A stretch of DNA of 36,960 bases from Patescibacteria group bacterium (GTDB lineage Bacteria; Patescibacteriota; Patescibacteriia; Patescibacteriales; GWC2-42-12). Shown here in pieces: positions 1-36,960 of the stretch (positions within the stretch are counted from its first letter, which is position 1; each line of letters begins with the position of its first letter). The notes under the pieces are model-generated. The model ran no database searches. It worked only from the letters and a program-made list of their open reading frames with translations, and had not been told where the DNA came from. The DNA is taken from positions 1-36,960 of the forward strand of contig JAQVNC010000010.1 in NCBI GenBank assembly GCA_028703305.1. Direction: 5' to 3'. Both the position numbers and the translations under genes were made by a program.

Positions 1-134
1 GAATGGCTTTCTTTTGGGCTGATGCCGATATAATCATAAGCCTTAACCGCGTTCCAGCTTAAAATGCCCAGATAAATTGTAGCGAGCGTTAAAAAAACGC
101 CGATAAAAATTGTTACAATTTTGTTTGGAATCAT
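1..134 (-). CDS. N-terminus of a membrane-anchored protein, truncated by window edge (possibly SIMPL/DUF541-like)
   Basis: Minus-strand translation from ATG at 134: MIPNKIVTIFIGVFLTLATIYLGILSWNAVKAYDYIGISPKES...; hydrophobic N-terminus, no stop before the window edge. SIMPL assignment is only a resemblance. Confidence 0.45.
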   Translation of the reverse strand, partial: MIPNKIVTIFIGVFLTLATIYLGILSWNAVKAYDYIGISPKESH

Positions 135-159
135 AGAATTTAATTTTAATTATTAAAAA

Positions 160-2481
160 TTATAATTTTTCTTTCCCCTTGGGGTTAAAGCCGCTATTTA
201 CTTCTACGCCGTCCTTAAAACCGTCGCCGTCAGTATCAATCTTGTTCTTATCAGTTCCATATTGAGCCTCCATTTTATCAGACAATAAATCGCCGTCAGT
301 ATCTTTTTCCCGAGCCGCGCCTGAATAAGTAATAGCTTGCATGATATTCCAATCTTTGGTACTTTTTGGCGTATAGCCATAAATAGCTTTAAAGGTCTTA
401 ATGCCAGATTTTTCACTATTTAAATTGCGATTTCCCGCTTTCTGTTTTAGCCCATAAGCCATAACTTTAATGGCGGCATTATCTTCAGCGTCTTTTAAAT
501 CAGGAATTCTTTTATAAATCTTAACAAATTGTTCTTTGGCCGCTTTTTCCACTTTATCGCTGGCTACGGAAGGAAATCTGCCATTGGCAATTTTAATGAC
601 ATCAGCTAATTCACTTTCAGTCTCTGGCAACTTGGCAAAAGCCTCTTTATAAGAGCTAATGACTGCTGCCCTCTCGCCGGCGCCCAGCTTCACTGTATTA
701 GCGTCAACGCCGTAGGTAATAAAATCGTTGATGGCACTTTTTATTTTTTCTGAAACTTTTTTTAAATCGCCGGTTAATGATTTTAGATATTTTATTTCAT
801 TTTGCTGTTCTTTAACGGTATCACGAAGCTGTTTGAGCTCAAAAAGAATATTTTCGTATTTATTGTTATAAATATCTTTAGCATCATTGTTAATGTCCAC
901 GATTTCCGGACTACAATTAAATTCCACATACTCGCCATGCCCGTCATAATCGCCAAGCCCATCCATTGTTGTATATACATAGCCGCCGCATGAACTTTTC
1001 CAAGTTAGCCTATCTCCTTTTATCCCAGCTACATCAACGACACAAGTTCCTTTGCCGGAGCAACCGACATTGTTGTCTTCCGCGGTATAACATCTTTGTT
1101 CGGTTTGAGATCCTTCAAAGACGCATTTCACCTTTTCTTTAATACCTCCATTTACAACTCTCACCGATTGGCTGCATGCGTTATTTCCGTCTGTGCTATA
1201 ATTGCATATTTGATAAGATTTGCCGATTTCAATAGATTTATTAAAAGAACTATTGGGTATATTCATTTCTAATTCATATCCGCTAATAAGTTCGGAATTA
1301 GCGCAAGAATAAGCATAGGAGGATGAATTAAGAGAGAAATAATTGCCTTGACTATCTTTAATTTGCAGACAAGCGCCAACAATTTCCGAAAAACTAAAAT
1401 TAACAATATCGTCGGCATTTATAGATATTGATTTAATAGAATTCAACTCATTGGATGTTGAAGGCGCTGAACAATTGAATTCGGCATACTCGCCATGCCC
1501 GTCATAATCGCCAAGCCCATCCATTGTTGTATATACATAGCCGCCGCAAGAACTTTTCCAGGTTAGTTTATCTCCTTTTATTCCAGCTACATCAACGACA
1601 CAAGTTCCTTTGCCGGAACAACCGACATTATTGTCTTCCGCGGTATAACATCTTTGTTCCGTTTGAGATCCTTCAAAGACGCATTTCACTTTTTCGGATA
1701 CAGGCGTAGTGCAATCAAACTCCACATACTTATTCTGACCATTTATTATCGTAGACACATAACCTCCGCAAGAACTTTTCCAGGTAATATTATCGCCCTT
1801 AACCCCCTCTTTTACATCAACAACACAGGCTTCATCATCGGAGCAACCAAGATTATTATCTTCCGCGGTATAACATCTTTGTTCGGTTTGAGATCCTTTG
1901 AACACGCATTTAACTTGTTCAATAACAGGCTTAACGCAATCAAAAACTATAGTTTCAGACTCATTATTCAGCCCGCCAGATGTTAAATAACCGCCCCCGC
2001 AAGAACTTTTCCATCCTTGACTACTAAGATTTAGTCCTGAAACTTCGGCAGTGCATGAGTCTAATCCTGAACATAAAAATTGCCCCTCGCTGGTATAACA
2101 TTTTTGTTCTATTTTTGATCCATCAAATACGCATTTTATTTGCTGGGAAACAGAGCCGGCGCAATCAAACCAAGCATAATCGCCATGACCGTCATAATCG
2201 CCAAGCCCATCCATCGTTGTGTAGGCATAGCCGCCGCATGAACTTTTCCAAGTTAGCCTATCTCCTTTTATCCCAGAAACATTAACCTTGCATCCACCCG
2301 TCCCTGAACATGAAAAAAGTCCATCGGCAGTATAACACTTTTGCTCCGCATCAGAATTTTCAAAAATACACTTTACATCTTCTGCGGATATTGATGCTGT
2401 TCCGCTTTCCTCCGCATAAACAAAAGAGGCAAAAAATACTGCTAAAATAATCAAAGAAAGAAATAAAAATTTTTTTCTCAT
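160..2481 (-). CDS. Secreted protein with five six-cysteine repeats, coiled-coil region and C-terminal thrombospondin type-3-like DTDGD calcium-binding motifs
   Basis: Signal peptide MRKKFLFLSLIILAVFFASFVYA; repeats KCVFEGSQTEQRCYTAEDNNVGCSGKGTCVVDV..GIKGD.LTWKSSCGGY..; C-terminus DTDGDLLSDKMEAQYGTDKNKIDTDGDGFKDGVEVNSGFNP. Confidence 0.85.
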   Translation of the reverse strand: MRKKFLFLSLIILAVFFASFVYAEESGTASISAEDVKCIFENSDAEQKCYTADGLFSCSGTGGCKVNVSGIKGDRLTWKSSCGGYAYTTMDGLGDYDGHGDYAWFDCAGSVSQQIKCVFDGSKIEQKCYTSEGQFLCSGLDSCTAEVSGLNLSSQGWKSSCGGGYLTSGGLNNESETIVFDCVKPVIEQVKCVFKGSQTEQRCYTAEDNNLGCSDDEACVVDVKEGVKGDNITWKSSCGGYVSTIINGQNKYVEFDCTTPVSEKVKCVFEGSQTEQRCYTAEDNNVGCSGKGTCVVDVAGIKGDKLTWKSSCGGYVYTTMDGLGDYDGHGEYAEFNCSAPSTSNELNSIKSISINADDIVNFSFSEIVGACLQIKDSQGNYFSLNSSSYAYSCANSELISGYELEMNIPNSSFNKSIEIGKSYQICNYSTDGNNACSQSVRVVNGGIKEKVKCVFEGSQTEQRCYTAEDNNVGCSGKGTCVVDVAGIKGDRLTWKSSCGGYVYTTMDGLGDYDGHGEYVEFNCSPEIVDINNDAKDIYNNKYENILFELKQLRDTVKEQQNEIKYLKSLTGDLKKVSEKIKSAINDFITYGVDANTVKLGAGERAAVISSYKEAFAKLPETESELADVIKIANGRFPSVASDKVEKAAKEQFVKIYKRIPDLKDAEDNAAIKVMAYGLKQKAGNRNLNSEKSGIKTFKAIYGYTPKSTKDWNIMQAITYSGAAREKDTDGDLLSDKMEAQYGTDKNKIDTDGDGFKDGVEVNSGFNPKGKEKL

Positions 2482-2510
2482 AATTTTTTGACTTTAATTA
2501 ATTAAAAATA

Positions 2511-3671
2511 TTATTTCACTATGCCTTTTAACCCCGGCATTTTTTCTCCGCCCAAAAATGCCAGCATGGCGCCACCGCCGGTTGAAACCCAATCAATATA
2601 ATTTTCCATCTTGGTCATTTTTAGGGCTTCAATGGTTTCACCGCCGCCAACCGCGCCAAAAGCCTGGCCGGTAGACCGAGTGGCGACAAAGCGCGCGATA
2701 GCCAGCGTGCCATGCTTAAAATGCTTATTTTCAAAATAACCCATTGGCCCATTCCAGGTTATAGTATTGGCTTTTTTAATAAAACTTATAAAAAGCTTAA
2801 CTGTACGCGGCCCGATATCAAGGATAATATCGTCTTTCTCTACCTGATTAACCGGCTTAACTTTATAGCTGGCGCTGTTTATTTTTTTAGCCACAAGAAC
2901 ATCAACCGGTAAAATTATATTTTTGTATTTACGGGCCAGTTCAGCCGCGATTTTTATGCTGGCTTTATCGGCTAGCGACTTGCCGATTTTAAAGCCATGG
3001 GCGGCGATAAAATTATTGGCCAGAGCGCCGCCGATTAAAACCCGATAAGACTTTTTTGCTAATTTTTTTATTAAAGCGATTTTAGTCTGAATTTTAGCGC
3101 CGCCGATTATGGAGATTAGGGGTGGCTTCGGCGCTAAAATTTTATGTAAATTTAAAACTTCTTTTTCTAAAAGCAAGCCGGCGTAAGCCGGCAGATATTT
3201 TTTAATAACCGCCAGCGAAGCATGATTGCGATGGCTTACGGCAAAAGCATCGTTAACATAAATATCGGCTAAGGCCGCGAGTGAGCGAGCGAATTTTTTA
3301 TCATTTTTCCCCTCGCCCTTCTGCCAGCGCAAATTTTCCAAAACAATCACCTCTTTTTCTCTTATTTTTTTAATTTCAGCGATAGCCGCTTCGCCTAAAT
3401 AATTTTTTACCAGCCTGGTTTTTTTGCCCAACAAACGGCCCAATCTATCGGCCAGAGGCTTAACCGAGTCCGCTTTATCCCCCTTGCCCAAGTGGGTAGC
3501 GACAATAACGCGGCAATTATGCCTTAATAAATAACGAATTGTCGGTAAGGCCGCTACAATTTTAAAATCATCCTTAATTCGGCCACTTTTAATCGGCACA
3601 TTTAAATCAGCCCGTAATAGGATAATTTTACCGGCCAAATTTTTTATGTTTCTGATGGATTTTATTCTCAT
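2511..3671 (-). CDS. pgk: Phosphoglycerate kinase
   Basis: RADLNVPIK, VIVATHLGKG, VLENLRWQKGEGKND, ITWNGPMGYFE, AVGGGETIEAL, VSTGGGAMLAFLGG motifs. Confidence 0.97.
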   Translation of the reverse strand: MRIKSIRNIKNLAGKIILLRADLNVPIKSGRIKDDFKIVAALPTIRYLLRHNCRVIVATHLGKGDKADSVKPLADRLGRLLGKKTRLVKNYLGEAAIAEIKKIREKEVIVLENLRWQKGEGKNDKKFARSLAALADIYVNDAFAVSHRNHASLAVIKKYLPAYAGLLLEKEVLNLHKILAPKPPLISIIGGAKIQTKIALIKKLAKKSYRVLIGGALANNFIAAHGFKIGKSLADKASIKIAAELARKYKNIILPVDVLVAKKINSASYKVKPVNQVEKDDIILDIGPRTVKLFISFIKKANTITWNGPMGYFENKHFKHGTLAIARFVATRSTGQAFGAVGGGETIEALKMTKMENYIDWVSTGGGAMLAFLGGEKMPGLKGIVK

Positions 3672-3693
3672 AATAATTCTAGATTATCATTAA

Positions 3694-3797
3694 TTGCTTG
3701 CACAAAATTTGTTAAATTTTCGTGCGAGGACTGCTTGAGTCCGCCAGCAGGCGGACGAGTTCCGCAGTAGAAAATTTAATAAATTTTGTGCAAGCAA
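3694..3797. repeat. Foldback element family B, copy 1 (26-28 bp arms around a conserved GC core)
   Basis: Arms GCTTGCACAAAATTTGTTAAATTTTC (3696-3721) and GAAAATTTAATAAATTTTGTGCAAGC (3770-3795); core GTGCGAGGACTGCTTGAG..GAGTTCCGCAGTA shared with 32428-32525. Confidence 0.9.
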
Positions 3798-3893
3798 AAA
3801 TGTCGCGTCTGTCATCTACTATTATAACATAAACCGCATAAAACAAAAACCCGCCTAGCTTGCGCCAAACAGGCTTTAATTTTTGCTTTTTTG

Positions 3894-5036
3894 TTATTTC
3901 TGCTCCCCTAAAACAACTTCAATTGCTTTTTCAACGCCATCGCGCGCAATTGCCAAATTAATTTTATCTCCGGCCGCATAGCCCTGGACAATATCAGCCA
4001 AATTATTATCTTTATCAAGATTAATATTATCTATTGAAATTATAATATCGCCTTCCAGAAGGCCGGCCTTATCCGCCGAGCCGCCCTTTTTAACCGCGGC
4101 GCTCTTTAGATCCTTATAAATGACAGCGCCTTTTTGCCAAGAATTGTTTTGCTCGTCCGTGGCAACCAGCGAGGCTAAATTAATATAATTAATCCCCAGG
4201 CTTGGTCTGGTTATAACTTTATTTTTAAATAAACTATTAACCACGGCTGCCAAATGCGACATTGGTTCAATTTCGCCTTTAGCGTCAATCAATCCCAAAG
4301 CATCGCCGGCCAAATTAAAAATTATCGCCCCCCTGAACTCCTGCGGTACCTCATTATTTAAAATCAATTTGGTGGAAAAATTATCACTTGATTCCACCAG
4401 CCCGCCTTTTTCCTTAAACCCGAGCACTGAAGAAATCCAGCTTGATCCCAGCCAGTTTACGCCAACAGCTGAATTGCCTATTTTAATGTCCCGGCTTTCC
4501 GAGAATTTTCTTACCGGCAAATCCCTGGCCGCGACATGAATAAAATTAAAACCGGTCTGGCTATCGCTAACCGCTTTGTCAATTTGATATATTTTTTTGT
4601 CTTTGGTAATAACCGCGTAATCCCCATAAATTTTATCCAAAGCCAAAGTAGTTATGATCCAGCCGTCCGAGGTTATAATAAAGCCCTGTCCGGCCGCTTC
4701 GCTTATTTTATAAAAATTATCCGGAGAAAAAATATTGCTTGATTTAGCAAGCTTCTGCTTTTTGTAAATGCCGACCAGGCTAACGCTAACCGAATTTATG
4801 GTTTCTTCTATTTTTACATCCTGCTGCACAATGACGTTCTTGGCGTTGCTGATTACTATGCCTTGATCCTTGAATTTTCCTTGAGAAAAATCAAGATCGC
4901 CGAAATAGGAGGTATCAGCGAAATAAGGCCTAGCGGCTATTCCGCCGATTATGCCCCCGGCCGAGCCTAAAATTAAAATTATTATTGCTAAAATAACGAA
5001 TTTATGTCTTTTAAATAAATTTTTTATATAATTCAT
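3894..5036 (-). CDS. Membrane-anchored HtrA/DegP-like trypsin-fold protein with C-terminal PDZ domain; catalytic triad apparently lost
   Basis: N-terminal TM; GQGFIITSDGWIITT resembles GSGFIISxDGYIxTN; PDZ region GLLEGDIIISIDNINLDKDNNLADIVQGYAAGDKINLAIARDG. Confidence 0.8.
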   Translation of the reverse strand: MNYIKNLFKRHKFVILAIIILILGSAGGIIGGIAARPYFADTSYFGDLDFSQGKFKDQGIVISNAKNVIVQQDVKIEETINSVSVSLVGIYKKQKLAKSSNIFSPDNFYKISEAAGQGFIITSDGWIITTLALDKIYGDYAVITKDKKIYQIDKAVSDSQTGFNFIHVAARDLPVRKFSESRDIKIGNSAVGVNWLGSSWISSVLGFKEKGGLVESSDNFSTKLILNNEVPQEFRGAIIFNLAGDALGLIDAKGEIEPMSHLAAVVNSLFKNKVITRPSLGINYINLASLVATDEQNNSWQKGAVIYKDLKSAAVKKGGSADKAGLLEGDIIISIDNINLDKDNNLADIVQGYAAGDKINLAIARDGVEKAIEVVLGEQK

Positions 5037-5066
5037 ATTATTAATTTTATATATAAATTAGAAGCG

Positions 5067-5828
5067 TTAAATCCATTTAGCTGTAAATAATATTAGAAAT
5101 AGGCTAACCAGCCCCAAGGCTAAATACATCTTTACCTTAGCCAAGTCCAATTTGTCAAGCAGCTGATTTCTAATCAGACCGATAACCACGTAAAAACAAA
5201 TCGCCAGGCAAAGGCCGGAAATATTATAATTAAAGGGCAAAAAGGAAATTGACCAGCATAATTCAACTAGAATAAAGCAGCTGATTAAAATATAAGGCAA
5301 GCCTTTTTTTAATTCAATCTTATTTACCCAGACAATCTGATAAACGATCAAAGCGGTCGCGGCCAGCATAACTAAAGCTAGATAAAAAATCGGCGTATTT
5401 AAGAATGATTGCAAGCCGTAAATCGTGGCCGAAAGCAGGAAAAAACTAAGCCAGCTAATATAAGAAGAGATATTTTCTATGCTAAAAATTTCATAAGCGC
5501 TCGGATTTAAAAGATAATAATAAATATGGCGCAAATAAAAATATAGAAATATCAGATTTAAAACGAATAATAACTGGATAACCGTTTTAGAGCTTAAAAA
5601 AACCGAATAAGCCAAGACGGCGCCGGACATAACAGCCGGTAAAATTAAATAATTCCACCACTCTTTATCAACTTGACTCGCTAAGCAGAATTGCCAAGCC
5701 GCGAAAAAAATCAATAAAATTATAAATACCGCGGCTAAATAAATTAACTTGGGATAAAAAAAATACATCTCATCCAAAACATAAACTAACAGTGGTATAA
5801 GCAACGGCAAAAGACGATTTAATTTCAT
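5067..5828 (-). CDS. Polytopic membrane protein, unknown function
   Basis: 253 aa, multiple hydrophobic segments, tight spacing with neighbours. Confidence 0.75.
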   Translation of the reverse strand: MKLNRLLPLLIPLLVYVLDEMYFFYPKLIYLAAVFIILLIFFAAWQFCLASQVDKEWWNYLILPAVMSGAVLAYSVFLSSKTVIQLLFVLNLIFLYFYLRHIYYYLLNPSAYEIFSIENISSYISWLSFFLLSATIYGLQSFLNTPIFYLALVMLAATALIVYQIVWVNKIELKKGLPYILISCFILVELCWSISFLPFNYNISGLCLAICFYVVIGLIRNQLLDKLDLAKVKMYLALGLVSLFLILFTAKWI

Positions 5829-5839
5829 GTAATTTAAAT

Positions 5840-6301
5840 TTAGCGGCTAGTCTCATTGTTTAGCCAGCTATAATCGGCTTTTAACTGATTAATCGCTTGC
5901 AGGCTGGCGCTTTTTTCCCGCTCATCCTCTTGGTTTAAATAATTTTCCATTCTGGTCAAAGCTAAAACAAATTGTATATGCAGCTCTTTAAATTTTAACG
6001 GCACTTTTAAATCAAGGAGATTATTCTTCAATTCAGCGATATTTTGCCCGGTGAAACTGTTGTCCTTAATTAAATTTTCATAAGCGGTGAAAAATTCTTT
6101 GGCCTTGGCCTTATAATTAGACTCCAGCATCGCGGAATTATCCTGTTTTGTTTGCGGCGCGGGGTTATTCGTTTCTTTAACTGATTCTGAAGTAAAAATT
6201 AAATACAAAATTAGGCCGAATAAAATCAATAAAATAAAAATTAAAATTTTTTGTTTTTTTTCCATATATTTTATAAAAAAGTTTTTAAAGCTATAAATCA
6301 T
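5840..6301 (-). CDS. Single-TM hypothetical protein (true start may be the internal ATG of MEKKQKIL)
   Basis: IFILLILFGLILYLIF TM segment; the track start at 6304 is TTG and lies in a repeat arm. Confidence 0.6.
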   Translation of the reverse strand: MIYSFKNFFIKYMEKKQKILIFILLILFGLILYLIFTSESVKETNNPAPQTKQDNSAMLESNYKAKAKEFFTAYENLIKDNSFTGQNIAELKNNLLDLKVPLKFKELHIQFVLALTRMENYLNQEDEREKSASLQAINQLKADYSWLNNETSR

Positions 6302-6408
6302 CAAATTAAAATTTTATGGCCGTAGGGCTTTGCCCGCTATAAAATTTTTATTTGATTCGTTATATTTTTTGAAAGTATTGAAAACTTTTTCTAAAAAAGG
6401 TTTTAAAG
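6300..6408. repeat. Foldback element family A, copy 1
   Basis: Arms 6300-6317 and 6339-6356 flank GGCCGTAGGGCTTTGCCCGCT; followed by a second AAAACTTTTT..GGTTTT hairpin. Confidence 0.88.
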
Positions 6409-6732
6409 CTCAAATTTTTTAGCTTCCATCTCCAGCCAGTCATTCGTGGCTTCATCCCATTTATAGGCTTTTAATTTATGCGATTTTTCATCCGGGCTGT
6501 AAATATAATCAATCACGGTTTCCGAGCCGATACGGTTTGAATATTTGGTTTTTTTATCCAGAATTACCGGCTTAGAAATAAATTCCAGCCTCATTCTGCC
6601 TAAAGGCCCGTTAAAAACCATGTATTCAACATCAGCACCGCCCTCATCTTCAAGATGTTCGCTACCGCTTTCTAGAACTTCAAAGTTATCTTTAATATTA
6701 CCCACTATTTCTTGCCATTTTTCCGGTAGCAT
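6403..6732 (-). CDS. Hypothetical protein ~110 aa
   Basis: ORF MLPEKWQEIVGNIKDNFEVLESGSEHLEDEGGADVEYMVFNGPLGRMRLEF; ATG at 6732 preferred over the TTG at 6747, which lies in a repeat arm. Confidence 0.65.
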   Translation of the reverse strand: MLPEKWQEIVGNIKDNFEVLESGSEHLEDEGGADVEYMVFNGPLGRMRLEFISKPVILDKKTKYSNRIGSETVIDYIYSPDEKSHKLKAYKWDEATNDWLEMEAKKFEL

Positions 6733-6742
6733 ATAGTTATTT

Positions 6743-6850
6743 ATCAAATAAAAATTTTATGGCCGTAGGGCTTTGCCCGCTATAAAATTTTTATTTGATT
6801 CGTTATATTTTTTGAAAGTATTGAAAACTTTTTTTGAAAAAGTTTTCAAA
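6743..6850. repeat. Foldback element family A, copy 2
   Basis: Perfect 18-bp arms ATCAAATAAAAATTTTAT / ATAAAATTTTTATTTGAT around GGCCGTAGGGCTTTGCCCGCT; second hairpin GAAAACTTTTT..AAAAAGTTTTC. Confidence 0.92.
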
Positions 6851-6853
6851 GGT

Positions 6854-7897
6854 TTAATAATAAGAAGCTTGGGTTTCTAAATCTCTTTTGCTGTTATGAG
6901 CCACATCTTTGCTTATCAGGTGATCTGCCAGCAATCTGTCAATCGCTTTATTCATGGTTATCATACCATCTTTCTGGCTGGTCTGAATGACTGAATATAG
7001 CTGACCCATTTGGTTGCGCCTGATTAAATTGGCGATAGCGGGATTATGAATCATGATTTCACGCGCGGCCACCCGTCCGCCGCCAAGCTTGGGCAATAAC
7101 TGCTGGGCGATAACCGCCCGTAAAGTTGACGCCAGCTGATTTAAAATCTGCTGCTGCTGATGTGCCGGGAAAACATCAACGATACGACTGATAGTCTCGG
7201 CCGCGGTTGAAGTATGCAGGGTGGAAATAACCAAGTGGCCGGTTTCGGCCGCGGTTAAAGCCGCTGAAATCGTTTCCACATCTCTCATTTCTCCCAACAT
7301 GATTACATTGGGATCTTGGCGCAAGGCGTATTTTAAAGCCGAGGCAAAGCTCAAGGTATCATGGCCCAATTCCCTCTGTTCAATAATACTTTGCTCTTCT
7401 TTAAATAAATATTCTATTGGATCTTCAATCGTTACAATATTGGCTCGCCTTTCTTTATTGATAATATCAACCATGCAGGCTAAAGTAGTTGACTTGCCTG
7501 ACCCCGATGGGCCGGTCACTAAAATCAATCCGTCTTTTATATGCGTTAATTTGTAAATAACTTCATCAAAACCCAATTCCTTAGGATCGGGGATGGTTTT
7601 AGGCACTAGCCTGGCGGTTAGGCCGATCTTGCCCTCCTGATAATGCAAATTTACCCTAAAGCGGGAACCGAAAAATTCCTGGGAAAAATCCAGCTCGCGC
7701 TTGCGGTTAAACTTTTCCATGGTTTTTTTATCAATTAAAGAGGTTATGGCCTGCTTTAAATCTTCACTTTCAACTATGCCATGGTTTAATTTAACCAACT
7801 CGCCGCCAATGCGCAAAGCCGGAATACTGCCGGCCGCCAAATGCAGATCGGAAGCGTTTTGGTCAATCGCCTGTTTAAAATAAGATGAGATATCCAT
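6854..7897 (-). CDS. pilT: Type IV pilus retraction ATPase PilT
   Basis: ASDLHLAAGSIPALRIGGEL, Walker A GPSGSGKSTT, VTIEDPIEYLF, LRQDPNVIMLGEMRDVETI, HLVISTLHTSTA. Confidence 0.96.
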   Translation of the reverse strand: MDISSYFKQAIDQNASDLHLAAGSIPALRIGGELVKLNHGIVESEDLKQAITSLIDKKTMEKFNRKRELDFSQEFFGSRFRVNLHYQEGKIGLTARLVPKTIPDPKELGFDEVIYKLTHIKDGLILVTGPSGSGKSTTLACMVDIINKERRANIVTIEDPIEYLFKEEQSIIEQRELGHDTLSFASALKYALRQDPNVIMLGEMRDVETISAALTAAETGHLVISTLHTSTAAETISRIVDVFPAHQQQQILNQLASTLRAVIAQQLLPKLGGGRVAAREIMIHNPAIANLIRRNQMGQLYSVIQTSQKDGMITMNKAIDRLLADHLISKDVAHNSKRDLETQASYY

Positions 7898-7941
7898 AGA
7901 ATAATTATAGCATTAAATGACGATTTTTTTCAACCCAACAG

Positions 7942-8490
7942 CTAAATCGCTCGCCGGGAAAATTCGCAGCCGCAATAATTCTGCCGGTAAAGCCCTAATT
8001 CGCGCGACAAAGCCGAAGATTTTTTAAAACCGTCTTGCTTTTTAAAATCTTGATTTAAAAATTTTAGGCCATATTTCACGGCCGCCTGCTCGCCTATTTT
8101 ATTTATTGCCAAAGCATTTTTATGCGGGCTGGTAGTTAGAGTGGTTGTTAAATAATCGCAGTTTAATTTCTTAGCCATAACCGCGGCCGCGGTTAGCCTA
8201 AAATTATAGCAGATTATACAGCGCTCGCCTCTTTCCGGATCGCTTTCATGCCCGCTTACGGCTTTAAGCCATTTATCATGTTCATATTCGCTTTTTACTA
8301 ACTCCAAATTAAACTCGCCGGCGATTTTTTCCGCCTCGGTTAATCTTTTTTTATATTCTTCCTCCGGCCAAATGTTAGGATTATAAAAAAACAGCCTTAC
8401 TTCGTAATCCTGTTTGAGGAGTTGGCTAACATAAACTCCGCAGCCGACGCAGCAGATATGAAGAAGTAATTTTGGCTTATTATCCGGCAT
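7942..8490 (-). CDS. queH: Epoxyqueuosine reductase QueH (DUF208)
   Basis: LLLHICCVGCGVYVSQLL, FYNPNIWPEEEYKKR, RCIICYNFRL, LTTSPHKN, GLYRQNYCGCEFS. Confidence 0.9.
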   Translation of the reverse strand: MPDNKPKLLLHICCVGCGVYVSQLLKQDYEVRLFFYNPNIWPEEEYKKRLTEAEKIAGEFNLELVKSEYEHDKWLKAVSGHESDPERGERCIICYNFRLTAAAVMAKKLNCDYLTTTLTTSPHKNALAINKIGEQAAVKYGLKFLNQDFKKQDGFKKSSALSRELGLYRQNYCGCEFSRRAI

Positions 8491-8491
8491 A

Positions 8492-9706
8492 TTATTTTTT
8501 AAAATATTTCCTTCTTTTTAGCTTCTCGGGCAAGTATTCCTGCTTTTCTTTATAATTAAATTCCGGGCTGTATTTATAATCTTTACCATAGCCCAAATCT
8601 TTCATTAACTTGGTGGGCGCGTTTCTAATATGTAGCGGCACGGGCAGATTGCCATATTCATGCACGTCGCGCGCCGCTTGATTATAAGCCAGATAAAGCT
8701 CGTTGGACTTTTCGCACTTGGCCAAATAAACCACGGCTTGCGCCAAGATTACATTGCATTCAGGCAAACCGATAAAATGGCAAGCCTGATAGGCGGCTAC
8801 GGCCTGCTCTAAAGCGCGGGAGTTGGCCAGACCGACATCTTCAGAGGCAAAGCGCACCAGACGCCGAGCAATATAAAGAGGGTCTTCACCGGCTTCAAGC
8901 ATGCGCGCCAGCCAATATAAAGCCGCGTCGGCATCCGAACCGCGCAGGGCTTTATGCAAGGCCGAAATAATATTGTAATGCTCTTCGCCGTCTTTATCAT
9001 AAAGCAAGTATGATTTTTGAAAAGCTTCTTTAATAACTTCGCTGGAGATATCTTGGCTTATGGCCGTAGCATATTCTAAAACATTTAACGCCGTACGCGC
9101 GTCGCCGTTAGACATAGAGGCGAGCAGTTCAACGGTCTCATCAGCCAGCTTAACGCTTAGTCCGCCAAAACCCCTGGTTTTATCTTTAAGCGCGCGCTTA
9201 ATTATTTCCACGATTTGTTCCGCGCCCAGCTGCTTTAAAACAAAAACGCGGCAGCGCGAAAGTAGCGCTCCACGAACTTCAAAGCTGGGATTTTCCGTGG
9301 TGGCGCCGATTAAAATAATCGTACCGCGCTCAACATGCGGGAGTAGCGCGTCCTGCTGGGCTTTATTCCAACGATGAATTTCATCAATAAATAAAATAGT
9401 CTTCTTGTCTTCAATCGCGTTCTCTCTGGCTTTTTTTATTACTTCTTTTAAATCCTTAACTCCGCTGGTAACCGCGCTAAAGCGAATAAATTCCGCCTTG
9501 GTATGTTTAGCGACAATATAAGCCAAAGTGGTTTTACCTGAACCCGGCGGGCCCCAGAAAATCATGGAGGGTGCCTGGTCCGATTCTATGGCCTGCCTTA
9601 GCATTTTTCCTTGCCCGACAATTTCATCTTGCCCTAAAAATTCCTCAAGAGTTTCCGGCCGCATCCGATCGGCTAAAGGCGATGTTTTAGATATGTTTAA
9701 CGCCAT
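8492..9706 (-). CDS. rarA: Replication-associated recombination ATPase RarA/MgsA
   Basis: PLADRMRPETLEEFLGQDEIVG, GPPGSGKTTLAYIVA, LFIDEIHRWNKAQQDALLPHVE, GATTENPSFEV, C-terminal SDADAALYWLARMLEAGEDPLYIARRLVRFASEDVG. Confidence 0.96.
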   Translation of the reverse strand: MALNISKTSPLADRMRPETLEEFLGQDEIVGQGKMLRQAIESDQAPSMIFWGPPGSGKTTLAYIVAKHTKAEFIRFSAVTSGVKDLKEVIKKARENAIEDKKTILFIDEIHRWNKAQQDALLPHVERGTIILIGATTENPSFEVRGALLSRCRVFVLKQLGAEQIVEIIKRALKDKTRGFGGLSVKLADETVELLASMSNGDARTALNVLEYATAISQDISSEVIKEAFQKSYLLYDKDGEEHYNIISALHKALRGSDADAALYWLARMLEAGEDPLYIARRLVRFASEDVGLANSRALEQAVAAYQACHFIGLPECNVILAQAVVYLAKCEKSNELYLAYNQAARDVHEYGNLPVPLHIRNAPTKLMKDLGYGKDYKYSPEFNYKEKQEYLPEKLKRRKYFKK

Positions 9707-9717
9707 ATTATATATGC

Positions 9718-10425
9718 TTAACCGCCGAAATTCCTCTTTCTCTCATCATACTCCCTTAAAATAACCTCCGCGTCCAGCTCTTCAAAGTCAGGCCAATATT
9801 TTTTCATGAAAAATAATTCGCTGTAGACCGACTGCCAAGTTAAAAAACCGGACAACCGCTGTTCGCCAGAAGTGCGCACGATTATATCCGGATCAGGCAA
9901 ATCGCCGTTATATAAATATTTTTTGATCATGCCTTCATGCACCTGCTCCAATTCAACTTTATTTTTTATCATTTTGCGCGCCGCGTCGACTATTTCCGCC
10001 CGGCCGCCATAGTTTAAACAAATATTTATAATGCCGTAATTATTAGCTTTAGTTTCCTGAATTATTTCCAGGCATTTAGCCGGCAAATCGCCAGGTAGCT
10101 CTTCAATGCGCCCGCTGATTAAAATTTTGTAGCCGTTCTTTTTGGCCAGCTCGCGCAAATTAGTTTCCACGGCATTTTGCAATAATTTCATTAAATAATT
10201 TACTTCAGCCGGCTGGCGGTTCCAATTTTCCGTGGAAAAAGCGTAAAACGACAAAATTTTTACCCCGCGAGAAAAAAACCAGCCCGGCGCGGTCTTCATT
10301 TTTTCGTAGCCCAGGCGATGGCCTTCAAGGGTCGGCAAATTCCTTTCTTTGGCCCAGCGCCGATTGCCGTCCATAATCAGGCCGACATGAACCGGAGTAT
10401 TCTTTTGTGTTTTTTTGTCCGGCAT
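9718..10425 (-). CDS. uppS: Isoprenyl transferase (undecaprenyl diphosphate synthase)
   Basis: VGLIMDGNRRWAKERNLPTLEGHRLGYE, LSFYAFSTENWNRQPAEV, LNYGGRAEIVDA, DPDIIVRTSGEQRLSGFLTWQSVYSELFF. Confidence 0.97.
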   Translation of the reverse strand: MPDKKTQKNTPVHVGLIMDGNRRWAKERNLPTLEGHRLGYEKMKTAPGWFFSRGVKILSFYAFSTENWNRQPAEVNYLMKLLQNAVETNLRELAKKNGYKILISGRIEELPGDLPAKCLEIIQETKANNYGIINICLNYGGRAEIVDAARKMIKNKVELEQVHEGMIKKYLYNGDLPDPDIIVRTSGEQRLSGFLTWQSVYSELFFMKKYWPDFEELDAEVILREYDERKRNFGG

Positions 10426-10447
10426 AAGAGAAACTATTATTGTCGCC

Positions 10448-10546
10448 TCAATTAAGGAAAATTATTTTTATCGCGCATATGAAATTGTAGCGACCGCAGG
10501 GAGCCCAAATTTCGTCTAAGCAGGAAAAATAATTTTCCTTAATTGA
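10448..10546. repeat. Long perfect foldback (22-bp arms) with nested palindromic core, family C
   Basis: TCAATTAAGGAAAATTATTTTT (10448-10469) is the exact reverse complement of AAAAATAATTTTCCTTAATTGA (10525-10546); core GAAATTGTAGCGACCGCAGGGAGCCCAAATTTC. Confidence 0.9.
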
Positions 10547-10552
10547 AGTATA

Positions 10553-10819
10553 CTATCTAACTATTTTTACCAACTTTACCCTGTCTCCGGCTCCGCTGAT
10601 TACTTTAATATTGCTAGCAGCTACCTCAAATTGCCGCGCTAAAAATTTAATTAATTCCTGGTTGGCCTTACCCTTAACCGGAGCGGCCGCCAAATCAATC
10701 TTAACCGTCTCATCGGCCATAATTTCTTTCACGCAAGTTTTAGCCGCGCTAGGCCGCACTTTAACGCGCAAATAAACTTCGCCTTTTTTTGAGAATAATT
10801 TTTTAAATTCAAAAAACAT
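10553..10819 (-). CDS. YggU/DUF167 family protein
   Basis: LRVKVRPSAAKTCVKEIM..VKIDLAAAPVKGKANQELIKFLARQFEVAASNIKVISGAGDRVKLVKI. Confidence 0.88.
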   Translation of the reverse strand: MFFEFKKLFSKKGEVYLRVKVRPSAAKTCVKEIMADETVKIDLAAAPVKGKANQELIKFLARQFEVAASNIKVISGAGDRVKLVKIVR

Positions 10820-10820
10820 G

Positions 10821-10891
10821 TCGGGCTGCCGGGAATTGAACCCGGATTACACGCACCCGAAGCGTGCGTAATACCGTTATACCACAGCCCG
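10821..10891 (-). tRNA. tRNA-Pro (anticodon CGG), no encoded CCA
   Basis: Minus strand CGGGCTG-TG-GTA..TAC-G-CACGC-TTCGGGT-GCGTG-TAAT-CCGGG-TTCAATT-CCCGG-CAGCCCG-A; C1-G72 pair, A73. Confidence 0.92.
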
Positions 10892-10905
10892 TTAATAAAA
10901 CTATG

Positions 10906-10976
10906 TGGACCTAGCCAGAATCGGACTGGCGTCTCGACAATGCGAATGTCGCGTCATACCACTAGACCATAGGCCC
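10906..10976 (-). tRNA. tRNA-Ala (anticodon CGC), no encoded CCA
   Basis: Minus strand GGGCCTA-TG-GTC..GAC-G-CGACA-TTCGCAT-TGTCG-AGAC-GCCAG-TCCGATT-CTGGC-TAGGTCC-A; contains the G3:U70 alanine identity pair. Confidence 0.93.
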
Positions 10977-10982
10977 CCAATC

Positions 10983-11753
10983 TTATTTAGTTAGTTCAAT
11001 GCTGTTTATAATTATATCTTCAGTCGGATGGCTATTTTCATTAACGCTTACTTTTTCTATTTTTTCCACGACATCCAAGCCGTTACTGACATAACCGAAA
11101 TTAGTGTGCTTGCCGTCCAGCCAAGACGTCGCCGCGGCCGTAACGATAAAAAACTGGGAACCGTTGGTATTGGCTCCGGAATTGGCCATGGCCAAACTGC
11201 CTTTAACTAATTTATGCTGATTAATTTCATCCTGGAACTGATAGCCTGGCCCGCCGGTACCGTCGTTTGACCAATCATCGTCCTTACTTAATGGATCGCC
11301 GCCTTGAATCATAAAATCTTTTATCACTCTATGAAATTTCGTGCCATTATAAAACCCGGCCTTGGCCAAATTCAAAAAATTATTGACCGTAATCGGCGAT
11401 TCTTGGGCGTAAAATTTCACCGTGATATCGCCGAAATTAGTCCTGATAATCGCGCTGTTAAACTGCGCGGCTAAATCTTCCAGCCTGCCTGCCGGCGAGG
11501 CAGGCTGTTTTTGGTTGGTTTCTCCGGCCGCGGCTCCGGCTTGTCCTTGGCTTGGTTCGCTGGCGGAAGAGCTGCCGCTGGGCTTCATTTTTGGCGTTAA
11601 GCCATTTTTTAGATCTGTCATTCTACCTATTATATCCGCTTCATTAAAATTGTCCATAGTTTTAGGCGCGCTGCTCTCGTCATAGCTAACCTGGCTATTT
11701 GAGCAGGCGGTTAAAGTTAAAGTTAAAATAACCAATAAAATTATTTTTTTCAT
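10983..11753 (-). CDS. Peptidyl-prolyl cis-trans isomerase (cyclophilin), lipoprotein
   Basis: Lipobox LTLTACSN; FYNGTKFHRVIKDFMIQGGDPLSKDDDWSNDGTGGPGYQFQDE, GSLAMANSGANTNGSQFFI, LDGKHTNFGYV. Confidence 0.95.
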   Translation of the reverse strand: MKKIILLVILTLTLTACSNSQVSYDESSAPKTMDNFNEADIIGRMTDLKNGLTPKMKPSGSSSASEPSQGQAGAAAGETNQKQPASPAGRLEDLAAQFNSAIIRTNFGDITVKFYAQESPITVNNFLNLAKAGFYNGTKFHRVIKDFMIQGGDPLSKDDDWSNDGTGGPGYQFQDEINQHKLVKGSLAMANSGANTNGSQFFIVTAAATSWLDGKHTNFGYVSNGLDVVEKIEKVSVNENSHPTEDIIINSIELTK

Positions 11754-11765
11754 ATAAATTATTTT

Positions 11766-13223
11766 TTACTTAACATAAAATTCCTTCTTTATCTCCTCGT
11801 CATCTTCCATTTTTTTATCTTCAATTTTTTCTTTGGCTTTTTCTCTTAATTCTTTTAAATCCATTCTATTAAATTCCACGCTTCGTTTTTCCAGATATTC
11901 TTTATTGTTTAACGCCTGATCTTCAATCACTTCGGATAACAGCACATCTAAAATCGCGCCGATTTTCGGGCCGGGCTTTATAGCCAATAGCTTCATTAAA
12001 TCATCGCCGTTAATTTTTAACATTTTAACCGACACCGCGTCGTGCCTGACTTTTTCCATCATATATTCAAGGTGGCGCAATTTATACGGCTTAGCCTTGG
12101 GCACGCCGGAGCCTAAGCGGTCGGCGATGCGCAAGTCAATCAAATCGGCTAAATTTTCCTCGCCAACTTTGCGAATCAGGCGCCTAACCGAACTTTCGGT
12201 CACCTCGCCCACATTATAATAAAACATATGATTTTTGATTAGCGTTACAACTTTTTCCGTATCAGCATTGGAAAATTTAAGCCTTTGCATGATTTTAGCC
12301 GCTACTTTGGCGCCCACCATGTCATGATTATAAAAAGTGGCGTCGCCTTTTATAATGCGTTTGGTCTGGGGCTTGGCAATATCATGAAGCAAGGAGGCGA
12401 ATTTAACCTGCCATTTTTTACTGGGCGTATATTTTAAAGATAAAACGCTATGCTTAAAAACCGTATAGATATGATGCTTGTTTTGATTTACGCCCACGCC
12501 GCGCTCCAGCTCCGGAATAATATATTGGAGCAGTTTAAATTCATGAAGCATCATAATGCCTTCATAGGCTTTATCTGATTCCATTATTTTTATGAGTTCG
12601 TCACGAATTCTTTCGCCGGAAATAAATTTAATGCCGCCGGCCATTTTCATAATGGCTCGTTCGGTTTTGCCTTCAATGGAAAAATCAAGCTGTGAGGCCA
12701 ATCTAACGGCGCGCATCATGCGCAAAGCGTCTTCCTTAAACCTGTCCTCCGGTTCGCCCACGGCGCGAATTATTTTCTTCTTTAAATCCTTCTCTCCGCC
12801 GAACAAATCTGTAATTTCAGTAGTTTTACCAGACAGCCGAAGCGCCATGGCGTTAATCGTAAAATCTCTTCTGCTTAAATCTTTATCCAAGTTGTCTTCA
12901 AAAGTAATTTTATCCGGATGCCGGCGATCGCTATAGCCTTGCTCCGAGCGATAAGTCGTTACTTCTATTACATCTTCGGTCTGGCCGTCAGCCGATTTAA
13001 TAGGCACTAATACCGTGCCGAAAACATTTTCATATTTGCCGTCGGAAAATATTTCCAATATTTTTTCCGGCCGGGCCTTAGTGGTTATGTCCCAATCTTT
13101 AGGTTCGCGTCCCATTAACAAATCACGCACGCAACCGCCCACAATATAGGCTTCAAAACCAGCGCTTTCCAATTTCTCCGCAATATTTTTTACGTAATCG
13201 GGAATATGCATAAAAACACACAA
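11766..13223 (-). CDS. cca: CCA-adding tRNA nucleotidyltransferase with HD domain (true start probably MHIPDYVKNIAEKL)
   Basis: AYIVGGCVRDLLMGREPKDWDITTKARPEKI, RRDFTINAMAL, DPFGG-like DLFGGEKDL, RAVRLASQLDFSIE, HDIAKP. Confidence 0.93.
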   Translation of the reverse strand: MCVFMHIPDYVKNIAEKLESAGFEAYIVGGCVRDLLMGREPKDWDITTKARPEKILEIFSDGKYENVFGTVLVPIKSADGQTEDVIEVTTYRSEQGYSDRRHPDKITFEDNLDKDLSRRDFTINAMALRLSGKTTEITDLFGGEKDLKKKIIRAVGEPEDRFKEDALRMMRAVRLASQLDFSIEGKTERAIMKMAGGIKFISGERIRDELIKIMESDKAYEGIMMLHEFKLLQYIIPELERGVGVNQNKHHIYTVFKHSVLSLKYTPSKKWQVKFASLLHDIAKPQTKRIIKGDATFYNHDMVGAKVAAKIMQRLKFSNADTEKVVTLIKNHMFYYNVGEVTESSVRRLIRKVGEENLADLIDLRIADRLGSGVPKAKPYKLRHLEYMMEKVRHDAVSVKMLKINGDDLMKLLAIKPGPKIGAILDVLLSEVIEDQALNNKEYLEKRSVEFNRMDLKELREKAKEKIEDKKMEDDEEIKKEFYVK

Positions 13224-13304
13224 AAATTTAAGGCAATTTACGCCTTAATTATAGCTAAAATATACAATATGTTAAATTAAAAGTCAAAAATAAAAATTTA
13301 AAAT

Positions 13305-13323
13305 CACCCCGGGGTTTGGGGTG
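13305..13323. repeat. Small palindrome CACCCCGGGGTTTGGGGTG
   Basis: CACCCC / GGGGTG arms. Confidence 0.6.
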
Positions 13324-13398
13324 ACGAATAAGCGCCAAGGCTTACAGCAGATAGATAAATCAGCGTGATAGCGCATTGAGGCACCCCAAAACTTCTTT

Positions 13399-13428
13399 GG
13401 TTACTTTCTTAGTTATAAGAAAGTAACC
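13399..13428. repeat. 12-bp perfect inverted repeat
   Basis: GGTTACTTTCTT-AGTTAT-AAGAAAGTAACC. Confidence 0.85.
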
Positions 13429-13531
13429 CCTAGCGGAGCGACACGAATGTTTTAATATAAATAAAAGAATATAAAAATATTTAGGTGAGTATTTAGCAAA
13501 TAGATTATACGCCATATTCCTACTGCCAAAC

Positions 13532-13562
13532 CCTGGATTCCGGCTCGGTGGCCGGAATGACG
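13532..13562. repeat. GTCATTCCGGC..GCCGGAATCCAG-type palindromic repeat
   Basis: ATTCCGGC TCGGTG GCCGGAAT with flanks CTGG/GTCAT-like, same frame as the 16921-16950 repeat. Confidence 0.75.
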
Positions 13563-13570
13563 ATGAAAAT

Positions 13571-14107
13571 CTAAAATCTTTTTAGCCATTTTAAAATTAT
13601 CCAAGCGATCATGCCGCCCATAACAGCGGTGGCAAACTGCGGCCAGCTCATCATCTGTGCGACCTTAACCGCTAACTCTTGCTTAATTAATAATTTTGTT
13701 ATCCAACTTACGCTAACATACAAAAAAACAAATTTTAAAAAAGCGCCGATTAGCACTCCCAGCCAATAGCCGCGATTCATATTTTTAGACCAATCATAAA
13801 TCCGGTCAAGGCTTAAAATAAAAATAGCGTTTGAAATCATGATAAAAGGCACGGCTGGCGCTAAAATAGCCGGCAGTAGCCCGCCAGCTAAAGCCACTAA
13901 GCTCGGCACTAAAGCCACAACCAGGGCGCTCCTGATGCCGACTAAAAATAAAATTAAAATTAAAATCGCGTTAATTATCGGGCCGGATATCCATTGCAGA
14001 TGGATAAAAAACGGCAAAAATAAAGCCACGCCGGCCAAGGCGATAAATTGAGTTAAAGATTGGACATTAACTTTTCCCAAAATTTCTTCTTCGGTAATAT
14101 TTGTCAT
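13571..14107 (-). CDS. Multi-TM membrane protein, ECF S-component-like in hydropathy, directly downstream of hydrogenase genes
   Basis: 178 aa, ~5-6 hydrophobic segments; 31-bp gap to the hydA-like stop on the same strand. Confidence 0.7.
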   Translation of the reverse strand: MTNITEEEILGKVNVQSLTQFIALAGVALFLPFFIHLQWISGPIINAILILILFLVGIRSALVVALVPSLVALAGGLLPAILAPAVPFIMISNAIFILSLDRIYDWSKNMNRGYWLGVLIGAFLKFVFLYVSVSWITKLLIKQELAVKVAQMMSWPQFATAVMGGMIAWIILKWLKRF

Positions 14108-14138
14108 ACTTCTAGGTAAAAATCATTTATCGTTAATT

Positions 14139-15911
14139 TTATTTTCTCTTTTTATACTTTGTGTATAATACCTGACTTTTAAGCTTGCCTTTATCCTCCA
14201 GCCATTTTAAAACCGCGGTTGCTTCTTCATTCTCATGAGCTCTTCTAATCTCGCTCTTGGCGTCAATTTTGTATAAAGCTTCCAGCCTTTTGCGCCTTAT
14301 TTCAGCCGTTGTCGGAATAGGCTGGCCGCCGCCGCCGATACAGCCGTCCGGACAAGCCATAACTTCTATATAGTCATAATCTTTTATTTTTTCTAAAATC
14401 GGCGCTATGTTGCCTATGCCGTTAACGGCCGCGATTCTTAATTTTTTATCAGCCATTTCAACTACGGCCTCTTTAATGCCATTTTGCCCGCGCATATCTT
14501 TAAATTCAATCCGGCTGTCGCAAAACTTTAGTTTATTTTTATTTTTTAACCCGGCGCAGACGGAATCTTGAGCTGTCGTTAATAAATATTCAGCGGTTCT
14601 TAAGGCTGACTCCATAACGCCGCCCGAAGCGCCGTAAATGGCGGCCGCGCCGCTTCCTTCGCCTAAAGGATTATCGGCCGTGGCCGGCTTTAGATTAACA
14701 AAATCTATTTTATTCTTTTTTATAAGCCAGGCCAATTCGCGGGTCGTTATGACATAATCAACCGGCAAGTTGCCGTTAACTTTTAATTCGGCGCGGCCGG
14801 CTTCAAATTTTTTAGCCGTACAGGGCATGACCGACACCACCACAATTCTTTTCGGATTAATCTTCATCTTTTCCGCCCAATAAGTTTTAATGACGCCGGC
14901 GCTATGTATTTGCGGGCTGCGCGACGCGGTCAAATTAGGAATTAAATCCGGCCGATAAAATTCAATATATTTTATCCAGGCCGGGCAGCAGGAAGTGAAC
15001 ATCGGCAGAGCGCCGCCATGCTTAACTCTTTCCAATAATTCTTCGGCTTCAGCCATAGTTGTAATATCCGCCGCGAAATTTACGTCAAAAACATAGTTAA
15101 AACCCAATTGTTTTAAAGCCGTTACAATTTGCCCCGGCATTGCTTTGCTATGTTTCAGGCCAAATTCTTCACCCAAGCTTACCCTGATTGAAGGGGCGAA
15201 CTGGGCAACTATAACCTTAGATTTATCGCGCAAACCTTTTTCCACTAAATGCCAATGGGTTTGCTCTTGCGCCGCGCCTACCGGGCAGTGCACGGCGCAC
15301 TGGCCGCAATAAATACAATCAACTTTTTTCGCCTTTTCACCGATAAAAGGCAAGCCGCCTTTTTCATTAACCGGCACAACCTCTTGATTAACCCCTTTGC
15401 CTTTAAGGCCTAAATAATTTATTTTCTGCAAATTGCCGCATGCCTCTATGCAATTGCGGCAATCAATGCATTGCGTGCCGTCAAGTTCCACCGCGTTGCC
15501 GAATTTATAAACTTTTCTTTTGCCTTTGCGGTCTTTAAAGCGGGTGATTTCAATTTTATATTGGTCCGCCAAATCCAAAAGCTTGCAATTAAAACGCCAG
15601 ATGCAAGTCGGGCATCTTTCAATATGCTCGGCGAAGATTAATTCAATATTTAAATTCCTGGAGCGTTTTACCCGCTCGCTATCGGTAATAATCTCCATGC
15701 CGTCTTCAATTTTAGTTGAGCAGGAAGTATGCAGCCCTTTACGGCCGGCAATTTCCACTACGCAAACCCGGCAATTGGCTTTAATTGATAAATCAGGATG
15801 CCAGCATAAATTAGGCAGTTCAAAACCATTATCATGAGCCGCCTGCATGATGGTTTTATTTTCATCGCAGCTAATGCTTTGGCCGTTAATTTTTATATTA
15901 ATTTTTTTCAT
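14139..15911 (-). CDS. hydA: [FeFe]-hydrogenase catalytic subunit (HydA/HndD-like, with 2Fe-2S, His-Cys3 and 2x[4Fe-4S] N-terminal domains)
   Basis: H-cluster motifs TSCCPAWIKYIEFY, MPCTAKKFEA, EVMACPDGCIGGGGQP; HIERCPTCIWRFNC; CIDCRNCIEAC; CIYCGQCAVHCPVGA. Confidence 0.96.
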   Translation of the reverse strand: MKKINIKINGQSISCDENKTIMQAAHDNGFELPNLCWHPDLSIKANCRVCVVEIAGRKGLHTSCSTKIEDGMEIITDSERVKRSRNLNIELIFAEHIERCPTCIWRFNCKLLDLADQYKIEITRFKDRKGKRKVYKFGNAVELDGTQCIDCRNCIEACGNLQKINYLGLKGKGVNQEVVPVNEKGGLPFIGEKAKKVDCIYCGQCAVHCPVGAAQEQTHWHLVEKGLRDKSKVIVAQFAPSIRVSLGEEFGLKHSKAMPGQIVTALKQLGFNYVFDVNFAADITTMAEAEELLERVKHGGALPMFTSCCPAWIKYIEFYRPDLIPNLTASRSPQIHSAGVIKTYWAEKMKINPKRIVVVSVMPCTAKKFEAGRAELKVNGNLPVDYVITTRELAWLIKKNKIDFVNLKPATADNPLGEGSGAAAIYGASGGVMESALRTAEYLLTTAQDSVCAGLKNKNKLKFCDSRIEFKDMRGQNGIKEAVVEMADKKLRIAAVNGIGNIAPILEKIKDYDYIEVMACPDGCIGGGGQPIPTTAEIRRKRLEALYKIDAKSEIRRAHENEEATAVLKWLEDKGKLKSQVLYTKYKKRK

Positions 15912-16911
15912 TTATTCTTGGGTGAACATTTTTTATAAAACTTTTCATGGTCGTGGCTACCGAACTTCCCAGAGCGCAAATTGAAGTATCGCTTAAATTA
16001 TCAAGCAAGCTATTAAACATCGGCCAATCAATTTTTTCTTTCATAAAAATTTCCTGAAGCCGGTAGACGCCTTCGCGGCAAGGCGTACACTGGCCGCAAG
16101 ATTCGTTAACAAAAAAATCCAGCCAGCTTTTTATGGCTTTTTTAAAATTATTTTTAGCTAAGCTGTAAATCGCGATTGAGCCGGCGCCCGAAACCTGCCT
16201 TTTTAATTGAGAGCTATTTAAAGCTTCGCCCGAGGCGCTGCCGCCGACAACCGCGAAAAAAGGAAATTTAGGATAATTTTTGGTTTGATTGAGCAATTTT
16301 TCAATGATTAAATTATCCGGCAATTCATAAACTCCCTCAAAGGGGCAATCGCCGGTAATGGTATAAAATCTTTTATTTTTATAGTCGCCGGAGGCCGCCA
16401 AGCTTACGTTATAAAAAGTCTCTACGTTATTTATCAAGGTCGGATAACCCCATAAGCCTTTAGCCGTGGGAAACGGCGGTTTTAGCCTGGGCTCAATGCG
16501 CCGGCCTTCAATCGCGTTTAAAATCGCGCTTTCTTCGCCGCCGATATAACCGGCGTTAATCGGTTTAATAAATATCTCAATTTTAGAATCTTTTAAAAAC
16601 GGCGTTAATGTTTTATTTAATTTTTTATAATAACTATGATTTAAAAACAAATAACCTTTTTCAGCCAATAAAAAATCAATGGCAATTTTTATGCCATCAA
16701 TCACCCTGTCGGCGTAATGCTCCAAAATATAGCCGTCTTTCATTACGCCCGGCTCGCCTTCGGACGCGTTGCAAACCACATAAGACTTTCCTTCGCCGGC
16801 CTCTTTATCTTCCAAAGCTTTAGCGACGGAAGACCATTTTTTGGCCGTGGGAAAACCGGCGCCGCCGCGCCCGACCAAATTAGCCTTTTTAATTTTAGAT
16901 AAAATATCCAT
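15898..16911 (-). CDS. NuoF/HydB-like FMN- and NAD(H)-binding hydrogenase subunit (short form)
   Basis: GRGGAGFPTAKKWSSV, VVCNASEGEPGVMKDGYILE, GYIGGEESAILNAIEG, PPFPTAKGLWGYPTLINNVET, SCGQCTPCREG. Start chosen at ATG 16911 because the track start at 16926 lies in a palindromic repeat. Confidence 0.93.
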   Translation of the reverse strand: MDILSKIKKANLVGRGGAGFPTAKKWSSVAKALEDKEAGEGKSYVVCNASEGEPGVMKDGYILEHYADRVIDGIKIAIDFLLAEKGYLFLNHSYYKKLNKTLTPFLKDSKIEIFIKPINAGYIGGEESAILNAIEGRRIEPRLKPPFPTAKGLWGYPTLINNVETFYNVSLAASGDYKNKRFYTITGDCPFEGVYELPDNLIIEKLLNQTKNYPKFPFFAVVGGSASGEALNSSQLKRQVSGAGSIAIYSLAKNNFKKAIKSWLDFFVNESCGQCTPCREGVYRLQEIFMKEKIDWPMFNSLLDNLSDTSICALGSSVATTMKSFIKNVHPRINEKN

Positions 16912-16920
16912 AGCTAAACC

Positions 16921-16950
16921 TGTCATCCCGGGCTTGACCCGGGATCCAGT
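16921..16950. repeat. TGTCATCCCGGG..CCCGGGATCCAGT palindromic repeat
   Basis: ATCCCGGG CTTGA CCCGGGAT flanked by TGTC and CCAG. Confidence 0.85.
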
Positions 16951-16951
16951 A

Positions 16952-17956
16952 TTAAATCAAACGATTCTTCCCTATATAAACTACTAAGTCCGCCAGCCGG
17001 CATGAATAGCCCCATTCATTATCATACCAGGAAATAACTTTTAAGAGGTCGCCGCCGATCACTTTAGTTAAGGCTAAATCCACGATTGCGCTATTGGGAT
17101 TGCCAATAAAATCGGACGAAACTAATGGTTCATCGGTAGCCGCCACTATGCCTTTATAATTTTTTGCCGCGGCCAGGCTAATCGCTTGGTTAACGGCTTC
17201 CGCAGTTACTTCTTTTTCCGTAATAAAAACCGTATCGCAAAGCGATACGACCGGAGTTGGCACGCGCAATGACAGGCCGTCAAATTTCCCGACCAATTCC
17301 GGAATAGTTTTAGCCGCGGCCTTAGCCGCGCCGGTCGTGGTCGGCACGATATTTATGGCCGCGGCTCGAGCCCGGCGTAAATCTTTATGCGACCCGTCCA
17401 CCAAATTCTGATCGGCCGTATAAGAATGGATAGTGGACATAATGGCTTTTTTAATGCCAAAATTATCTCTAATAATTTTTGTTACCGGCGCCAAGCAGTT
17501 AGTCGTGCAAGACGCCATGGAAATAATTTTATCAGCTTTGGTTAAGTCTTTTTCATTGACTGACAAAACAATGGTTTTAATATTTTCGTCTTTGGCTGGC
17601 GCGGAAATTATCACCTTTTTGGCGCCAGCTTCCAGATGCTGACCGGCGCCAGCTTCATCGCAGAACCTTCCGGTACATTCCAGCACTATGTCAACTTTAA
17701 GTTTTCCCCAAGGCAATTTAGCCGGCTCTTTTTCAGCTACAACTTTATACTTTTTCCCATCTACCGCTAAAGCGCCGGCTTCGGCACTAACTTTTTTTTC
17801 ATAAATTCCGTAGCAGCTGTCGTATTTGAGCAGCTGGGCCAATGTTTTAGTGTCTGACGGATCGTTAATCGCCACGACATTTATCCCTTTTTTATTTAAT
17901 AAAGCCTTAAAAGCCGCTCGGCCGATTCGGCCAAAGCCATTTATAGCAATGTTCAT
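16952..17956 (-). CDS. gap: Glyceraldehyde-3-phosphate dehydrogenase, type I
   Basis: INGFGRIGRAAFKALL, VVAINDP, ISMASCTTNCLAPVTKII, GRRARAAAINIVPTTTGAAKA-like motif, SWYDNEWGYSCRLADL. Confidence 0.97.
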   Translation of the reverse strand: MNIAINGFGRIGRAAFKALLNKKGINVVAINDPSDTKTLAQLLKYDSCYGIYEKKVSAEAGALAVDGKKYKVVAEKEPAKLPWGKLKVDIVLECTGRFCDEAGAGQHLEAGAKKVIISAPAKDENIKTIVLSVNEKDLTKADKIISMASCTTNCLAPVTKIIRDNFGIKKAIMSTIHSYTADQNLVDGSHKDLRRARAAAINIVPTTTGAAKAAAKTIPELVGKFDGLSLRVPTPVVSLCDTVFITEKEVTAEAVNQAISLAAAKNYKGIVAATDEPLVSSDFIGNPNSAIVDLALTKVIGGDLLKVISWYDNEWGYSCRLADLVVYIGKNRLI

Positions 17957-17983
17957 ATTTTTGTGTTTAAAAATTATAATCCA

Positions 17984-17989
17984 ATTATA
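17984..17989 (-). promoter_or_regulatory. Putative -10 element of gap promoter
   Basis: TATAAT on the minus strand ~30 nt upstream of gap ATG; -35 poorly conserved. Confidence 0.4.
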
Positions 17990-18009
17990 TCATAAAACCG
18001 CCTAAAACA

Positions 18010-18032
18010 AAAAACACCTCGTCTGAAGTGTT
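18010..18032 (-). terminator. Intrinsic terminator-like hairpin
   Basis: Minus strand CACTTC-AGAC-GAGGTG followed by TTTTTTG. Confidence 0.65.
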
Positions 18033-18134
18033 AAGAAAAGAAAAGGGAGAGCTCCGCTAAATGTACGATATATAAACATAACATTTTTTTAATATTTTAT
18101 CAATCATAACTGCTAATTTATGCCTGTATTAAAC

Positions 18135-18162
18135 AAAAAACCCCGCTTTTATAAGCCGGGTT
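18135..18162 (-). terminator. Intrinsic terminator of the 18186-18750 genes
   Basis: Minus strand AACCCGGCTTATAAAAGCGGGGTTTTTTG. Confidence 0.75.
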
Positions 18163-18185
18163 ATAATTTTCAGTTAACTTAAAAT

Positions 18186-18422
18186 TTAGGCGTAAAGCTT
18201 GGCAAACGGTTCCATGGACAATATTTCTTTTTCTTCGCTTTCGCTAAGGTGACCGCGCTGTCTAAGGATTTTTACCAGCTGGTTAATCATGGCGTCACGC
18301 CTTTTAACGCCTTGACGCCAGAAATAACCAAGCGGAGCGGTATAATATATATTATGCTCCCTATCTTTGCGCAAATGTGCCAGCACGTCGTCCAATTCTT
18401 TTTTTGATAATTTATCGGACAT
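18186..18422 (-). CDS. Small hypothetical protein (78 aa) with C-terminal EEKEILSMEPFAKLYA motif
   Basis: ORF in tight cluster; C-terminus parallels that of the upstream gene. Confidence 0.7.
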   Translation of the reverse strand: MSDKLSKKELDDVLAHLRKDREHNIYYTAPLGYFWRQGVKRRDAMINQLVKILRQRGHLSESEEKEILSMEPFAKLYA

Positions 18423-18714
18423 ATAATTTTGGAAACGGGCCTTTGGCTAAAATTGATTTTTCATCCTCCAGTGTTAATAATTCGCGCTCCCTTAACTTTA
18501 ATACCAGGCGCTTAAATTTATCATCTTCTTGTTTTATTACGTCAATAATGTCGCCGCGCGATTCATTAAGTTTGCGGTCAAGATAATCTTTGGTAACCAT
18601 TTCAGCTTTGATGCCACCTATTTCAGCTTTGATATAAATAAACTGCTTATCAACGTTGGTTGAGAATTCATTAATCGCTTCCAATATTTCATTTTTTGAT
18701 GTTTCTTTTTCCAT
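18412..18714 (-). CDS. Coiled-coil hypothetical protein with C-terminal DEKSILAKGPFPKLYV motif
   Basis: MEKETSKNEILEAINEFSTNVDKQFIYIKAEIGGIKAEM.. coiled-coil pattern; internal ATG preferred over 18750. Confidence 0.7.
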   Translation of the reverse strand: MEKETSKNEILEAINEFSTNVDKQFIYIKAEIGGIKAEMVTKDYLDRKLNESRGDIIDVIKQEDDKFKRLVLKLRERELLTLEDEKSILAKGPFPKLYVR

Positions 18715-18756
18715 ATCCCGTACTATAGCATAATAATATAAAACAATCACGCTACT

Positions 18757-19584
18757 TTATATTTTTTTAACCTTCCCCACTTCCACTTCAACGACTCCGC
18801 CGGCCTCGCCGTTGCCGCTATCCAACAATACCTTTACCGTTTGTTTTAAAATATAATGCGCCAAGACTCTGCCTTTGCGGCCTTCAACTTTAACTTGGCT
18901 ATCAAGCGGCGGCAAATTTTCCGCCAGCTTTTTATAACCATCCTCTTCATAAGCCAAACAGCACATTAAGCGGCCGCAGATGCCGGAAATTCTTTCCGAG
19001 CCGCGATGCACGCATTGCTGCAACTCGGCCATTTCTGAAGTAATTGAGTTTAAATCGCCTAAAAATTGCCCGCAGCATAATGGTCGGCCGCAATGCCCGA
19101 AGTCGCCGCAAAACCTGGCTTCATCGCGGATGCCGATTTGCTGCAATCTTATGCTCTTGCTAAAATGCTTGGTTAGCTCTTTAACCAGCTCCCTGAAATC
19201 AATCCTGGAATCAGCGATAAAAGGAAAAGTAATTCTCAAGCCGTCAAAAGAATAATGCACGTCAACCAATTTCATGGGCAATTGATATTTATCTATAACT
19301 TTTTTGCAATAAGCGAAATCCTTCTTTTTCTGCTTTTCGTTCGGCGATTTTTTTAAATCAGCCGGCTCGGCTTTTCTGATAATCTTTTTTATTTCCGTGG
19401 CTGGCTGGCCGTCTTCGGCCCTAACTTTTGCTTCAGGCACATCGTGAATAATAACAATTTTACCCAGCTCAACGCCTAAGTCAGTTTTGACAATAACCTG
19501 ATCGCCGACTTTAACGTCAATTTCATCCACGTCAAAATTATATTTCTTATCCCACGAAGAAAATTGTACCTGGGCTACACGCAT
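18757..19584 (-). CDS. PSP1-domain protein (YaaT/RicT-like)
   Basis: DPRELVKELTKHF-like RIDFRELVKELTKHFSKSIRLQQIGIRDEARFCGDFGHCGRPLCCGQFLGD, RISGICGRLMCCLAYE. Confidence 0.93.
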   Translation of the reverse strand: MRVAQVQFSSWDKKYNFDVDEIDVKVGDQVIVKTDLGVELGKIVIIHDVPEAKVRAEDGQPATEIKKIIRKAEPADLKKSPNEKQKKKDFAYCKKVIDKYQLPMKLVDVHYSFDGLRITFPFIADSRIDFRELVKELTKHFSKSIRLQQIGIRDEARFCGDFGHCGRPLCCGQFLGDLNSITSEMAELQQCVHRGSERISGICGRLMCCLAYEEDGYKKLAENLPPLDSQVKVEGRKGRVLAHYILKQTVKVLLDSGNGEAGGVVEVEVGKVKKI

Positions 19585-19592
19585 ATTTATAT

Positions 19593-19701
19593 TGTCATTG
19601 CGAGGAGCGTAAGCGACGAAGCAATCTCACGGACATCAATCTTTATGCCAAATTTGCTATTCGTGAGATTGCTTCGCTCACTCCGTTCTCTCGCAATGAC
19701 A
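19593..19701. repeat. TGTCATTGCGAG foldback repeat, copy 1
   Basis: TGTCATTGCGAG/CTCGCAATGACA outer arms and GAAGCAATCTCACG/CGTGAGATTGCTTC inner arms. Confidence 0.92.
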
Positions 19702-19703
19702 GA

Positions 19704-20501
19704 CTATAGACTATATCTAATAAATTTTTCCACTTTTACATCGCCTAATATATCCTCCACTTTTTTGCTGTCATCTTTAATATACTCCTGCTTGACCAAG
19801 CAGACTTCTTCATAAAATTTAGCCAATTTGCCCTGCATGATTTTATCAATCATGTTTTCCGGCTTGCCTTCTTTTAAAAGCTGCTCTTTATAAATTTCTT
19901 TTTCTTTGTTTAATTCGTCAATGGCGACATCTTCGGGCAAAATATATTTTGGGTTAGCGGCCGCGATTTGCATGGCCACGTCGTAAGCAATGTCGCTTTG
20001 GCCTTCCTTGTCTAAAGCCGCTAAAACGCCGATTCTGCCGGCCAGATGCGAATAAGCCGCTACCGTACCGGCCGACTTAAGCATCTCATATCTTTTTATG
20101 TCCAATTTTTCGCCGATAACGCCGCTTAAACCGTCCAAATTTTCTTTAACCGTGCCGTCGCCGATATCTAAAGACAATAATTCAGCCAAATCTTTCGGTT
20201 GCTTTTCCATAATTAACCGCATAACTTTCTCGGTAAAATCCTGAAATTTTTCGCTTCTTACCACAAAATCTGTTTCAGCGTTAATTCCCACGATGTAGCC
20301 GGTTTTAGCGTCTCCGCTTAAAGCGACTTTAACCACGCCTTCGCCAGCTTCGCGATCGCTTCTTTTAGCCGCCTTGGCAATGCCTTTTTTTCTTAAGATT
20401 TCCACGGCCTTATCAATATCGCCGCCGGATTCTTCTAGGGCCACTTTGCAATCAGCGATGCCGGCGCCGGTTTTTTCCCTTAATATTTTTAACTTCTCCA
20501 T
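19704..20501 (-). CDS. tsf: Elongation factor Ts
   Basis: MEKLKILREKTGAGIADCKVALEESGGDIDKAVEILRKKGIAKAAKRSDREAGEG, GINAETDFVVRSEKF. ATG at 20501 preferred; the track start lies in the repeat. Confidence 0.96.
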   Translation of the reverse strand: MEKLKILREKTGAGIADCKVALEESGGDIDKAVEILRKKGIAKAAKRSDREAGEGVVKVALSGDAKTGYIVGINAETDFVVRSEKFQDFTEKVMRLIMEKQPKDLAELLSLDIGDGTVKENLDGLSGVIGEKLDIKRYEMLKSAGTVAAYSHLAGRIGVLAALDKEGQSDIAYDVAMQIAAANPKYILPEDVAIDELNKEKEIYKEQLLKEGKPENMIDKIMQGKLAKFYEEVCLVKQEYIKDDSKKVEDILGDVKVEKFIRYSL

Positions 20502-20513
20502 AAAATTAGATAT

Positions 20514-20615
20514 TGTCATTGCGAGAAGCGTTAGCGACGAAGCAATCTCACGAACTATTAACCTAACTAATTGTTCGTTAGATTGCTTCGCTCCTTTCAG
20601 TCGCTCGCAATGACA
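20514..20615. repeat. TGTCATTGCGAG foldback repeat, copy 2
   Basis: TGTCATTGCGAG (20514) / CTCGCAATGACA (to 20615); GAAGCAATCTCACGAAC / GTTCGTTAGATTGCTTC. Confidence 0.92.
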
Positions 20616-20620
20616 GTTGT

Positions 20621-21325
20621 TTATTTATTTTCTTTGTTTTGGCTCTCCGCCCTGCCTTCCAATATCGCTTCCTTTACTAAATTCATAACCAGTTTAATGC
20701 CCTTTGAGGCATCATCATTGGCCGGAATAATATATTTAACGCCGTCGGGATTAACATTAGTGTCGCAAACCGCTATAACCGGAATTTTTTTCTTTAAAGC
20801 TTCGGTAAAAGCGGTTTTTTCTTTTTTAATGTCCCAGATAAAAATAACATCCGGAGTTTTAGTTAAGCTGACCAAGCCGCCGACATTAGTTTCCAATTTG
20901 GCAATCTCGCGGTCAAAATCAAGCCTTTCCTTTTTAGTATATTTATCCAGTTTTCCAGCGGCTCTTTTTTCCGATAAATCTTTAAACTTTCTGATTAAAT
21001 TTCTAATGACGGGAAAATTAGTTAAAAATCCGCCCAGCCATTTTGAAGAAACATAAGGCACGCCGGCTTCTTCGGCGGTTTTTTTCAAAGTATTCTTGAC
21101 CTGCATTTTAGTGCCGACCAAGAGAATCACTTTGCCTTCGGCCGACTGCTTCTTTATGTAGTCCAGCGCTAGGCTAAGCATTTTTTGCGTCTTTCTTAAA
21201 TCAATGATGTGGACTCCTTTTCTTGAGCCAAAAATAAAAGGCTCCATTTTAGGGTGCCATTTTGAGGTGCGATGCCCGAAGTGCATGCCAGCTTTAAGCA
21301 TCTCTTCCACTGTTGGAATTTTCAT
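20621..21325 (-). CDS. rpsB: 30S ribosomal protein S2
   Basis: MLKAGMHFGHRTSKWHPKMEPFIFGSRKGVHIIDLRKT, FVGTKMQ-like LVGTKMQVKNTLKKTAEEAGVPYVSSKWLGGFLTNF. Confidence 0.97.
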   Translation of the reverse strand: MKIPTVEEMLKAGMHFGHRTSKWHPKMEPFIFGSRKGVHIIDLRKTQKMLSLALDYIKKQSAEGKVILLVGTKMQVKNTLKKTAEEAGVPYVSSKWLGGFLTNFPVIRNLIRKFKDLSEKRAAGKLDKYTKKERLDFDREIAKLETNVGGLVSLTKTPDVIFIWDIKKEKTAFTEALKKKIPVIAVCDTNVNPDGVKYIIPANDDASKGIKLVMNLVKEAILEGRAESQNKENK

Positions 21326-21342
21326 AATTGTTTTTCCTTTTT

Positions 21343-21371
21343 ACCCGTCCGTAGCTTTAGCGAAGGCGGGT
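21343..21371. repeat. ACCCGTCCGTAGCTTTAGCGAAGGCGGGT palindromic repeat in rpsB leader
   Basis: Palindromic; nearly the same sequence as the in-frame insertion in thrS (32008-32035). Confidence 0.8.
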
Positions 21372-21469
21372 AGTCCTCTACTTCCAATTTATTAGATTAT
21401 TCTGAAATAATCCAACAAGGAAATTTTTACGGAAGTATGAGAGATTTAATAAATTATTTATAGAATTAG

Positions 21470-21496
21470 ATTATAATATTAATAATATTTTGTCAA
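21470..21496 (-). promoter_or_regulatory. Putative rpsB promoter
   Basis: Minus strand TTGACA-N15-TATAAT upstream of rpsB. Confidence 0.45.
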
Positions 21497-21554
21497 CTCT
21501 GCCTGCCGGCAGACAACTCTTGCTAAAAATAAATATTTATGTTAATCTCATATC

Positions 21555-21584
21555 ATAATCCTGATTTCCAAAGGATTATTTTTT
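21555..21584 (+). terminator. Terminator-like hairpin in the rpmE leader
   Basis: ATAATCC-N11-GGATTAT followed by TTTTT, 60 nt upstream of rpmE; no plus-strand gene upstream. Confidence 0.4.
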
Positions 21585-21644
21585 AACAAAACATCGGATT
21601 TATTCGTTTAATTCGTTTTAAATTCGTATATTTATTCGCTTTTT

Positions 21645-21935
21645 ATGAAAAAAGACATTCATCCAAAATATTACCCGGAAGCCAAAATGACTTGCGCTTG
21701 CGGCAATAGTTTTACTACCGGCTCAACTTTACCTGAATTAAAAGTTGAAATTTGTTCGGCTTGCCATCCATTTTATACCGGCAAGCAAAAACTTTTAGAC
21801 TCGGCTCGCCGGGTGGAAAAATTCCATGCCAAAGTTGAAGCTAAGGCTAAAAATAAACCCGTACACAAAAGCAAAAAGGCTAAACGAACGGCTAAAACTA
21901 AAGCTAAGGCTGACAAAAAAACCGAAAAAAAATAA
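21645..21935 (+). CDS. rpmE: 50S ribosomal protein L31
   Basis: [49 protein letters not shown], CxC..CxxC. Confidence 0.95.
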
Positions 21936-21942
21936 CTACTCT

Positions 21943-22007
21943 AAACGGTTATTTTATTATTGTGCTATAATTTAATTATGGCCTAATATAAAATAACCGT
22001 TTTTATT
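21943..22007 (+). terminator. 14-bp perfect hairpin after rpmE with a -10 element in its loop
   Basis: AAACGGTTATTTTA / TAAAATAACCGTTT then TTTATTTT; loop carries TGTGCTATAAT. Confidence 0.65.
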
Positions 22008-22009
22008 TT

Positions 22010-23047
22010 ATGTACGAAGAGATTATCAAAAAATTTAAAGATTTGGAAAACCAACTTTCAGACCAAGCTATTCTCGCCGACCAAAAAAAATTAAGAGAAA
22101 TTTCCAAGCGGCATAACGACCTGAAATACGCGATTGGGTTGATTTTGGAATTGAAAAAAAAGCAAACCGAGTTAAGGCAAAGCGAAGACATGATTAAGGA
22201 TGAATCGGATCAGGAATTATTAAAAATCGCCAAAGATGAAATTACCGAATTAAAACAACAAGTTGAAAAACTGACCGATGAAATTGAAGCCGAACTTAAC
22301 CCGGCCGATCCCAATGATAAAAAAAATATTATTATGGAAATCCGCGCCGGCACCGGCGGCGACGAATCAGCCTTGTTCGCGGCCGAACTTTTTAGGCTTT
22401 ACTCCCATTACGCCGAAAAACAAAGCTGGAAATTAAAAATTTTATACATGAGCCGCATCGGCATCGGCGGCTATAAAGAAATTATCTTTTCGGTTGAAGG
22501 CAAAGACGTCTACGGCAATTTAAAATACGAGGCCGGAACGCACCGAGTGCAAAGAGTGCCGGAGACCGAAAAAGCCGGCCGGGTGCACACCAGCGCCGTT
22601 ACCGTGGCGGTTATGCCCGAAGCTGAAGAAATGGACGTGGAAATAAAGCCGCAAGACATTAGAATTGATACTTATTGTTCGTCAGGCCCGGGCGGGCAGA
22701 GCGTTAATACCACTTATTCGGCTATCAGAATCACTCATCTGCCGACCGGGATAGTTTCAACCTGCCAGGACGAAAAATCCCAGCACCAAAATAAGGAAAA
22801 AGCCATGCAAATCTTACGCTCACGCCTGTTGGCCAAGATGACAGAGGAAAAAAACGCCCGCGAATCAGCCCAGAGAAAACAGCAAATCGGCTCGGGCGAC
22901 AGAAGCGAAAAAATCAGAACCTATAATTTCCCCCAAGATAGGTTCACCGATCACCGCATTAAGCAAAACTGGCACGGGTTGGCTAAAATTATGGATGGAG
23001 ATATCGCGGATATTATAGAAACATTAAAAAAAGCTTCACGATCATGA
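22010..23047 (+). CDS. prfA: Peptide chain release factor 1
   Basis: [76 protein letters not shown]. Confidence 0.97.
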
Positions 23048-23901
23048 CTATCGCCCAAGCCCTAAAACTGGCGGCAAAAAAATTGAGCGCGCGTGAAATA
23101 AATCTTCCGCATCTTGAGGCGGAAATTTTATTATCCGAAATAATAAAAAAACCGCGCGAATTTTTAATAACGCACGATGAATTTAAGCTATCCGCCAGAC
23201 AAATTATGAAGTTTAAATCTAAAATCTCCCGCCGTTTAAAAGCCGAGCCGATCGCCTATTTAACCGGACATAAAGAATTTTACGGCCTGGATTTTAAGGT
23301 TAACAAAAATGTTTTAATTCCCAGGCCGGAAACCGAATCAATGGTGGAAGAAGCGATAAAACTCGTAACCCGTAGCTCGCAACCCGTAGCTCTGGTTGAT
23401 GTGGGTACAGGTTCTGGCTGTATTGCCATAACCTTGGCGCGGCTAACCAAACAAAAACTTATCGCCATTGATATTTCCAAAAAGGCTTTAAGGGTGGCGA
23501 GAAAAAACGCTATATCAAATAATGTCAATAAAAATATTAAATTTATTAAAGGCAATTTACTGCTGCCAATATTAAATTCAAAATTCTTAATTCGTAATTC
23601 GCGATTGATAATTATCGCTAATCTTCCTTATCTGACTCCGGCTCAAATAAAAAACTCGCCTTCAATCAAGTACGAACCAAAATTAGCTTTAAGCGCCGGT
23701 CCAGACGGGCTAAAATATTATCGCCAATTATTTAAGCAGATAAAATCATTAAGCGCTGCGGATTATGCATTGTGCGAATTTGACCCGCGCCAAACCTCTA
23801 AAATAAAACAACTCATCAAGCGCGAATTGCCGGAAACTTCTTGCCAAATAAAAAAAGACCTATCCGGCCTTAATAGATTGGCAATTATTGAAATTATTTA
23901 A
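23044..23901 (+). CDS. prmC: Release factor glutamine methyltransferase PrmC
   Basis: [53 protein letters not shown]; overlaps prfA by 4 bp. Confidence 0.93.
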
Positions 23902-23904
23902 TCC

Positions 23905-24411
23905 TTAATCAATATCCTGCACAGTATAACCATTAGGCGCTTGAATACCCCAATTCAACTCCGGGCATTCTCCTCGGCCATTATTTTCGGTTGGCAATTC
24001 AAAATTAATAATCTGTAAAATATAAAAAGAATTTTGGCAGCCGTAAGCGCCGGCTGGAAATTTCTGATAACGGTAATGATAAGCTACGTCATTTATCGGA
24101 TCTTTTATTTCTCTGTCTATAAAATCTTTTTCTCTAAGGCTATTAACAAACTCGGTTTTTCCGCCGTTATAGCCAATACTTAAATCCCAGCCCTGCCAGT
24201 CGTTGATTGAATCCGGATATCTGCCATATTTATCATGGTACAAATCCAAAGCTTTTGTTAAGACCTTAACATCGGCCCGCCTTTTTACGTCTCTGACTTT
24301 TGCTTTAATCGTGTCAAACCCGGATAGAAACAGTATCATTAAACAGCCAATAAAAACGACTGCCACTAATTTTTGCAGTCGCTCATATGTAAAATTATTT
24401 AATGCTGGCAT
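23905..24411 (-). CDS. Pseudopilin-like protein (GspG-like C-terminal region, non-canonical N-terminus)
   Basis: N-terminal TM then DVKRRADVKVLTKALDLYHDKYGRYPDS; no GFTLIE motif. Confidence 0.65.
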   Translation of the reverse strand: MPALNNFTYERLQKLVAVVFIGCLMILFLSGFDTIKAKVRDVKRRADVKVLTKALDLYHDKYGRYPDSINDWQGWDLSIGYNGGKTEFVNSLREKDFIDREIKDPINDVAYHYRYQKFPAGAYGCQNSFYILQIINFELPTENNGRGECPELNWGIQAPNGYTVQDID

Positions 24412-24451
24412 AATTATTTATTTCTAAAATAAGCGCGGCTAGACCTTAAAA

Positions 24452-24958
24452 CTATTGAGTAACGACCGTGCTGTTAATGCCGGCGTTGCCAGATTTGGAA
24501 TTTGACTCCAAAAAATAACTAAGCTTATATTGATTGTTGAAGGCGGAATAATAATAATAACAAAATTTCTGCGACGGGCTAACGGCAGCTCCGTCGGTAA
24601 CGCTTGATGGCAAAGTATTTGGCCATAAAGGATCGGTTGGCACTTCTAAAAGCACTTGAGCGGCTTTAAGCTCGGCGCCAACCCCGGAACTGACTTTTAA
24701 GCATTCGCCGGCCGAAGCCGGATAGCCGGTCCTTGAATCATTTAAATACATAGCCAAAGAACGGGAGATAGTGGCGATATTGCCTACTCTAACCGCGTCC
24801 CTGGCATTCATCCTGACGATATTAAAAACAACCACCGAGGCCACGGTTAAAAAACCAATAATTGAAATTACCACTAAAAGCTCAATTAAGGTAAAGCCAG
24901 CCGAACTATTAAGCGATTTTTTTAGCTGATTGACGGGGGAAAATATTTGTTTAAACAT
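24452..24958 (-). CDS. Type IV pilin/prepilin
   Basis: Canonical prepilin motif GFTLIELLVVISIIGFLTVASVVVFN. Confidence 0.85.
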   Translation of the reverse strand: MFKQIFSPVNQLKKSLNSSAGFTLIELLVVISIIGFLTVASVVVFNIVRMNARDAVRVGNIATISRSLAMYLNDSRTGYPASAGECLKVSSGVGAELKAAQVLLEVPTDPLWPNTLPSSVTDGAAVSPSQKFCYYYYSAFNNQYKLSYFLESNSKSGNAGINSTVVTQ

Positions 24959-25063
24959 ACTTTTTTATCTCGCCAATATTATTATATCAAGCGAGAAGTA
25001 AGTTTTATATCTAGTTAAATTATACCAGATTTTAAATTAGGCTGCAAATAGAAGGCGGGAATA

Positions 25064-25093
25064 AAAAATAGCCCTGGTCAGGGCTATTTTTTA
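25064..25093 (-). terminator. Intrinsic terminator downstream of rplY
   Basis: AAAAATAGCCCTGGTCAGGGCTATTTTTT. Confidence 0.8.
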
Positions 25094-25104
25094 TAAATAA
25101 TAAA

Positions 25105-25773
25105 TTACTTTTTCTCCGGTGCCCCTTTAGCCTCGGCACCGGCTTTTTCCGATGCCGGCTCTACGGCCTGGCCTTCGGCCGGCGCGGCTTCAACCTTGGG
25201 AGCTTCCTCTTCAGCCTTAGTTTCAACTACGCCCACCACGGCTTCGTTAGTCTCTTGGGCCAAAGCTATGCCTTGAGGCAAAACCAAGTCATGCAATCTT
25301 ATAAATTGGTCAAAAGCTTCCAATTTGGAAATATCAACATCAATATGGCTGACTAAATCTCCAGGCAAACATTCAACTTCCACCGTATCCATATTTTTTA
25401 CCAAAGTTCCGCCCAATTCTTTTATGGCTTTAGAATCGCCAATAAAATTCAAAGGTATTTCGGTGGTAATCTTTTTAGCCATATCAACTTGATAAAAATC
25501 AATATGGATAATGTTGTTGGTCAGGCTATTGCGCTGAATATCTTTAATAATAATTTTCATCGGCTGGGCTTTATCAATTATCAAATCAATCAAATTAAAC
25601 TCGCCGGCGACGGCGAAAACTTTTTCAAAATCATGCTTTTTAACTTTAATGTTTTGATTGGCTTTATTAAAACCGTAGACAACCGCGGGGATAAAACCGC
25701 CGGCTCTAACGTTTTTAGGATTGCCGCTGCTTTCGCTTCTTAATTGAGCGTTTAGTTGTACTTTTGTTGTCAT
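25105..25773 (-). CDS. rplY: 50S ribosomal protein L25/CTC
   Basis: LNAQLRSESSGNPKNVRAGGFIPAVVYG, IDLIIDKAQPMKIIIKDIQRNSLTNNIIHIDFYQV, VEVECLPGDLVSHIDVDISKLE. Confidence 0.94.
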   Translation of the reverse strand: MTTKVQLNAQLRSESSGNPKNVRAGGFIPAVVYGFNKANQNIKVKKHDFEKVFAVAGEFNLIDLIIDKAQPMKIIIKDIQRNSLTNNIIHIDFYQVDMAKKITTEIPLNFIGDSKAIKELGGTLVKNMDTVEVECLPGDLVSHIDVDISKLEAFDQFIRLHDLVLPQGIALAQETNEAVVGVVETKAEEEAPKVEAAPAEGQAVEPASEKAGAEAKGAPEKK

Positions 25774-25785
25774 AGATAATTTTTC

Positions 25786-25927
25786 ATCAAGTTAAAATTT
25801 AATGGCCGTAGGGTTCTACCCGCTATTAAATTTTAACTTAATACGTTATATTTTTTGTTTATCCCTTTAGGGGAAAGTATTGAAAACTTTTTTTGTTTAT
25901 CCCCTTGCGGGGAAAAAGTTTTCAAAG
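25786..25927. repeat. Foldback element family A, copy 3 (with two small hairpin insertions)
   Basis: Arms 25786-25803 / 25825-25842 around GGCCGTAGGGTTCTACCCGCT; extra TTTATCCCTTTAGGGG and GTTTATCCCCTTGCGGGG modules. Confidence 0.9.
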
Positions 25928-25928
25928 T

Positions 25929-27032
25929 TTAGTAATTAATTTTTGATCTGATAACAATACTTTCTATTACTCCAACCAGCATTAGGCTGGAAATCAGGCC
26001 GCTGCCGCCATAGCTTAAAAAGGGCAAAGAAATCCCCACTACGGGCAACAACCCTAAGTTCATCCCAATATTAATAAACATTTCAATAAAAATCAAGCTA
26101 GTAGAGCCTAGAATAAAAAAAATACCAAAATCATTATTAACTCTTTTTAGATGATAGAGGCACCGATAAAAAAATATACCAAAAAATAACAAAATAAGCA
26201 AGACCCCGGTGAACCCCAGCTCCTCTGATACTACGGCGAAGATAAAATCGGTTTGCGCTTCCGGCAAAAATTTTAACTGCGATTGCGAGCCAAAACCAAG
26301 GCCTCGGCCGATTAAACCGCCGGCCCCAACGGCAATAATCGCCTGCGAGACATTGTAACCCTGGCTTAAGGGGTTAAATGAAGGATTCAAAAAAGTAATA
26401 ATTCTCTGCTTTTGATAATCCTGCAAGGCGAAATACCAAGCGCCGGAAAAAGCTATGGCTAGAATTAAGCCAATAACTAAAAGATATTTTTTATTAAAAC
26501 CAACCAAAACAATCATGGATAGCCACAGTAAAAATAATAAAGCCGCTGAACCAAAATCGGGTTGCGCTAAAACTAAAACTATAAATAGCAAAGCTCCGCC
26601 GCCGGAAACGAGCAAGCGCTTAAATTCTTTGGTCTTGGGCGAAGTTGAAGAAAAATATTTAGCTAAAAATAAAATTAAAACAAATTTTATGAATTCAACC
26701 GGCTGAAGATTAAAGCCAAACAGATTATACCAGCCTTTAGTGCCGCGAATAGTCTGCCCGAAAAATAAAACTCCAATTAAAAAAATTAGCCCTAAAATAT
26801 AAAAATACTTGCTGTAGCTTCTTAGGCTGTGATAATCTAAAAAAACTAATAAAAAAAACAATATTATCCCTAAGATAATAAAAATAATCTGTTTCTTAAA
26901 ATTCAGAAGATCCAATTGCGACCGGCCTAAAGCAACACTGTAAATTTCCGCCAAACCAAAACAAATCAACAGCAACACGGCGGTAAACATTATCCAGTCA
27001 AAATTTTTTAAGTATATTAATAATTTATTCAT
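25929..27032 (-). CDS. rodA: RodA/FtsW/SpoVE family SEDS protein (RodA-like)
   Basis: GTKGWYNLFGFNLQPVEFIKFVLILFLAKYF, LAQPDFGSAALLFLLW, QGYNVSQAIIAVGAGGLIGRGLGFGSQSQLKFLPEAQTDFIFAVVSEELGF, GISLPFLSYGGSGL. Confidence 0.95.
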   Translation of the reverse strand: MNKLLIYLKNFDWIMFTAVLLLICFGLAEIYSVALGRSQLDLLNFKKQIIFIILGIILFFLLVFLDYHSLRSYSKYFYILGLIFLIGVLFFGQTIRGTKGWYNLFGFNLQPVEFIKFVLILFLAKYFSSTSPKTKEFKRLLVSGGGALLFIVLVLAQPDFGSAALLFLLWLSMIVLVGFNKKYLLVIGLILAIAFSGAWYFALQDYQKQRIITFLNPSFNPLSQGYNVSQAIIAVGAGGLIGRGLGFGSQSQLKFLPEAQTDFIFAVVSEELGFTGVLLILLFFGIFFYRCLYHLKRVNNDFGIFFILGSTSLIFIEMFINIGMNLGLLPVVGISLPFLSYGGSGLISSLMLVGVIESIVIRSKINY

Positions 27033-27033
27033 C

Positions 27034-27978
27034 TTATTTTTCCTGTCCCGCGCCGCCTTCGTATTTAATATAGATGTCGTCTTTCATAATATTAACTTCC
27101 GGAATGATTTCAACTCTGTCCGTTCGGCCCAAGTCTCCTGGCCAGCTAATTTCCACTAATTTTTTCTGCCCTGACATAAAATCATTTAAAACATAATGGT
27201 TGATGGCGGCAATTTGATCGCCGGAATAAAGCAAAATAACAAAACCAACGCTCCAATAATTATAGGCTGTGCGGTTAATGGCATTAAAACTTAGCTGATT
27301 TAGGCCTAGCTTTTCGGATAACTGGCTGGCGTTGGCTTGAGTGAATTTAATGTCCGCGCTCTCAATATTCAAGCGAGCGGCTCGGTAAGCCTGCCAATCC
27401 GGTATCTGATGCTGATCAATCCTATGCCAGCTGATATTTTCCATAACTAACCGGCCGTCCTCCGGAAAATAAGAAAAATCTTCAGCTAAAGCCGCTAAAT
27501 ATTTAATCTCATCCGGCAGAATATAGCCTCCGGCCTTTTGCGTTTGCCTGCCGGCGGCAATAAAATAATAATCAAATTCCGCCCACCATTTCGGATTATC
27601 GTTTTGCAGTTTAGTAAAGAGATCATATTTTCTATCAGACGACTTGATAACTTCCACCGTGCCGACAGCCAAATCTTTAGCGCCAACTTGCATAACATAA
27701 TCATGGCTGGCGCCATTAAGCTGCACTAATTGCTTGATTAGAATTTCGTCCTCGTTCATGCCGCGAGCGATATAATAGGCAAAGCCGTAAATTGTATAAA
27801 CCCAGGAAACCGCGGAAATTAAAATTAAAAAACCGATTAAAACCATTTTAAGCTGCTTTTTATGCTCAACATACCAGAGGCCGACTTCCAACTGTTTAGT
27901 AGTAATGCCTTCGGTGCTTTCATAATTTTCCAATTTTCTTTCAATTTCTTTTTCCTGATTTAAATTTGGATTAGCCAT
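27034..27978 (-). CDS. Single-TM hypothetical protein, C-terminal beta-rich region
   Basis: 314 aa with one TM (LKMVLIGFLILISAVSWVYTIY); one base separates it from the rodA start, suggesting one operon. Confidence 0.75.
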   Translation of the reverse strand: MANPNLNQEKEIERKLENYESTEGITTKQLEVGLWYVEHKKQLKMVLIGFLILISAVSWVYTIYGFAYYIARGMNEDEILIKQLVQLNGASHDYVMQVGAKDLAVGTVEVIKSSDRKYDLFTKLQNDNPKWWAEFDYYFIAAGRQTQKAGGYILPDEIKYLAALAEDFSYFPEDGRLVMENISWHRIDQHQIPDWQAYRAARLNIESADIKFTQANASQLSEKLGLNQLSFNAINRTAYNYWSVGFVILLYSGDQIAAINHYVLNDFMSGQKKLVEISWPGDLGRTDRVEIIPEVNIMKDDIYIKYEGGAGQEK

Positions 27979-28079
27979 AAATCTTTAATCAATTATTATT
28001 ATTTATAATAACATAAATACAACTATTATAGCAAACTGAATTCAAGTAAAAATTATGCGGCAGCAGCCGCTTTATTCCC

Positions 28080-28108
28080 TTGCCAGCCATCATATTTTTT
28101 GCTAAAAT
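28080..28108 (+). promoter_or_regulatory. Putative gyrB promoter
   Basis: TTGCCA-N17-TAAAAT. Confidence 0.5.
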
Positions 28109-28170
28109 TATAGTATAAAAATAAGCCCGAAATATTGGGTTCGTTTTTATGTTTAAATGGCTAATATTAA

Positions 28171-30222
<2,052 letters not shown>

Positions 30223-30235
30223 AATTTATTCAGAC

Positions 30236-30270
30236 AAAAAACGGCTTCGTATTGACGAAGCCGTTTTTTT
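30236..30270. terminator. Bidirectional intrinsic terminator between gyrB and thrS
   Basis: AAAAAACGGCTTCG-TATTGA-CGAAGCCGTTTTTTT. Confidence 0.9.
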
Positions 30271-30275
30271 ATATT

Positions 30276-32057
30276 TTATTTTCTTTGTTTGATTTTTTCT
30301 TTTACCTCTGCCATAAACTTCTCTTTATCTACTTCTCTGGTTGTCTTCTCCCCCCTATCTCTAACCGCCAATTTATCAGACGCCATTTCCCGATCACCGA
30401 TTACCAGCATATATGGAACTTTTTCATTTACGGCTTTTCTTATTTTATTGCCTACGGTTTCGTCCGATTCATCAACCTCTACTCTGATCTTATTTTCCCT
30501 AAACTCATCCGCCAGCTTGCGGCAAAATTCCACATGAGTTGAGCCCACAGAAACGATTTTAACCTGAACCGGCGAAAGCCAAACCGGGAAAGCGCCGGCG
30601 TAATGTTCAATTAAAATTCCCAAAAATCTTTCCATTGAGCCTAAAATAGCGCGATGAACAACCACCGGAGTTTTATTTGATCCATCAGAATCAATATAAT
30701 TTAAACCAAACCGAGTTGGCAGTTGAAAATCAAGTTGGATAGTCGCTAATTGCCATTGCCGCCCGATAGCATCTTTTACTTTTACATCAATCTTCGGCCC
30801 GTAAAAAGCGCCATCACCTTCGTTAATCTGATATTTTAAACCGGCTTTATCTAAAGCTTCTTTTAGATTAGCTTCCGCTTTATCCCAAACCGCCTTTTCT
30901 CCCAAATATTTTTCCGGCCTGGTAGATAAATGTATGTCATCAATTTGCAAATTAAATATCGTATATATGATTTTAACTTTATCTAACAATATTAATATTT
31001 CATTGAGAATTTGGTTCGGCCTTAAAAAAATATGAGTATCATCCTGCGATAGACTTCTAACGCGGGTTAAGCCATGGAGCGTACCCGATTTTTCATTTCT
31101 ATAAAGGGTAGTTGTCTCAGCTATCCTTAAAGGCAATTCGCGATAAGAATGAATATCACGTTTAAAAATAAGCATATGCGCCGGACAATTCATCGGTTTT
31201 ACTCCAATATCAATATTATCTTCAGCGTGGTGCAAACAAAACATATCTTCTTGATAATGTTCCCAATGGCCGGATATTTTCCAAAGCTCAGAATTTAACA
31301 ATTGCGGCGTTCTAACCTCGCGGTAACCATCGCCATAAGAATATTCGCGCACAAATTTGATTAATTCATTTAAGATAACCATGCCATTAGGCAAAAAGAA
31401 CGGCATACCCGGAGCAACATCATGCGTCATAAATAGGCTTTGTTCTTTGCCTATTTTTCTATGATCCCTCTTCTCTGCTTCCTCCATCATCTTTAAATAA
31501 TTATCTAATTCTTGTTTGGTTAAAAACGCCAAACCGTAAATTCTAACAAGCATTTTGTTTTTTTCATCGCCGCGCCAATAAGCGCCGGCCAATTTCTCCA
31601 GCTTCCAGCTGCCGTTTTGCACCTGACCGCTAGATTTAATATGCGGACCGCGGCATAAATCTTCAAACTCGCCCAACTTATAATATGATACATTCTTCTC
31701 GCCTTGTTTTTTCAAATCTTTAATTAATTCCAACTTATAGGTCTGGCCGCTTTTCTTCTCGCGCGCCAGCGCCTTAGCAACCGGCAATTCAATTTTTTCA
31801 AAAAGCAAATTAGCTTTAATTATATTTTTTATTTCTTCTTCTATTTTTAAAAGGTCGCTATCGCTAATTTTAGTTTTACCAAAATCCAAATCATAATAAA
31901 AACCGTTATCCACGGCCGGACCAATGGCAAATTTAACCTTAGGATATAATTTTAAAATAGCGGCCGCCATGATATGCGACAGTGAATGGCGCATCATTTC
32001 TAACTTGTCCACCGCAGCTTTAGCGTAGGCGGGCTTTTCATTTTTTTCTGCTGACAT
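30276..32057 (-). CDS. thrS: Threonyl-tRNA synthetase (no TGS domain)
   Basis: MMRHSLSHIMAAAILKLYPKVKFAIGPAVDNGFYYD, FMTHDVAPGMPFFLPNGMVI, MNCPAHMLIFKRDIHSYRELPLRIAE, RVRSLSQDDTHIF, HRAILGSMERFLGILIEHYAGAFPVWLSPVQ. Confidence 0.96.
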   Translation of the reverse strand: MSAEKNEKPAYAKAAVDKLEMMRHSLSHIMAAAILKLYPKVKFAIGPAVDNGFYYDLDFGKTKISDSDLLKIEEEIKNIIKANLLFEKIELPVAKALAREKKSGQTYKLELIKDLKKQGEKNVSYYKLGEFEDLCRGPHIKSSGQVQNGSWKLEKLAGAYWRGDEKNKMLVRIYGLAFLTKQELDNYLKMMEEAEKRDHRKIGKEQSLFMTHDVAPGMPFFLPNGMVILNELIKFVREYSYGDGYREVRTPQLLNSELWKISGHWEHYQEDMFCLHHAEDNIDIGVKPMNCPAHMLIFKRDIHSYRELPLRIAETTTLYRNEKSGTLHGLTRVRSLSQDDTHIFLRPNQILNEILILLDKVKIIYTIFNLQIDDIHLSTRPEKYLGEKAVWDKAEANLKEALDKAGLKYQINEGDGAFYGPKIDVKVKDAIGRQWQLATIQLDFQLPTRFGLNYIDSDGSNKTPVVVHRAILGSMERFLGILIEHYAGAFPVWLSPVQVKIVSVGSTHVEFCRKLADEFRENKIRVEVDESDETVGNKIRKAVNEKVPYMLVIGDREMASDKLAVRDRGEKTTREVDKEKFMAEVKEKIKQRK

Positions 32058-32094
32058 ATATTTTAGTTAATTTATAATAATTATATTTAATTTT

Positions 32095-32203
32095 ATTAAG
32101 TTAAAATTTAATGGCGGTAGGGCTTTGCCCGCTATTTAATTTTAACTTGATACATTATATTTTGGAAAATATTAAAAACTTTTTCTAAAAAAGTTTTTAA
32201 AGG
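32095..32203. repeat. Foldback element family A, copy 4 (between T-box terminator and thrS)
   Basis: Arms 32095-32112 / 32134-32151 around GGCGGTAGGGCTTTGCCCGCT; then AAAAACTTTTT..AAAAAGTTTTT. Confidence 0.88.
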
Positions 32204-32204
32204 T

Positions 32205-32386
32205 TTTTAAAAACCCCGTCTCAACGCATTAAAAAATAATGCACTGGGACGGGGTTATTACTTTCCCGCGGTTCCACCCAATTTTCCCGACATAACGTCG
32301 AGACACTCTTTAAATAGGCTTAGTCCCAAATACTAGGGATTCCGGTTAAGGACTATGGCTGGTAACCATAGCAATCGCCTTAGGTA
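32205..32386 (-). promoter_or_regulatory. T-box riboswitch leader controlling thrS
   Basis: Minus strand GGGTGGAACCGCGGG T-box motif (32265-32279); antiterminator GGG[TGGAACC]GCGGG/CCCGTCCC is mutually exclusive with terminator AACCCCGTC..GACGGGGTTTTT. Confidence 0.93.
32212..32256 (-). terminator. T-box attenuator terminator
   Basis: AACCCCGTCCCAGTGCATTATTTTTTAATGCGTTGAGACGGGGTTTTT on the minus strand. Confidence 0.9.
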
Positions 32387-32391
32387 ATATT

Positions 32392-32420
32392 AGTATATTT
32401 TAACCAAGCGAAAATGTCAA
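32392..32420 (-). promoter_or_regulatory. Promoter of the T-box/thrS transcript
   Basis: TTGACA-N17-TATACT on the minus strand. Confidence 0.75.
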
Positions 32421-32427
32421 TTATTTC

Positions 32428-32525
32428 GCTTGCGTTAAATTTGTAAAATTTTCGTGCGAGGACTGTTTGAGGCTGGTAATCCAGCCGAGTTCCGCAGTAG
32501 AAAATTTTATAAATTTAACGCAAGC
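32428..32525. repeat. Foldback element family B, copy 2
   Basis: Arms GCTTGCGTTAAATTTGTAAAATTTTC / GAAAATTTTATAAATTTAACGCAAGC; core GTGCGAGGACTGTTTGAG..CGAGTTCCGCAGTA. Confidence 0.9.
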
Positions 32526-32539
32526 CTAATGTCGTAATC

Positions 32540-33982
32540 TTACTTCTTTATCTCTATCATAATCCGATCAACCAAATCAGGCGCTTTCTTTATAAATGAA
32601 GGGAAAAAATTTATTTGATAACCGGCCACTTCCGGCAAGCCGTTTAAATAAGTTTTTAGCTGCTCGTAGTTTAAGCCGGTTAAATTATTTTTCTTTATTA
32701 CTTTAGCATCATCTTTTAAGGCCGCCTTGGCGATAGAATTAACCTTAACCATGGCCGTAGCTTGGCCTAAGTCAAAACTTTCCAGAGCATACGACATATT
32801 TTGCTTGTTAAATTCAAAAATCGCTTTATCATCAGCCAGCATAGCCGTAAATTTAGCTTTAACCTGATTATAAATTTCATCATCGTTAAAAGCCACTATT
32901 ATAACCGCGGTTTTCATTTTAATGCTGAATTTTTCTTTTTCTTCTCCTACCTTACCGCTGACTTCTTGCGTCACCAAATTATTATCAACCGCGAACAGCG
33001 CTTGGGCGTAATCTTTATAAGCTTGGCCGACTTGATTTTTAGCATTAGCCAAAAGATCATTTTTTAATTGGTTAACCGCGTTGTCAATATCGCTTTGCTC
33101 TATAACATATTTAATTTTTTGGCTGTATTTCATAGGTTCTTGGCTTTCGGCGTAAATTTTATCCTGAATGCCGGCCCAGAGCCCGGGAATGGTAAATTTC
33201 CCGGCCGCAATCGCCATCTCCGGTTTAGCCGCATCGGCATAAACCTCGACCACGACTTTTCCGCCGGCCGGAACATTAACCGTGTCTTTCAACCTAAAAA
33301 GTTTATTGTCAGAGCTTAGAATCCTGGTCGTCGCCACCAAGGGCTGATTTTTTATATAATTATTAATAATGGTAACTTTGCCGGTTACTTCCTCACCCAG
33401 TATTTCTTTGCCGCTGGCGCTAAACTCCTTGGTCTGTTCTACCGGCACCTGTTTAACTACGCCGGATATCTGGCCCGGCTCCGGGCTTATGCCGCCGGCA
33501 AGGCTCACCACTTCCATAGTTGAGCTATCAGCAATCTTTTCTTGAGCCGGAATAATAACAATGGTCAGTTTTGAAAAACCGAAATATAGCACGGCCGCTA
33601 CCAATATTAAAGTTAAAATTATAAAACTAAAAGCGATTTTTCTATAAGTATTTTTTGATTCAACCGGTTTTAAAGTCGGCGATTTTTCTTTTATTTTCGG
33701 TTCAGCCCCAAGCCTGGCCGAAACAACATTTAAATTACTGCCCTTGTGAAAAGTATTTTTTAAATCGTTTGGTTTTGAGGTTAAAGGTTTTTCTTTTACT
33801 TTAAATTCTGCCCCCTGCTTGATTGGTATAATATTTAAATTGCCGTTTGAAGAAGGTAATTTTTTAACTTTAGCCTTACCGGCGGTTTTAGTTTTATTTT
33901 TTTTAACCTTAACCTTGGCCGGTAAAATATTTTTTTCTTCGTTCATAAAATAATTTTTAATATTATAACTATATTCTACCAA
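32540..33982 (-). CDS. Membrane-anchored hypothetical protein with Lys-rich cytoplasmic N-terminus and large extracytoplasmic region (true start probably MNEEKNIL)
   Basis: TM IAFSFIILTLILVAAVLYFGF after a basic region; GKVTIINNYIKNQPLVATTRILSSDNKLFRLKDTVNVPAGGKVVVEVYAD. Confidence 0.75.
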   Translation of the reverse strand: MVEYSYNIKNYFMNEEKNILPAKVKVKKNKTKTAGKAKVKKLPSSNGNLNIIPIKQGAEFKVKEKPLTSKPNDLKNTFHKGSNLNVVSARLGAEPKIKEKSPTLKPVESKNTYRKIAFSFIILTLILVAAVLYFGFSKLTIVIIPAQEKIADSSTMEVVSLAGGISPEPGQISGVVKQVPVEQTKEFSASGKEILGEEVTGKVTIINNYIKNQPLVATTRILSSDNKLFRLKDTVNVPAGGKVVVEVYADAAKPEMAIAAGKFTIPGLWAGIQDKIYAESQEPMKYSQKIKYVIEQSDIDNAVNQLKNDLLANAKNQVGQAYKDYAQALFAVDNNLVTQEVSGKVGEEKEKFSIKMKTAVIIVAFNDDEIYNQVKAKFTAMLADDKAIFEFNKQNMSYALESFDLGQATAMVKVNSIAKAALKDDAKVIKKNNLTGLNYEQLKTYLNGLPEVAGYQINFFPSFIKKAPDLVDRIMIEIKK

Positions 33983-33998
33983 CTTTCATATTTTTTGT

Positions 33999-36960
33999 CT
34001 AATATTTTAAAATATTATTTATCGCTTCAATCAAAGGCTTGCCGTAATTGACTTTAAAATCAGTTTCAACCAAATTAACGCCGCTCCCGGACGATAATCT
34101 AAAAAAGACCTTTTTATCGCCGCTGTTTTTTAAAAGCGCTTCTTTTAGCTTCTCTAAGGCCAAAGCCCCGGCGCCGGAATTCAAATTTATATACAAATTA
34201 TCTTCTTTGAAAATTAAATGTTTGGAAATCGGCAGCCCGCCGGCCGGCTTAAGAGCTGATGCCGGCGAAATTTTTGGCCTAGGATAGCCAAAAAATTTTC
34301 TTGGCTCATTGTTGTTTTTCGCGTTGCCATTGGCCGTAAATTTTTTTATCACTTCTCCGGCGGTTTCAACCGTTAGTTCAATCGCTTTATTGCATAACAG
34401 CTTAAACTCCTGGTCTTTATCCGATAGCTTGCCCTGGCAAAGTACGACTTTGCCTTCCTGCCAAATCAAATTATTGTCTTTTAACAGACTGGGGAAAACC
34501 AATACTTCCAAATTCCCGCTGTTATCTTCAATTTTAACGAACAGCATTGGTTCGTTGGAGCGAGTTATAATTTTTTTTATCTTGGTAATAACGCCGCCGA
34601 CATAAATTTGATAATCGGATTTATGCTCGGCTAACTTAGAGGCGGACAAAACCAATGGATTTAAAAATTGCTTAAACTCGGAAAAAGGATGTTCGCTGAT
34701 ATAAAGGCCTAAAAGTTCCTTTTCCCAGGCTAATTTTTCGCGCTGGGTGGCGGGCGGCGCCTGCTCTAACTTAAGCTTGCGGCTAAGATTCAGGCTCGGC
34801 GCGTCGGAAAATAGGCTGACTTGGCCGTTGGATTTTGTTTTGGTGGTTTCGCGGTTAAATTCCAAAATATTTTCCATATTGCCTAAAAGCTGTCCGCGTT
34901 CCCCGAATTTATCAAGGCCACCCGACTTAATTAAGCTTTCCAGCGATTTTTTATTTAAATCTTTATCGCAAACTCTTTCCAATAAATCGGTTATATCTTT
35001 ATACGGTCCATTCTTTTTGCGCTCAATAATTATTTCCTCGGCAATATGGTCGCCGATATTTTTTACGGCTTTTAGGCCAAAGCGGATAGTGTCCGGCGCT
35101 TCTTCCGGATTAACCGCCATATTTTTTTCCGTACCTGACGTTACCACGGTAAAAGAGTCAAATGATTCGTTTATATCCGGAGCCATTACTTTTATGCCCA
35201 TATGCCGGCATTCGTCAATTTCAATGGCGATGCGGTCGGTGTTTTGTTGATCGGCGGTTAACAGGGCGGCCATAAATTCGGTCGGCCAATGCGCCTTTAA
35301 ATAAGCGGTCTGATAGCCGATTAAAGCGTAGCAGGCGGCGTGCGACCGATTAAAGCCATAGCCGGCGAAAGGCTCAATAAAAGAAAAGATTTTTTCCGCC
35401 AGCTGGCTGGGGATGCTATTCTTAACGCAGCCGTCAATAAATTTTTCTTTTTGTTCGGCTAAAAGTTTAACGATTTTTTTACCCATGGCCTTTCTTAAAA
35501 CATCGGCTTCGGCCATGGTAAAACCGGCTAAATCTCGGGCAATCTGCATGACTTGCTCCTGATAAATCGCCACACCATGAGTCTTTTTTAAAATCGGCTC
35601 AAGCTTAGGATGCAGATAAACCGGTTTCTTCCGGCCATGCTTGCCATTGATATAATCCGGAATCCATTCCATGGGCCCGGGCCGATATAAAGCCACCATG
35701 GCGATAATATCTTCAAATTCGGTCGGCTTAAGCTCGCGCAAATATCTTTTCATGCCGCTGGATTCAAACTGGAAGACGCCGGTGGTTTCTCCGGCTTGAA
35801 ATAATTTATAGGCCAGCTTATCATCTTGCGGAATTTTATCAATGTTGATTAAAAGGCCTCGCGTATTCTTAATAATCTTTATGGCCGATTCAATAATAGT
35901 TAAATTTTTTAAACCAAGGAAATCCATTTTTAACAGCCCCAAATCTTCAACCGGATGCATGGAAAACTGCGAGACGATCGTGCGGTCGGACGAGGAAGCA
36001 TATTGCAAAGGCACATTTTCGGTTAAAGGATCTTTGGTAATAATGACGGCGCAAGCATGGGTTGAGGCATGCCGCGCCACGCCTTCAAGCCGTTTGGCAT
36101 AATCAATCACCTGCTTGGCCGCTTGATCGTTTTTATAAATTTCTTTTAACTCGCTGATTTCCGTAACCGCTTCGTTGATTTTAGAAAACATCGGAATCAT
36201 CTTGGCCAGTTTATCGCATAACTCGTAAGGATAGCCAAGCACCCGGCCGACGTCGCGAATCGCGGCCCGCGCCGCCATAGTGCCGAAAGTTATTATCTGT
36301 GAAACATGGTCTTTGCCGTATTTATTTTCCACATAGCTTAAAACTTCATCGCGCCTGATGTCGGCGAAATCCATATCAATATCAGGCATGGAGATTCTGT
36401 CCGGATTTAAAAAACGCTCAAACAACAAATCATATTTAAGCGGATCAATATTAGTAATATTCAATAGATATGAAACTAGCGAACCGGCGGCCGAGCCGCG
36501 GCCCGGGCCGACGACGATTTTATTATTTTTCGCCCAATTAACAAAATCGGACACAATTAAAAAATACGACGGCCAGCCCATCTTTTTTATGACTGACAAT
36601 TCATAGTCCATTCTTGCCTTTATCTCCGGCTCAATTTCTTCATAGCTTTTGCCATAACGCTCCAAAAGGCCTTGGCGGCATTGTTCATCAAGATAATTAT
36701 CAACGTTTTGACCTTCGGGCACGGTCCCCGACGCTGGGGTCGGGACAAGAAAATACGGCAACTGAATTTTACCCAATTCAATCTCCAAATTGCATTCTTC
36801 GGCAATTTTTTGCGTATTGGCGATTGCTTCCGGCGCGTCTTTAAAAGTTTCTACCATTTCTTTAACTCCGCGGAAAGAATAATCGCCGCCCACCATAGTC
36901 ATTCTATCGCGATCCTCTTTCTTTTTTTTAGTCTGAAGGCACAATAAAACATCCTGGGCT
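33999..36960 (-). CDS. dnaE: DNA polymerase III alpha subunit DnaE (N-terminal PHP region lies beyond the window)
   Basis: VGPGRGSAAGSLVSYLLNITNIDPLKYDLLFERFLNPDRISMPDIDMDFAD, HACAVIITKDPLTE, GVFQFESSGMKRYLRELKPTEFEDIIAMVALYRPGPM, IYQEQVMQIARDLAGF, FNRSHAACYALIGYQTAYLKAHWPTEFMAALL. Reading frame runs to the window end. Confidence 0.97.
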   Translation of the reverse strand, partial: AQDVLLCLQTKKKKEDRDRMTMVGGDYSFRGVKEMVETFKDAPEAIANTQKIAEECNLEIELGKIQLPYFLVPTPASGTVPEGQNVDNYLDEQCRQGLLERYGKSYEEIEPEIKARMDYELSVIKKMGWPSYFLIVSDFVNWAKNNKIVVGPGRGSAAGSLVSYLLNITNIDPLKYDLLFERFLNPDRISMPDIDMDFADIRRDEVLSYVENKYGKDHVSQIITFGTMAARAAIRDVGRVLGYPYELCDKLAKMIPMFSKINEAVTEISELKEIYKNDQAAKQVIDYAKRLEGVARHASTHACAVIITKDPLTENVPLQYASSSDRTIVSQFSMHPVEDLGLLKMDFLGLKNLTIIESAIKIIKNTRGLLINIDKIPQDDKLAYKLFQAGETTGVFQFESSGMKRYLRELKPTEFEDIIAMVALYRPGPMEWIPDYINGKHGRKKPVYLHPKLEPILKKTHGVAIYQEQVMQIARDLAGFTMAEADVLRKAMGKKIVKLLAEQKEKFIDGCVKNSIPSQLAEKIFSFIEPFAGYGFNRSHAACYALIGYQTAYLKAHWPTEFMAALLTADQQNTDRIAIEIDECRHMGIKVMAPDINESFDSFTVVTSGTEKNMAVNPEEAPDTIRFGLKAVKNIGDHIAEEIIIERKKNGPYKDITDLLERVCDKDLNKKSLESLIKSGGLDKFGERGQLLGNMENILEFNRETTKTKSNGQVSLFSDAPSLNLSRKLKLEQAPPATQREKLAWEKELLGLYISEHPFSEFKQFLNPLVLSASKLAEHKSDYQIYVGGVITKIKKIITRSNEPMLFVKIEDNSGNLEVLVFPSLLKDNNLIWQEGKVVLCQGKLSDKDQEFKLLCNKAIELTVETAGEVIKKFTANGNAKNNNEPRKFFGYPRPKISPASALKPAGGLPISKHLIFKEDNLYINLNSGAGALALEKLKEALLKNSGDKKVFFRLSSGSGVNLVETDFKVNYGKPLIEAINNILKY

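Follow-up and report, generated by a model that had tools for sequence, protein, structure and literature searches.

Two foldback elements of roughly 100 bases lie near pgk and thrS in a 36,960-nucleotide stretch of a Patescibacteria genome (this whole stretch is called the window here). They raise the question of what keeps the arms of each copy paired when the arm sequences differ between copies: selection on a folded structure, a by-product of replication, or the movement of a repeat. On the evidence gathered here, both copies are probably non-autonomous, REP-like mobile hairpins that are moved in trans.

Structure and Genomic Context of the Hairpin

Re-extraction from the window returned the coordinates and sequences of both copies as first described. 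In copy 1, the 26-nt left arm GCTTGCACAAAATTTGTTAAATTTTC (3696..3721, + strand) forms 25 Watson–Crick pairs and one G.T pair with the right arm GAAAATTTAATAAATTTTGTGCAAGC (3770..3795, +). The arms of copy 2, GCTTGCGTTAAATTTGTAAAATTTTC (32428..32453, +) and GAAAATTTTATAAATTTAACGCAAGC (32500..32525, +), likewise form 25 Watson–Crick pairs and one G.T, so the pairing counts of the first-pass annotation were correct. The core of copy 1 (3722..3769, +) is an exact match to the genome-wide core and reads, in order, G and TGCG, a bulged A, GGACT, GCTTGA, GTCCGCC-AGCA-GGCGGAC, G, AGTTC, CGCA, and GTA. The core of copy 2 (32454..32499, +) also matches the genome-wide core and carries the apical stem-loop GGCTGG-TAAT-CCAGCC, which bears out the wholesale swap of apical stems described earlier. 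The 3' tail motif ATGTCG stands at 3800..3805 (+) in copy 1 and at 32529..32534 (+) in copy 2, where 5 nt separate it from the adjacent gene's stop codon.

Folding these two cores with all other copies gave a common architecture: arm, G, TGCG/CGCA, bulged A, GGACT/AGTTC, the loop GYYTGA / G, an apical stem-loop, GTA, and right arm. In addition to TGA...GAG, the core thus holds a 9-bp stem, TGCG/CGCA and GGACT/AGTTC with the bulged A between them, which includes an invariant G.U. The 3' tail after the hairpin, NATGTMG, is moderately conserved; at least 5 of 6 positions matched at copy 1's distance in 20 of 42 Patescibacteria (CPR) copies, compared to 16% in shuffles.

Both copies had been placed in intergenic gaps next to promoter regions. 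The copies do lie in gaps but are not promoter elements as such; each occupies the space between two genes of shared direction and runs antisense to them. Copy 1 has a PDZ-domain gene on one side and pgk on the other, while copy 2 begins directly past the stop codon of an unassigned 480-aa gene and comes before the T-box leader of thrS. This leader (32242-32424, − strand) has a clear antiterminator, GGGUGGAACCGCGG, and scored 46.9 bits, under its Rfam gathering score of 93. By a crude ORF caller, 21 of the 24 own copies have neighbour genes that run in the same direction as each other, and these copies are antisense to both neighbours. With GC skew as a proxy for replication direction, the GCGAGGACTG strand fell on the C-rich strand in 17 of 17 testable own copies, and in 33 of 36 Patescibacteria copies when genomes G003, G025, and G012 were included. 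Gene and replication direction are nearly collinear; the two were separable in only three copies, of which two favour replication and one transcription. No replication-strand bias was found on a Nitrospirales chromosome or in Betaproteobacteria, and in the latter the copies are arranged as divergent pairs, 190 to 2300 bp apart.

Copy Number and Distribution across Phyla

The exact core pattern had 21 matches in the own 925-kb genome. A looser pattern recovered 24 copies, two of them short forms with an apical GCGTAGC, and a covariance model added about two, which gives 24–26 copies in total. Among 61 relatives of the same order, the core pattern was found in 12 genomes and the covariance model found the element in 19. 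The reversed control pattern had no match in the own genome or in these relatives, and the core pattern itself had none in 144 other Patescibacteria sampled phylum-wide. Given 21 own matches against none for the reversed control and none in those 144 genomes, the pattern is not a product of chance. The first-pass annotation had proposed a search for further matches in the genome and in related Patescibacteria, and both exist: the two copies belong to a larger family, with element and structure conserved in relatives.

The core GCGAGGACTGYYTGA-stem-GAGTTCCGCAG was found in at least eight phyla (Pseudomonadota, Nitrospirota, Actinomycetota, Bacteroidota, Myxococcota, Desulfobacterota, Gastranaerophilales, and Patescibacteria), with paired arms that differ by lineage, every lineage having its own set. 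A scan of one genome per species returned at least 118 stretches in Beta- and Gammaproteobacteria, Nitrospirota, Coriobacteriia, Bacteroidota, Myxococcota, Desulfobacterota, Gastranaerophilales, and five Patescibacteria lineages, with 1–44 copies per carrier genome and isolates among the carriers. Dechloromonas hankyongensis and Niveibacterium are examples of cultured carriers. Binning error cannot explain this spread, since many carriers hold multiple copies (21 in Barnesiella, 44 in a Myxococcota bin) and they include isolates and a single-contig Nitrospirales chromosome with 13. Plasmids, viral contigs, and E. coli essentially lacked the element in our searches. The core was fixed in the pattern searches, and its invariance there is partly by construction; a model search without a fixed core still recovered variants with a 70–90 nt apical insert in which the module is almost unaltered. 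Such variants occur at loci L080, L082, L085, L087, and L098 of genomes G008, G010, G022, and G043.

Occupancy of Orthologous Sites

Orthologous sites were empty, held a remnant, or held an unrelated foldback family. The copy 1 site is empty in the congeners G002 and G003 and carries only an outer right arm and tail in a third congener, genome G001. We read this remnant as a deletion scar, which is the simpler reading because it resembles the family arm plus tail motif. For the same reason the idea it had hinted at, that the arms are inverted copies of the target, was rejected as the main route. At the copy 2 site, G001 lacks an element upstream of the T-box and carries one between the T-box and thrS. 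When about eleven element sites of G001 were compared with the own contigs, two were shared and others were empty in one of the genomes. The two shared sites kept their structure at about 78% gene identity, and their copies differ by compensated changes in the arms or the apical stem. A different foldback family, TGTCATTGCGAGGAGC...GCAATGACA, is found in one of the two genomes at three sites.

None of the compared sites showed a clean insertion flanked by a target duplication, and transposition is therefore inferred from site occupancy. The patchy spread across phyla together with site turnover within one genus points to a mobile hairpin and not to a resident RNA that regulates pgk and thrS.

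Several other repeats were observed. A second foldback family, TGTCATTGCGAG...CTCGCAATGACA, occupies 19592-19704 of the window where G001 carries the element described here, and begins with TGTC, which is reminiscent of the CGTC REP superfamily. An unrelated palindrome, GAACTGTTGTCGAATAC...GTATTCGACAACAGTTC (L307 3620-3731), is present in G001 and absent from the orthologous own site. A third repeat family in the window has AT-rich inverted arms around GGCCGTAGGGCTTTGCCCGC (6300-6415, 6743-6858, 25786-25901, and 32095-32210), and diverged 225-nt direct repeats (913-2385) lie inside a 773-aa reading frame (160-2481).

Pairing through Sequence Change

Across 21 own copies, 98.1% of cells pair, compared to only 30–54% in slid controls. 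Both sides had changed in 22 of 41 pairs (115 cells), and none of 500 shuffles reached any of the measures. The nine core pairs never vary among the 21 copies. Arms scored a median of 45 with their own partner and 14 when swapped between copies. Intermediates were rare, a wobble being present in 12 cells and a mismatch in about 16, and 72 of 112 double changes were of a transversion type that cannot pass through G.U. Arm wobbles were polar: G.T outnumbered A.C 57:10 in Patescibacteria (about 31:10 minus one conserved position) and 45:25 in other phyla. This indicates that one particular strand is the folded one, and the wobble polarity does speak for selection on one strand. Related copies are non-independent, however, and the p-values are optimistic.

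The first-pass annotation took the covariation to argue for a selected folded structure over simple sequence decay. Strong covariation and folding of one strand are both supported; that covariation by itself argues for selection over another process is not, because most double changes bypass G.U and template-switch correction gives the same outcome.

The main rival to a mobile hairpin is a structured RNA with a host function, either a small RNA or a cis-element, made from the GTGCGAGG strand, whose module resembles a kink-turn-like internal loop with tandem G.A pairs and would be read by a conserved host protein. A module that is invariant across phyla, with an invariant G.U inside, counts in favour of such an RNA; the G.T over A.C bias fits RNA pairing, and in the two orthologous copies shared with G001 compensated changes preserve the structure. 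However, no Rfam family matched the element at gathering score in a search of the window and 12 loci of other taxa, and the well-wobbling strand is antisense to both neighbour genes in 21 of 24 own copies, with no promoter established. The distribution, extremely patchy and with site turnover within a genus, also sits poorly with a host RNA, and we consider this explanation unlikely.

Somewhat less likely still is that the covariation reflects replication template switching (quasipalindrome correction) rather than selection, with the element inert after insertion. Template switching yields double-change jumps in stems and has been documented for RNA stems and in bacteria (PMC8794818). The 72 double changes unreachable via G.U, set against so few wobble and mismatch cells, look like such jumps, and covariation alone cannot separate selection from correction because template switching also keeps palindromes perfect (PMC8794818). 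Correction has no strand preference among residual mismatches, yet the wobbles are polar with or without the conserved position, and it leaves the invariant unpaired bases of the module unexplained.

Candidate Mobility Enzymes and Related Repeat Systems

Neither an adjacent transposase nor a universally co-occurring mobility enzyme was found. Tyrosine recombinases were present in 13 of 13 carriers but also in 14 of 14 control genomes and are uninformative, and a reverse transcriptase as shared mover was absent from 6 of 13 carriers. The PF01797 profile, run on the 61 relatives and 14 cross-phylum carriers, detected no gene adjoining the element; a PF01797 match near the element in L295 was a false lead, since the match was weak, fell on a different long ORF, and had no copies flanking it.

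The reading of the element as a classical REP with its own RAYT (TnpA-REP) as mover is already weakened, and we judge it improbable. Y1_Tnp does occur in 17 of 19 element-bearing relatives versus 24 of the 42 relatives without the element (Fisher p about 0.02, with no correction for kinship), and the orientation bias and short foot-side motif are like those of HUH substrates (PMC6006769, PMC8266576). Nevertheless, genome G012 has 27 family-model matches and no Y1 gene, and Y1_Tnp was missing from 7 of the 14 other-phylum carriers, several of them rich in copies, and never stood beside the element. The own genome encodes a RAYT-like Y1 transposase of 212 aa (L102 1-700, G000:C15) whose own repeats, AGCGGTCGGACCGCT, lie both within the reading frame and around it; in the 8 kb read around this gene we found that different hairpin and no copy of the element. 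Like GTAG REPs, the element has a structured hairpin in which an irregular stretch of stem is required, and a short conserved motif stands next to the foot. The element differs in having much longer arms of free sequence, in lacking a linked RAYT (no RAYT gene was flanked and no Y1 gene bracketed by it), and in showing no conserved GTAG or other motif at the 5' foot, with the NATGTMG tail at the 3' side instead.

With regard to IS200/IS605-like substrates, the polarity of the wobbles favours folding as a single strand, which may be either RNA or DNA. Orientation relative to replication was strongly biased in Patescibacteria (33 of 36 copies), where it is confounded with gene direction, and showed no bias in Nitrospirota or Betaproteobacteria.

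The CGTC-tagged REP superfamily, which includes RPE-4, RPE-6, and dRS3 and whose mover is an open question, resembles the element in being small, palindromic, intergenic, present in several phyla, often dimeric, and without a known dedicated transposase (PMC3733652); the divergent pairs of Betaproteobacteria are comparable to its dimers (PMC3733652). These REPs have an 8–9 bp stem and a CGTC or TGTC tag (PMC3733652), whereas the element has lineage-specific arms of ~26 bp around an internal invariant module, and no CGTC tag occurs at either end. Occurrence in multiple phyla, dimers, and the lack of a dedicated transposase thus amount to similar behaviour, not membership.

Terminal inverted repeats of TIRYTs (TIRtrons, PMC3733652) are also long and self-complementary, and the betaproteobacterial pairs bracket other genes, but no tyrosine transposase was found between the examined divergent pairs or near the element. 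The pairs at L183 1450-2980, L143 3050-4355, and L273 7901-9967 bracket accessory genes of unassigned function, and the L183 pair has about 250 bp of additional inverted flanks. Such pairs are possibly a cassette-like mobile unit. One pair brackets what we take to be an ordinary folate gene, and a cargo-carrying transposon is for this reason only a possible reading. Bacterial MITEs (NEMIS, ERIC, RUP) are, like the element, non-coding foldback units of about 100 nt between genes. Their ends are the fixed terminal repeats of a DDE element, whereas here the terminal arms are free in sequence and the centre is fixed, and no target duplication was definable at the compared sites.

An intrinsic terminator family, which strong hairpins in intergenic gaps adjoining stop codons might suggest, was rejected as highly improbable, as a T-tract directly 3' of the hairpin (at least 5 T in 8 nt) was found in only 6 (top strand) and 7 (bottom) of 75 copies and a terminator needs no internal module.

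Interpretation

The best reading of the family is a new superfamily of REP-like hairpins. The element is REP-like in behaviour without the defining GTAG or CGTC tag; its novelty is judged from open-access full text (figures and supplements excluded), where the exact core strings led to no relevant paper, and an earlier description under another name is possible. The mobile-hairpin reading is based on copy number, presence and absence at orthologous sites, cross-phylum spread, pairing through change, wobble polarity, and the C-rich-strand orientation in Patescibacteria. Counted against it are that no enzyme was identified among the carriers searched and that Nitrospirota and Betaproteobacteria have no strand bias. 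The two sites shared with G001, which keep their structure, could mean host-level selection and also count against it.

A mobile unit would consist of the ~26 bp locus-specific paired arm, an invariant recognition module (GCG, bulged A, GGACTGYYTGA ... GAGTTC, CGCAG), an exchangeable apical stem-loop, and the short 3' tail. A candidate trans-acting enzyme may recognise the module on the folded strand, either as single-stranded DNA exposed at the fork or as its RNA, and the same enzyme would insert copies into short intergenic gaps. The stems would need only to pair, so their sequence could drift, aided by template-switch correction, while the recognised module could not change. A bolder and doubtful extension is that the family forms a third, pan-bacterial hairpin superfamily, with an internal module that is recognised not by a dedicated transposase but by a factor which hosts themselves carry and all bacteria possess; this would account for its spread between phyla and for copying at replication forks without an enzyme of its own.

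Small palindromic repeats shape the intergenic DNA of many bacteria, and the way in which families without a transposase move is an open question, as stated for CGTC REPs in PMC3733652. The present family also cautions that repeated hairpins can covary perfectly because of mobility plus template switching and not because of a functional RNA. A near-invariant module in at least eight phyla, combined with fully free stems, provides a clean substrate definition for finding the mobility factor.
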